A DNA stretch of 48,785 bases, taken from contig JAFGIO010000211.1 of assembly GCA_016929555.1 (NCBI GenBank), positions 1-48,785 on the forward strand. The letters run 5' to 3'. This stretch comes from Deltaproteobacteria bacterium (GTDB taxonomy: Bacteria; Desulfobacterota; Syntrophia; Syntrophales; JAFGIO01). Of the stretch, positions 1 to 48,785 are shown one piece after another (positions within the stretch are counted from its first letter, which is position 1; every line of letters starts with the position of its first letter). Under the pieces are notes generated by a model. That model was not told the DNA's origin. It saw only the letters and a list, made by a program, of their open reading frames with translations, and did not search any database. The position numbers and the translations under genes are program-made.

Positions 1-74
1 TACCTTCTTTGTAACCGTTCAGCTCCGTCTGCTGTCTTGGGATAGAATGATAACAACGAGAGCTCTTCCGGGTA

Positions 75-647
75 TCACCTTACGGGCGACAGATCCTGTT
101 CTTCCGAGGGAAGGGGATACATGATGGCAAAACGCATCGCGTTCCAACATTTCATCTGCGAAGCCGTGTCCTTCATAAAGGCCTCGTAAATCTCCATTTC
201 CTCACCCCCTGGGGTCAAGTAGCCGGACAAGTCATGAGGGGCTATGATTTCCTTACAGCGTGTACTTCCAAATTCCTTGGCAAAGTCCCGCATGAACTTC
301 TGGGCAGCCCTTCCTCCCAATATTCTGAGCACCGTGGTATCTCGATATCTTGCGGCAAGGTCGAGCCCGGAGGCTATGATATAACCTACAACGGCCCCAC
401 AGACTTCACCCATACCCGAGAAGCCGGCTCCGAGACCCATGGTCACGTCTATCAATCGTTCCCATTTGAGGGGACAGAAGGGCTCCAGTGCCTCGAGGAC
501 GACCTCGCTGCACCTCTGGTGTACGTAAACATGGTTCGGTGGTACGCCAATTCTGAGGGGCGACCTCATCAGCATCAACTTCAGCGCTCCCTCGGCCGCC
601 TTCTCACGAGCTTCCAGAACATACGCGCTACTTTTGTTCGATGCCAT
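75..647 (-). CDS. CGCAxxGCC (C_GCAxxG_C_C) family redox-type protein
   Basis: A 190-residue cytosolic protein with no signal peptide. It matches the putative redox-active C_GCAxxG_C_C family: an early Cys in 'QRCSEVVLEAL' (C46), a Gly-rich stretch leading to 'EVCGAVVG' (C83), and later cysteines C131 ('CKEI') and C167. The family is usually found in anaerobes; no reaction is established for it. The ATG is supported by AAAGGAG eight bases upstream. It is the last gene of a minus-strand stretch but lies about 350 bases downstream of the acyl-CoA synthetase gene, so co-transcription is uncertain. The N-terminal 30 residues are basic and longer than in the compact family members I recall. The family assignment is fairly sure, the function unknown. 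Confidence 0.7.
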   Translation of the reverse strand: MASNKSSAYVLEAREKAAEGALKLMLMRSPLRIGVPPNHVYVHQRCSEVVLEALEPFCPLKWERLIDVTMGLGAGFSGMGEVCGAVVGYIIASGLDLAARYRDTTVLRILGGRAAQKFMRDFAKEFGSTRCKEIIAPHDLSGYLTPGGEEMEIYEAFMKDTASQMKCWNAMRFAIMYPLPSEEQDLSPVR

Positions 648-995
648 CGTTTTCTCCTTTATGAATCGGTAGATGCCTAAGTTGGTTTGGATGGATCCGA
701 TTGCCCGTCACTTGCCACAGTTTCTTGATGTCGTGATGCTTTCGTTTACGAACGGGTTGGAGTGAAGCTGCGATTATGCTCTGCGAAATGAAATCCGGTT
801 TCTGATCGGTTACCCTGGGACGCGCGGACCTCCGATGTGTTGTGCGTGATTTATCGAAAACGGTACTGCAGTTGTGTAAAGGAATGGAGCTTTATCACGC
901 GATATGATGGTAAGGAAGAAAAGGGGAGATGTCAATTGAATTATCTACATGTGGCAGTGACAAGAATCTCCATTTTCACAAGCTGTAGCAAACCT
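648..995. other. Gap without recognised gene
   Basis: About 350 bases between two minus-strand genes. Short open frames here lack ribosome-binding sites and family resemblance. I saw no strong hairpin, terminator or RNA gene. It probably holds the promoter of the downstream CGCAxxGCC gene. Confidence 0.5.
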
Positions 996-3158
996 TCAGT
1001 TGTGCCGGCGCCGGAACTCGGAGTAACGGGCGAGCTTGGACAGAGCCCCCGCGGCGCGTGTGAGGCCGTCGTAAACGGGGACGCCCGCGTCGATGAGAAT
1101 CCGCTCGAATTTTTCCTCCGCCTCCTCGATGCCCGGGTCGGTGCGGAAGCGGCGGCGGTTCACCACGAAGGGCTTGCCATTCGTATGATCCTTCGCCCGG
1201 GTGGCGATGTAGGAGGCGACCTTGGCCAGGTGCTCGCCTTCGCCGATGTCGAAGAACCAGTCCAGAGGGATGGAGATGATCAGTATGTCAACCCCCGGGT
1301 CGGCCGAGACGATCTCCAGCGCCTTGCCCAGCAGCTTTAATTCGAAAAAGGCGAAGGCGGCGTCCACGGGGTTGCGGGGACTGTTTCCCGCAGCGGGTAC
1401 GAACTCGCGCAGGGCCTCCCGCGTCTTGGCGGCCAGCACTGTCACATCCAGGCCGGCGTTGTGGCACGTGTCGGCAGCGGACACGCCGATGCCGCCGCCG
1501 CCCCCGACGATGGCCACGCGGTGGCCCTGGGGCGGATCGAGGTGCAGGAAGGACAGAAGCGCATCCGTCATGTCGCGCAGGGAGCGGCACTTAACGGCCC
1601 CCGTCTGGCGGAAGAATGCGTCCCAGATATGCTGCCCGCCCGCAAGCGAGCCTGTGTGAGAGGCAACGGCGAGGGCGCCCGATTCCGTGACGCCTCCCTT
1701 CATGATCAGGATGGGTTTGGTCCTGTTGATCTCGGTCACCAGCCGGGTAAGGCGCTGGCCGTCCTTCACGCCCTCCAGATACATGGCAATGTATTTGGTT
1801 TCCTCGTCATGCTGGAGGTACGCGAGGAAGTCCGTGCTGTCCAGGGTCAGGGCGTTGCCGAAGCTGATCACCTTGCTGAAGCCGATGTCGAAGGAGTCGG
1901 CATAGTGGGTCAGGTCCTGGGCGTGGCCGCCGCTCTGGCTGACGAAGGCGACCGGGCCGGTCCGCTCCGAGGCGGACGTCCAGGTGACCATGCGGGATTT
2001 GGGTACATACAGGCCCATGCAGTTGGGGCCGATGACGTTGAGGCCGCCTTCCGCCGCGATCTGCTCGATTTCACGCTGCAGCCTGGCCCCTTCCTCTTCG
2101 CCCGTCTCCCTGAAGCCGGCGGAGAAGATGTGGATGTTCTTGTTCCCCGTGGCGATGCAGTCGCGGAGGTTCGACGGCACGAGGGGCGCGGGCACGGAGA
2201 TGAGCACCAGATCGACCTGCTCGGGCAGCGCCTGCAGGCTGGGATAGGCCTTCAACCCGAGGATTTCGTTCGCCTTCGGGTTGATGGGGTAAAGCCGGCC
2301 CGGGAAGCCGAAGGCCTGCATGCATCCCATCAGGCCCCGCCAGCCCGTGCCCTGCAGCTCGCGCGGCACGCCGGTGACGGCGACGCTGCGGGGGGCGAAC
2401 ATGCTCTCCAGGAACGACAGGTCGCGCGTCTCCGCCCGGGCGTTTTCGTCCAGCTTTCGCTGCACGTCGCCGTTGCCGAGGACGACGAGGGCGTCCACGG
2501 CCGCGATCTTGCCTGCGGCGTCGGCAAGGAGAGGATTGATGTCCACTTCCGAGACCTCGGGGCATTCCACCCCGAGGCGCGACAGCCCGGCAAGCGTGCG
2601 AACAAGAGCGGTGCGGTCCACCGGCTGCTCCCCGCGGAAGCCTCCCAGCAGCGCTCCGGCCTTCAGTTCGTCAAGCATGAGGCTTGCTTCCTGTTCGCTG
2701 ACCGGGGCGATGCGGAAGGTGACGTCGCGGAGGGCCTCCGTGAAGATGCCGCCGAGGCCGAACATGACCACGGGGCCGAACTGCGGATCACGGATGAGGC
2801 CGGCGACGAATTCCCGTTGTCCCGCGAGCATCGGCTGCACAAGGAATCCTTCCAGATCTGCGCCCGCCGCCGCCGCGATTTCCTTGGCTGCCCGGAGCAC
2901 CTGTTGCCGGCTACCCAGATTCAGCCGCACCAAGCCCCGTTCCGTCTTGTGGGTGAGCTTCGACCCCAGTCCCTTGAGTACGACGGGAAACCCCATCCGT
3001 CCGGCGGCTGCGGCCGCTTTGGCGGCACTGCCCGCCGCTTCTTCCTGTACAACAGGAACGCCGAATTGCCTGAGGAGCTGCTTCGCTTCCGCTTCCGTCA
3101 GGGTCGTTCTTCCTTCGCCCTTCGCCCTGTCGATGATTTCCAATCCTGCCGTTTCCAT
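996..3158 (-). CDS. Acyl-CoA synthetase (ADP-forming), fused beta-alpha subunits
   Basis: A 720-residue cytosolic enzyme of the NDP-forming acyl-CoA synthetase superfamily (acyl-CoA + ADP + Pi <-> acid + CoA + ATP). The order is beta first: an ATP-grasp domain at about residues 10-230 ('FPVVLKGLGSKLTHKTERG' at 57-75), then a CoA-binding Rossmann domain at about 250-385 ('GPNCMG' 378-383), then succinyl-CoA-ligase-like domains to the end. The phosphohistidine motif 'SHTGSLAG' puts the catalytic His at 501. Both halves are on one chain, so it should be self-sufficient, unlike the two alpha-only relatives elsewhere in the window. In syntrophic and fermentative anaerobes such enzymes conserve energy as ATP from acetyl-CoA or other acyl-CoAs. 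The acyl substrate cannot be read from sequence. Confidence 0.9.
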   Translation of the reverse strand: METAGLEIIDRAKGEGRTTLTEAEAKQLLRQFGVPVVQEEAAGSAAKAAAAAGRMGFPVVLKGLGSKLTHKTERGLVRLNLGSRQQVLRAAKEIAAAAGADLEGFLVQPMLAGQREFVAGLIRDPQFGPVVMFGLGGIFTEALRDVTFRIAPVSEQEASLMLDELKAGALLGGFRGEQPVDRTALVRTLAGLSRLGVECPEVSEVDINPLLADAAGKIAAVDALVVLGNGDVQRKLDENARAETRDLSFLESMFAPRSVAVTGVPRELQGTGWRGLMGCMQAFGFPGRLYPINPKANEILGLKAYPSLQALPEQVDLVLISVPAPLVPSNLRDCIATGNKNIHIFSAGFRETGEEEGARLQREIEQIAAEGGLNVIGPNCMGLYVPKSRMVTWTSASERTGPVAFVSQSGGHAQDLTHYADSFDIGFSKVISFGNALTLDSTDFLAYLQHDEETKYIAMYLEGVKDGQRLTRLVTEINRTKPILIMKGGVTESGALAVASHTGSLAGGQHIWDAFFRQTGAVKCRSLRDMTDALLSFLHLDPPQGHRVAIVGGGGGIGVSAADTCHNAGLDVTVLAAKTREALREFVPAAGNSPRNPVDAAFAFFELKLLGKALEIVSADPGVDILIISIPLDWFFDIGEGEHLAKVASYIATRAKDHTNGKPFVVNRRRFRTDPGIEEAEEKFERILIDAGVPVYDGLTRAAGALSKLARYSEFRRRHN

Positions 3159-3585
3159 GCGCTTTTCTCTCTCCTATTGCTTGGTACGAAGCCCCCCCCG
3201 AAGCGTGTGGCCCTGTTCATCGATAGATTCCATATCCGAATCAGTCAGCGACGACGTAAGGACGACCGAGAATGGCTGTACATCAAGCCCTCCAACAGAC
3301 TGACGGGTTTATTTGAGGATAAGAAACATTGTTTCCGTGAAGGGGCTATAAAAGGTTCTGTCTCAGATGTCAAGGAGATATCTCCACAAAATTTGGGGTA
3401 GATAAATGGCGATTGCAGAAAGATGGTATAAGAGCCGGTGTACCCTTGAGAAGCTGAACAGGCTCATGGCCGGTTCAACCGGGGTGATCAGAGGTGCCGT
3501 TCGAGCAAAGCTCACCGCCACGCCTATATTCATGAGGCATGAGTTGTGGATATAAGCATTTCGGGTATTCAAAATCCTGACCGAG

Positions 3586-3609
3586 GGGATCGTCATCGAT
3601 GACGATCCC
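3586..3609. repeat. Perfect 24-base palindrome
   Basis: GGGATCGTCATC is followed directly by its reverse complement, giving a gapless 24-base palindrome, then ATAAAAAAACC. It could be a dimeric-protein operator, a cruciform or part of the nearby repeat cluster. No gene starts close by, which weakens the operator reading. Confidence 0.6.
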
Positions 3610-3653
3610 ATAAAAAAACCCATGTCCCGTGAAGTGCCACGGAGCAAGGGGAT

Positions 3654-3692
3654 TTTTTACGAGGTCATCAAGAAATGACGACCTCGTAAAAA
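3654..3692. repeat. 17-bp hairpin with T/A-rich ends
   Basis: TTTTTACGAGGTCATCA pairs with its near-perfect complement across a five-base AGAAA loop, with one mismatch. The arm TTTTTTACGAGGTC recurs at about 8398-8411, so it belongs to the dispersed repeat family and is less likely to be a gene-specific terminator. As RNA it would resemble a bidirectional terminator, with U-rich arms on both strands. Confidence 0.6.
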
Positions 3693-3845
3693 GTCGCAAA
3701 CCCTGTCACCCCCTTGCAGCCTGCACCCGCGAAGGCGGGGGAAAGCGGGGGTCCAGAATATATTGAATTACCTGGATTCCCGCTTTCGCGAGGCATGACA
3801 AGAAGGAGTCGAAACGGCCTCCTTATGGTTTCATCAAGAAATGGT
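3679..3845. repeat. Dispersed palindromic repeat, copy 1
   Basis: From 'gacctcgtaaa' to 'ggtttcatcaag' this matches the segment near 10.5 kb with few differences. The core starts TGTCACCCCCTTGCAGCC and contains the inverted arms GAAAGCGGGGGTCCAG and CTGGATTCCCGCTTTCGCG around an AATATATTGA loop. It is non-coding, intergenic and hairpin-forming, like REP/MITE-type elements. No transposase is nearby. Confidence 0.75.
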
Positions 3846-4091
3846 GAAAAACGAAAAGGTGTCAGCCTATACCAAGCGATGACGCTGGTGCGTGTGCCTC
3901 GTCGCTACGGATGAAACGGAGGGTGGTCCCTGCTGCAATCGGGATCGTACCCTCACCGGCCTGGCCGCCCCTCCGCAACCAGAAGAAGCACTTGAAGATG
4001 ATAATGTCCCACGTCACTTTCCCTTGTCAATTCTACTTCATTTTCCATGGCGTTTCCGGATCCTTCCGATACGATCCGCCCCCCGATCGAC

Positions 4092-5300
4092 TCACAGGCG
4101 CATCGCCCAGCGCTGGTAGCGGGAATAGTTGAAATTGCCTTTGTGGACGGCATCGGTAAAGGGGGTGATGTCGATTTGTCTTTGGAGGAGGTTTCGGTAG
4201 AGGCCTTCGCGGCGGATCTCTCCGATAAAGATAAAGCCTTTGAGAACACCTCCGTCCAAGACGATCTTGTGATAGAAATCAGGACCCGAGAAGACCCGGA
4301 CGTCCGGTCCATCCGCCCGTCCCATCCCGGCAACGAGAATGGAGAGTCCGAAGACCCGGAGAATATTTCGGGCAACGCTGCCTTCATAGGTTGCAGGAAC
4401 ACCTGCCATATTCCTTGCCGCCACCCGCCCCTGCTCGACCGCTACAGGCCAGAGGGCATTCACCCTCTGTTCGCCGGCAATCAGATCCCTTGCTTCCACG
4501 GCATCGCCGGCGGCGAAGACGCCGGGGATGTTGGTCTCCATGTATTCATCAACCAGGATCCCGCGCCGGAGAGCCAAACCGCTGCCGGCAAGGAAATGGA
4601 TACATGGATTGACTCCCTTGCCGAAGATGACGAGATCGCAGGGAATCGTCGTCCCGGATTGAAGCGTTACCTTTCCCTCGGCATCGATTCGGGCGATGTC
4701 CTCGCCTTTGAGAACGTCAACCCCTTGCTGCCGAAGTCGGTCCTCTACGAAGGCCGCCGCCGGCCTGTCCAACATCATCGAAAAAACCCGGTTCGAGCTC
4801 ACAATGAAGGTGATCTTCATCCCCAGCCGGTGCAGGGCGTCGCCAGTTTCCATGCTGACGGGACCGGCGCCGGCGATGACGGCATGTCCCGTTTTCCCCT
4901 GCAGCCGCTCCTGAATGCGGCGAACGTCTGGAAGATCGCGGATAGTTGCGACGAAAGGAAGTGCGTGCCCTTCTATGGTGGGCTTCTCCGGTACGCCGCC
5001 CGTAGCGATGAGCAGCCGGTCGTAGAACACGGTTTTTCCGTCATCGGTTTCCACGGATTGCCTCTGCGGGTCGATCCGGACAACCCTTCGTCCCGTATGG
5101 AGCAAGACGCCTTCCGGTATCGGCAGGTGCAGGTTCTTTTCCTCCACCACCCCCGCCAGCAGATAAGGGAGAACCATCTTGGCGTAAGGGGGTGTGTTTT
5201 CACCGGAAAACATGATGATGGCGTCCTGGGGATTCATCTGTCGAAGCATTGCCGCCGCGTTGACTCCTGCCGGACCTGCTCCGATGATCACGTGTTTCAT
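4092..5300 (-). CDS. aorC: FAD/NAD(P)-dependent oxidoreductase, AorC-like subunit of aldehyde oxidoreductase
   Basis: A 402-residue pyridine-nucleotide:disulfide-oxidoreductase-family flavoprotein. The FAD motif GAGPAG is at 7-12, the second dinucleotide motif GAGPVS (NAD(P)H) at 144-149, and the FAD-ribityl motif 'FAAGDAVE' at 262-269. No redox-active CxxxxC pair is visible, so it is more like NADH oxidase, nitrite-reductase or rubredoxin-reductase-type proteins than glutathione reductase. It starts 12 bases after the stop of the tungsten oxidoreductase gene and is the last of three co-directional genes. In Aromatoleum, AorC is the FAD/NAD-binding subunit of a heterotrimeric AOR; the same role here is inferred from gene order and size. 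It would pass electrons between ferredoxin clusters and NAD(P)H. Confidence 0.8.
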   Translation of the reverse strand: MKHVIIGAGPAGVNAAAMLRQMNPQDAIIMFSGENTPPYAKMVLPYLLAGVVEEKNLHLPIPEGVLLHTGRRVVRIDPQRQSVETDDGKTVFYDRLLIATGGVPEKPTIEGHALPFVATIRDLPDVRRIQERLQGKTGHAVIAGAGPVSMETGDALHRLGMKITFIVSSNRVFSMMLDRPAAAFVEDRLRQQGVDVLKGEDIARIDAEGKVTLQSGTTIPCDLVIFGKGVNPCIHFLAGSGLALRRGILVDEYMETNIPGVFAAGDAVEARDLIAGEQRVNALWPVAVEQGRVAARNMAGVPATYEGSVARNILRVFGLSILVAGMGRADGPDVRVFSGPDFYHKIVLDGGVLKGFIFIGEIRREGLYRNLLQRQIDITPFTDAVHKGNFNYSRYQRWAMRL

Positions 5301-5312
5301 CCGTGCTTCCTC

Positions 5313-7106
5313 CTACAAGCCCAGTTCGGCGAGTTTCTCCTTGGTGGGCACACCCTTGGCATCCCAGCCGCGAAGCGTGTAGTACTCGGACATCATGACA
5401 TCGAGCTTGTTCACCTGTCCCTGGTTGGGACCGGCGGGGATGGGATCCTTGAGCATGCGCGGTGCCAAGGTGTCGTCCTTGGCGGATAAACCCGCCTTGA
5501 GGTTGAAGAGGCGCTCCAGATTCCAAATGCGTGCGCCGATCTTCATGAACTCCTCCTCGGTGAAGGGGACACCCGTGGCGGCGGAGAGCAGGGCGGCAAT
5601 ATCGCCGGCGCCCATGCCGAAGGTCGTGAAGAGGCACTCTCCCGAGGAATCGAGGGCCGCCGTCATGTCCTGGAGGGTTATCGTGAACTGAGCCTTCTGA
5701 TCCGTCGCCCTGGGGTCGAGCTTGACCGGACTGCCGAAGATCTCCACTGCCGTCATGTAACCCCGAACATGGCAGCCCCCGCGGTTGCTCGTGGCATAGT
5801 TCAGGCCTATGCCCTGGAGTGCTCTCGGATCGTAGGCCGGCGTCTCCTGTTTCTTGACGGTCATGGAATACTCGGGATGGCCGTAACTCTCGGCCAAGCG
5901 GTAACTGCCGAGCTGCAGCTTCTGGCCGAAGCCCTCTCCCGTCGCCGCCTTGCGGACTGCCTCCAACATGGCGTCGGCTTCTCCGAAACGCAGAACCAGG
6001 CCGTCGGTATCCTTGACCGTGATGATGCCGTCCTCGAAAAGGTCCATGGCGCATGCGACAGTGGCGCCGACGGTAATGGTGTCCATGCCGTACTCATTGC
6101 AAATATAGTTCGCCTTGGTCACGGCATCGAGGTTATCGACGCCGCAGTCCGGCCCGAAAGACCAAGCCGTTTCGTACTCCGGTCCTTCCCCAACACCGGC
6201 GTATTTCGGGTTCGTCACCCGAGTCGCCCGACCGCAACTGATGGGACAGGAGAAACAGCCCCGAGGGCGGATCAGCAGATCTCTCGCCAGGGATTCGCCT
6301 CCCACCTTGTCAGCCGTCGTGAATTGGGATTCGCGAAAGTTCCTCGTGGGCAGGCCGCCGACCTGGTTCATGACATTGATCAGCATGTCCGTGCCGTATT
6401 TCGTCAATCCTCCCGTACCGGGGGCAAGTTTTTTTCTGCAACCGAGGACAAGTTCCCGGAAGGCCTTGGGATCGGCAACCCGAACGGCGCCCGTTCCGCG
6501 CACCGCCACGGCTTTCAGGTTCTTGGAACCCATGATGGCGCCTACGCCTGTCCTGCCTGCGGCCCTGCCGCATTCATTCATGATGTTCGCTACCGGTGCC
6601 ATTCGCTCTCCGGCGGGTCCGATACAGGCGACGCTTGCTTCATCGTCGGTTACCTTCCGGAGGGCTTCCGTTGTCGCCTCGACGGTTTTTCCCCAGATCT
6701 TCTTGGCGTCTCGGATCTCCACCCTATCGTCATCGATCCAGACATATACAGGTTTTTCCGCCGTGCCCTCGAGGATGAGCAGATCGTACCCGGCGTACTT
6801 AAGCATTGGGGCAAAGACGCCTCCCGAACTGGAGGCGGCGATGGTGCCCGTGAGCAACCCCTTCGTGACCACGTCGAAGTGAGCGGCCGACGGTGCGTTT
6901 GTGCCGTTTAGGGGACCCGGGGCAAAGATGAGTTTGTTATCCGGGCTCAGAGGATCGATGGCGGGATCGACCTCATCGAAAAGGATCTTGCTGGCCAGAC
7001 CGCGACCGCCGATATACTTTTTGGCCAACTCCATGTTCAGCGGTTCCTTGACGATGTTTCCCGAGGTCAGGTTAATCCTCAAGATTGTGCCAGTCCAACC
7101 GTTCAT
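5313..7106 (-). CDS. aorB: Tungsten-containing aldehyde:ferredoxin oxidoreductase, catalytic subunit
   Basis: A 597-residue cytosolic AOR-family enzyme that interconverts aldehydes and carboxylic acids with a tungsten bis-pterin cofactor and one [4Fe-4S] cluster. The cluster ligands fit CxxCxxxC at C284, C287, C291, with the distal Cys at C491 ('SSGECLFTTFG'). The family motif 'GEGPEYET' at 307-314 and 'GGCHVRGYM' at 443-451 supply the conserved active-site Glu and His region. The length is normal for the family (about 600). GAGGAGGTGAC just before the ATG is a near-ideal ribosome-binding site and lies at the end of the ferredoxin gene. Substrate range is not readable; in acid-producing anaerobes it could detoxify aldehydes or reduce acids. 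Confidence 0.93.
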   Translation of the reverse strand: MNGWTGTILRINLTSGNIVKEPLNMELAKKYIGGRGLASKILFDEVDPAIDPLSPDNKLIFAPGPLNGTNAPSAAHFDVVTKGLLTGTIAASSSGGVFAPMLKYAGYDLLILEGTAEKPVYVWIDDDRVEIRDAKKIWGKTVEATTEALRKVTDDEASVACIGPAGERMAPVANIMNECGRAAGRTGVGAIMGSKNLKAVAVRGTGAVRVADPKAFRELVLGCRKKLAPGTGGLTKYGTDMLINVMNQVGGLPTRNFRESQFTTADKVGGESLARDLLIRPRGCFSCPISCGRATRVTNPKYAGVGEGPEYETAWSFGPDCGVDNLDAVTKANYICNEYGMDTITVGATVACAMDLFEDGIITVKDTDGLVLRFGEADAMLEAVRKAATGEGFGQKLQLGSYRLAESYGHPEYSMTVKKQETPAYDPRALQGIGLNYATSNRGGCHVRGYMTAVEIFGSPVKLDPRATDQKAQFTITLQDMTAALDSSGECLFTTFGMGAGDIAALLSAATGVPFTEEEFMKIGARIWNLERLFNLKAGLSAKDDTLAPRMLKDPIPAGPNQGQVNKLDVMMSEYYTLRGWDAKGVPTKEKLAELGL

Positions 7107-7107
7107 G

Positions 7108-7587
7108 TCACCTCACCTCCTCGTAAGTTTTTTTGAACTCCACGGCGACGCTCTTCTTGCGCGAACGGGCGATGCCGGTCTCCTCCTCGTATTGAAGGGC
7201 GTTTGTGGGGCAGTAAGCTACGCATTCCGGATTCCCGTCGCAGAGGTCGCATTTGATGATCCGGCTTTTAATTGAATCGTATACAACCGCCCCGAAGGGA
7301 CAAGCGAGGGTGCACATGCGACATCCGATACACTTCGTTTCATCCCAAGCAACGCGGTTGAGATCGGGATCCGAGTGCATTGCATTGGTTGGACAGACCG
7401 CCACGCAGGGGGCGTCTTCACATTGCTGGCATAGGGTCGGCATGGAGAATCCTTCCACCTCCCATGTGTGCAGATGAATCCTGGAGGTATAGGGGCGGAA
7501 TTCTCCGTCATGATAAAACGAGCAGGCCAGTTCGCAGTTGTGACACCCCGTGCATCGATCAGGATAAATCATCAACATTTTCGCCAT
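7108..7587 (-). CDS. aorA: Polyferredoxin with four [4Fe-4S] motifs, AorA-like
   Basis: A 159-residue iron-sulfur protein with sixteen cysteines in four groups: C12/15/18/22, C53/56/61/65, C86/89/92/96 and C113/116/122/126. This fits four [4Fe-4S] clusters, as in AorA-type and other electron-transfer subunits (HycB/DmsB-like fold). I chose the ATG at 7587 (MAKMLMIYPD) because GAGGAGGG sits just upstream; a longer frame adds 12 residues without a good site. The stop is one base from the next start, so it is translationally coupled to the aldehyde oxidoreductase. It probably wires that enzyme to the FAD/NAD(P) subunit. The C-terminal 30 residues are Lys/Arg/Glu-rich and lie outside the cluster domains. 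Confidence 0.9.
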   Translation of the reverse strand: MAKMLMIYPDRCTGCHNCELACSFYHDGEFRPYTSRIHLHTWEVEGFSMPTLCQQCEDAPCVAVCPTNAMHSDPDLNRVAWDETKCIGCRMCTLACPFGAVVYDSIKSRIIKCDLCDGNPECVAYCPTNALQYEEETGIARSRKKSVAVEFKKTYEEVR

Positions 7588-7635
7588 AATTTCCCTCCTC
7601 TCGATGCTTGAAAAAACATACATGACTTCTCCGCA

Positions 7636-7675
7636 CCGCTGACAAGATATTCTCGTTCCGGATCGTTGTCAGCGG
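7636..7675. promoter_or_regulatory. Operator-like inverted repeat upstream of aorABC
   Basis: CCGCTGACAA and TTGTCAGCGG are perfect 10-base arms separated by 20 bases, 49-88 bases upstream of the ferredoxin start codon. Position and symmetry suit a dimeric regulator site. It could also be a leader-RNA hairpin. No regulator gene lies next to it. Confidence 0.45.
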
Positions 7676-8239
7676 AACGGCATCCTGTCTCATAACATCC
7701 GACATATGAAAATAATCTTAATATTGAGGCCCATCACCCCCTTTACAGGAAGGACGGACCGGCTCATTTGAAGTTCTGTGAGCGCGGCGCCCCTTAACCG
7801 CCTTGGATGACACAAGCCTGCCCACCTTCTTTCTCATCGAACATCTATCGGGTTCGTTTAATGATTTCATTTGAATGCTTCAATTTGTCTCAGATATTTC
7901 CAAAAGTTAAGTTGACGAATTAGCCTGTAGAAGAGAAAGTTGAAGAGATAACGTTGCGTTGTCTCTTACTATGCACATATTATCTAAAATTACAATATGT
8001 CAGTTATGATATATAGTAAGTATTTTTATCATTACATATATGCAACGCAGGCAAGCTCCTTATCTTCTGAAATCGTTAGCCTTTCTGTCGGCTGAAAGCC
8101 GGGGAAGGATCGCCACCGGTTTTGAACTTGTTAACCAGAGATTCTATGCCGTTCTTGAGATCCTACTCGCTCCACTGAAAAGATCCCTGCCCGACTTCTT
8201 CGTTTTTTCTGCCGTAATGGACAGTGCTGAAGGCCTGAA

Positions 8240-8413
8240 ACTTCTTCAAACTAGATGGTTTCTGGATCCCGGTTTTCGCGGGAATGTCATTGTTGACGGT
8301 ACCGTAAAAAGGCGAAAATCACCGTCCCTTTCGAGGTGGGAGGGATGAGGTGGGGGTGATTTTCATGCTTCGTGGCGCCTCTCGGGGCATGAGGGTTTTT
8401 TTACGAGGTCGCC
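8240..8413. repeat. Degenerate/mosaic copy of the dispersed palindromic repeat
   Basis: It contains CTGGATCCCGGTTTTCGCGG (matching the right arm of copies 1 and 2), an inverted pair GAAAATCACC (8314-8323) / GGTGATTTTC (8355-8364) with an inner TCCCT/AGGGA pair, and at its end TTTTTTTACGAGGTC, the same arm as the hairpin at 3654. It reads as a rearranged member of the family. Confidence 0.5.
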
Positions 8414-8509
8414 ATTGTTTGTTTTCATGCGCAGCGGCGTCCTACGGAATATGGGAGGGGTGTTGTGAATGCAACAGGACGGATCCTATGATGATTCGCA
8501 GGCTTCGTT

Positions 8510-9196
8510 TCACGATTTCGGGACCTTCAGAACCCTGTAATAACTGTCCAGGGTATAGACGGCGGCCAGAGGGTTGTGACCCAGTAGGCGGTCCTTGACG
8601 GCTAAGACGGTGCATGGCGCCTCGGCGTACTTCAAAAAAAGGGAGTCGTGGCCCACACAGAGGCCCATCATGATGTTGAACTCCGTTTTTACAAGGTTGA
8701 GGAGCTTGGCCTGGGCGATGGGGTTGCACATGGATTCGAAGGACCCGATGCGGATGTTCTGATCGAAGCCGATGTCGAGAACCTCCTTCGATACCCGGCC
8801 AGCCTTGCAGATGCCAGAGACGACCTCAAAACCCCGGCTCGAAAAAAAACGGTCCACCTTCCGCGCCTCTGCCGCCAGGCCGATGCAAAAAACCAGTCCC
8901 AGTTTCTTATAGCCCATTTTATCTGCAAATTCAGCGGTTTCGAGGATGCGGGGCTTGAGGGGTCTTGTTCTCGCGTAGCCGAGTTCCCGATCCGCGTAGC
9001 CGTCTGCCTCCTGAAGCGATGCCTGTTTGGCAAAATTGCGGATGTCGGGCTTGTCGAATTCCCTCGCGGCCGCTTGAAACACCTCGGGATGATTGGTCGT
9101 CGGGCAGAAGGGCGGCGCCTTGCCGTCTTCGTTCAGGCAGATCCGGTCCTGGGGGGCATAGGGACAGCGGGCGCATTGAGGGTACGTGTTTTCCAT
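8510..9196 (-). CDS. DUF1847 cysteine-rich metal-binding protein
   Basis: A 228-residue protein with nine cysteines: C8, C11, C20 and C31 form an N-terminal metal-site-like cluster ('CARCPYAP'), and C104, C130, C157, C180 and C195 lie in the main domain. It resembles DUF1847, annotated as a predicted metal-binding protein of anaerobes; no activity is established. I took the ATG at 9196 because GGGGAAGG precedes it; the longer frame begins inside the upstream gene's tail and has no such site. It follows the glycerol-dehydrogenase-like gene by 31 bases on the same strand, so the two are probably co-transcribed. An iron-sulfur or zinc site is inferred from cysteine spacing only. Confidence 0.75.
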   Translation of the reverse strand: MENTYPQCARCPYAPQDRICLNEDGKAPPFCPTTNHPEVFQAAAREFDKPDIRNFAKQASLQEADGYADRELGYARTRPLKPRILETAEFADKMGYKKLGLVFCIGLAAEARKVDRFFSSRGFEVVSGICKAGRVSKEVLDIGFDQNIRIGSFESMCNPIAQAKLLNLVKTEFNIMMGLCVGHDSLFLKYAEAPCTVLAVKDRLLGHNPLAAVYTLDSYYRVLKVPKS

Positions 9197-9227
9197 GATT
9201 CCTTCCCCATGATCTTGATAGTGAGAA

Positions 9228-10406
9228 TCAAATGTGACGTCCAAAATCGTCTGCTTTCTTCATGCAGTCAAAAATGGCGCCGGGATCGTAATATCGATTG
9301 TCGGCATCCGCCATGGCCTTCGCCTTGGGCATGGATCTAATCATTGGGCTTCTGGATGCATCATCCGCCACCGTCTTTAAAAACGCATCCCCTATCTCTT
9401 TCAACCCCATCTCATCAAATGTCGTGGGAAGACCGATATCCTTGCAGAAGGCAACGAACCTCTCTAAATGATCGGAAGGCCTGTCTTCCATTACCAATTG
9501 CGTTAATGTGCCGAATGCCACAAGCTCACCATGATACGGAACGTGGGCATACCTGTCGTGGATAATCGTCAGACTGCCGGCGATCGCATGAGCTGCGGCC
9601 AGGCCGCAGGATTCATATCCCAACCCGCTCAAGAGAATGTTTGCCTCTACCACCGCCTCCAGGTTCGGGCCGGGCGTTCCCTCCTGCATCTCTTCTATGG
9701 CGGCTTTTCCCTGGGTTGTCACGATGTCAAAGGCCAGCTTTGCCATCATCAAAGCGGTTCGCGTTGCAGACCCGCCCGCGACGGACAAAGCCCCTGTTTG
9801 CCGACATATCTCCGCTTCAAAGTGCGTGGCCATGGCATCTCCCATTCCAGCCACAAGGGTTCTGACTGGAGCTCCGGCGATAATGCTGGTATCCGCTAAT
9901 ACCATTGTGGGACACTTCCGGGTCATGACAAACGACGTCTGGATTCCCTGCTCATTGTAAATTACGGAGGAAGACGCCGTGGCTGCGTCGCTGGCAGCCA
10001 CGGTGGGCACTTGAACACAGTGGACCTTTGCGCCGAAAGGATCCACCCTCTCGACATTGGAACCGTTGGATGTAATGGCGAACCCGGCTGCTGCCGCCCT
10101 CCCTGCATCCATGGCTTTGCCCCCGCCGCAACTTACAATGGCGTCATGCTTACCATCAAGACAGGCTTTCTTGATACGATCGATTTCAGCGAATGTACAT
10201 TCCCGCCGGAATTCGATAAATTCATTTCCGATGCCTGAAGCCTTCAGGCTATCTTCAATGATGTCATGGACCATCTTCAGTGCACTCGGCGAGGCCATGA
10301 CGATGGGATTTTTAATGCCAAACGGTTTCAGATGGTTTCCAATTCGGCCAAGGGCGCCAGGTCCCTGAATATAACTCCGAGGTGCCATTAATATCTTGGT
10401 GTTCAT
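9228..10406 (-). CDS. gldA: Iron-containing alcohol dehydrogenase family, glycerol-dehydrogenase-like
   Basis: A 392-residue NAD(P)-dependent, metal-dependent dehydrogenase. The nucleotide-binding motif is 'SCGGGKAMDAG' (92-102). Likely metal ligands are D190 ('GMGDAMATHFEAE'), H273 ('AAHAIAG') and H292 ('PYHGE'), the pattern of GldA (Asp/His/His). The expected product would be dihydroxyacetone from glycerol, but the family includes other polyol and hydroxy-acid enzymes, and the stretch at about 111-130 between the NAD motif and 'VPTVAASDA' looks longer than in classical GldA. The ATG at 10406 is preceded by GAGGATGG. It is the first gene of a pair with the DUF1847 gene. The gldA symbol is tentative. 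Confidence 0.8.
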   Translation of the reverse strand: MNTKILMAPRSYIQGPGALGRIGNHLKPFGIKNPIVMASPSALKMVHDIIEDSLKASGIGNEFIEFRRECTFAEIDRIKKACLDGKHDAIVSCGGGKAMDAGRAAAAGFAITSNGSNVERVDPFGAKVHCVQVPTVAASDAATASSSVIYNEQGIQTSFVMTRKCPTMVLADTSIIAGAPVRTLVAGMGDAMATHFEAEICRQTGALSVAGGSATRTALMMAKLAFDIVTTQGKAAIEEMQEGTPGPNLEAVVEANILLSGLGYESCGLAAAHAIAGSLTIIHDRYAHVPYHGELVAFGTLTQLVMEDRPSDHLERFVAFCKDIGLPTTFDEMGLKEIGDAFLKTVADDASRSPMIRSMPKAKAMADADNRYYDPGAIFDCMKKADDFGRHI

Positions 10407-10837
10407 AGATCCATCCTCAATGTTCAAGTACAATTGGTCTCTTCTTTACGATGACCGGGAATACCGGTAATGTATAATTGACCGGATTTAAAGGATCATG
10501 ACCTTGTAAACCATTGCAAACCATGTCACCCCCTTGCAGCCCGCCCCCGCGAAGGCGGGGGAAAGCGGGGGTCCAGAATATATTGAAAATACTGGATTCC
10601 CGCTTTCGCGGGACTGACAAGAAGTCGTCAAAAGGGACTTCTTGCGGTTTCATCAAGGATCATGCATGGATTATTCCTGCGGGAAGCATAGGGCAAGAAG
10701 GCCGTGTCTGTCAATTCCATATCGCCAAATGGAGATTTGAGAACGGAGAAAGGCCCCCGGCTATCCTCTTCGGCCTGGGTGTCCTCGGCTCGCATAAACA
10801 AAGGGAGCTCGGCTGTCATGCCGTGTTGGCCGTCATC
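10407..10837. other. Gap upstream of gldA-like gene, mostly repeat
   Basis: About 430 bases. The part next to the dehydrogenase should hold its promoter, but no convincing -35/-10 pair was seen. The centre is repeat copy 2. The remainder up to the EcsC gene shows no gene or clear terminator. Confidence 0.5.
10498..10660. repeat. Dispersed palindromic repeat, copy 2
   Basis: Nearly the same as the 3679-3845 copy and in the same orientation: 'gaccttgtaaa', TGTCACCCCCTTGCAGCC, 'gcgaaggcgggggaaagcgg', 'gtccagaatatattga', the arm CTGGATTCCCGCTTTCGCGG, and the end 'ggtttcatcaa'. Here the CCCCCGCG / GGCGGGGG inner arms are more complete than in copy 1. It is hairpin-forming and intergenic. Confidence 0.75.
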
Positions 10838-11632
10838 TCACTTGGATTGAAGATTTAGATATTCCCGCCTTACCAGATCGGGATCGTAAGCGCGCTCGAG
10901 GCGGCGTACGATGAAATGGCCCCGACCGACATCCTGAAAGTGATCTATAAAGAGCGTGTTAATCAGCGCTCCCCCGGCGGCGCCCACAATGGGCAGCGAT
11001 TGCGCCAGCGCCTTTTCCGAAACCGGAACGCCGAAGCGCGCAGCGACCTGCGTGATGAACCGCATCAGCGGCAATGCGGTCCCTTTTGCGGCTCCTCGCT
11101 CGGCGATGTATTCGGCAGCCTCCGCAAGGGCTTTCGCGAGGAAGGCACGAACGGCAAAGTAGCTCGACTCTGTGGCGTCATCGCCGCGCGTACGACCGCC
11201 GAGCGCAAACACTTCGAGGCAGGCGAGCTTCGCCTCCGGCATTTTGATCCGTTCTCCTTCGCTTCGAGCAATGACGGCAATCGAGCGGAGCATGATAATC
11301 GTGGAAATCGGGAGCTCGATGGTCAAGGCCGGCAGGCCGAACGCACCGCCGGCTGCGCCTGTTGCGGCAACAAGGATCTTATGCGCCAGGTTTGTGGAAT
11401 CGTGCCGACGATCATCCATCGTGGAGATCGCAAAATCGAGCGCTGTTTCAAGCGACTTTGTGGTCGCGATGCCGATGATTTCCCGGGCACCCTCGGGCAT
11501 GCGTTCGATGGCTATCTCGATCGGTGTCCCAAGAACGTTGGCAATTCTGGCCGCCAGGCTGGGATTCTCGAGAAGACTCTTTGCGTAGCGCAGGTCTGCC
11601 AGGTCCTCGCTCGACATAGCCGTGTTTGCCAT
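10838..11632 (-). CDS. EcsC family protein
   Basis: A 264-residue protein resembling the EcsC family: an N-terminal helical part, a Gly/Ala-rich hydrophobic stretch ('ATGAAGGAFGLPALTIELP' near 90-108) typical of the family, and a second hydrophobic Gly/Ala segment ('IVGAAGGALINTLFIDHF') near 220-237. In Bacillus EcsC is a membrane-associated protein next to the EcsAB transporter, but no ABC transporter is here and the wider family has no settled role. The ATG is preceded by AGGAAAA. It stands alone between two gaps. The family call is good, the function unknown. Confidence 0.75.
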   Translation of the reverse strand: MANTAMSSEDLADLRYAKSLLENPSLAARIANVLGTPIEIAIERMPEGAREIIGIATTKSLETALDFAISTMDDRRHDSTNLAHKILVAATGAAGGAFGLPALTIELPISTIIMLRSIAVIARSEGERIKMPEAKLACLEVFALGGRTRGDDATESSYFAVRAFLAKALAEAAEYIAERGAAKGTALPLMRFITQVAARFGVPVSEKALAQSLPIVGAAGGALINTLFIDHFQDVGRGHFIVRRLERAYDPDLVRREYLNLQSK

Positions 11633-11903
11633 GGGTCGTTTTTCCTTTCGCCGGCTTCGTTCTGTAGATCATCAGGGGCGATAGCCTGAAGCAGCGGTTG
11701 AATCATGATCCATTTTCTTGCAAACCATTGGAAACATATTGTATTTCCGATGCCTCCCCCTGCGCGCAAGCGTCAGTACTCTTGCCGCTGCCGGATCCTT
11801 GACGTCATTGTGCATCCTAATCGAAAACCCTCTTCTTTTCGAAAGATATGACGGTTGTCGATGGGGGTTCTTGATTATCTGCATGGATCAAATTCTCAAA
11901 ACG

Positions 11904-14225
11904 CTATTTCAACAGGAAAATGAGCGTTCGGGCTTGAATGGATTTGTCGTCGATTTCGTCGCCGCTTAGGATGCGGCCGTCGGGCAATCGGTAGAACGTC
12001 GATGGATAATTCCACTTTTTTCCGGCGATCCGAGAGGCACTTCGTCCTTTTTTGACATAGCCTCCGTAGATGTAACCAACAAGCACACGGGTTCCCTTGG
12101 GCGGGGCTTCGAACAGCTTTCGCAGAGAGGAAGTGCGCTTCAACTCGGCACCGGTGCGGATCAGTCCCTTTGGAAAGAAATAGATCGTCGTTGCGTCGGC
12201 GTAGAGATGGCCTGCCAAGTCGCGAGCCGTTTTACCATCCTTGCCGATTTCCAGAAACCCCTCGAATTCCTGTTCCTGTTCTTGATCATCCTCTAAGAAT
12301 TGAATGCGCGTACCCTTTGGAATATTGTCCCATTCCCGAATTTCGTTTCCCTGGAATCTTTTTCCATCGGGATAAACATAGATCGTTGAGGGGTCGTCGT
12401 ATCTTTCGCGGGCAATGCGCCAGGCAGTGACCCCTTTTTCGATCACCATGGGTTCATCCGAGTACTGGACGACAGGACCGTCTCGGCTTGAAGAAGTGAC
12501 CGATGCCGCCAAAACCACGGGTGGCCGGTAGAGAAAGCGATGCAGTTCCGGATCGGCAACCACGAGCCGTTGGGCGGCCACATCCGGATCCCGAGCCGGT
12601 CCGGCCGAAAGACCGAGGCGCCGCCTCACATCCGGATGTGCGAAAATCATCCCGCATCTTTTTCGGCCCCGGTGCTTGTTTTCATGAAAGCGGTTTGGGC
12701 GGCCGTAAGCCACCATGGAGTGAGTGAGAATGTTCTTGTCCTTGATGCCGTAAAGGCTTTTCAATTGTCGCAGCAGTTCGCGGAGCGCAGCGTACTGGGC
12801 TTCCGTGATGTCTCTGTTGTAGAAGCCGACGACCTCGATGCCGATGGATGAATTGTCGAGCGTGGTTTGCCCGTTCCACATGCTCCTTCCTGTATGGGTG
12901 GCAATTTTTCTGCGATCGATGATCCGGTAGACCTCACCCGAGGGTGTCACGAAATAGTGGGCCTCGCCGTAACGGCGAACCTTGCGGAGCGAACCCTCCA
13001 GGGCGCCTTCCGTGGTGTGCAGAATGATGTAGCGTGTTCTGGGTCGAAAAGGGCGTTTGGGATTGAGGGCACTGTATCGGTTCCTGATTTTCAGGCTTTG
13101 TGAGGCATGCGCATTAGACGGGGAATCGACCTCTGCCGGCTGATTTCCTGTAGCGTCTTCGAAAGGGTCGGCGGATATATCCGGTACTTCCGTACGGAAA
13201 TACTCCCGCAACCCGTCGTATACGAAGAGAACCGCCTTCACATAAATATCGCTGTGGTTATAGGCGAAAACGGCTTTGTACCTGGCGTTGTAATCATCGA
13301 TGTTCCTTCCGGACAGATTGTGCTCGTAAAGGTAGTTCTCCACACTGAAGATCGTATCTTCGAGGGAGAAAGGATCCGCATCCTCACGAACACCGTTCGC
13401 ATCAATGAAAAACGCCAACAGGGATGAGGGGATGAACTGGCCCCAACCAATCGCGCCGGCATAGGAACTCGTAAAATACTGCGGTGAACGTCCTGTCATG
13501 TGCGAGAATTTGTAAAGCGCCGTGAGTTCACGAACGGCGAATTTTTTACGGTTTGTAAAAACATATTGAGACACCAGGGAATTGAACGCGTAAAATTTAC
13601 CGCGCTGATGATGATCGGCGAAATTGGTTTCGACACCCACGATGGCTGCGATCAACTCCCGATGGATTCCGTGTCGCGCTTCGGCCTTTTTAAAGATGTC
13701 GTTGTGAGCTTCCATGAATTTTTTCCCTTTCTCGATTTTTGCGTCCACGTCGAGTCGAGCGAAGTACCAGGAAGCATCGTGTTTCTTGTCATGATCGACT
13801 TGTTTTTCCGCAGATTTCTGAAAATAACGATCGATATTGGCGTATATTTCGAAGGTCTCGTGCTGAAGCTGTTCATCGAACCATTCCCCGGGAACTCCGT
13901 TCATGACAAGACGCTGCTTCAGTTCTCCCGTCTTGGACAAGGCGACCGAATCCAGAGATTCGTCTGATCCGGGAACGGCTGGGGCTTTGTCCGGTAATTC
14001 GGGAACGTCGAGAATTCCGTCCGGTAATTCGGGACCGATAGGGATATTATCCGGCAACGCTGGGATGGCTGGGGGTATATCCGGTGTTTTCGTTTCGATC
14101 CACAAGGCGCCTTTACTGGAGTTCGAATTGATTTCGGGGATTTTCTTCATTTGCTCGCTACTTCCTGCGCAAGCAAGAAACAGGAAGATCGTTGCGGCTG
14201 CAAACAGCGTATGTCTCGCTTTCAT
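11904..14225 (-). CDS. Lipoprotein peptidoglycan hydrolase: MltB-like transglycosylase + amidase + LysM-like repeats
   Basis: A 773-residue exported lipoprotein (signal 'FLFLACAGSS', Cys19). Order: a Pro-rich linker (about 48-86, repeated 'ELPD'); a lytic transglycosylase domain of the MltB/SLT_2 type (about 105-345, catalytic Glu in 'GVETNF' at 199, 'GAIGWGQFIPSS' at 257-268); an N-acetylmuramoyl-L-alanine amidase domain (Amidase_2, about 395-535, 'ILHTTEG' with H403, H502); then three tandem repeats of about 50-60 residues (about 597-644, 662-717, 727-773) sharing a '(S/T)T(I/F)Y..P.G' core and a 'G(T)R..' end, reminiscent of LysM. It would cut both glycan strands and stem peptides. The ATG at 14225 has AAGGAAG upstream. 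The fusion of two hydrolases on one lipoprotein is unusual. Confidence 0.85.
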   Translation of the reverse strand: MKARHTLFAAATIFLFLACAGSSEQMKKIPEINSNSSKGALWIETKTPDIPPAIPALPDNIPIGPELPDGILDVPELPDKAPAVPGSDESLDSVALSKTGELKQRLVMNGVPGEWFDEQLQHETFEIYANIDRYFQKSAEKQVDHDKKHDASWYFARLDVDAKIEKGKKFMEAHNDIFKKAEARHGIHRELIAAIVGVETNFADHHQRGKFYAFNSLVSQYVFTNRKKFAVRELTALYKFSHMTGRSPQYFTSSYAGAIGWGQFIPSSLLAFFIDANGVREDADPFSLEDTIFSVENYLYEHNLSGRNIDDYNARYKAVFAYNHSDIYVKAVLFVYDGLREYFRTEVPDISADPFEDATGNQPAEVDSPSNAHASQSLKIRNRYSALNPKRPFRPRTRYIILHTTEGALEGSLRKVRRYGEAHYFVTPSGEVYRIIDRRKIATHTGRSMWNGQTTLDNSSIGIEVVGFYNRDITEAQYAALRELLRQLKSLYGIKDKNILTHSMVAYGRPNRFHENKHRGRKRCGMIFAHPDVRRRLGLSAGPARDPDVAAQRLVVADPELHRFLYRPPVVLAASVTSSSRDGPVVQYSDEPMVIEKGVTAWRIARERYDDPSTIYVYPDGKRFQGNEIREWDNIPKGTRIQFLEDDQEQEQEFEGFLEIGKDGKTARDLAGHLYADATTIYFFPKGLIRTGAELKRTSSLRKLFEAPPKGTRVLVGYIYGGYVKKGRSASRIAGKKWNYPSTFYRLPDGRILSGDEIDDKSIQARTLIFLLK
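13989..14034. repeat. 16-base direct repeat, 30-base period, coding the Pro-rich linker
   Basis: GTCCGGTAATTCGGGA occurs at 13989-14004 and 14019-14034 inside the lipoprotein gene, encoding repeated 'PELPDG/PELPDK'-like units. A third degenerate unit follows near 14048. Such in-frame repeats can expand or contract and change linker length. Confidence 0.7.
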
Positions 14226-14600
14226 TCGTGCTTCCTTATACAGCATTTCCGTGGCGATCCCACCAGGTAGGGGCCGTCTTCGCGTTATTGCATGGAAATT
14301 TCGATAGGTTTCCTCATCGTGAAGTCGGCCTCGCCTTTGCGTTATCGATGAAACATTCCGTAAACAGGTGACCTATAGAAAATTCGCTCTTGTATGTCAA
14401 TGAGCTCCTGGCCACGATCTGAAATCTCACGTGCACGTATTTGACTCGCCCGCGGGATATACGAAGATGTCCCTGCCCGGCATGCCCGCAGGCGTCGAAG
14501 GCAAGATACCCGTTACGGGTGATGTGAAATAGAATCCATTGAGAAATCTTTCAACCCGAATTCAATGGATCTGCCTCACAGGCTGCAAGGGGGGAGTGAA
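14226..14600. other. Gap between two minus-strand genes with small inverted repeats
   Basis: About 375 bases without a gene. It contains ATCCATTGA (14534-14542) / TCAATGGAT (14562-14570), a 9-base inverted repeat just downstream of the acyl-CoA synthetase stop that could be a weak terminator but lacks a T run, and ACCCGT-T-ACGGGT at 14508-14520. It should also hold the promoter of the lipoprotein gene. Confidence 0.4.
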
Positions 14601-16052
14601 TCAATTCCTGAGGTTCTTCGTTTCATGGTACGCGGCCAGGGCGCGGATCGCCGCAACGGCCCGTTCGGGACCCGGGAAGACGGGGATGCCGGCGGCGATT
14701 AATCTTTGTTGCAGCGGATCGTCAGTGAAGCGATAGCTATAGCCCACGACGGGTTTGCCGGATGCCTTCATCAGATGGATCAGGCTTTCGGCCTGCGTCT
14801 CGATCATTTGAGATATCGTCCGCGCGGCCTCTTCCTCCGAAAAGCCCATGGCCTTCATTTGTCGCATCATCATGCGCCCCTGGGCGAGAAAATACATCAG
14901 CAGGATGTCGGCGTTTTCATCTTCCAGGATGGCCTGAGGGATAATGGTGAAAAGATCCTGGTGATTGCGTGAGAACGTCATGTCGACGGGATTGGAGATG
15001 CTTGCCGTGGGCGGGAAGGAAGACCGAAGTTTCTCCCGGGTCTTTTCCGACAGGGCGGGCAGTTCCAGACCCGCCCTACCCGCGGCGTCGGCGGCGTTGG
15101 CGCCTGGGCCGCCGGAATGTGTTTCGATGACGACGCCCCGGCCTTTAGGCGCCGGCAGGCTCCCCAGGATCCAGCAGAAATCGAACAGCTCAATAATGGA
15201 GGCCGCACGGATCACTCCGCTCTGGCGGAAGATGCCTTCGTAAAGTTCATCCGGTCCTGCCAGGGCTCCCGTGTGCGAAAAGCCCGCTTTTCGTCCCGTT
15301 TCCGTCCCACCGACATAGAGGGCAACGATAGGTTTTTGGGGAACGATAGACCTGGCCGCCTCCATAAAGGCCTCACCTCTGCGGATGCCTTCGATGTAAA
15401 GGGCGATCACTTTCGTCTTGTCGCACATACCGAAATATTCCATGCAATCCACGATGTCGATGTTGGCCTCGTTGCCGACGCTGAACGCCGTGCTGAAGCC
15501 CAGCCCCATGGGGCGGAGGTAATCGAACATCTGGGTAACGAAACTCCCGCTCTGGGAAGCCATTCCGATGAACCCCGGCGCACCTTCGTAGGGCAGGGGC
15601 GTCGGATTGAACTTGTGGTGCGGGTTGACGACGCCTAAGCAGTTTGGGCCGACAAACCGTATGCCGTAGGCGTCGGCGATTCTTCTGAGTTCTTCTTCCA
15701 GCCTGGCTCCTTCTTCGCCGACCTCCTTAAAGCCGCCGGAGATGATTACGGCTCTTTTGATGCCTTTCCGGCCGCATTCCTCGATGCTCCGGCTGACAAT
15801 CGGGGTGGGCAGGACAATGATCGCCAGATCGGGCACCTCCGGAAGGTCGGCGACGCTTCGATAGGCGCGGTAGCCCAGGACTTCCTTTTCCGAAGGATGG
15901 ATCGGATAGACGGGGCCTTCATAACCCAGTTCCTTCATCGACATGAACTGGATGGTTCCCATGGTGGTCTGTTTATTCGATGCGCCGAGAAAAGCGACAC
16001 TTCGGGGATTGGCAATGGCATAAAGGGGATTTTCCGCAATCGAACGGGTCAT
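14601..16052 (-). CDS. Acyl-CoA synthetase (ADP-forming), alpha subunit only
   Basis: A 483-residue protein with the CoA-binding Rossmann domain (about 1-140, 'FLGAS' 21-25, 'GPNCLG' 135-140) and two ligase-CoA domains. The phosphohistidine motif 'FSHTGALAG' places the catalytic His at 260. There is no ATP-grasp (beta) domain, and no separate beta gene adjoins it, so it needs a partner encoded elsewhere or has a different role. I chose the ATG at 16052 (MTRSIAENP) with GCGAGGAG upstream; the longer frame adds 29 residues without family resemblance. It stands alone with gaps on both sides. The substrate is unknown. Confidence 0.88.
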   Translation of the reverse strand: MTRSIAENPLYAIANPRSVAFLGASNKQTTMGTIQFMSMKELGYEGPVYPIHPSEKEVLGYRAYRSVADLPEVPDLAIIVLPTPIVSRSIEECGRKGIKRAVIISGGFKEVGEEGARLEEELRRIADAYGIRFVGPNCLGVVNPHHKFNPTPLPYEGAPGFIGMASQSGSFVTQMFDYLRPMGLGFSTAFSVGNEANIDIVDCMEYFGMCDKTKVIALYIEGIRRGEAFMEAARSIVPQKPIVALYVGGTETGRKAGFSHTGALAGPDELYEGIFRQSGVIRAASIIELFDFCWILGSLPAPKGRGVVIETHSGGPGANAADAAGRAGLELPALSEKTREKLRSSFPPTASISNPVDMTFSRNHQDLFTIIPQAILEDENADILLMYFLAQGRMMMRQMKAMGFSEEEAARTISQMIETQAESLIHLMKASGKPVVGYSYRFTDDPLQQRLIAAGIPVFPGPERAVAAIRALAAYHETKNLRN

Positions 16053-16407
16053 GGATCGCTCCTCGCTTTCGAGATGGTGGCTTTTATTGATAGGCCGGGG
16101 GCTTGTTGCCGATTCTTTCGTTTTCTGCCGATGTATCACTTCTCACCGGAGGCATCATACGGAAAGATGACCTTGCCTGTCAAAGAAAAACGAATCCTAT
16201 GAAAAGGCAGACGATGGCTTGAGGGGTAAGGGGGATTTTCAAATGCGCCATCGAGTGTGCGCCGGTCTTGTTGAGAAGCCGTAGAAGCCACTTCACAGGC
16301 GCATTCCTATCCCGGTGCAAATCCGAGAGGAACCTCCGGTTTCGCGATCCATGAACTTTTTGAGCGCCGGCTCGTCAGACCGGCGGTAAGATCGATTCGT
16401 TCAATCA
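16053..16407. other. Gap with possibly structured sequence
   Basis: About 355 bases. It includes AATGCGCC (16242-16249) / GGCGCATT (16298-16305), the phrase 'cccggtgcaaatccgagagg' near 16311-16330, and a 6-bp hairpin CGCCGG/CCGGCG at 16365-16385. The 'ggtgcaaatcc' phrase recalls group II intron domain I or T-arm-like sequence, but no full RNA family could be folded. On the minus strand this is the upstream region of the alpha-only acyl-CoA synthetase. Confidence 0.35.
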
Positions 16408-17301
16408 TCAAGGTTCGGTCTTTTTCGCTCTCACCAGACAATGCGTTCCATGCACCCGCCCTACGATCTTGCCGGCAGGGTCTTTGAAATACATCTCCTC
16501 CAGTTCACGGGCATCCCAGTGATCGCAAAGTTCAAAGCCGTACCTCTTCAGAAACTGGCCGATTTCTCCTTTTTCGATACCAAAATGCCACAATTCCCCG
16601 ACTTTTGCCAGGGTCTCCATTGCGCCCTCTTCGCCGTAGTATGTGTCTTCACGGCGGATAACGGACGCATAGACATAGTTAAAGACAACCTCGCTGCCCG
16701 CTCCGGCCAACGCATGAATCGTACGAAATGTTTGATCGACCGACCGGGGCTGGAGATACTCCAGCACGCCTTCCAGGACAAAAAGGGTTCTGTCGTCATT
16801 TGTGAACCCGGCCTGATCCAGCTTTGCAGGGAGGGATTCCCTGTCGAAATCGATGGGAACAAACACCACGTTGGGAGGGATCGTAAGACGCCTTTTCTGA
16901 TACTGCGCGAGCTTTGCTTTCAGGGTCGGGGGTACATCCAACTCGAATATTCTCGTCCGGTGCGCTTCCTTCTGAAATCGCAATGCCCTCGTATCAAACC
17001 CCGCTCCGAAGAGAAGTATCTGGGAAAACGAATCCGATAGGGCCTGTCTGAAAACAGCATCGATGTACTTCGTCCGTGCGATCACGTATTCATAGATCCC
17101 CTTTGCCGTGAGGGTTTTCATGAGAAGCCTTCCGAAGAGGGGGACCCGGATCAGCGAATTCAGAAAGCCGGGCAGCAGGGATAGTGCAGTCTGATCTTCG
17201 CTTCTATAATAGGGGTTTCTTTCAAGAGAGGATATCGCTCGGCAGAGGCACATCAATTCGGCAGTTCTCGATATTTTCGTCTCTATTCTTCGCTCTGACA
17301 T
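16408..17301 (-). CDS. SAM-dependent methyltransferase, leucine carboxyl methyltransferase (LCM/PPM1) family
   Basis: A 297-residue class I methyltransferase. The SAM-binding loop is 'LFGAGFDTRALRF' (97-109), preceded by 'ARTKYIDAVF' (75-84), the family's usual pair, and followed by the acidic strand end 'FELDVP' and by 'LEGVLEYL'. LCM family members methylate carboxyl groups; bacterial ones are often in natural-product loci or of unknown target. I chose the ATG at 17301 (MSERRIET), preceded by ACGGAG; the longer frame runs through low-complexity Arg/Lys sequence and overlaps the next gene. It lies 122 bases downstream of the isoprenylcysteine-methyltransferase-like gene on the same strand. 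The target is unknown. Confidence 0.8.
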   Translation of the reverse strand: MSERRIETKISRTAELMCLCRAISSLERNPYYRSEDQTALSLLPGFLNSLIRVPLFGRLLMKTLTAKGIYEYVIARTKYIDAVFRQALSDSFSQILLFGAGFDTRALRFQKEAHRTRIFELDVPPTLKAKLAQYQKRRLTIPPNVVFVPIDFDRESLPAKLDQAGFTNDDRTLFVLEGVLEYLQPRSVDQTFRTIHALAGAGSEVVFNYVYASVIRREDTYYGEEGAMETLAKVGELWHFGIEKGEIGQFLKRYGFELCDHWDARELEEMYFKDPAGKIVGRVHGTHCLVRAKKTEP

Positions 17302-17423
17302 CCGTCGACTCCGTCCAACCCTTGTCTCTGAATTGCCTTTGCATCTGGTCAAAGACCAGGACCGTACCTTCTCCTTGGATGCCGGTGGCGGTCTCGACTC
17401 TTGCAGAAGTACCCCCATTGTCC

Positions 17424-17924
17424 TTATTTGCTTTTTCCTGTTCGAGGTTCCTTTGCCGGTTTCGGCATCCACTTCCCCGTTCTCCTTTTATAGTTCCTGT
17501 ACTCCTCCTCGAACTTCGCTTCCAATAGTTCCTCTTCATAATTCGCGATGTAATTGTGGAACACGAATATTCCCACGGATGCTGCAAGGGCCAGTAGCGA
17601 TGCCGTGGAAATCGACAGCCCGAGGTAGGTCAGGATGCTTGCCAAATACAAGGGATGCCTTACATAGCGAAAGGCTCCGGTCACTATCAAGCGGGTTGGC
17701 CGTTCTTCGCGACTGACTGCCGCATGGCCTGATTTGAGAAGATATGTCGCCGCAATAAGCGTAAGAGCGAAGACGGCAAGCCGAAAAGACAGCGGAATAC
17801 AATCCGATAGGAAGGTCGATAGGTGCAGAAGAAACGAATCTCCTGCCCAGACTGTCAAAAAAACGACCAAAGACAACAACTGACCCGTGTCACCGAAGGG
17901 GTGCTCGCCGTTTTTCTCATGCAT
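17424..17924 (-). CDS. Isoprenylcysteine carboxyl methyltransferase (ICMT)-like membrane methyltransferase
   Basis: A 166-residue integral membrane protein with about four hydrophobic segments (near 15-37, 47-64, 95-106, 108-128). The ICMT/PEMT signature is present: 'VTGAFRYVRHPLYLASIL' (81-98) and the C-terminal 'EEELLEAKFEEEYRNY' (130-145) that helps bind SAM. Bacterial members methylate small lipids or unknown substrates. I chose the ATG at 17924 because GAGGGAGAAGG precedes it; an upstream ATG adds ten residues. It sits just upstream of an unrelated soluble methyltransferase. The target is unknown. Confidence 0.8.
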   Translation of the reverse strand: MHEKNGEHPFGDTGQLLSLVVFLTVWAGDSFLLHLSTFLSDCIPLSFRLAVFALTLIAATYLLKSGHAAVSREERPTRLIVTGAFRYVRHPLYLASILTYLGLSISTASLLALAASVGIFVFHNYIANYEEELLEAKFEEEYRNYKRRTGKWMPKPAKEPRTGKSK

Positions 17925-18001
17925 GGCTGCCTTCTCCCTCTGCCGGTTAACCATCGATTCACGCTTTTATGTCGCTTGAGGGTCGCTTGCTGTTTGCGTA
18001 T

Positions 18002-18982
18002 TCAACGTTGTTCGCTTTTCTTCCACTTCAGCATTTCAAGAAGGGAATCCCTGATATCCTTTGCAATACCTGTGAGGCCCGAGAAGGCTCCTTCCACCTT
18101 GCCCTTGGAAGCGTCCCACAAGGCCCTGGAGATTCGTGCAGTGCCGCTTTTGACGATCGATCCGAGGAGCTTCGCCGACTCGGCCGTAGCGGAACGGCGG
18201 AGGGACCGGCGGTCGGAGGCGACGAGATCGCCGCAGTAGCGTCTCGCGATGATTCCCACGCGAAGTGTAAGAAAAGCATTGGCGGCTCCCGTGAGGATCG
18301 AGGTGATGACGATGGATGCGGCGGCTTGGACGCTTGGAAAGGAAAGGCTCAAGGCGCCAAGGGCCGAAGAGAGGACGGGCTCGATCTGCTCGCTGATTTC
18401 AGACTCGTCGAGTTCGCCTGCTACGAAGGCCATGGCAGCCACATTGGCATAAAGATTGAGCAATTCGCGCAACGCCGGCCTTTGCGAATAGACCTTGGCG
18501 ATACGCCAAACCATCCGAAAGTGGGTTACGAGGACGAAGATCGTGTCCAGGCGACCACTCTGAGAGATGGCCGTGCTGACGAAGACGACCGTGGCGCTGT
18601 CCCGAATGATCCGGTCGCACTCGCGGCCAAGATCCTCCAGGGCCTTCTCGATTTCCATACGGCCCGACAGGTCGTATCCCTTCAAGCAGGTGTTTGCAGC
18701 CAACCGGTTTCGCAGGGCTTCAAGATATTGCGGGAATTTCGGATCCATTTCGCTCTGGGGAGGTGTGATCGGCTTCGGCAGCCTCAGGAAAAAAACAACG
18801 CCCGCAATGATGAAGGCTGCATAGAGTCCAAGCAAAAACCACAAGACGATCGTACCCAAAGCCGGGCTCAGGCGCGAGGCAAGCTCCACCGCCTGGGACG
18901 TCTGGTTGACGACGAAGAGAACAAAAAAGAAAAGGATGAGGGCGCTCACGGCGAGCGCCGCTGTTTTGATTGTCCGATACAT
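18002..18982 (-). CDS. DUF697-type membrane protein
   Basis: A 326-residue membrane protein: two N-terminal transmembrane helices (about 8-27 and 43-66), a soluble helical region, then a C-terminal part with 'RDSATVVFVSTAISQSGRLD' and 'THFRMVWRIAKVY', the pattern of the DUF697 (YcjF-like) family. A further hydrophobic segment lies near 215-240 ('SIVITSILTGAANAFLT'). DUF697 often accompanies a GTPase; here none adjoins it, so it could be a stand-alone relative. The ATG is preceded by AAAGGAC. It is divergent from the secretion ATPase gene. The role is unknown. Confidence 0.7.
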   Translation of the reverse strand: MYRTIKTAALAVSALILFFFVLFVVNQTSQAVELASRLSPALGTIVLWFLLGLYAAFIIAGVVFFLRLPKPITPPQSEMDPKFPQYLEALRNRLAANTCLKGYDLSGRMEIEKALEDLGRECDRIIRDSATVVFVSTAISQSGRLDTIFVLVTHFRMVWRIAKVYSQRPALRELLNLYANVAAMAFVAGELDESEISEQIEPVLSSALGALSLSFPSVQAAASIVITSILTGAANAFLTLRVGIIARRYCGDLVASDRRSLRRSATAESAKLLGSIVKSGTARISRALWDASKGKVEGAFSGLTGIAKDIRDSLLEMLKWKKSEQR

Positions 18983-19112
18983 GATGCACTTGTCCTTTGA
19001 TCCGGGACCGAAGTGTAGATGGGCTTGTCCAATGTGTCAAGAATTGATTAGTGGATTGGATTGATTCGATTCTTCGATCTCGGTTCCCGCCGCATTCCAC
19101 GTCGATCGGTCG

Positions 19113-19139
19113 TTGCTATCTTGCAGTTTGTGCTAGAAT
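19113..19139 (+). promoter_or_regulatory. Candidate sigma70-type promoter of the GspE/PilB gene
   Basis: TAGAAT (19134-19139) is preceded by TGC, an extended -10 element, with TTGCTA (19113-19118) upstream at a short 15-base spacing. It lies about 65 bases before the start codon in a divergent gap, on the strand of the ATPase gene. The short spacer makes the -35 doubtful; the extended -10 may act alone. Confidence 0.4.
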
Positions 19140-19203
19140 CCTGTATCAGAGTGGTCATGACATCCGTGAAGGGCATAGAGGCGTTCTATCGTAAAAGGAT
19201 ACC

Positions 19204-20931
19204 ATGAAGATTCCGGACAAGAAGCTGGAGGCATCCATCATCAAGCACGGTCTCGTCACCGCGCAGCAACTGGAGCAGGCGCGGGTTGAAATCAACCGGG
19301 CCGGCAAGAATGGTCCGTCCTTGCAAACCGTTCTTCTCAACCTGGGCATCCTGACCGAGGATGTCCTGTTGCGCATGCAGGCCAAGGAGCTCAATCTTCC
19401 CTATATGGAACTGGATAATCTCTCTCCAGAGCCGGAGATCGTGACGCTGCTTGCTGAAGATCTGTGTCTGGCCAAGGGCCTGATTGTTCTCGATCGGGAT
19501 GACAACGGTCTGCTTGTGGCTATGGAAAATCCTCATGATCACGTAACCCTGGAAGACCTCGGTAAGATCACACGGACGAAGATCAGGCCGGCCCTGGCCT
19601 CACGCGGTGCAATCCTGCGAAAGCTTTCCCAGTACCATGAACATTACAAGGTCAAGGTGGTGGAGAAGCTGCTTGCCGGCGTTAAGGACCAAGGGCTGCA
19701 GTTGACGGAATCCATGGGACTGGATATTCAAAACCTCGACCAAGTGTCCGAACAGGCTCCCATCATCAAAACGGTCAACCTCTTTCTGCTGTCCGCCCTC
19801 ATGAAAAGGGCGAGCGATATCCATCTCGTGCCGGACCGCAAGCTCATGCATGTGAAATACCGAATCGACGGCGTCCTGCAGGAAAGCCAGGCGCTGCCCA
19901 TCAGCATGGCGCCGTCCGTCGTTTCGCGGATCAAGATCATGTGCAAGCTGGACATCGCCGAGAAAAGAAGGCCCCAGGACGGCAGTTTTCACCTGAATAT
20001 CGAGGGACGTGAGATCGATTTCCGGGTGGCCGTGACGCCTACGATCAACGGCGAAAAGGTGGTCATGCGCGTTCTCGACAAAAGCGCCATGATGCTGGGG
20101 CTGGACCACCTGGGCTTCGGCGGCGAAACGCTCCACACCTTCAAGCAACTGATCCACAAGCCCAACGGCATCATTCTCATCGTGGGACCCACGGGCAGCG
20201 GCAAAACCACTACGCTCTACGCGGCGCTTCAGGCCCTCAACACCGGCGACAAGAACATCACCACGGTGGAAGATCCCGTGGAATACGAAATAGAGGGATT
20301 GACCCAAATCCAGGTCCACGGCGAGATCGGTCTCAACTTTGCGACGGTGCTGCGGTCCATCCTGAGGCAGGACCCCGATATTGTCCTTGTGGGGGAGATC
20401 CGCGACCTGGAGACAACGGAAATCGCCATTCGGGCCGCCCTGACGGGCCACCTCGTCTTCGCGACACTCCACACGAACGATGCCGCCGGTGCCGTGGCCC
20501 GGCTCACGGAGATGGGTGCCGAGCCGTATCTCATCGCCAGCAGCCTCCGCTGTGCCATGAGCCAGCGGCTGGTGAGGACCATCTGCCCCAAATGCAAGGT
20601 GGCCTTCGAGCCCTCTGTCGAAATGTGCAGACATCTTCAGAACCATGCGAAACCCCTTGCCGATGAGACAAGGATCTATCGCGGCGAGGGCTGCCGGCAC
20701 TGTTTTCAAACGGGATACCGCGGCCGCACGGTCGTCTCGGAGCTTCTCGTGGTCACGGAGGAGATACGCAGAATGATCATGAGGCGGGCCTCTTCTTCGG
20801 AGATCCAGACAACGGCCCTCGGCGAGGGGATGCAGACGATGTACAGGGACGGTATGCAGAAGGTCCTCCAAGGGGTTACGACCCTGGAAGAGGTCCTGGC
20901 GGTTTGCGAGGATGTCGATATCGGTTGCTGA
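19204..20931 (+). CDS. GspE/PilB-type secretion or pilus assembly ATPase
   Basis: A 575-residue cytosolic hexameric motor ATPase of the type II secretion/type IV pilus family. Order: an N-terminal GspE-N domain (about 1-145), a linker, then the motor: 'RASDIHLVP' (202-210), Walker A 'GPTGSGKT' (328-335), the Asp box 'TVEDPVEY' (354-361), Walker B 'IVLVGEIRD' (393-401), the His box 'ATLHTNDA' (420-427) and a tetracysteine metal site C461/C464/C497/C500. All motor residues are intact. AAAGGATACC precedes the ATG. No pilin, GspF/PilC or secretin gene lies in the window, so it is an orphan and its machine cannot be named. Confidence 0.92.
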   Translation: MKIPDKKLEASIIKHGLVTAQQLEQARVEINRAGKNGPSLQTVLLNLGILTEDVLLRMQAKELNLPYMELDNLSPEPEIVTLLAEDLCLAKGLIVLDRDDNGLLVAMENPHDHVTLEDLGKITRTKIRPALASRGAILRKLSQYHEHYKVKVVEKLLAGVKDQGLQLTESMGLDIQNLDQVSEQAPIIKTVNLFLLSALMKRASDIHLVPDRKLMHVKYRIDGVLQESQALPISMAPSVVSRIKIMCKLDIAEKRRPQDGSFHLNIEGREIDFRVAVTPTINGEKVVMRVLDKSAMMLGLDHLGFGGETLHTFKQLIHKPNGIILIVGPTGSGKTTTLYAALQALNTGDKNITTVEDPVEYEIEGLTQIQVHGEIGLNFATVLRSILRQDPDIVLVGEIRDLETTEIAIRAALTGHLVFATLHTNDAAGAVARLTEMGAEPYLIASSLRCAMSQRLVRTICPKCKVAFEPSVEMCRHLQNHAKPLADETRIYRGEGCRHCFQTGYRGRTVVSELLVVTEEIRRMIMRRASSSEIQTTALGEGMQTMYRDGMQKVLQGVTTLEEVLAVCEDVDIGC

Positions 20932-20955
20932 TTCGTTGTGAGCAACGTCAACCCG

Positions 20956-22857
20956 TCATCGCCACTCCAATCTTGTCAGTTTCATGTCGGGATCACCGGT
21001 CCCGAGCAGATCCTTGTCGATGAAACCCAGGAAAACCACCTGGATCCCGTGCCGGTAATCCGGATCGACCGGCGCACCGAAGGTAATAACCCGACCTTTG
21101 CCTTCCGGCCTGTCCGAAATCACCTCCAGCCATTCCAGACCGACCTTTGCCCGGATCGCATCATAGCGCGGGCCATACCGTTCTCCTCTGCCCCAGGGGG
21201 AGACGTGCAATCTCAGAAAAGCCGGGTCGGAGATGAAAAAAACGGCGAGGGGCTCCACGGTGCCGTTGCGCCAGTTCCATCCTTCGCCGTTGTGTTGGAT
21301 CGCGTGTCGGGCAGGATCGACGCCCTGAAGGTATTTCCGGGGGAGTTCGTAAAAGGGGCGTCCCGTTTTCGCGGCGTTGGAAGCTTCGGCGGCTGTAAAG
21401 GCATTCCTGTTGTGCCGGCTGCTGTAGAAACGATGAACATCGATGGCCAGCAATTCCCCCAAGAACCAAATTCCGAAAACGAAAAACATCAGAAATATCG
21501 CTCTGCCGTTTCTGTGCCGGTCGATCTTGTACTGCGGAACCAGCAATGGGCAGACGAAGAGGCAACCGATACCGGCCACGACGGCCGGAGCGAAATCGAT
21601 AAGATAGCGGGACGTAATGCCTGGGGTCCGGAGGTAGAAGAAGAAGAGGGCCGTGAAAGACAGAAAGGACCAGAGTCCGGTGCAGATGCACAGGGAAAAG
21701 GCCGATGAGGAATGCGACCGGGACTTCCGCCAATGTGTGATGCCTGCGGCTATCGTAAAAAGCCAGCCGAGGGTGAGCAGCATGAAGTAGGTCAGGTCGT
21801 AGGTGGTGAAGTAGAACCCGTGCCAGCGAAAGAGCCTCGACTGCCAGGGAAACAGGTCTCGGAGATACCAGGTTTTTGGCCAATGGTCGGGATGACCGAA
21901 CAGAAAGAGACTCCCGAAAAGATCCCCGGCGGCATCAATGAAAGAGGCGGCCTGGAAGGGATGTCCCATTCTCGTCGAAAACATGGGAATGATTCCCGGA
22001 TGGACATTCAAAGAGTGGCCGAACTCGAGAGGATCGCCGAAGCGGATCTCGTTGGTGAACAGCAGAAGAAGCACCATGGCCAGGGGTATCGAAAAGGCCA
22101 GGACCGATCTCCACCATTTCAGTTTCCAACCCCTGACGATACACCATGCCATGGCAACGGTCACGGCGCCGTAAAATACCGCCGTAGGCCGGATGAAGGG
22201 ACCGATGCCGGCCAGGACGCACAGAAACACGAACAGGGAATAGCTCGGCCTCTCCAGAAGATGAAAGAGGCCCAGCAGCAGGCAAATCGAAAGCAGGTAC
22301 TCGTAGGCGACGGCCTCCTCGTAGACGTTGAACCAGGTGAGGCACAAGGCGACGACGGGAGGAAAGGCAACGAACAGGACAAAGAGGGACACCGTCAGTA
22401 GACGGAGCGGGTGCCATTTCCCGGTCGAGGGGACCCCGGCGTCCCTTTCCAGACGGCTGAAACATCGGACGAGCAGGATCCGGTAGGCGATGAAGACGGC
22501 AACAGCCAGGATGAGGCAGAAGATGAGCCGGTCGGGAAAGGCATCCTGTCCCGGAACGGTCCGGGCGACGAGGTAAAAGGGAAGGCGAATTGCCGGAACA
22601 CCGAGCCCCCACACCTGGTGCAGGCCGCCGTCGTACCAGGCGAGATCGTACTGCATGTCGCCCGGACTGTCGGAAAGGGCCAACTCGCCCCGAAGCAATG
22701 CCTTGGTCTGATTAAGGTAATGGGTATAGGGCGAATACCAGTCGCCCAGTACGCCGATGATTCCGGTGATGCTGCAGAAGAGAAAACAAGAGGCCAGGAT
22801 CACGAGGAAGACGTCGCCATTGCTGCGGATATAGGTGTCGGCTCTCTTAAGATTCAA
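20956..22857 (-). CDS. Polytopic membrane protein, probable GT-C-type glycosyltransferase
   Basis: A 633-residue protein with about ten or more hydrophobic helices and a soluble C-terminal third. After the first helix come a long loop with 'WYSPYTHYLNQTKALL' and 'AWYDGGLHQVWGLG', a layout seen in lipid-linked-sugar-using GT-C enzymes, though a catalytic Asp/Glu pair cannot be assigned with confidence. The frame opens with a TTG that overlaps the upstream GT2 gene by 11 bases; no clear ribosome-binding site is visible, so the start is uncertain. Coupling to a dolichol-phosphate-mannose-synthase-like GT2 supports a role in sugar transfer at the membrane. It is convergent with the secretion ATPase gene. 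An unrelated function remains possible. Confidence 0.65.
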   Translation of the reverse strand: MNLKRADTYIRSNGDVFLVILASCFLFCSITGIIGVLGDWYSPYTHYLNQTKALLRGELALSDSPGDMQYDLAWYDGGLHQVWGLGVPAIRLPFYLVARTVPGQDAFPDRLIFCLILAVAVFIAYRILLVRCFSRLERDAGVPSTGKWHPLRLLTVSLFVLFVAFPPVVALCLTWFNVYEEAVAYEYLLSICLLLGLFHLLERPSYSLFVFLCVLAGIGPFIRPTAVFYGAVTVAMAWCIVRGWKLKWWRSVLAFSIPLAMVLLLLFTNEIRFGDPLEFGHSLNVHPGIIPMFSTRMGHPFQAASFIDAAGDLFGSLFLFGHPDHWPKTWYLRDLFPWQSRLFRWHGFYFTTYDLTYFMLLTLGWLFTIAAGITHWRKSRSHSSSAFSLCICTGLWSFLSFTALFFFYLRTPGITSRYLIDFAPAVVAGIGCLFVCPLLVPQYKIDRHRNGRAIFLMFFVFGIWFLGELLAIDVHRFYSSRHNRNAFTAAEASNAAKTGRPFYELPRKYLQGVDPARHAIQHNGEGWNWRNGTVEPLAVFFISDPAFLRLHVSPWGRGERYGPRYDAIRAKVGLEWLEVISDRPEGKGRVITFGAPVDPDYRHGIQVVFLGFIDKDLLGTGDPDMKLTRLEWR

Positions 22858-23584
22858 GGTAATTGTATTTCAAGATGCAGTGAAGCGCTTCGATACCGTG
22901 CCGGATCCTGATCTTCTTCCCTTCGGCCCGGCTTCTGCCTTGGTAGGATACCGGCACTTCCCTGATTCGTTTCCCGAGTTTCGCCACCTTCGCGGTAAAT
23001 TCCGGGCAGAAGCCGAATCCGTCTTCATCAAGATCGATTTCCCGGAGCAAATCCCGGCGGAACACCTTGTAGCAGGTTGCCTCGTCGGTCAAGTTCAGGC
23101 CCGAGGCCATGTTCGATGCCCAGGTGATGAGGCGGTTTCCCATCCTGTGCCACCAGGGGGAACCGCCCAGCGGGCGGTTCAGAAAACGGGAACCGTAGAC
23201 CACATCAGCATCGCCAGCGACGATGGGGGCGATCAGATGTACGTAATCCGCCGGGTCATATTCGAGATCGGCATCCTGCGGGATGATGATCATCCCTCTA
23301 GCCCGGGAGAAACCGGTCTTGAGGGCCGCCCCCTTGCCCCTGTTTGCCTCGTGTTCCAAAACCTGCACCCGGTCGTCCCGTCCGATCCAGCCCTTGATTA
23401 TTGCGGAAGTCCCATCGGTCGAACTGTCGTCTACGATGATCAGTTCCCCGACTTCAGGTTGGGCCAAAACCTTCGAAATGATGGCGTCGATGGTTCCCTC
23501 TTCATTGAAGACAGGCATGATGACGGAAACGGACGGGTGCGTTCGGTTTGGGAAAGGTCGCTTCTTGGGGGGTGCCCTGCGCAT
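22847..23584 (-). CDS. GT2 glycosyltransferase, dolichol-phosphate mannosyltransferase-like
   Basis: A 245-residue GT-A fold enzyme without membrane helices. It has 'SVIMPVFNEE' near the N-terminus, 'IIVDDSSTDGT', the metal-binding 'PQDADLEYDP' and 'GSRF', the order seen in DPM1-like synthases that load a sugar from a nucleotide donor onto a polyprenyl phosphate. I give the ATG (MRRAPPKK); a TTG 15 bases upstream follows AAAGGAG too closely. It overlaps the polytopic membrane protein gene, so the likely scheme is that this enzyme makes a lipid-linked sugar that the membrane protein uses. The sugar is unknown. Confidence 0.88.
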   Translation of the reverse strand: MRRAPPKKRPFPNRTHPSVSVIMPVFNEEGTIDAIISKVLAQPEVGELIIVDDSSTDGTSAIIKGWIGRDDRVQVLEHEANRGKGAALKTGFSRARGMIIIPQDADLEYDPADYVHLIAPIVAGDADVVYGSRFLNRPLGGSPWWHRMGNRLITWASNMASGLNLTDEATCYKVFRRDLLREIDLDEDGFGFCPEFTAKVAKLGKRIREVPVSYQGRSRAEGKKIRIRHGIEALHCILKYNYLES

Positions 23585-23731
23585 GTTCTTCTGTTTCAAA
23601 CTCCTTTCGTTTGAAGAGTATAGTGGGAGCCGGCCGGCCTGTCAACGATGAGCTCTCAAGTTGTCCGGGATTTCTGGCACATCGTCAGCCCGATCTATCG
23701 CTTGAAAGGTTTTGGAAAGGAGAACCGATTC

Positions 23732-24514
23732 TCAAGCCTCCGGTTCGCAGGTTGGCGGGGCCGTTTTCAGGTAACGGATGCCCGTACAGATCAGCACGAC
23801 GGCAAAGATGATCCGAAGACTGTCCTCATCGAAGACCTGCGCCAGAGAACCGCCGAGAAAGGTTCCCAGGAGGATTCCCGGTATGAGACCGGCGAGAAGC
23901 CCCTTTTCGACGTTTCCAAGCTCCCAGTGGGTATAGGCGCCCATGACGCCGGCCGGAACCATGGCGAGGAGAGAACTGCCCTGGGCCGTATGCTGGCTCA
24001 TTCCTGCGAGCAGCACCATGGAAGCGATAAGAATGGCCCCGCCGCCAATCCCCATCAGTCCGGAGATAAAACCGGTGAACAGCCCCGTTGCCAGAAGGAC
24101 GGCGGCCTTATGCCAGCCGTTCAGAACCCAGAGAGGTCCGCTAACATAGGGCTTGGCCAGCATGAGCAGGGAGATCAGTATCAGGAAAATCCCAAAGGCA
24201 TGCCTGAGCTTGCTTTCGGGAAGGCTGTTGCAGTAGCGGGCGCCAGATTGCGCCGTAAAGATTGCGGGCAGTGCGAGCAGACCCGCCGCTGCCATATCCA
24301 CGGAATGATGCAGCATGTACGTCGCCGTGCCCGCCAAGCCCGTGAAGACGAGGGCAACGAGGCTGGTTCCGTGTGCGCCGCTCTGTCTCAGCCTCATGAG
24401 GCCCACCATCAGCGGGACCATGACGACACCGCCTCCGAGCCCGACGAGTCCGCCAAAGGACCCAGCAAGTATGCCGATGAGGAAGCTGATCCATAGTGGG
24501 CTCTTGATCAGCAT
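23732..24514 (-). CDS. TSUP family permease (TauE/SafE-type exporter)
   Basis: A 260-residue integral membrane protein with about eight hydrophobic segments and the two homologous halves typical of the family. Each half carries a Gly-rich motif: 'GSFGGLVGLGGGVVMVPL' near the N-terminus and 'GLMGIGGGAILIASMVLL' in the middle. Members move sulfite, sulfoacetate, taurine-derived or other organic anions. Its ATG overlaps the epimerase stop in ATGCTGA, so the two are translationally coupled; it is the last gene of a three-gene run. The cargo may therefore be a product or substrate of the epimerase or acyl-CoA synthetase step, which is inference. Confidence 0.88.
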   Translation of the reverse strand: MLIKSPLWISFLIGILAGSFGGLVGLGGGVVMVPLMVGLMRLRQSGAHGTSLVALVFTGLAGTATYMLHHSVDMAAAGLLALPAIFTAQSGARYCNSLPESKLRHAFGIFLILISLLMLAKPYVSGPLWVLNGWHKAAVLLATGLFTGFISGLMGIGGGAILIASMVLLAGMSQHTAQGSSLLAMVPAGVMGAYTHWELGNVEKGLLAGLIPGILLGTFLGGSLAQVFDEDSLRIIFAVVLICTGIRYLKTAPPTCEPEA

Positions 24515-25527
24515 GAGATCCTTTCCACGCCGATGCCCGGCCGGTCGCTGAGCGTTATCTTTCCACCGACGATCTTCATTCCCTCGAAGGGATCATTGTT
24601 GATAAGCAGCGCTCCGTCCAGATCGGCCCAGTCGGCCAGAGGCGATAGATGCGATGCGGCGGATATGGCGCAGGAAGTCTCCGTCATGCAGCCGATCATC
24701 ACCTTCATCCCTACCGCGCGGGCATGGTCGAACATCTTGCGGGCTTCGTTCATGCCGGTGCATTTCATCAGCTTGATGTTGATGCCGCTGTAGACTCCCC
24801 TGACCTTCTCAATGTCGTCAAGCCGCTGCACCGCCTCGTCTCCTATCGTCGGTATGGGACTGTGTTCCGTGAGCCATGCCATATCATCGACCCGTTCTTT
24901 CGGCAAGGGCTGTTCGACGAAAAGAACTCCTTTTTCTTTGAGCCAGTGGATGAACTCCAGGGCAAAGAGCCGATCCGTCCAGCCCCCGTTGACGTCCACG
25001 CAGATCGGTTTGTCGCTCACGGAACGAACGGTTTCGATCATTTCCCGATCGCTGTCCCGCCCCAACTTCACCTTCAGGATCTTGTATTGCTGCGCCTCCA
25101 GCGTGTTCCGCCTGACGATATCGGCCCGGTCGATTCCGATGGTGAACGACGTGTAGGGGGTATCGTTCCGGTCGAGCCCCCAAAGGTCATACCAGGGGCG
25201 ATGTAGGAGTCTTCCGACCAGATCGTGCAGGGCGATGTCCACGGCCGCTTTCGCTGCATGGTTGCCCGGAGCCAGGGCGTCGATATCGGTGAGAATCGCT
25301 GCCAGATCGAAAGGGTTCCCGTAGATCGACAGATCGACTTTCGAGAGGAACGCGGCCGCGCTGTGGTGCGACTCGCCGAGGTAGGGCGGCAGGGCGGCTT
25401 CGCCGTATCCGGTGCGGCCGTCGTGTTCCACTTCGGTGAGCATGACAGGGGTGGCGCTGCGGGAATGCGAGGCGATGGTGAAGGTACGCTTCAGCTCCAA
25501 TGTGTAGGGCCTGAAGCGTAGTTCCAT
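24508..25527 (-). CDS. Dipeptide epimerase (enolase superfamily, L-Ala-D/L-Glu epimerase-like)
   Basis: A 339-residue muconate-lactonizing subgroup enzyme. The catalytic set is visible: K152xK154 ('LKVKLG'), metal ligands D178 ('CVDVNGGW'), E205 ('FVEQPL') and D230 ('PTIGDEA'), the second Lys K252 ('NIKLMK'), and the dipeptide-epimerase 'DLDGALLI' near 302-309. It would epimerize Ala-Glu or another dipeptide, possibly from murein recycling. I chose the ATG at 25527 because AAGGAGG precedes it. It follows the acyl-CoA synthetase alpha gene by 50 bases and overlaps the exporter gene. The exact dipeptide is not readable. Confidence 0.88.
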   Translation of the reverse strand: MELRFRPYTLELKRTFTIASHSRSATPVMLTEVEHDGRTGYGEAALPPYLGESHHSAAAFLSKVDLSIYGNPFDLAAILTDIDALAPGNHAAKAAVDIALHDLVGRLLHRPWYDLWGLDRNDTPYTSFTIGIDRADIVRRNTLEAQQYKILKVKLGRDSDREMIETVRSVSDKPICVDVNGGWTDRLFALEFIHWLKEKGVLFVEQPLPKERVDDMAWLTEHSPIPTIGDEAVQRLDDIEKVRGVYSGINIKLMKCTGMNEARKMFDHARAVGMKVMIGCMTETSCAISAASHLSPLADWADLDGALLINNDPFEGMKIVGGKITLSDRPGIGVERISC

Positions 25528-25577
25528 CGCGAATTCCTCCTTGACTACCCTGGGAAGGGCGTTTTGAGACCCCGTTT

Positions 25578-27020
25578 CTAGGATCGAGCCTTTCGCTTTA
25601 TCTCGGCGTATCGAGCCAAAGCGAACATGGCCCGGGCGCACTCTTCCGGGGTGTCGTAAACAGGGATTCCAGCCCCCCTGAGGATGTCGATGACCATGTC
25701 ATGGGCAAAGCGGCGGAAGCGGATCGTGATGATGGGCTTGCCGTATTTCGTGGGCAGTGAGGAAAAATAGTCGGCGCCCTCAATGGCCGACTTGGTCATG
25801 TCGAGAAGCGGCTTCGGCATGCCGGCGATGCCGAACATGGCGGCAAAGGCCGCGGGGTTTATCGGGGCGTTCGATATGACACCGTCGATGTAATCGCGGC
25901 TCAGCAGCTTCTCCACGACGGCGGCTTCCTCCATGCTCGAACGAAGGGTTCCCGCGAAATCGACGGGATTCCTGGGTGGCGGCGCATGGGGAGGGATCAC
26001 CTCCTTCAGGCTTTTAACGGTGTCGCCGTCCAGCTCGGGCACTTCGAGTCCCAAAGCGGCACAGGCGTCCGCCGTGACCACGCCCTGGCCGCCGCTTCCC
26101 AAGATGGCCACCCGCCTTCCTCTCGGGATGGGCTGGCATGCAAGGGCCTCGGCCATATCGAAGGAATGAAGGGCTTCCTGGGTCCTGATCAGGCCGGCCT
26201 GGCGGCAGATCGCGTCGAATATCTCGTCGGACCCAGCCAGGGAAGCCGTGTGGGACTGGGTTGCCCTGCTTCCCGGGCCTGTGCGGCCCGCCTTGAAGAT
26301 GATGATGGGTTTTTTCCTGACGATCTCCCTGGCGAGATCGGCGAAACGTGCTCCGTCCTTGAAGCCTTCCATATAGAACACAATGACCCTTGTGTCGTTA
26401 TCGTCGGCGAGGTACTCCAGGTAATCGGCGGCGGTAAGATCCGCCTGATTCCCGATGCTGATGAACTTGCTGAGGCCGTACCCCTTGATTCCGGCAATCT
26501 CGGCAAGAGAGCCACCGAAGGTGCCGCTCTGTGAAACGAAGGCAATGGGTCCGGAAAGAGGTACCTGGTCGAAAGAGAGGTTCAGCATCCCTGCCGCACT
26601 CCATATGCCCATGCCGTTGGGACCCACGAATCGCAGGCCCCCTTCCCGGGCAATCGCGACCACTTCGTCTTCAAGGACCTTGCCGTCGTGCCCCACTTCG
26701 GCAAATCCGGCCGTGATCAGAACTGCGCCCTTGACCCCCTTGCTGACGCACTCCCTTATGACACCGGGAACCTGTGCAGCCGGCACCGTGATAACGGCGA
26801 GATCCACGGAGCCGGGAATATCCAGAACGCTTCGGTAAAAGGGCAGATTGTTGAATTTGTCCTCTCTCGGGTTCACGGGGTATATGGGGCCCCGATAACC
26901 GCAGCGTATGGGACGGTTGATCATTCTGAAGCCCCATTTCGCGGGATTTTTCGATGCCCCGATGACGGCTATCGATTCGGGTTTGAAGATGGGATCCAAT
27001 TGCTCCACGATCGTTTTCAC
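25578..27020 (-). CDS. Acyl-CoA synthetase (ADP-forming), alpha subunit only
   Basis: A 480-residue protein, family as the two other copies: CoA-binding domain (about 1-140) and ligase domains, phosphohistidine in 'QSHTASLAG' (H257). It also lacks an ATP-grasp domain. It differs at the conserved 'GPNC' turn, where it reads 'GPNGMG' (133-138), with Gly for Cys. I chose a GTG start (VKTIVEQLDP) because GAGAGGTG lies six bases upstream; the longer frame adds about 40 residues without family resemblance. It is the first gene of the run with the epimerase and the TSUP permease. It may pair with a beta subunit encoded elsewhere. It is divergent from the SLT gene. Confidence 0.87.
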   Translation of the reverse strand: MKTIVEQLDPIFKPESIAVIGASKNPAKWGFRMINRPIRCGYRGPIYPVNPREDKFNNLPFYRSVLDIPGSVDLAVITVPAAQVPGVIRECVSKGVKGAVLITAGFAEVGHDGKVLEDEVVAIAREGGLRFVGPNGMGIWSAAGMLNLSFDQVPLSGPIAFVSQSGTFGGSLAEIAGIKGYGLSKFISIGNQADLTAADYLEYLADDNDTRVIVFYMEGFKDGARFADLAREIVRKKPIIIFKAGRTGPGSRATQSHTASLAGSDEIFDAICRQAGLIRTQEALHSFDMAEALACQPIPRGRRVAILGSGGQGVVTADACAALGLEVPELDGDTVKSLKEVIPPHAPPPRNPVDFAGTLRSSMEEAAVVEKLLSRDYIDGVISNAPINPAAFAAMFGIAGMPKPLLDMTKSAIEGADYFSSLPTKYGKPIITIRFRRFAHDMVIDILRGAGIPVYDTPEECARAMFALARYAEIKRKARS

Positions 27021-27541
27021 GGAAACACCTCTCTGAATGCCTTGCACGCAAGAACTTTTCTTGAATCTGGCGAATCGATCGGGAAAGTCCGCAACGCGTC
27101 GGTGTCGCGGGATATGGCCCCTGGTCTCGCCGTTCGACAAAACAGGTAAACCGGGTCTGCCCCGGCTCGGGATATATAGAAGACAATTCGCCTCAATGTC
27201 AAGGGGAATGGGGAGAGTCGGGATGTGGTGCGCCGAAAAAGGTGGACCATGTATAGGTATAGCGCCAATACGGAGATGTGACGAAAGCGGTATAATACAC
27301 TTATATAATGGATTATATTTGCTAATTTACACTATATCGCATTTTTTTCTTGCCATCACGCCCAAAGATTTGTATTAGATATGCCAAAATCATTACGTCA
27401 GGTATGTGAAGTAAACGTCGCCTTCAACCAACCTCCGGTCTCTAAAATCCCGCTAACCTTCCTGACAAAAATCCTGGCATGAAGCGCCGTATTGCGACCG
27501 GACGGAGGAGGGACTTTGAAGGGACGGGAAAGGTGTAAAAT
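27021..27541. other. Divergent gap with AT-rich promoter-like segment
   Basis: About 520 bases between the acyl-CoA synthetase operon and the SLT gene. At 27286-27345 it turns AT-rich, with a consensus TATAAT at 27291-27296 (no good -35 on the plus strand) and further TATAT steps. This probably holds both promoters. No gene or RNA is seen. Confidence 0.4.
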
Positions 27542-28147
27542 ATGGAAACTGCGAAACCCTTGGCACTCATCGGAATAATTGCCGGCATCGTTTGCCTGAC
27601 GAGCCTGCATTTTTCCGCCGAGACGCAAAGTAAACCTTGTTGCGATGTGAACTTGGATGAAAATCGCGCTGTAGAGCTGATCGTGGCTCATCTGGAGGAA
27701 AAGGAAGCCCGCATTCCGCACGAGGAACCGCAAGAGGTGGCGAGAACCATTTACGACGCCTCCCAGCGTTATGACGTCGATTACCGACTCGTGCTGGCCG
27801 TCATGGAGGCCGAGAGCAATTTCCGTCAAGACGTGGTCTCTGATGAGGGGGCCATCGGGATCATGCAGGTCAAAAACATCGTTGCCCGCGAGTTTTCTCA
27901 GGAGGTGGGCATTCCCTACGAACGGCAAGTGCTGCATTGTCCCCATTCCAACATCCGCTTTGGCGTCTATTACCTTTCATGGCTGAGCCATTATTTTGAC
28001 AACGATTACGCCGTCCTTTTTGCTTACAATGTAGGTTTCACCCGTGCCCGTCAGAGCATCCGGAGAAGCAGTGAGCCGAGGACCTGGTATACGAGAAGGG
28101 TCATCGAGGAATACGAGCGGAACTGTTCCCGGCTTCCCACGATTTGA
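27542..28147 (+). CDS. Small lytic transglycosylase (SLT family)
   Basis: A 201-residue exported protein: an N-terminal hydrophobic segment (about 7-25, signal or anchor) and an SLT domain from about 60. Catalytic Glu91 lies in 'AVMEAESNF', followed by 'EGAIGIMQV' (102-110) and 'FAYNVG', the three family motifs. It cleaves the MurNAc-GlcNAc link to leave 1,6-anhydro ends in the periplasm. Two neighbouring cysteines (C33, C34) follow the signal region. It stands alone; the next gene is about 330 bases on. It is one of three lytic transglycosylases in the window. Confidence 0.88.
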   Translation: METAKPLALIGIIAGIVCLTSLHFSAETQSKPCCDVNLDENRAVELIVAHLEEKEARIPHEEPQEVARTIYDASQRYDVDYRLVLAVMEAESNFRQDVVSDEGAIGIMQVKNIVAREFSQEVGIPYERQVLHCPHSNIRFGVYYLSWLSHYFDNDYAVLFAYNVGFTRARQSIRRSSEPRTWYTRRVIEEYERNCSRLPTI

Positions 28148-28479
28148 TCCGAGATGCCTGTTTCATCCTGAAATCGGCAGACTATCCGGCCTGGGAAACA
28201 GAAATTTGATGTCCGGGACAGGCGTTCCCTCGAAGGATTTCACGTTGTCGACACCATCGGGCAGCGCCGGAAGGACTCGATGTTGTAGCGCCAGGTGACA
28301 TACCCCGCAGCCCAGGCTAATTCAGCCGTACAAGCCCTGCATACCATAACCCTACCCTATCCAAGCTGGGGCTGCACCGTCCGGTGATCATTGAAAGAAG
28401 ATATTTGCAAAAGCTCTCAAAGAGGTTTAAAGACGATTAACTTGGGCATTGGGCGAGAAAGGCGGAAAGAACGAATCCC
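28148..28479. other. Gap with possible short frame on the minus strand
   Basis: About 330 bases. On the minus strand ATG at 28347 (preceded by AGGGTAGGG) opens a 35-residue frame to 28240, starting 'MVCRACTAELAW', and a second minus frame from about 28300 to 28165 reads protein-like ('DGVDNVKSFEGTPVPDIKF'). Together they could be the remains of a frameshifted gene, or chance. I do not call a gene. Confidence 0.25.
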
Positions 28480-29328
28480 ATGGGTGCCTCATCCGAACCG
28501 TACTGTGAAGTCCATCATGGGGAAGGGCCCTATCTGCTGATGCTGCATGGATTTCTGTGCAGCAGGGCCCAGTGGATGCCCAATATCGATGCACTTTCGA
28601 AGATTGCGCGCCCGGTGGTTGTCGAACTGCTCGGGCACGGCCGTTCACCGGCGCCGGCCAGCCCCGAGCCCTATCGTCCCGGAGGGTATGTCGAGGCCTT
28701 CGAAAGCATCCGTAAACGTCTGGGGGCTTCGCGCTGGCTGATCTGCGGTCAGTCCCTGGGTGCAGGCATCGTCCTGCGCTATGCCCTTGAACATCCCGAG
28801 CACATCATGGCGCAGGTCTTTACCAACAGCACATCTGCCCTCCAGGAGAGGATCCTTATAGCCGATGCGAGGAAAGCAACGGAGGCCTTTGCGGAAAAAC
28901 TGCTCGAAGAGGGACGTGAAGGCCTTGAAAGGCTCCCGATACATCCGATTCACGCGGTTCAACTGCCTGATGAGGTCCGGTCGGCATTGGTCAGGGACAG
29001 CCTGTCCATCAGCCCCTTGGGAGCTGTGAATACAATTCTTTACACCCTTCCGGAAGTATCGGTTCGCCCGATGATAGCGAAAAACATCGTTCCCGCCCTG
29101 CTGGTTTGCGGAAAAAAGGAGAAACGATTTGAACCATACAGGGAGTATGCAAGGACCCATATGCCCCTGCTCGATATCGTCGATGTTGAGGCTGGACATG
29201 CCGTAAACATTGAGGCGGCCCAACCATTCAATGAGGCGGTCACGGCCTTTTTAGGCAAGCACGGTGAATCTCGGTCGCATCATTTTAGGGCCGGCGGTGC
29301 AGAAGCCGCTCGCCCTTTGAAGCCCTGA
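28480..29328 (+). CDS. Alpha/beta hydrolase
   Basis: A 282-residue cytosolic alpha/beta-hydrolase fold protein. The oxyanion-hole 'LHGF' is at 22-25, the nucleophile elbow 'GQSLGAG' at 90-96 (Ser92), and the catalytic His in 'EAGHAVNIE' near 243. It resembles the MenH/esterase-like branch but no substrate can be assigned. It is the first gene of a plus-strand series leading into nadK and recN, 22 bases or so before the next gene. The C-terminal tail (about 265-282) is basic and lies beyond the fold. Confidence 0.85.
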   Translation: MGASSEPYCEVHHGEGPYLLMLHGFLCSRAQWMPNIDALSKIARPVVVELLGHGRSPAPASPEPYRPGGYVEAFESIRKRLGASRWLICGQSLGAGIVLRYALEHPEHIMAQVFTNSTSALQERILIADARKATEAFAEKLLEEGREGLERLPIHPIHAVQLPDEVRSALVRDSLSISPLGAVNTILYTLPEVSVRPMIAKNIVPALLVCGKKEKRFEPYREYARTHMPLLDIVDVEAGHAVNIEAAQPFNEAVTAFLGKHGESRSHHFRAGGAEAARPLKP

Positions 29329-29356
29329 CAGCGGAGACACCTTCGGGAGGGTGGGC

Positions 29357-30349
29357 ATGCTGAAAATTATTGCGGATGCCGACATTATCGCGAGATGCCA
29401 GCGGCAGCTGATCAATAGCTTCAAGCCCTTTTCGGGAAAAAAACTCCAGGTGCGACTCGGCCATCCGGGGGCGAGTTTCCCTGCACGGATTCGGTGGTAT
29501 GAGGATTTGGGCATCTGGATTCATTCGTCCAAGACCGCACAAAGCCGCTACTGGAATGCCTTCGGGGTTATCCAGGGCGGGGATGCCGGTCCCCTCTCGA
29601 TCACCTGTGAAATCAATTTTCCCTTCTGCGGTATAGACAGGCGGATCGGTGGGGCTCTGGCCAGGGACAGAGACGGACGGATTTTTGTCGTCCATCGCGG
29701 CAGGATCGGCGGGGGAAGGAGGGGAATCGGCAAATCTTTCTTCGAAGAGCACTACCGGGGAGCCTGGACCCTCATGGAGGACGGCGACTCGAATACATCC
29801 GTGGCCCTTGTCGGCGCGCTGAAGTCGCCACGGTTTGCCCGTCAGGTGGCCCAATTCGTTCGCAAGATCGATGGGATCAAGCGCAATGCGGTTTTTTCTT
29901 CTCAGACGGAAATATTCAACGAGATTACGCTCAGGGAAGAACTCCTCGGCGCGCCTCCGGAGACCCTGAAAAAGGAATTGGCATCCCTGTGCGATCGTGA
30001 TCTGGTGCTCGTCGACCTATCAAATCGCTTGATCGATTTGGGTTTCAGGACCGGAAACGACGGAAGGAGGGACCTCTTTGCCCTCGATAGGTCAGGCCGT
30101 CTTGCTGCCCTTTTCACGGTTGGGACCGACCTTTCCGAAGAGGTCATCCATAAGGGGGTCGCCCGGCTGATGTTGGGCGGCGGCGACTCAACCGACAACC
30201 CTTCCCTTTTTTTCATTCTTCCGGCCTTGCCCGAGACAGCCGTCGAAGAGCAGTTGAAGAGGCTGCGCATCGGCATCCTCACTTATCAATGGTCAGTGGG
30301 CAGGGCCTGCTTCCCCGGGATAGAAACTCTTCTCGATTTACCCCGCTGA
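29357..30349 (+). CDS. Conserved-looking protein of unknown function in the nadK operon
   Basis: A 330-residue soluble protein that I do not recognise. No signal peptide or membrane helix. The N-terminal half contains many aromatic/Gly residues ('GIWIHSSKTAQSRYWNAFG') and two cysteines in 'CEINFPFCG'; the middle has an Arg/Gly-rich 'HRGRIGGGRRGIGKSFF'; the C-terminal half contains 'RRDLFALDRSGRLAALF', which faintly recalls the Asp...Glu-x-Lys-type cores of nuclease folds but lacks a clear catalytic set. I use the ATG at 29357, six bases after GGGAGG; a GTG two codons upstream is the alternative. It sits between the hydrolase and nadK, so probably is co-transcribed. Confidence 0.6.
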   Translation: MLKIIADADIIARCQRQLINSFKPFSGKKLQVRLGHPGASFPARIRWYEDLGIWIHSSKTAQSRYWNAFGVIQGGDAGPLSITCEINFPFCGIDRRIGGALARDRDGRIFVVHRGRIGGGRRGIGKSFFEEHYRGAWTLMEDGDSNTSVALVGALKSPRFARQVAQFVRKIDGIKRNAVFSSQTEIFNEITLREELLGAPPETLKKELASLCDRDLVLVDLSNRLIDLGFRTGNDGRRDLFALDRSGRLAALFTVGTDLSEEVIHKGVARLMLGGGDSTDNPSLFFILPALPETAVEEQLKRLRIGILTYQWSVGRACFPGIETLLDLPR

Positions 30350-30450
30350 ATGAACAGAAGGGCAGGGATCCGCCCCCCACCGGAAACGGAAATGGACACC
30401 GATCCATTTTTATGGTAGAAAAACGATCGAATATTCCCCAAGGTGTTGAT

Positions 30451-31332
30451 ATGACTATTAAAGCAATCGGAATCGTTGCCAATGCCGAGAAAGACAAGGC
30501 ACCCCAGTATACCCTTTTGCTGAAAGAATGGCTGGCTGGACAAGGTATGACGGTTCTGCTCGAAGAGGACATTGCCCGTAAGGTGGGGGAGCGAAAGGGT
30601 GTTTTATGCGACAATATGGCCGCCAAGGTCGATCTCATCATTGTTCTGGGAGGCGACGGCACGATGCTCCGCGTTGCCAGGGCCGCCAGTCAATATTTTA
30701 TTCCCATCGTCGGAATCAATATGGGTGGCTTCGGCTATTTGACGGAGATCAATCTGAACGAGATGTACGGCGCTCTCGAGATGATTTTCAAGGGAAACTA
30801 CCAGACGGAACAGCGGATGATGCTCGATGTGACGATCAACGGAGGAAGGATACAGCCCGAGAAGGGCATCGTCCTGAACGACGTCGTCATCAACCGGGGG
30901 AATCTCTCGCGGATCGTTGAGCTGGAAACGGCGGTCAACGGCCGATATCTGGCCACCTTCAAGGCAGACGGTCTGATCGTATCGACGCCGACGGGCTCGA
31001 CGGCCTATTCGCTTTCAGCCGGCGGACCGATCGTTTTCCCGGAGCAGGATGCGATCATCATCAACCCCATCTGTCCCCATACCCTCACAAACCGTCCCGT
31101 CGTACTTCCCGAAAGCACCGTTGTAGAGGTGATTCTCCGGACAAAGGAACGCGGCGCAACTCTGACTTTGGACGGCCAGGTTTCTTTCACCCTGAAATCC
31201 GGTGACAAGATCACCATTCAGAAATCGCACTATGTAACCAATCTGATTTCATCGCCCCATCGGGACTACGTCGAAATCCTGCGCTCCAAATTGGGCTGGG
31301 GAGGTTTGCCTTCGGGAATGACCAAGGGCTGA
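30451..31332 (+). CDS. nadK: NAD kinase
   Basis: A 293-residue ATP-dependent NAD kinase (makes NADP). The diagnostic 'LGGDGTML' is at 66-73, followed by 'GINMGGFGYLTE', 'NDVVINRG' and 'STPTGSTAYSLSAGGP', all family motifs. The length is typical. I chose the ATG at 30451 (MTIKAIGIVAN) with AAGGTG upstream; the longer frame starts inside the preceding gene and has no family resemblance. It ends one base before recN, a pairing common in many bacteria. Confidence 0.96.
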   Translation: MTIKAIGIVANAEKDKAPQYTLLLKEWLAGQGMTVLLEEDIARKVGERKGVLCDNMAAKVDLIIVLGGDGTMLRVARAASQYFIPIVGINMGGFGYLTEINLNEMYGALEMIFKGNYQTEQRMMLDVTINGGRIQPEKGIVLNDVVINRGNLSRIVELETAVNGRYLATFKADGLIVSTPTGSTAYSLSAGGPIVFPEQDAIIINPICPHTLTNRPVVLPESTVVEVILRTKERGATLTLDGQVSFTLKSGDKITIQKSHYVTNLISSPHRDYVEILRSKLGWGGLPSGMTKG

Positions 31333-31333
31333 A

Positions 31334-33034
31334 ATGCTCAGAGAACTTGCAATCAGAAACTTTGCCATCATCGACGAGATGAGGGTATCCTTTCAGAAGG
31401 GCCTTACGGTTCTGTCCGGTGAAACGGGGGCGGGAAAGTCCATCATCATCGGTGCCGTCAACCTGTTGCTGGGGGAGCGGGCCCATGCGGACATGATCCG
31501 CTCCAATGAAGATTCGGCGGTTGTGGAGGCTTCCTTTGCCATCGGCGAGATGGGGTCCCTTAAGGACAGGTTGCATGAGGCTGGATACAGCCAGGGGGAC
31601 GAACTCGTCATCCGTCGGGTTGTTTCGAGATCGGGACGGAATCGGATCTACATCAATGGAAATCTCGCTACGCTCGCAATGCTGACGGAAATCGGAGAAT
31701 CCCTCGTGAATATCTGTGGCCAGCATGAACATCAAGTTATTTTGAATGCGGATAGCCATATCGATATCCTGGACGAATACGGAGAGCTTCTCCCGCTGCG
31801 GAAGGAGTACGAGGAACTCTACGAGGTGGTCAGGTGCTGTGAGGAGCAGATCGGAGCGTTGCGGAAGCAGGAAAGGCAGCGAGCGGAACGGGAAGATTAC
31901 CTCCGCTTCGTCCTCGGGGAGATCGACCAAGCCAACCTGCAGATCGATGAAGAGGCATCTCTGATGCGGGAAAGGCAGATTCTGGACAATAGTCAGAGAC
32001 TCGGGGAGTATGTGGAGAAGGCGAATGACGGCCTTTACGGCAGGAGCGGCTCTGTCCTGGAAGAATTGCGGAATGCCGTCACCCTTATCAGGGAGATCAG
32101 AAAGATTGACGGGTCCCTGCAAATTCCCGAGCAGGATCTGGACGATGTCTACTACCGGATCGAAGACTGGACGCTTACGCTGCGGGAATACGCAAAGAAA
32201 CTCGTTTTCGATCCCCAGCGGGCCGAGGCCGTCCGGGATCGGCTGGAATGGATCGGACGCCTCAAGCGCAAATACGGCGGTTCTCTCAAGGACATTCTTG
32301 ACCGCCGGTCGGAGACGGCGGAGGAATTGAACGGGCTGCTGTCCATTGACGACGAGATTAAAGAGGTGCAGCGCGTCTATTCCGAAAAGGAAGGCGAATT
32401 GTTGAGCAAGGCCCTGGTCCTGTCGGAAAGAAGACGGGAGGTGTCTCTGCGTCTCAAGGAAGCCGTCGAAGGGGAGATCGGCCGTTTGCGGATGGAGGCC
32501 GCAGGATTCGAGGTGCGATTCGCAATGCGGATCTTGAACGGCGATGAAAAGCCATCCTTTACCACGAAGGGCATCGACAGCCTTGAATTCTATCTTGCAA
32601 CGAATCCCGGCGAGGATATGAAACCGTTGAACCGCATCGCTTCGGGAGGGGAGCTGTCCCGAATCATCCTTTCCCTGAAGAAGGTTCTGGCTAAGGCAGG
32701 CTCCGTCGGCACGATCGTCTTCGACGAGGTGGACAGCGGTATCGGCGGGGCTACGGCCGAAATGGTAGGGCAGGTTCTAAAGGACGTGGCCGCCAATCAC
32801 CAGGTCCTCTGCATCACCCATCTCCCGCAGATTGCCTGTTTTGCCGATCATCATTATCGAGTGTCGAAACTCCTTTCATCGCAACGGGCGACAACCTCCA
32901 TCGAAATTCTCTCGGACAGGGACCGGATCGAGGAGATCGCCAGGATGTTGGGGGGGATCGATGTGACGGAAAAGACGAGGGATCACGCCCGGGAGATGCT
33001 GGTGGCTTCGCAGGGATCGGCGGGTGCGACCTGA
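31334..33034 (+). CDS. recN: DNA repair protein RecN
   Basis: A 566-residue SMC-like ATPase for double-strand-break repair. Walker A 'GETGAGKS' at 29-36; the glutamine-loop 'NICGQHEHQ' near 129-137; a central coiled coil (about 150-370); the ABC signature 'ASGGELSRI'; Walker B 'TIVFDEVDSGIGG' and 'ITHLPQIA' in the C-terminal head. All motifs are intact and the length is normal. It starts two bases after the nadK stop (TGAAATG), so translation is coupled, and is followed by the acetyltransferase. Confidence 0.97.
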   Translation: MLRELAIRNFAIIDEMRVSFQKGLTVLSGETGAGKSIIIGAVNLLLGERAHADMIRSNEDSAVVEASFAIGEMGSLKDRLHEAGYSQGDELVIRRVVSRSGRNRIYINGNLATLAMLTEIGESLVNICGQHEHQVILNADSHIDILDEYGELLPLRKEYEELYEVVRCCEEQIGALRKQERQRAEREDYLRFVLGEIDQANLQIDEEASLMRERQILDNSQRLGEYVEKANDGLYGRSGSVLEELRNAVTLIREIRKIDGSLQIPEQDLDDVYYRIEDWTLTLREYAKKLVFDPQRAEAVRDRLEWIGRLKRKYGGSLKDILDRRSETAEELNGLLSIDDEIKEVQRVYSEKEGELLSKALVLSERRREVSLRLKEAVEGEIGRLRMEAAGFEVRFAMRILNGDEKPSFTTKGIDSLEFYLATNPGEDMKPLNRIASGGELSRIILSLKKVLAKAGSVGTIVFDEVDSGIGGATAEMVGQVLKDVAANHQVLCITHLPQIACFADHHYRVSKLLSSQRATTSIEILSDRDRIEEIARMLGGIDVTEKTRDHAREMLVASQGSAGAT

Positions 33035-33135
33035 CGCACCGTCTTGGCGACAGGCGCAATGTTTCGGCAAATTCCGCTTTTCCCACGGACAAGGAAGAGC
33101 GAGAGGGATCTTTCCATGAATAAATGGAGTGGACA

Positions 33136-33594
33136 ATGTTGAGGAAGGCCCGAATCGGTGATGTCAAAACCATCCACAGGATGATCAATGTCTCTTCCGG
33201 GAAGGGGGAGATGCTGCCCCGCTCTCTCATGGACATCTACGGTAACCTGAGGGATTTTTTCGTCTATTTTCATGAAGACGGGACAACGATCCAGGGGATA
33301 TGCGCCATGAGCATCATCTGGGAGAACCTTGCTGAAGTTCGGTCTCTCTATGTGGATGATGAGTACCGGAACAGGGGGATTGGACGAAAGCTCGTAGAGG
33401 CTTGCATTTCCGAGGCGATCATCCTTCAGCTTTACAGGGTATTCACGTTGACCCGCAAGCCCGAATTCTTCAGACATCTCGGTTTCAAGGAAGTGGACCG
33501 GTCCACCCTTTCGGAGAAGATATGGGTGGACTGCTTCCATTGCCCGAAATACCCCGAGTTCTGCGATGAAGTGGCCATGGCCGTCGACCTTTGA
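33136..33594 (+). CDS. argA: GNAT N-acetyltransferase, short ArgA-type (N-acetylglutamate synthase-like)
   Basis: A 152-residue GNAT protein. The acetyl-CoA loop is 'VDDEYRNRGIGRKLVEA' near 79-95, after 'AEVRSLY'. The opening 'ARIGDVKTIHRMINVSSGKGEMLPRS' region, 'DFFVY', 'KPEFFRHLGF' and the C-terminal 'DCFHCPKYPEFCDE' cysteine/acid tail match the short stand-alone N-acetylglutamate synthases of bacteria that lack the long ArgA. It would start arginine synthesis. I chose the second ATG (MLRKARIG) because GGAG sits six bases before it; an ATG four codons upstream lacks spacing. It lies between recN and mltA with no arg gene nearby. The symbol is moderately sure. Confidence 0.7.
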   Translation: MLRKARIGDVKTIHRMINVSSGKGEMLPRSLMDIYGNLRDFFVYFHEDGTTIQGICAMSIIWENLAEVRSLYVDDEYRNRGIGRKLVEACISEAIILQLYRVFTLTRKPEFFRHLGFKEVDRSTLSEKIWVDCFHCPKYPEFCDEVAMAVDL

Positions 33595-33609
33595 AGAAAG
33601 CGAAATGCC

Positions 33610-34809
33610 GTGAATGTAAGATGTATCTTTCTTTCCATTCTGCTGCTGTTGACGGGCTGCGTGAAGGGAATCGCTCCGGTCGAAGTCTCTCCTGGGCCGA
33701 CTTCCCCGGTTGTCGTGGGCGGCGAAATAGGATGGCCTGCGGATGATCTCGATCGGGAATCCCTGATTAAGGCCCTTGAGAAGAGCCTCCTCTATTACGA
33801 CAGCCTGTCCGAAGAGCGTCTGCTGCCCTGGGGCGATGAACGGATTCCCGTCCACGATCTGAAGGAGACACTGCTGGCCTTTCGGGAAATTCTGCTCAGC
33901 GACGAACCGGTCGAACTCAGGGATAGAAAAATTGCCGAAACCTTCGAATTCAAACGTGCAGCCGGCATGGATGGACAAGGGACCGTTCTGGTCACGGGGT
34001 ATTATGAGCCCGTTTTGCAGGGATCGCTCGTCATGACGGATCGTTACCGTTTTCCGCTCTACGGGGTTCCCGATGATCTGTTGGCATTTGTACCTGAAGG
34101 GCTGACAAGGGGCGATGGGGAGCCTGTCGGCAGGTGGGAGAGGGACGCCCTGGTACCCTATTACAGCCGGGCGGATATCGATGAGGGGAGGGTTCTCGAG
34201 GGAAGGCGCCTCGAGATCGCCTGGGTGGACGATCCCGTCGAACGCTTTTATCTCCATATGCAGGGTTCGGGCCGGATCAGGCTTGAGGATGGCACGGAGG
34301 TCCGGATCGGCTATGCCGCATCCAACGGCCTGCCCTTCCGGAGTATCACAATTTACCTCCTGGAGCAGGGAAAGATCACCCGGACAGAGGCCGGCTATCG
34401 GGCCTTCAAGGGATACCTGAGAGGGCTCGGCCTGGAAGAACTCCTGCGTCTTTTCAGCTATAACGAGCGTTACGTCTTCTTCCGCCTCAGGACGGATGGT
34501 CCCCTGGGTTCCCTCAGGGTGCCGCTCACACCCGGGCGATCCATCGCCACGGATGCCGCGGTTTTTCCTGAAGGCGCCCTGGCGTACATGAGCATGCAAT
34601 TACCCGAATTCGACGAGGCGGGAAAGGTCGTTTCCTGGGGGCCCCTCCGCCGCTTCGTTCTCTCCCAGGATGCCGGCAATGCGATCCGGGGACCGGGCCG
34701 GGTGGATCTGTTTTGCGGCTCGGGTATCGAGCAGGAGCGTCTGGCCGGCAGCCTGAAGCAGAAGGGGGTACTTTATCTGCTTCTGAAAAAAGGGTCTTCG
34801 GCCCGGTAA
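33610..34809 (+). CDS. mltA: Membrane-bound lytic murein transglycosylase A (lipoprotein)
   Basis: A 399-residue lipoprotein: signal ending 'LLLLTGC' (Cys17), then the MltA domain with 'TGYYEP' (about 130-135) and 'HMQGSGRI', and the C-terminal 3D domain with 'DAGNAIRGPGRVDLFCGSG' near the end, which carries the catalytic Asp region. It cuts peptidoglycan glycan strands from the outer membrane side, which supports a two-membrane cell. The start is GTG; AAGAAAG upstream is a weak site. It ends the plus-strand series and is convergent with the radical SAM gene. Confidence 0.93.
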   Translation: MNVRCIFLSILLLLTGCVKGIAPVEVSPGPTSPVVVGGEIGWPADDLDRESLIKALEKSLLYYDSLSEERLLPWGDERIPVHDLKETLLAFREILLSDEPVELRDRKIAETFEFKRAAGMDGQGTVLVTGYYEPVLQGSLVMTDRYRFPLYGVPDDLLAFVPEGLTRGDGEPVGRWERDALVPYYSRADIDEGRVLEGRRLEIAWVDDPVERFYLHMQGSGRIRLEDGTEVRIGYAASNGLPFRSITIYLLEQGKITRTEAGYRAFKGYLRGLGLEELLRLFSYNERYVFFRLRTDGPLGSLRVPLTPGRSIATDAAVFPEGALAYMSMQLPEFDEAGKVVSWGPLRRFVLSQDAGNAIRGPGRVDLFCGSGIEQERLAGSLKQKGVLYLLLKKGSSAR

Positions 34810-34841
34810 AGGCAGCAGAACATTCACATGCAGCGGTTCCA

Positions 34842-36155
34842 TCAGACGGTGCCCGACGAGGGGAGCCCTGATCTGTTTGGTACTTGATCTTCTTTTGCCT
34901 TGATGTCCGTCATTTCGCCGGTCTCCCGCATGAAGCACCGGGGATCCTCGGCAAGATAATCTCCGTGGTAGGCAAGAGCCCGCCCACGACATCCTCCGCA
35001 GACGGTACGGAAATCGCACTTCCCGCAGAGTCCTTTCAAGGTGCTTTCTCGATTCCGCAGATTCTGAAAGACGACCGAATCCTCGTAGATTTCGCGAAAA
35101 GACGCTTCCCGGACATTGCCTGCCCTGATTTCGACAAAAGGGCAGGGCCAGATGTCCCCATCGGCTTTTATGTAGAGAAAACCCCTGCCTGCGGCGCAGC
35201 CGTGAAAAAGATGGCCGGCGATACGCAGGGCGGCGCCCTTGTCCAGTCCCTTTTTTCTCAGAAGATGAGGCCAGTACTGGGGACCGGCCACAGGCTCGAT
35301 GATCGTTTTCGTTTGTGCCTGTTTTTCGGCAATCAGCTCGCTGAGGTTTCGATTGGCCGATTTTTTCAGGGTGGCAGTTCCGATTTTTTCCCCCCTGCCT
35401 ACGGCGACGAGCTGGTACATGAGCATGATACTTGCTTCCTGAGCATCCACGAAATCGATCAGCTCGGGCAGGGCGGACATGTTGTATTCCATGGCCGTGG
35501 TATTGATCTGCAGGAGAATGCCCGCCTTACGGGTGGCCTCGATCGCCCGAAGCGTCAATTCGAAGGCGCCGGGACGATTCCTGATGTAATCGTGGATTCC
35601 GGGATCGGCTGCATCGAGGCTGATGGCGTTGCAAACGACGCCGTGATCTTTCAGCTTCCAGGCCATTTCTTCGTCGATGAGCGTTCCATTGGTGGCGATG
35701 ATGTTGGCGAAACCCACCTGCTGGGAGTGACGAAGCAGCGTGAAGATGTCCTTGCGGACCAAGGGTTCGCCTCCCGTGTAGACCAAGGCCCGGAAGCCAC
35801 CGACGTCGGCGATCTGGTCGATGAGTCTTTTTCCCTCGTCCGTCGTCAGTTCCCGGTGGTCTGCTTCGCCGCCTGCGGCGTGGCAATGAATGCAGCGCAG
35901 GTTGCAGGACGACGTCACCTCCCATACGGGATGGCCGGGATAACCGATACACCCCATGCCAAGAGCACCGTTCGAGACGGGCATCGATTTCAGGCTGTCA
36001 TGAAGCAGCCATTGAGGAAACCTTTTCCATCCATTGAGGTAACCCATCAGCAGGACGCTGCCCAGCTGCCTGCAGAGCAGCGTGGGCGGCCAGTAGAAGG
36101 GGCTGACTTTTTTCTTTACGGATCCGTTGTTCATAATCGGACTGTTCCATTCCAT
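34842..36155 (-). CDS. Radical SAM protein with SPASM-type C-terminal domain
   Basis: A 437-residue iron-sulfur enzyme. The radical SAM cluster motif CxxxCxxC is at C84/C88/C91 ('SSCNLRCIHCHA'), followed by 'YTGGEPLVRKD'. The C-terminal part has 'CAAGRGFLYIKADGDIWPC' and 'CGKCDFRTVCGGCRG' plus a late Cys ('DPRCF'), as in SPASM proteins that hold auxiliary [4Fe-4S] clusters. It resembles the AhbC/AhbD/NirJ and peptide-modifying branch; no precursor peptide or heme gene adjoins it, so no substrate is named. A TATAAT lies about 12 bases before the first ATG, so a second ATG seven codons in (36134) may be the real start. Confidence 0.85.
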   Translation of the reverse strand: MEWNSPIMNNGSVKKKVSPFYWPPTLLCRQLGSVLLMGYLNGWKRFPQWLLHDSLKSMPVSNGALGMGCIGYPGHPVWEVTSSCNLRCIHCHAAGGEADHRELTTDEGKRLIDQIADVGGFRALVYTGGEPLVRKDIFTLLRHSQQVGFANIIATNGTLIDEEMAWKLKDHGVVCNAISLDAADPGIHDYIRNRPGAFELTLRAIEATRKAGILLQINTTAMEYNMSALPELIDFVDAQEASIMLMYQLVAVGRGEKIGTATLKKSANRNLSELIAEKQAQTKTIIEPVAGPQYWPHLLRKKGLDKGAALRIAGHLFHGCAAGRGFLYIKADGDIWPCPFVEIRAGNVREASFREIYEDSVVFQNLRNRESTLKGLCGKCDFRTVCGGCRGRALAYHGDYLAEDPRCFMRETGEMTDIKAKEDQVPNRSGLPSSGTV

Positions 36156-36202
36156 CCGGATTGAATATTATAGCACCGTCTGAGACATTGCTGACGCTTT
36201 TA

Positions 36203-37126
36203 TCAGGAAAAGGCCAGGATGTAACTTGCCGTGGTACCGAGATTGACGACGATGTTCAGTCCACACAGTCTTTCCAGCAATGCACGATTCTCGTATTTAC
36301 CCATCAACATCATGGCTGCGATCCAGGCGGCGAGGGCGGCGACAGGCGAATAGAAGTACAGCAGCTTCCTTGGGACGCCCGGGTCAATGGACAGAAGCGC
36401 CGCCGCCCAACTCAGCAGCGAGGCCATGGCGTAAAGGAATGCCCCCCTCCTTTCGCCCAGCCTGACAAGGAGGTTCTTTTTCCCCGTTGTCTTGTCGGCC
36501 GGATAATCGGGAAATTCGTTGAGAAGGATTACGTTGAATATCGTGAGTCCTATGGGAATGCTTATCCAGTGTATGATAGGGTCGATATAACCACACTGGA
36601 TATAGAAAGCTACGGCTACGGGAAGCCAACCGTAGCAGAAGCCGATGAACAGCTCACCGAATCCCCTTTCGACAAGCCGTACCGGTCTTGTTGAATAGAA
36701 AAAACCCGGGAAGGCGCCCAGGAAACCGAGAAAGAGGGTATAGGGACCTGTCCGGAAATGGAACTGTAGGGCAACACCGATGATGCCCGCAGCCCCAAGG
36801 GTTATGATGCTGGTCCAGAGGGCTACCTGGCGGGGAAGGATGCCCGCAGGGACCACGCCCGACCCGCCGGCGAACCTGCTTGCGTACCATCGCTGCGATA
36901 TCGCGTCTTCTCTATAATCGAAATATTCTCCTGCGTGGTATGTCGAGAGCATAATCATAACGACGGCCGTCGCCCCAAGCAAAAAAATGCTGATGCTGAA
37001 CAAACCATCGAATCTCCAGGCGAGGAAGGTTCCCAAAAAGAAAGGCAGAACGCCCACGGTGTGGAAGGGGGGTCTCGAGAGCTGCAACCAGGCCTTCAAT
37101 GTTGGGTATGCGCTTGATTTCCCCAT
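36203..37126 (-). CDS. UbiA-family prenyltransferase
   Basis: A 307-residue membrane protein with about eight or nine helices. The two Asp-rich motifs of the UbiA superfamily are visible: 'EYFDYREDA' (67-75) and 'EFPDYPADKTTGKKNL' (204-219). MenA-like enzymes add a polyprenyl chain to dihydroxynaphthoate for menaquinone; a quinone or heme role is likely, but the second motif fits several subgroups. I chose the ATG at 37126 with AAAAGGAAAAC upstream. It precedes the radical SAM gene by about 50 bases on the same strand, and may share a pathway with it. Confidence 0.85.
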   Translation of the reverse strand: MGKSSAYPTLKAWLQLSRPPFHTVGVLPFFLGTFLAWRFDGLFSISIFLLGATAVVMIMLSTYHAGEYFDYREDAISQRWYASRFAGGSGVVPAGILPRQVALWTSIITLGAAGIIGVALQFHFRTGPYTLFLGFLGAFPGFFYSTRPVRLVERGFGELFIGFCYGWLPVAVAFYIQCGYIDPIIHWISIPIGLTIFNVILLNEFPDYPADKTTGKKNLLVRLGERRGAFLYAMASLLSWAAALLSIDPGVPRKLLYFYSPVAALAAWIAAMMLMGKYENRALLERLCGLNIVVNLGTTASYILAFS

Positions 37127-37546
37127 TGTTTTCCTTTTGATTCCTTTCACTTGTTCGTCGGGACTGTCACCTAACACAAAGAAAATGCATTGTCAAATTG
37201 CCGCAAGTCCCATGATGACAGAGAGAGATGTGATTTTTCCACAGGAGCGTGATTTTTTCTTGATTGTTGTTTCCCTTTGTGTTAGTGATAGCGCAACGTT
37301 CACGTTCAAAGCCAGTATCACATTGGCTTTCCAAGCCGGGAGATATGCCCTGAGAGTTATAGAGGGATATACGCTTCATCAAACCAAGCTCACTGTAAAA
37401 GGTGTTATCATACTGATGTGATTTGCCTTTTCCTGCATAACGGTATTCAGATGGCGGTTTGGGCCGGTCTTTAGGCCGGCTTGATGGGAAGTCGATATGC
37501 AGTCTTCTCTTTTTACAAAATAATTCATTAAGGGGGGCAAGAAAGT
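37127..37546. other. Divergent gap upstream of UbiA-like and HU genes
   Basis: About 420 bases, AT-richer near 37220-37430. It holds the spaced inverted repeat listed separately and a hairpin of GCCGG/CCGGC near 37463-37480 ahead of HU. It should carry promoters for both sides. The open frames here have no family resemblance. Confidence 0.5.
37171..37285. promoter_or_regulatory. Widely spaced 11-base inverted repeat
   Basis: CTAACACAAAG (37171-37181) and CTTTGTGTTAG (37275-37285) are perfect complements, extended outward to TCAC/GTGA with one base slipped, 93 bases apart, between the UbiA-like gene and HU. It could be paired sites for one regulator with looping. Chance cannot be excluded. 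Confidence 0.35.
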
Positions 37547-37819
37547 ATGACGAAGGCGGAATTAGTAGCTGTGATGGCGGATGAAGCGGGGATCACGAAA
37601 GCGGCAGCAGGGAAGGCGCTTCAGGCCTTTGTGGACTCGGTGGGAAAGGAACTGAAGAAGAATGGGAAGCTTGGACTCGTTGGATTCGGCACTTTTTCCG
37701 TCGTAAAGAGAAAATCCAGAGAGGGCAGGAATCCCCAGACAGGCAAGACCATCAAGATTCCGGCGAAAAAAGTGGTTAAGTTCAAAGCAGGGAAGGCCCT
37801 TTCCGAAAAGGCCAAGTAG
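37547..37819 (+). CDS. HU family DNA-binding protein
   Basis: A 90-residue histone-like protein, full length. '[18 protein letters not shown]' begins the helical body; '[21 protein letters not shown]' is the DNA-binding arm with the conserved Arg-Asn-Pro, and '[15 protein letters not shown]' the end. It forms a dimer that bends DNA. A strong site AAGGGGGGCAAG precedes the ATG and a hairpin terminator follows, so it is a single-gene unit. Confidence 0.97.
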
Positions 37820-37846
37820 AAAAAGGCAGCAGGGGCATCATAAAGG

Positions 37847-37875
37847 TCAAGGCCTCCCCGACAGGGAGGCCTTGA
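37847..37875 (+). terminator. Hairpin terminator after HU
   Basis: TCAAGGCCTCCC pairs perfectly with GGGAGGCCTTGA over a CGACA loop, 28 bases after the HU stop. The downstream tract is only weakly T-rich (TGATTCCC), so it may be imperfect, but stem length and position favour a terminator. Confidence 0.65.
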
Positions 37876-38087
37876 TGATTCCCATCCTGTATTTCATTGC
37901 TTCGTTCCGAAGAACCTCAAAGAAACCTCAACAGATCGGGCCGAGAAAGGTCTCATAGCCGAAGGTGCTTTATCTTGTAACGGCCTCGCCGATTGACAGG
38001 CAGGTGTCTTTTTGTTATAGGTCCGCCGTGTACGGGCTTCATTGAGCCGGCGCTCCATCATCCATTTCAGTTCTTAAGGGAGGCATT

Positions 38088-39077
38088 TTGACGAGGAAAC
38101 GCATCGTTAGCGGCATGAGGCCCACGGGGAAGCTGCATCTTGGAAACCTTCACGGAGCCCTGGCCAACTGGGTCGATCTCCAGAACAGCGGGGAATACGA
38201 TTGTTTCTATTTCGTGGCGGACTGGCACGCCCTGACCAGCGATTACGGCAATACGGAACAGATCCGGGAGTACGCTCTGGGCATGGCCATGGACTGGCTC
38301 AGTGTCGGTCTCGATCCAGGCAAAAGCACCCTTTTTATTCAGTCCCGCATCCAGGAGCACGCCGAGCTTTTTCTTCTCCTTTCCATGATTACACCCCTGC
38401 CATGGCTGGAGAGGAATCCCACCTATAAGGAGATGAAATCGGAGCTTGCCGACAGGGACCTATCGACCTTTGGTTTTCTTGGTTATCCGGTTCTGCAGGC
38501 TGCGGATATCATCATATATAAAGCCTACGGTGTCCCGGTAGGGGTCGATCAACTCCCCCACATAGAGCTGACCCGGGAGATCGCCCGACGGTTCAATTTC
38601 TTTTACCGGGAGATCTTCCCTATTCCGGAACCGCTGCTGACGAATGTACCGAAACTCCTCGGCACGGACGGACGAAAAATGAGCAAATCCTACGAGAATT
38701 CCATTTACATCAGCGATCGGGCCGATGTTCTCAAGGGCAAGGTAGAATCCATGTTCACGGATCCGCAGAGGATGCGGCGCAGGGACCCCGGGAGGCCGGA
38801 ACTTTGTAATGTCTTTTCTTTTCATGGAATCTACTCAAGCGAGGCCGATGTCCAGGAAATTTCAAGGGAGTGCAGACAGGCAGGCATAGGCTGTACGGAC
38901 TGCAAACGTCGTCTCGCCGCAAGGATCGGGGAGGCCATGATGCCCGTTCACGACCGCCTGGCCTATTATCAAAACCATGTCAATGAAGTCGAGGAAATCA
39001 TGACTGAGGGCACGCTCAGGGCAACAGGGGAGGCACGGGCTACCATGCAAGAGGTCCGGGAAGCCCTGAAGATCTAA
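38088..39077 (+). CDS. trpS: Tryptophanyl-tRNA synthetase
   Basis: A 329-residue class I synthetase that charges tRNA-Trp. The HIGH-type motif is 'PTGKLHLGN' (12-20) and the KMSKS loop 'GRKMSKSYEN' (195-204); both are intact and the length is normal. The start is TTG (TTGACGAGG), five bases after AAGGGAGG; no ATG lies near with a site. No T-box or attenuator was recognised upstream. It begins a plus-strand operon, ending two bases before scpA. Confidence 0.96.
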   Translation: MTRKRIVSGMRPTGKLHLGNLHGALANWVDLQNSGEYDCFYFVADWHALTSDYGNTEQIREYALGMAMDWLSVGLDPGKSTLFIQSRIQEHAELFLLLSMITPLPWLERNPTYKEMKSELADRDLSTFGFLGYPVLQAADIIIYKAYGVPVGVDQLPHIELTREIARRFNFFYREIFPIPEPLLTNVPKLLGTDGRKMSKSYENSIYISDRADVLKGKVESMFTDPQRMRRRDPGRPELCNVFSFHGIYSSEADVQEISRECRQAGIGCTDCKRRLAARIGEAMMPVHDRLAYYQNHVNEVEEIMTEGTLRATGEARATMQEVREALKI

Positions 39078-39079
39078 TC

Positions 39080-39799
39080 ATGGGTTACGAGGTCAAACTC
39101 GATATTTTTGAAGGGCCCCTCGATCTTCTCCTCTATCTTATCAGGAAAAACAAAATCGATATTTATGACATACCGATTTCCCTCATTACCGAGCAGTATC
39201 TACAATACCTGCGGGTCATGAAATCGCTGAGTCTCGATCTGGCCGGCGAATACCTGGTGCTGGCTTCGACCCTCGTTCATATCAAATCCCAGATGCTGCT
39301 TCCCTCGCCGGTCCTGGAAGGAGAGGACGAGGTCGATCCCCGGGCGGAACTTGTCCGCCAGCTCATCGACTACCAGGCATTCAAGGAAGCTGCAGCGGCC
39401 CTGGAAGGCCGGCCTATGCTGGAACGCGATCTCTTCACGCGCGGCGATCATACCGAGGAAATGCCGGGCAGCGAAGACGATCAAGAAAGATTCGAGGAAA
39501 TGAGCGTCTTTGCGCTCATCGAGGCCTTCGGAAGGATGGTGGCCAGGATGGATGCGTCGGAGAAGCTGCAGATCGATATGGAAAAAATTTCCCTGGCAGA
39601 CAGGATCGACGAGATCATGGAGCGGCTTGCACGGGAGGGCTCTCTGTCCTTCGATGCCCTGATGGAGCGGCAATGTGATCGTCGGCGGCTGATTTATACC
39701 TTTCTTGCAATTCTTGAAATGGTGAGGCTGCGGATGATCAGGATATATCAGAGAAAGCCTTTCGGAGCCATCCGGATCGTTCTTGCCGTGGAGGGCTGA
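39080..39799 (+). CDS. scpA: Segregation and condensation protein A
   Basis: A 239-residue kleisin of the SMC-ScpAB complex that compacts chromosomes. 'VKLDIFEGPLDLLLYLIRK' at 5-23, 'LVHIKSQMLLP' and the C-terminal winged-helix ending 'RRLIYTFLAILEMVRLRMI' are typical. It starts two bases after trpS and ends right at the scpB start, so it is translationally coupled on both sides. No smc gene is in the window. Confidence 0.95.
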   Translation: MGYEVKLDIFEGPLDLLLYLIRKNKIDIYDIPISLITEQYLQYLRVMKSLSLDLAGEYLVLASTLVHIKSQMLLPSPVLEGEDEVDPRAELVRQLIDYQAFKEAAAALEGRPMLERDLFTRGDHTEEMPGSEDDQERFEEMSVFALIEAFGRMVARMDASEKLQIDMEKISLADRIDEIMERLAREGSLSFDALMERQCDRRRLIYTFLAILEMVRLRMIRIYQRKPFGAIRIVLAVEG

Positions 39800-40321
39800 A
39801 TGGAACATATCAAGGCAATCATCGAAGCCCTCGTTTTTGCTTCCGAATCTCCATTGTCTATCGATAGGATCGCTGAAACCCTGGAAGGCATCGATCGAAA
39901 GGAAATCGTTGCGGTGCTCTCCACCCTCGCGGAAGAACATGAGGCTCGCGGCGGCGGTTTTTTGCTCAAGGAGGTTGCCCAGGGATTTCAATTCAGGACG
40001 AGGCCTTCCCTTGGCTCCTGGATAAGGCGCCTCAAGCGTTCCAAACCCTTGACCCTGACCCCGGCAGCCTTGGAGACCCTCGCCATTGTCGCCTATCGCC
40101 AGCCCGTCGTCAAGGCGGAGATCGACCGAATCCGGGGCGTCGATGCGGGAGGACCTCTCAAGGGACTGTTGGAAAAGAAACTGGTTCGCATCCAGGGCCG
40201 CAAAGATGTACCTGGGCGTCCGATCATTTATGGAACGACGAAGAAGTTTTTGGAGGTCTTCACGCTTAAGGACCTTTCGGAATTGCCTACTTTGAAGGAA
40301 TTCAAGGATCTGCAGGGATGA
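39800..40321 (+). CDS. scpB: Segregation and condensation protein B
   Basis: A 173-residue winged-helix partner of ScpA in the SMC complex. 'IIEALVFASESPLSIDRIAE' opens the first domain; 'LETLAIVAYRQPVVKAEIDRIRGVD' marks the second, and 'GRPIIYGTTKKFLEVF' the end. The length is normal. It starts directly after the scpA stop and lies seven bases before rluB, an arrangement common in many bacteria. Confidence 0.96.
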   Translation: MEHIKAIIEALVFASESPLSIDRIAETLEGIDRKEIVAVLSTLAEEHEARGGGFLLKEVAQGFQFRTRPSLGSWIRRLKRSKPLTLTPAALETLAIVAYRQPVVKAEIDRIRGVDAGGPLKGLLEKKLVRIQGRKDVPGRPIIYGTTKKFLEVFTLKDLSELPTLKEFKDLQG

Positions 40322-40328
40322 AACGGCC

Positions 40329-41078
40329 ATGGAAGAGCGTCTCCAGAAGATCATAGCCCGTTGCGGCGTGGCGTCGCGACGGGCCGCCGAGACCCTGATC
40401 AGCCAGGGAAGGGTCAGCATAAACGGGGTCACCGTAAAAACTCTTGGCGTGAAGGCCGATTCCGACAAGGATGAAATTCGTGTCGACGGGAAGCTCATCG
40501 CCCTGGAGGAGACAAAGGTTTACCTCATGCTGAACAAGCCAAGGGGCTATGTCACCTCTCTCAGGGATCCTCAAAACCGCCCCATCGTCAGCGATCTTCT
40601 GGATGGCGTTACGGAGAGGGTGTTTCCGATAGGACGGCTGGATTACGACTCCGAAGGAATGCTGTTGCTGACGAACGATGGTCAGTTGGCACAGAGGCTT
40701 TCCCATCCGCGTTACAGGATTCCCAAAACCTACCGGGTGAAGATCGATGGGAAACTGACAAGGGGGGATGTCCGATCCATTGCGCTGGGAATCGACCTCG
40801 ACGACGGCCTTTTCAAACCGGAAAGCCTCAACATGGAAAAGTTCAACAGGAAGAGCTCCTGGCTGGTGCTTACCGTGAGTGAAGGACGGAACCGACTGAT
40901 CAGAAGGGGATTCCAGGCTTTGGGATACAACGTATCGAGACTGGTTCGCATCGCCATCGCCGATCTTCGTTTGGATGCCCTTGGGGAAGGGAAGTACAGG
41001 CATCTTACCCCCGGCGAAGTGAAGAGACTTGCAGCCCTGTTGGCAAGCAGTGGCGGTAAAGATACGACCCGCCGGTGA
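40329..41078 (+). CDS. rluB: 23S rRNA pseudouridine synthase, RluB family
   Basis: A 249-residue RsuA/RluB-type enzyme: an N-terminal S4 domain (about 2-60, 'QKIIARCGVASRRAAETLI') and a catalytic domain with 'YVTSLRDPQNRP' and 'FPIGRLDYDSEGMLLLTND', which holds the nucleophilic Asp. It isomerizes a uridine of large-subunit rRNA. The ATG sits eight bases after scpB. It ends the operon and is convergent with the diadenylate cyclase gene. RluE/RsuA-like specificity cannot be ruled out. Confidence 0.92.
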   Translation: MEERLQKIIARCGVASRRAAETLISQGRVSINGVTVKTLGVKADSDKDEIRVDGKLIALEETKVYLMLNKPRGYVTSLRDPQNRPIVSDLLDGVTERVFPIGRLDYDSEGMLLLTNDGQLAQRLSHPRYRIPKTYRVKIDGKLTRGDVRSIALGIDLDDGLFKPESLNMEKFNRKSSWLVLTVSEGRNRLIRRGFQALGYNVSRLVRIAIADLRLDALGEGKYRHLTPGEVKRLAALLASSGGKDTTRR

Positions 41079-41111
41079 GAAGACCCGTGCCGTTGTGCAG
41101 CAGGCGGATCC

Positions 41112-42569
41112 CTATCGAGGTCCGGAATCCCTATCCCGAATCCTGACAACGACTTTTACTGTCGGGAGCTTTCCGTTCTTGAACTGTATGTTTGGAGGAA
41201 CGATCAACCGGGGCGTCAAGACAGAAGTCGATTTCAGAGTGCTGAGATCGATCGGTTCCGTACGGATACGGATCCGTTCATGCTGAAGCCTGCCGGGAGC
41301 GAGGACCGTGATGGAAGGCGGAACGGCTGTGATCCGGGTCAGGATTCGCCCGCCCGCTGGTTCCTTTTCCGTGACGACATCTATCGGAACAAGGACGGAC
41401 ACATAACGAGAGGCCACGATAGTAATATGGCCGGGCTGTATGCTCGCGACATAGAGGTTGGAAGGCTTGTTAACCATGTCCCTTGCAAGAACGATGTCCT
41501 GTTTGCCTTTTTGAATCTGCGAGAGGTCCAGCGATAGCTTTAGTACCGACGGATCGAGGAGCTGGAAGGCCTGCGAAGTGCCCGTCAACAGCAGCTTCAC
41601 CTCGGCGATCTTGGGTTCTTCAATGACCCATTCCGGTGAAAGATTCCTGTATTCGATGGGCACCGTGAAATCCCTGCGCACGGAATCCTTCTGGTATCCA
41701 AAGAAAAGCCACAACAGGCAGGCCAGCAGCAGGGCGATCCCTTTCTCTCGCGTGTTTTCCTTCCACCATCGTGGGAACGGACGTCCGCCCTTTTCGGGAT
41801 TCTGTTTTGAGATGAAGGATTCCAATACATTCCGGAGGGCTGAGGCACCGGTTATTTCGTTGAACCGTTCTCCCTGGGCAATAGAGATGGTGCCCCGCTC
41901 TTCGGAGACAACGATGCAAAGGGCGTCTGATCTTTCGGCGAGGCCGATGGCTGCCGTGTGGCGAAGACCGAGGTTGCCGAAGCGTTCGGCGTCCTGTGAC
42001 AACGGGAGATGACAGCCGAATCGGGTGATTCTGCCGTTCTCGATGATGGCCGCTCCGTCATGGCCAGCAGAATGGGGATCGAAAATACTCTCCAACAGCG
42101 GCTGGCTCAAAAGACCGTCCAGGCGGGTGCCGCCGGAAAGATGCCGCTCCAAGGGGACCTCGCCGTGGATTACGATCAGGGCACCGATCTTGTTGCGGGC
42201 GAGATTGGTCGTTGCCTCGGCGATCGTGTCCACACTTGGAACCGTGGGAGTCCTGGCCCTCAGCGGCAGCCTGAATCTGCCCCACATGGCCAGGCTCTCG
42301 AAAAAACGGCGCAGATCTTCCTGAAAGATGACAACTAGGACAAAGAGTAGGATGGCGAAAAAGCCTTGAAGGACAATTGTCGTAAGATAGAGCTGAAGGA
42401 ATCTCGCCAGCAGATAAACAGCCCCGAGAAGGCTGATTCCAATGAAAACAAATCGCGAGGCCCTGTCCTTGAACCAGATCAGCAATGCCGATATCATGAC
42501 GGCGATGATGATGATATCGAGGATGTCCTGAATTCTTAGGCTGTAGAGGACGGTCAGCACATTATCCAT
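41112..42569 (-). CDS. cdaA: Diadenylate cyclase CdaA fused to YbbR/CdaR domains
   Basis: A 485-residue membrane protein making c-di-AMP from two ATP. Three N-terminal helices (about 14-32, 40-60, 65-82), then the DAC domain (about 105-255) with its two diagnostic motifs 'HDGAAII' (170-176) and 'LRHTAAIGLAERSDA' (202-216), 'VSEERGTIS' at 221-229. After this a fourth helix (about 277-292, 'KGIALLLACLLWLFFGYQ') is followed by two YbbR-like beta modules (about 299-390 and 391-478). In Bacillus and others CdaA and its regulator CdaR are separate adjacent genes; here they form one chain with cyclase inside and YbbR modules outside. The ATG at 42569 has GAGG seven bases upstream; a TTG four codons earlier is the alternative. 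Confidence 0.88.
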   Translation of the reverse strand: MDNVLTVLYSLRIQDILDIIIIAVMISALLIWFKDRASRFVFIGISLLGAVYLLARFLQLYLTTIVLQGFFAILLFVLVVIFQEDLRRFFESLAMWGRFRLPLRARTPTVPSVDTIAEATTNLARNKIGALIVIHGEVPLERHLSGGTRLDGLLSQPLLESIFDPHSAGHDGAAIIENGRITRFGCHLPLSQDAERFGNLGLRHTAAIGLAERSDALCIVVSEERGTISIAQGERFNEITGASALRNVLESFISKQNPEKGGRPFPRWWKENTREKGIALLLACLLWLFFGYQKDSVRRDFTVPIEYRNLSPEWVIEEPKIAEVKLLLTGTSQAFQLLDPSVLKLSLDLSQIQKGKQDIVLARDMVNKPSNLYVASIQPGHITIVASRYVSVLVPIDVVTEKEPAGGRILTRITAVPPSITVLAPGRLQHERIRIRTEPIDLSTLKSTSVLTPRLIVPPNIQFKNGKLPTVKVVVRIRDRDSGPR

Positions 42570-42852
42570 GATGGGCCTCAATCTCTTTCTTGTGCCGTTT
42601 TATCAAAGCAGTTCGAAAGCGCAATCGGGGTAGATTTACTCGTTTATATAGAATATGGTAAGTCAAAGTCAAGCCAGCAGGGGGGCACGGGACTGGTGAT
42701 TGTGAAATTGTGTACACCGATCGAGGGAATGAAGGCGTAGAAGGCCGGGGACCCTTTCATACGCCGGCAAGGCGCGTCATTGGAATGTTTGGACGAAGGG
42801 GATGCCATTTTCATCGGGCCGGCATGGGCCTGAATGAAGAGAGGAGGATGCC

Positions 42853-43134
42853 ATGGAAGCCAAGGCACAGATCGGATACCGCGTCGTAGGGACTATCACG
42901 GGGGTCAAGGGGCACTGCAACGCCGGCCACAAGACAGGAGACCAATTGGAGCTAAGCGGGCACAACACGGCGGGGCTCTGCGGTTTTTTCTATCACGATA
43001 TTTTTCCATACATCATCATGCTGCAGTTCGGCGGGGGGTTCCCGGCGGAATGGGGCGATCCGGACGTCGTCAACCTTGAATGCATGGACAAAATGAATGC
43101 CGTCACGATCGAACTGAAACGCATCCGGGAATGA
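42853..43134 (+). CDS. TIGR04076 family small protein
   Basis: A 93-residue cytosolic protein. It fits TIGR04076: 'CNAGHKTGDQLEL' (22-34, Cys22), 'GLCGFFYHDIFPYIIMLQFGG' region (Cys43), 'PDVVNLECMDKMNAVTIELKR' region (Cys77). The three cysteines at conserved positions suggest a metal or redox site; no activity is known. GAGGAGG five bases before the ATG is a strong site. It is a single gene, divergent from the cyclase. Confidence 0.8.
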   Translation: MEAKAQIGYRVVGTITGVKGHCNAGHKTGDQLELSGHNTAGLCGFFYHDIFPYIIMLQFGGGFPAEWGDPDVVNLECMDKMNAVTIELKRIRE

Positions 43135-43316
43135 GACGGAACTTCTGTTGCCTTCAAACGGAGCCGGGAGGCATTCGCAATATTTGGGCTCTCCGCTTGT
43201 GATGTCCCGCCCCTGTGAGAGTCAGTGACGTTTCCCTCTCAGCCGATGCCGTCATCATCGGATGCCGGGTCGCGGCGAAATCTGTCGAGAGCTTCTTTCT
43301 TTCGCTCAACCTGCTC

Positions 43317-43371
43317 AAAAAAAAGCGATACATCTCCGCACTCAGATGTTCTGAAAGCGGGGGTGTATCGC
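43317..43371 (-). terminator. Rho-independent terminator of the ribbon/H1-tail gene
   Basis: On the minus strand GCGATACA pairs with TGTATCGC, with inner paired arms CCGC/GCGG and CAGA/TCTG, then eight T. It lies about 35-90 bases after the stop. It is the best terminator in the window. Confidence 0.85.
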
Positions 43372-43404
43372 TCATCGGAAGGGTGCGCCGGATTTCGGCA
43401 CCCC

Positions 43405-43719
43405 TCAAACCTTTTTGGTCCTTTTCTGCGTCTTCTTCACGGCCTTTTTCACCTTGGGAACCGGAGCTGTCTTTGTCTTTGCCTTAGGCTTTGCCTTAGG
43501 CTTGGCGGTTGCCTTGGTTGCTTTTTTCGTCACCGTCTTTTTGGGTACCGCCAGGGCTGGAGCCATTTTCCGCGCCTTGTTGGCGGCAAGCTTTCCTTTG
43601 GCCATCGGCTGTTTACAGCAAATGATCTCGGTGGCTTCACACTGACTGCCTTGATCGACGACGATGATGAGACCGCATTCCATGCAGCTGTATAAATCCC
43701 CCTGTTTCGCCTTTGCCAT
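43405..43719 (-). CDS. Desulforedoxin-like ribbon protein with histone-H1-like Lys/Ala/Pro tail
   Basis: A 104-residue protein in two parts. Residues 1-40 carry C12xxC15 and C34C35 ('YSCMECG', 'IICCKQPM'), the spacing of desulforedoxin/desulfoferrodoxin N-domains that bind iron or zinc; C27 is extra. Residues 45-104 are a disordered Lys/Ala/Thr/Pro tail with 'KPKAKPKAKTKT'-like repeats, as in histone H1 and bacterial H1-like proteins. No catalytic superoxide-reductase domain is present. I infer binding to nucleic acid by the tail and a metal or redox sensor by the ribbon. AAGGAGG is just before the ATG. It is a single gene with its own terminator. Its job is unknown. Confidence 0.8.
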   Translation of the reverse strand: MAKAKQGDLYSCMECGLIIVVDQGSQCEATEIICCKQPMAKGKLAANKARKMAPALAVPKKTVTKKATKATAKPKAKPKAKTKTAPVPKVKKAVKKTQKRTKKV

Positions 43720-43918
43720 GTCTGACTCCTCCTTGAAGTTATTTTATCTCTGGCCCCCAGAGGCCGGCCCAGCATTTCATCGATGGGAATATTACACGGA
43801 TTGTTGCCTTTATTCAAGAAATTATCCGTCACGAATGTGAGGGGATGCGAAAGATTGCGGCCTATTCTCCCGGGGCAGAGGGCGATGCTCCTTCCTGTTC
43901 TCTAGTGTTACCGGGCAT

Positions 43919-44593
43919 TCAAACCAGCAGGGCGCCGGCAATGGCAAAGAGAAGGGCCGGCACCAGGTTTCCGACGGCGATCTTTTTTAAATCCAGCAGG
44001 TTGATGCCGATGCCCAATATCATGAGCCCGCCCGTCGCCGTCACGGCATTGAGGACCCGGGGGTCCTGCAGGAAGAGGAGCTTCGAGGCCAGCAGGGTGA
44101 TGGCTCCCTGGACGGCCAGTACCGTCAGGCTCGAAAAGGCGACGCCAATTCCCAAGGAAGAAGCCAGGGCGATGGAGGCTACCCCGTCCAACAGGGATTT
44201 CAAGTAAAGCGTCGTCGGGTCTCCGATGGTTCCGTCCTGGATTGCTCCCACGATAACCATAGCCCCGGTACAATAGAGGACCGAAGCCGTCACGAAGCCC
44301 TCGACAAAGGTGGAAGAATCGGACCGGGCGCGTGACTTGAGCCACGCCCCTACTTTTTCAATCTGTCCTTCGATATCGAGCCACTCGCCCGCGATGGCGC
44401 CGAGCAGGAGACATCCTATGGTAAGGAGGATGCGTTTCCCTTCAAGGGCCATCTGGAGACCGATGAGAATGACGGCAAGGCCGAGGGCCTGCATCAGGAT
44501 TGTCTTCAGACGTTGAGGCAGATAGCGGCCGACGATCATTCCGGCTGCGCTTCCGGCGATGATGGCGCCGGTGTTGACGATGGTTCCGGTCAA
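43919..44593 (-). CDS. DUF554 family membrane protein
   Basis: A 224-residue polytopic membrane protein (about seven helices). 'TGTIVNTGAIIAGSAAGMIVG' opens it and 'GCLLLGAIAGEWLDIEGQIEK' region and 'GFVTASVLYCTGAMVIVGAIQDG' region are the DUF554 (YdfK-like) family hallmarks. Members are thought to be transporters, without proven cargo. It starts nine bases after the SHOCT gene and is the last of a five-gene minus-strand run. Confidence 0.85.
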   Translation of the reverse strand: MTGTIVNTGAIIAGSAAGMIVGRYLPQRLKTILMQALGLAVILIGLQMALEGKRILLTIGCLLLGAIAGEWLDIEGQIEKVGAWLKSRARSDSSTFVEGFVTASVLYCTGAMVIVGAIQDGTIGDPTTLYLKSLLDGVASIALASSLGIGVAFSSLTVLAVQGAITLLASKLLFLQDPRVLNAVTATGGLMILGIGINLLDLKKIAVGNLVPALLFAIAGALLV

Positions 44594-44602
44594 ATCGCTT
44601 CC

Positions 44603-44923
44603 CTAATCCTGCAGATCGTGCTTCATTTGCTCGAATTCTTCCTTTTTGATCTCGCCCCTGGCGTAGCGCTTCTTCAGGATGTCCAGGGCGGTATCTTCCG
44701 GGGGGATTCCCAGGGGGGTTATCCTCTTTCCCCGCACCAGTGCGTAAACGACCATGCCTACGATCAGGATGAAGAGGATCCACATAAGTATCATGATCAT
44801 ACCTCCAAATCCGTAACCTGTCATGGAACTCCCACTGTCCCGATACCAGCAATCACCGATCCTTGCCTGAGATATAGCCGGAATCATCGCTATGATGGCG
44901 GTCAACAAACCGATCTTTTTCAT
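44603..44923 (-). CDS. SHOCT-domain small membrane protein
   Basis: A 106-residue protein: a signal peptide (about 1-20, 'MKKIGLLTAIIAMIPAISQA'), a Gly/Met-rich stretch, one transmembrane helix (about 41-63) and a C-terminal SHOCT motif ('ALDILKKRYARGEIKKEEFEQM', about 79-100). SHOCT segments occur at the ends of many small membrane proteins and may aid oligomerization. I chose this ATG because a clean signal sequence starts here; the longer frame upstream is antisense-like. The function is unknown. Confidence 0.8.
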   Translation of the reverse strand: MKKIGLLTAIIAMIPAISQARIGDCWYRDSGSSMTGYGFGGMIMILMWILFILIVGMVVYALVRGKRITPLGIPPEDTALDILKKRYARGEIKKEEFEQMKHDLQD

Positions 44924-44964
44924 AACATTTTCTTTCTCGAAGCGTCCTTGAAAAAATGCCTTCC

Positions 44965-45372
44965 TCAAACGATACCTGCGAGACGCAGGCCCGAGAGCGC
45001 GGACACTGCCAGGAGGGCAAGCGTTACCCGGCCGGACCATCGGTGCAATTCCCTGAAGGCCGGTCTTGCCGTCTTTTTTATCCTTCTGCTCAACTGCAGG
45101 AAACCCAGACAAATTGTGGCAATGGCCATCAGAGCCGTCGTGAGCCCGAACCGTGCGTGTAGGGTGGCGAAATGCTCTTCCCCCGAGAGGACAATCATGC
45201 CGATTGCCGCAGCGAATCCCCCGACGATCATCAGGACCGCCCCTATCTCGAGAAGCCGATGATACAGGAGCCACCAACGGCGGCGCCTGAAAATTATGGC
45301 GATTGAAGCGCCCGTCAGGGCCGATAAAAGAGCGGTTATCATGAGGCCGGCATGAAGATAAAGCGTCGGCAT
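44965..45372 (-). CDS. Four-helix membrane protein, b561-like
   Basis: A 135-residue protein of four hydrophobic helices (about 8-28, 38-61, 73-94, 112-132). Histidines sit at the helix ends (H7, H38, H72, H110), the pattern of small b-type cytochromes where pairs ligate heme across the membrane; heme binding is inferred, not shown. GGAGGAAACC precedes the ATG, so I took MPTLYLHAG over a longer frame. It lies between the Ig-like exported protein and the SHOCT protein genes in a co-directional run. Confidence 0.6.
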   Translation of the reverse strand: MPTLYLHAGLMITALLSALTGASIAIIFRRRRWWLLYHRLLEIGAVLMIVGGFAAAIGMIVLSGEEHFATLHARFGLTTALMAIATICLGFLQLSRRIKKTARPAFRELHRWSGRVTLALLAVSALSGLRLAGIV

Positions 45373-45422
45373 GGTTTCCTCCGTAACAGGCCGCCATCCG
45401 AGTTCCGGAAAGAGCGGTGGAA

Positions 45423-45824
45423 TCATTTGGGGATGGTCAATCGGCCCGTCTTCGATCCGTAGATGTTGCAGATGACCTTTGCCTCCAGCGTGTCTCCCGC
45501 TGCGGCCTTTATCCTGTAAGTATAGGCGAAGGACGGTTTGTCGGGCTGGTTCTGATAGTCGAGAACGTTTTGCACCTTGCCGTTGACGCGGATTTCCACG
45601 CGCTCGATGTAATGGTTGTTCGGGAACGGGGAGCTGTGGACGATCTTCACCTGCAGGTTCCCGGAGGGCGGATCATAGCTCAGCGCCACCTCCTTGGGCG
45701 GATGGGCCGCAGCGACACCCGGCAGGGCGATGATGCAAAAGAGGGCGCCAATGCAGACAGCCGCCACTGCGAGGGATTGAAACCGATTTTTTCTGAGACT
45801 TTTGTTGCTCGTTCTGTGCTCCAT
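45423..45824 (-). CDS. Exported Ig-like-fold protein of unknown function
   Basis: A 133-residue protein with a signal peptide (about 1-40, cleavage probably after 'GVAAA'). The mature part is about 95 residues of alternating beta pattern ('EVALSYDPPSGNLQVKIVH', 'ERVEIRVNGK', 'AGDTLEAKVICNIYGSKTG') with one Cys and several His/Asn, resembling SoxZ- or desulfoferrodoxin-type Ig folds seen in anaerobes, but I cannot name a family. I chose the ATG with AAGGAG seven bases upstream. It starts 16 bases after the MBL hydrolase gene and precedes the b561-like protein. Confidence 0.65.
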   Translation of the reverse strand: MEHRTSNKSLRKNRFQSLAVAAVCIGALFCIIALPGVAAAHPPKEVALSYDPPSGNLQVKIVHSSPFPNNHYIERVEIRVNGKVQNVLDYQNQPDKPSFAYTYRIKAAAGDTLEAKVICNIYGSKTGRLTIPK

Positions 45825-45840
45825 GATCGCAGCTCCTTGG

Positions 45841-46680
45841 TCAAAGTTCAATCTCCTGATCCTGGTCGAGGGCGAAGCACTCGAGGGCGCTTCCCTGGTC
45901 TTTGATGATCTTCCGGCAGTCGTCGACGATGGCATCGACAGCATCGTCAGAGCGTTCCTGGTTGTGATGGAACAAGCCCAGTCTCTTCACGCGGGCCTCC
46001 AGGGCCAATCGCAGGGCATCCTTGTAAACAGAGTGTCCCCAGGTACGGGTCTTCCTGTAGTCTTTCTCGTCGTACTCCGCATCGTGAATGAGCAGATCGG
46101 CATCTTGGGAGAATTTGAGATAATCCTCGTAAAGAAGGCCTCCGGGGTGTTGGTATGATAATTCGTTGTCCGTTAGGAAAACGAAGCTCTTTCCGTCTTC
46201 GACGAAGCGGTATCCCATGCCCTGGTTGGGGTGGCTGAGAGCAATCGGGGTGACGGCCAGCGTTTTGATGGTAAAGGTTTCCGCGCAGGTTTCCTCATAG
46301 GAGATTTCGGCGCGGATGTCTTCAAAATTGACGGGAAAATTCGGGGGAGCCATCACGCGGGCGATGATGTCCTTGATGGACGCCTGGGCAAAGGGGCAGC
46401 CGTGGACGAAGATCTTCGTCTTTTTGAAATAGATCGGTTTGAAAAAGGGGAAACCCATCAGATGATCCCAGTGGGCATGGGTGAAGATCATGATGTATTC
46501 ATAACGACCTTCGCTGAGGAGGTAGTTCCCAAGCCTCCGGATGCCGGAGCCGGCATCGACGATGACAATGTCGTCGTCCTTGGTCCGTATCTCTATGCAG
46601 GTCGTATCTCCACCGTACTTCAGGTATTCGCCTCCGGAAACGGGTATGGAACCCCTCGCGCCCCAGCAACGGACAATCAT
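45841..46680 (-). CDS. MBL-fold metallo-hydrolase
   Basis: A 279-residue metallo-beta-lactamase-fold enzyme, cytosolic. The metal motif HxHxDH is 'THAHWDH' with H68, H70, D72, H73; 'VDAGSG' (41-46) precedes it, and later metal ligands lie in 'LSHPNQGMGY', 'LLIHDAEYDEKDY' and 'FHHNQ'. The opening 'VRCWGARGSIPVSG' places it with the PhnP/RNase Z/cAMP-phosphodiesterase-like branch, which hydrolyses phosphodiesters; the substrate is unknown. GGGAGG precedes the ATG. It is the first gene of the five-gene minus-strand run. Confidence 0.88.
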   Translation of the reverse strand: MIVRCWGARGSIPVSGGEYLKYGGDTTCIEIRTKDDDIVIVDAGSGIRRLGNYLLSEGRYEYIMIFTHAHWDHLMGFPFFKPIYFKKTKIFVHGCPFAQASIKDIIARVMAPPNFPVNFEDIRAEISYEETCAETFTIKTLAVTPIALSHPNQGMGYRFVEDGKSFVFLTDNELSYQHPGGLLYEDYLKFSQDADLLIHDAEYDEKDYRKTRTWGHSVYKDALRLALEARVKRLGLFHHNQERSDDAVDAIVDDCRKIIKDQGSALECFALDQDQEIEL

Positions 46681-46863
46681 CGAAGCCTCCCGAAAATGAA
46701 TGGATTCTAGCGTATTGAAGGTATATGTGGCATATAATAAACTTCACGGGTAAATTCAAGGGATTATTCGTCACCAAATTATTTTTCTTTCAGGGTTGAG
46801 GTTACATTTGTGTTCGCGATGATTACCTTATCGAAAAGAAAATTCAAGGGGGGGGAACATTGC

Positions 46864-47064
46864 ATGAAAACGATCAGAGTCAAAGGGATGTCGTGCGACC
46901 ACTGTGTCATGGCGGTAACAAAGGCCCTTGGGAGCGTCGAGGGCGTCAGCAATGTCCGGGTCGATTTGGCAAGCGGTGAGGCCAGCTTCGATGAGACAAA
47001 ACCAGTCGATATAAACCTTGTTGCCGAGCGCATCAGGAAGGCCGGGTATGAGATCGAAGGCTGA
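46864..47064 (+). CDS. copZ: Copper chaperone, HMA domain
   Basis: A 66-residue CopZ-type protein with the metal motif 'GMSCDHC' (8-14). The ferredoxin-like fold continues with '[18 protein letters not shown]' region. It hands Cu(I) to the P-type ATPase encoded next. I chose the ATG at 46864 (MKTIRVKGM) with an AAGGGGGGG site upstream; a longer frame adds 18 residues of non-family sequence. Its stop lies 17 bases past the copA start, so the two genes overlap. Confidence 0.9.
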
Positions 47065-48785
47065 GACCGGCAATGCAACGACCGTATCCGTGGGAGGGAT
47101 GACCTGTGCGGCCTGCGTAAGAAGGGTGGAACAGGCCCTCCTGCGCCTGGAGGGCGTGACCGATGTGGGTGTAAATCTGGCGACGGGCAGAGCGACGATC
47201 GTTCACGGGAAAGTTTGGACTGGCCTTGGGGACGTAAGGCGTGTGATCGGGGAGCAGGGTTACGAATATCTCGGCGTTCCGGACGACTTGAGAGAAGATC
47301 CCGTTGCCGAGGCGAGGGAAAGGGAAATCAGGGACCTCGCCAGGAAGTTTGCCGTCGGCGCCGTTCTCAGCGTCTTGGTTTTTATGGGCTCCATGAGACA
47401 CTGGTTTCCCTTTCTTGCGGACATCGGACGCCAGTCCATGCTCGTTGGGCTGTTCATCCTGACGACACCTGTCGTGTTCTGGGTCGGAAGCCGCTTCTTT
47501 GCGGGCGCCCTCAAAGCGGCCAGGCAGAAGACGACCGACATGAACACGCTTGTGGCCGTCGGCGCCTTCTCGGCCTATCTCTATTCAGCGCTGGCAACAT
47601 TCTTCCCGTGGATCTTCACGAGCGCCGGTATCGTGCCCCATGCCTATTACGACGGGGCGGCGATGATCGTAACCCTGATCATCCTCGGCCGTCTGCTCGA
47701 GGCCAGGGCCAAGGGCAAAACCTCCCAGGCCATCCAGAAGCTTATGGAGCTCAAACCAAAGACAGCCCGCGTGATACGCATCGACGTAGAACGGGATATT
47801 CCAGTTGAAGCCATCATGAAGGGGGATCTGATTGTTGTGAGACCCGGGGAGAAAATCGCTACGGATGGTCTCGTCGTTACGGGTTCCTCGACGGTAGACG
47901 AATCGATGCTTACCGGAGAGAGCATGCCGGTCCTCAAGGAGGCGGGTGCCGAGGTCTTTGCCGCCACCGTCAACCAATCGGGCAGTTTTGTTTTCAGGGC
48001 TACCGGATTGGGCAGTGAAACAGCCCTGTCCCGAATCATCAAAATCGTGGAAGAGGCCCAGGGCTCGAAGGCGCCGATTCAGAGGTTGGCCGACAGGGTT
48101 GCTTCCGTCTTCGTTCCCGCCGTTTTCGCCGTCGGCATGATGACTTTTGTTGTCTGGTATCTCTTTGTGCCCGATCCGGATTTCAGCCGGGCCTTGCTGA
48201 ATTTTATTTCCGTACTGGTCATCGCCTGTCCCTGCGCCCTGGGATTGGCTACGCCGACAGCGGTCATGGTGGGAACGGGTCTCGGGGCCGAGCGGGGCAT
48301 CCTGATCAAGAGCGGAGAAAGTCTGGAGAATGCCTACAAACTGACGACGGTTGTCTTCGACAAGACGGGAACGCTGACAAGAGGCGAGCCCAGCGTCACC
48401 GATGTCGTCGTCGTTCCAGGCGGAAGGAGGGATCGTTTGATGCAGGTTGCCTTGTCCGTAGAGATGCTCTCCGAACATCCCCTGGCAAAATCCATCGTGG
48501 AGGAGGGACGCCGCGAGGGTTTTCAGGCAAACCCCGTGAAGGGCTTCGAAAGCCTTTCCGGGTTCGGTGCCAGGGCTGTTGTCGATGGCAGGCCCGCCCT
48601 GCTTGGAAACCTCATGCTGATGGAGCGGGAAGGCATCCTCATGAAAGGGCAGGAAGAAGCGGCCGAGCGGATGGCCGCCGACGGAAAGACCTGCGTCTTT
48701 GTCGCCTGGGGAGGCGAAATCCTGGGGATCTTCGGTCTTTCCGATGCGCCCAAGGAATCGGCCGCCCAAACCGTTTCGGCCCTGA
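47048..48785 (+). CDS. copA: Copper-exporting P1B-type ATPase, cut by the window end
   Basis: The frame runs open from the ATG at 47048 to the end of the window (579 codons and one base), so the gene continues. One N-terminal HMA domain ('GMTCAAC' 17-23); helices; the actuator 'TGES' (289-292); the copper-translocating 'CPC' (394-396, in '[10 protein letters not shown]'); the phosphorylation site 'DKTGT' (438-442); and the 'HP' motif 'SEHPLAKS'. CPC defines Cu(I)/Ag(I) export from cytosol to periplasm. AGGAAGG upstream of the ATG lies inside copZ, so translation is coupled. The missing part should hold the rest of the N-domain, the second phosphatase motif and the last helices. Confidence 0.95.

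Follow-up and report, generated by a model that had tools for sequence, protein, structure and literature searches.

What might a small bacterial protein do that joins a desulforedoxin-like metal ribbon to a histone H1-like tail? The question is raised by a coding sequence on the minus strand at 43405-43719 of the window, by which we mean the whole stretch of 48,785 nucleotides that was analysed. This sequence begins with ATG and encodes 104 amino acids; the initial annotation gave no strand, and minus refers here to the reading direction of the ORF, from 43719 to 43405. That annotation had described a CxxC plus CC ribbon at residues 12-35, a Lys/Ala/Pro/Thr tail of about 60 residues, a strong ribosome-binding site and a strong terminator, and each of these was recovered. 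The ribbon cysteines are residues 12, 15, 34 and 35, with a fifth cysteine at position 27, and the tail (residues 42-104; 43408-43596, minus strand) comprises 63 amino acids with a net charge of +24, 78% of them Lys, Ala, Pro or Thr. The ribosome-binding site, AAGGAGG (43728-43734, minus strand), lies 8 nt upstream of the ATG. Two hairpins follow the gene. The first (43379-43406, minus strand; -25.5 kcal/mol over a 71-nt stretch, z -3.2) sits directly at the stop codon and lacks a U-run, so that the strong terminator is not this hairpin but the second (43317-43373, minus strand), a long stem-loop at 43373-43323 followed by U8 (-28.5 kcal/mol, z -7.45), which a simple consensus scan for terminators missed. 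An Rfam search over 43200-44000 gave no match at E-values up to 1. The upstream neighbour, on the same strand, is a DUF554 gene, and a TIGR04076 gene converges from the opposite strand. The gene looks monocistronic, and it is present as a single copy in the source genome.

The ribbon (residues 4-42; 43594-43710, minus strand) is supported by a profile match to the desulforedoxin structure 1cfw and by alignment of a structural model to a second one, 1dxg. The protein scores 22.4 bits (E 9.4e-5) against Pfam Desulfoferrod_N (PF06397), just below the cut-off of 23, and 18 bits against NCBIfam TIGR00319, far below the cut-off of 36.05; we therefore name the ribbon ‘desulforedoxin-type’ and do not call the protein a member of either family. 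As a single sequence it matches a solved desulforedoxin at an E-value of only 0.12. A profile of 26 homologous ribbons matches 1cfw at 9.9e-7, with desulfoferrodoxins next at 4e-4 to 1.5e-3. In an AF2 model built from 30 sequences, the ribbon block has a pLDDT of 73-90, and its best PDB match is 1dxg (rmsd 0.9 Å over 36 of 36 residues, Z 4.5; Foldseek TMt 0.90, E 0.032, prob 1.00). The four ribbon cysteines are invariant in both underlying alignments, of 26 and 30 rows. The Pfam and 1cfw E-values, together with the recurrence of the same architecture in 16 families of the order, argue that the ribbon is not a chance resemblance, and sequence profile and predicted fold thus agree with its first description as desulforedoxin-like. 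The 104-residue protein lacks the superoxide reductase domain (PF01880), which is encoded by a separate gene of the source genome (at C137), and it likewise lacks an HU/IHF domain (PF00216). No named family in the libraries searched (Pfam and NCBIfam) covers the whole ribbon-tail protein.

Searching for a desulforedoxin ribbon with a basic low-complexity tail, as had been suggested initially, uncovered a conserved family and not a single case. The full-length protein matches in 28 of 60 relatives; a search of genome contigs with the window protein alone as query found no relative. The ribbon profile matched 116 of the 155 genomes sampled from the class, and these fall into two clear sets. The strong set consists of 90 genomes with E-values of 1e-16 or better, spanning 16 of the 21 sampled families. 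The weak set consists of 26 genomes, and the best weak match of any genome is 8.7e-9; most weak matches adjoin PF01880 domains and are ordinary desulfoferrodoxins. Four short ORFs of 40-59 amino acids with weak ribbon matches (G036:C65, C96 and C120, and G019:C16) do not coincide with PF01880 matches, and are perhaps stand-alone desulforedoxins in multiple copies. Named carriers of the tailed ribbon are Syntrophaceae, Syntrophobacterales, Smithellaceae and Syntrophus, from which we infer that the order is Syntrophales. The gene is absent from 65 of the 155 class genomes, including five whole sampled families (f2, f6, f11, f18 and f19) that gave no strong match, so the protein is not essential for the lifestyle of these organisms. 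No match to the ribbon-tail protein was found in phages, viral contigs or plasmids.

Among 96 distinct Syntrophales-type proteins, 94 have a tail of 25 amino acids or more at the C-terminus, and this tail is always net positive. The two short tails are both explained: one locus (L200) stops at a contig end, and the other (L223) meets a run of Ns, past which the reading is again Lys-rich. No tail in the 96 is neutral or acidic. Absent or acidic tails in close homologues had been named as what would refute the initial interpretation, and the homologues do not refute it on this count. Over all 96 proteins, the tail has a median length of 56.5 amino acids (25-102 among those at least 25 long) and a median charge of +23, and consists of 40% K, 29% A, 11% P and 7% V; its K, A and P content is like that of H1-like tails. 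The histone H1-like tail is thus real and conserved, and NCBIfam NF038053, ‘histone H1-like DNA-binding protein’, is matched by 2 of 30 family members. What is kept, however, is charge and composition more than sequence. Over 400 random pairs of the 94 proteins, cores have a mean pairwise identity of 0.60. The mean for tails, 0.49, barely exceeds the 0.43 found between tails and shuffled tails, so no sequence-specific function of the tail is indicated. The AF2 model predicts a helix that links ribbon to tail (residues 43-56; 43552-43593, minus strand) and that falls in a conserved GKAAAxKAKKKA stretch; there is no secondary structure past residue 56, and the block beyond residue 60 is of low confidence (pLDDT 56-60). 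No other tail-like protein was found in the source genome at E-values up to 1, in a comparison that scored only six candidates.

Outside this order, the position of the basic segment changes. A search of the phylum gave matches with an E-value of 1e-9 or better in 41 of 395 genomes, of which 10 belong to that order. In family f38, the tail is C-terminal in all five distinct proteins. In 27 distinct proteins from other families, a net positive Lys/Ala/Pro segment precedes the ribbon (median 18 amino acids, up to 62), and only a few basic residues follow it. That charge is kept while the end changes suggests that the combination of ribbon and polycation is under selection. The ribbon also occurs in 14 of 200 genomes sampled from the phylum of the Bathyarchaeota records, where tails are short (1-31 amino acids, net charge 0 to +10). 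A weakly resolved tree, built on the 36 columns of the ribbon core, requires at least three label changes for the Syntrophales type and at least two for the N-tailed type on well-supported branches, so that more than one tail-position event is likely, though not proven. These sets include four proteins with CEVCD or CEVCE, which lack the G of the search pattern. Start codons of homologues were picked by a simple score; one locus (L231) has no clear start, and at two (L071 and L159) the start was placed inside the true N-terminal segment, so that they were counted as having a short N-extension. Two further loci, from a Phycisphaerales record (L097) and a Desulfuromonadales record (L099), carry ribbon-tail genes very close to the Syntrophales type; their contigs may be misbinned, and they were set apart as ‘odd’, outside the Syntrophales-type set.

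Between the two cysteine pairs, the loop is X18 (CX2C-X18-CC) in 91 of 96 Syntrophales-type proteins and X19 in 20 of 27 N-tailed ones. A CxC motif lies within this loop in 79/96 Syntrophales-type, 26/27 N-tailed and 15/15 archaeal proteins. The additional loop cysteines are not required, since 11 of the 96 have none and the window protein carries just one. Most ribbon cores carry a net negative charge (median -7, range -9 to +2), so that the positive charge is confined to the tail.

The gene also has a conserved upstream element. In the family, CTTGAAA lies mostly 60-105 nt before the ATG and is followed, after 16-17 nt with a T-rich end, by TAnAAT; the window version is a promoter-like CTTGAAT-N17-TAATAT (43789-43818, minus strand). 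CTTGAAA occurs in 71 of 94 Syntrophales-type upstream regions of 160 nt, as opposed to 4 of 229 control regions, which were taken upstream of other ORFs of at least 180 amino acids in the same loci. TTGACA shows the reverse tendency (3/94 versus 22/229). The motif was not found upstream of the 27 N-tailed and 5 f38 genes. Compared with the sigma-70 consensus, the element looks like a sigma-70 promoter whose -35 box is unusual. We considered whether it marks a regulon. In nine genomes of family f14, a stricter version of the pattern (up to three mismatches) has one site each in seven, always upstream of the ribbon-tail gene as judged by coordinates, and the looser CTTGAAA-N16/17-TARAAT has 0-3 sites per genome, 13 in all versus 10 for a reversed-pattern control. 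As the loose pattern is near background and the strict one occurs only at the ribbon-tail gene in seven genomes, no regulon is indicated, and the element is, as judged from sequence, a putative gene-specific conserved promoter. Ribosome-binding sites were found in 114 of 123 upstream regions of family genes. From ribosome site, conserved promoter and terminator we infer that the protein is well expressed.

Both halves of the protein are of known kinds. Like desulforedoxin of Desulfovibrio gigas (1cfw, 1dxg) and the N-terminal domain of desulfoferrodoxin (PF06397), it has a four-cysteine ribbon with CxxC and CC, GD before it and M after it. It differs by its long basic tail, and it has no superoxide reductase domain. 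Its loop also deviates from the X15 consensus given for Dx-SOR proteins in the available part of PMC3116461, in that X18 predominates and CxC is often present. On the other side, AlgP and PhaF of Pseudomonas and HupB of mycobacteria similarly combine a folded or helical domain with a disordered Lys/Ala/Pro tail, according to the available parts of PMC9239181 and PMC5676037. The HupB tail is described there as needed for nucleoid association (PMC5676037). The AlgP and PhaF tails are described as binding, or being thought to bind, DNA, and KPAA peptides were reported to bind it in vitro (PMC9239181). The chlamydial Hc2 is described as varying in size through lysine-rich pentamers (PMC2848022, likewise available in part). 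In contrast to these four proteins as described in those excerpts, the ribbon-tail family has a metal-binding-type ribbon, a four-cysteine knob of 36 residues, and its basic part occurs at either end. Dps, which joins iron handling to DNA binding via short Lys-bearing tails (PMC8999374, in the part available), bears a further likeness to what we propose below; however, Dps is a dodecameric ferritin-like cage, and the ribbon-tail protein has no ferritin fold. A search of open-licence PMC articles, itself weak evidence on such a point, found no such fusion, so that within this literature the initial annotation's view that no system of this makeup had been described still stands. Nor did the search turn up a conserved family of such fusions with the basic segment on either side of the ribbon and a conserved gene-specific promoter.

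Taken together, these properties lead us to favour, at a probability of roughly 45%, a nucleic-acid-binding role for this small metal-ribbon protein, with a disordered polycationic tail making the contact and chromosomal DNA in the nucleoid as the most likely target. The four ribbon cysteines, placed as are the metal ligands of desulforedoxin, would bind Fe (or Zn). Desulforedoxin is dimeric, as seen in its structure, and the ribbon would dimerise in the same manner, so the protein is probably a dimer as well. Each dimer would then be a bivalent unit with two long tails of about +24, which could attach to DNA and bridge it, much as is reported or supposed for the tails of HupB, AlgP and PhaF. 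Iron in the ribbon might serve as a local electron carrier; if the metal is zinc, its role would be structural. The ribosome sites, conserved promoter and terminator fit an abundant protein, which we count in favour of a nucleoid function. Against it stand the four HU/IHF-type genes that the source genome already has, the short-tailed archaeal relatives, the many class genomes without the gene and the lack of a conserved neighbourhood tied to chromosome functions. On this last point, 57 loci were submitted to a neighbourhood count and the target was recognised in 48. The commonest neighbour, an alpha/beta hydrolase gene upstream, was found at 11 of these and the rest were scattered, and an operon, or any assignment by gene neighbourhood, was rejected for lack of a conserved context.

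A more specific form of the nucleoid reading, which we regard as speculative and rather unlikely, is that these proteins of strict anaerobes form a new class of bacterial chromatin proteins. A desulforedoxin dimer would act as the clamp and its two H1-like tails would hold the DNA, and nucleoid compaction would change as the dimer opens or closes with the state of the ribbon iron. The state in question could be Fe(III) versus Fe(II), or loss of iron with formation of disulphides between ribbon and loop cysteines on exposure to oxygen, and the polycation would be attached at either ribbon end in different lineages. Redox switching of DNA binding is just one of the options that the nucleoid reading allows. 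The initial annotation had proposed a redox- or metal-responsive protein, and this part stays a guess, since the extra cysteines are not universal and superoxide reductase shows no association with the family (see below). H1-like-tailed nucleoid proteins are known from aerobes and pathogens, and if the proposal is true, a conserved one from syntrophic anaerobes, built on a redox-metal ribbon, would tie chromosome packing directly to iron or oxygen status. The end swap of the basic segment is a natural experiment, suggesting that charge is kept, and not sequence or position.

A polycationic tail would also bind RNA, polyphosphate or acidic proteins. Of the alternatives to a nucleoid function, the one with the best, though still modest, chance is that the protein binds rRNA or mRNA and has its role in RNA folding, ribosome hibernation or condensates; the ribbon would then be a structural knob of the zinc type. 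The chemistry of the tail does not separate DNA from RNA, the small size of the ribbon suits such a role, and the strong ribosome site, terminator and conserved promoter fit a highly made protein equally well; but there are no ribosomal genes among the recurrent neighbours, and nothing points specifically to RNA. Even with RNA as the target, the family is conserved and has no name, occurs in methane-related syntrophs and lies below current database cut-offs.

We think it unlikely that the protein is instead a soluble electron carrier, an Fe(Cys)4 desulforedoxin whose tail docks electrostatically onto an acidic partner that would receive its electrons, for example ferritin, rubrerythrin or superoxide reductase. 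Desulforedoxin does occur as a domain of Dx-SOR, according to the available part of PMC3116461, and a ferritin-family gene lies one or two ORFs downstream at three loci (L090, L140 and L142; Pfam Ferritin E 1e-31 at L140). These ferritin neighbours are few (3/48), however, and superoxide reductase (PF01880) is found in 33 of the 90 carriers of the tailed ribbon compared with 32 of the 65 genomes that lack it, so that this partner was rejected. A similar comparison bears on a role as organiser of polyphosphate or storage granules, in which, as with AlgP or PhaF, the tail would tether granules to the nucleoid. The available part of PMC9239181 reports that the KPAA tail of AlgP is needed for the spacing of polyphosphate granules in Pseudomonas, and the source genome has two PPK1 genes; but PPK1 exceeds the cut-off in just 14 of the 155 class genomes, namely 4 of the 90 carriers and 10 of the 65 others, and with no positive association such a role becomes very unlikely. 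The superoxide reductase and PPK1 counts both argue against an obligate partnership. Finally, although the sequence and length of the tail vary widely, neutral low-complexity drift on an ordinary desulforedoxin is a highly improbable origin for it, as drift would also yield tail-less and non-basic forms, and a basic segment is present in nearly all Syntrophales-type proteins, with both exceptions accounted for, and at the other end in the N-tailed ones.

Two other features of the window deserve mention. One of the four HU/IHF-type genes of the source genome lies at 37547-37813 on the plus strand, with tRNA-synt_1b (38088-39077) and ScpB (39800-40321) matches within the following 5 kb. The other is a single ORF at 41112-42581 on the minus strand that encodes CdaA_N, DAC (diadenylate cyclase) and YbbR domains. 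The YbbR domain is the usual partner of c-di-AMP synthase, and this ORF is a c-di-AMP synthase fused to that partner domain.
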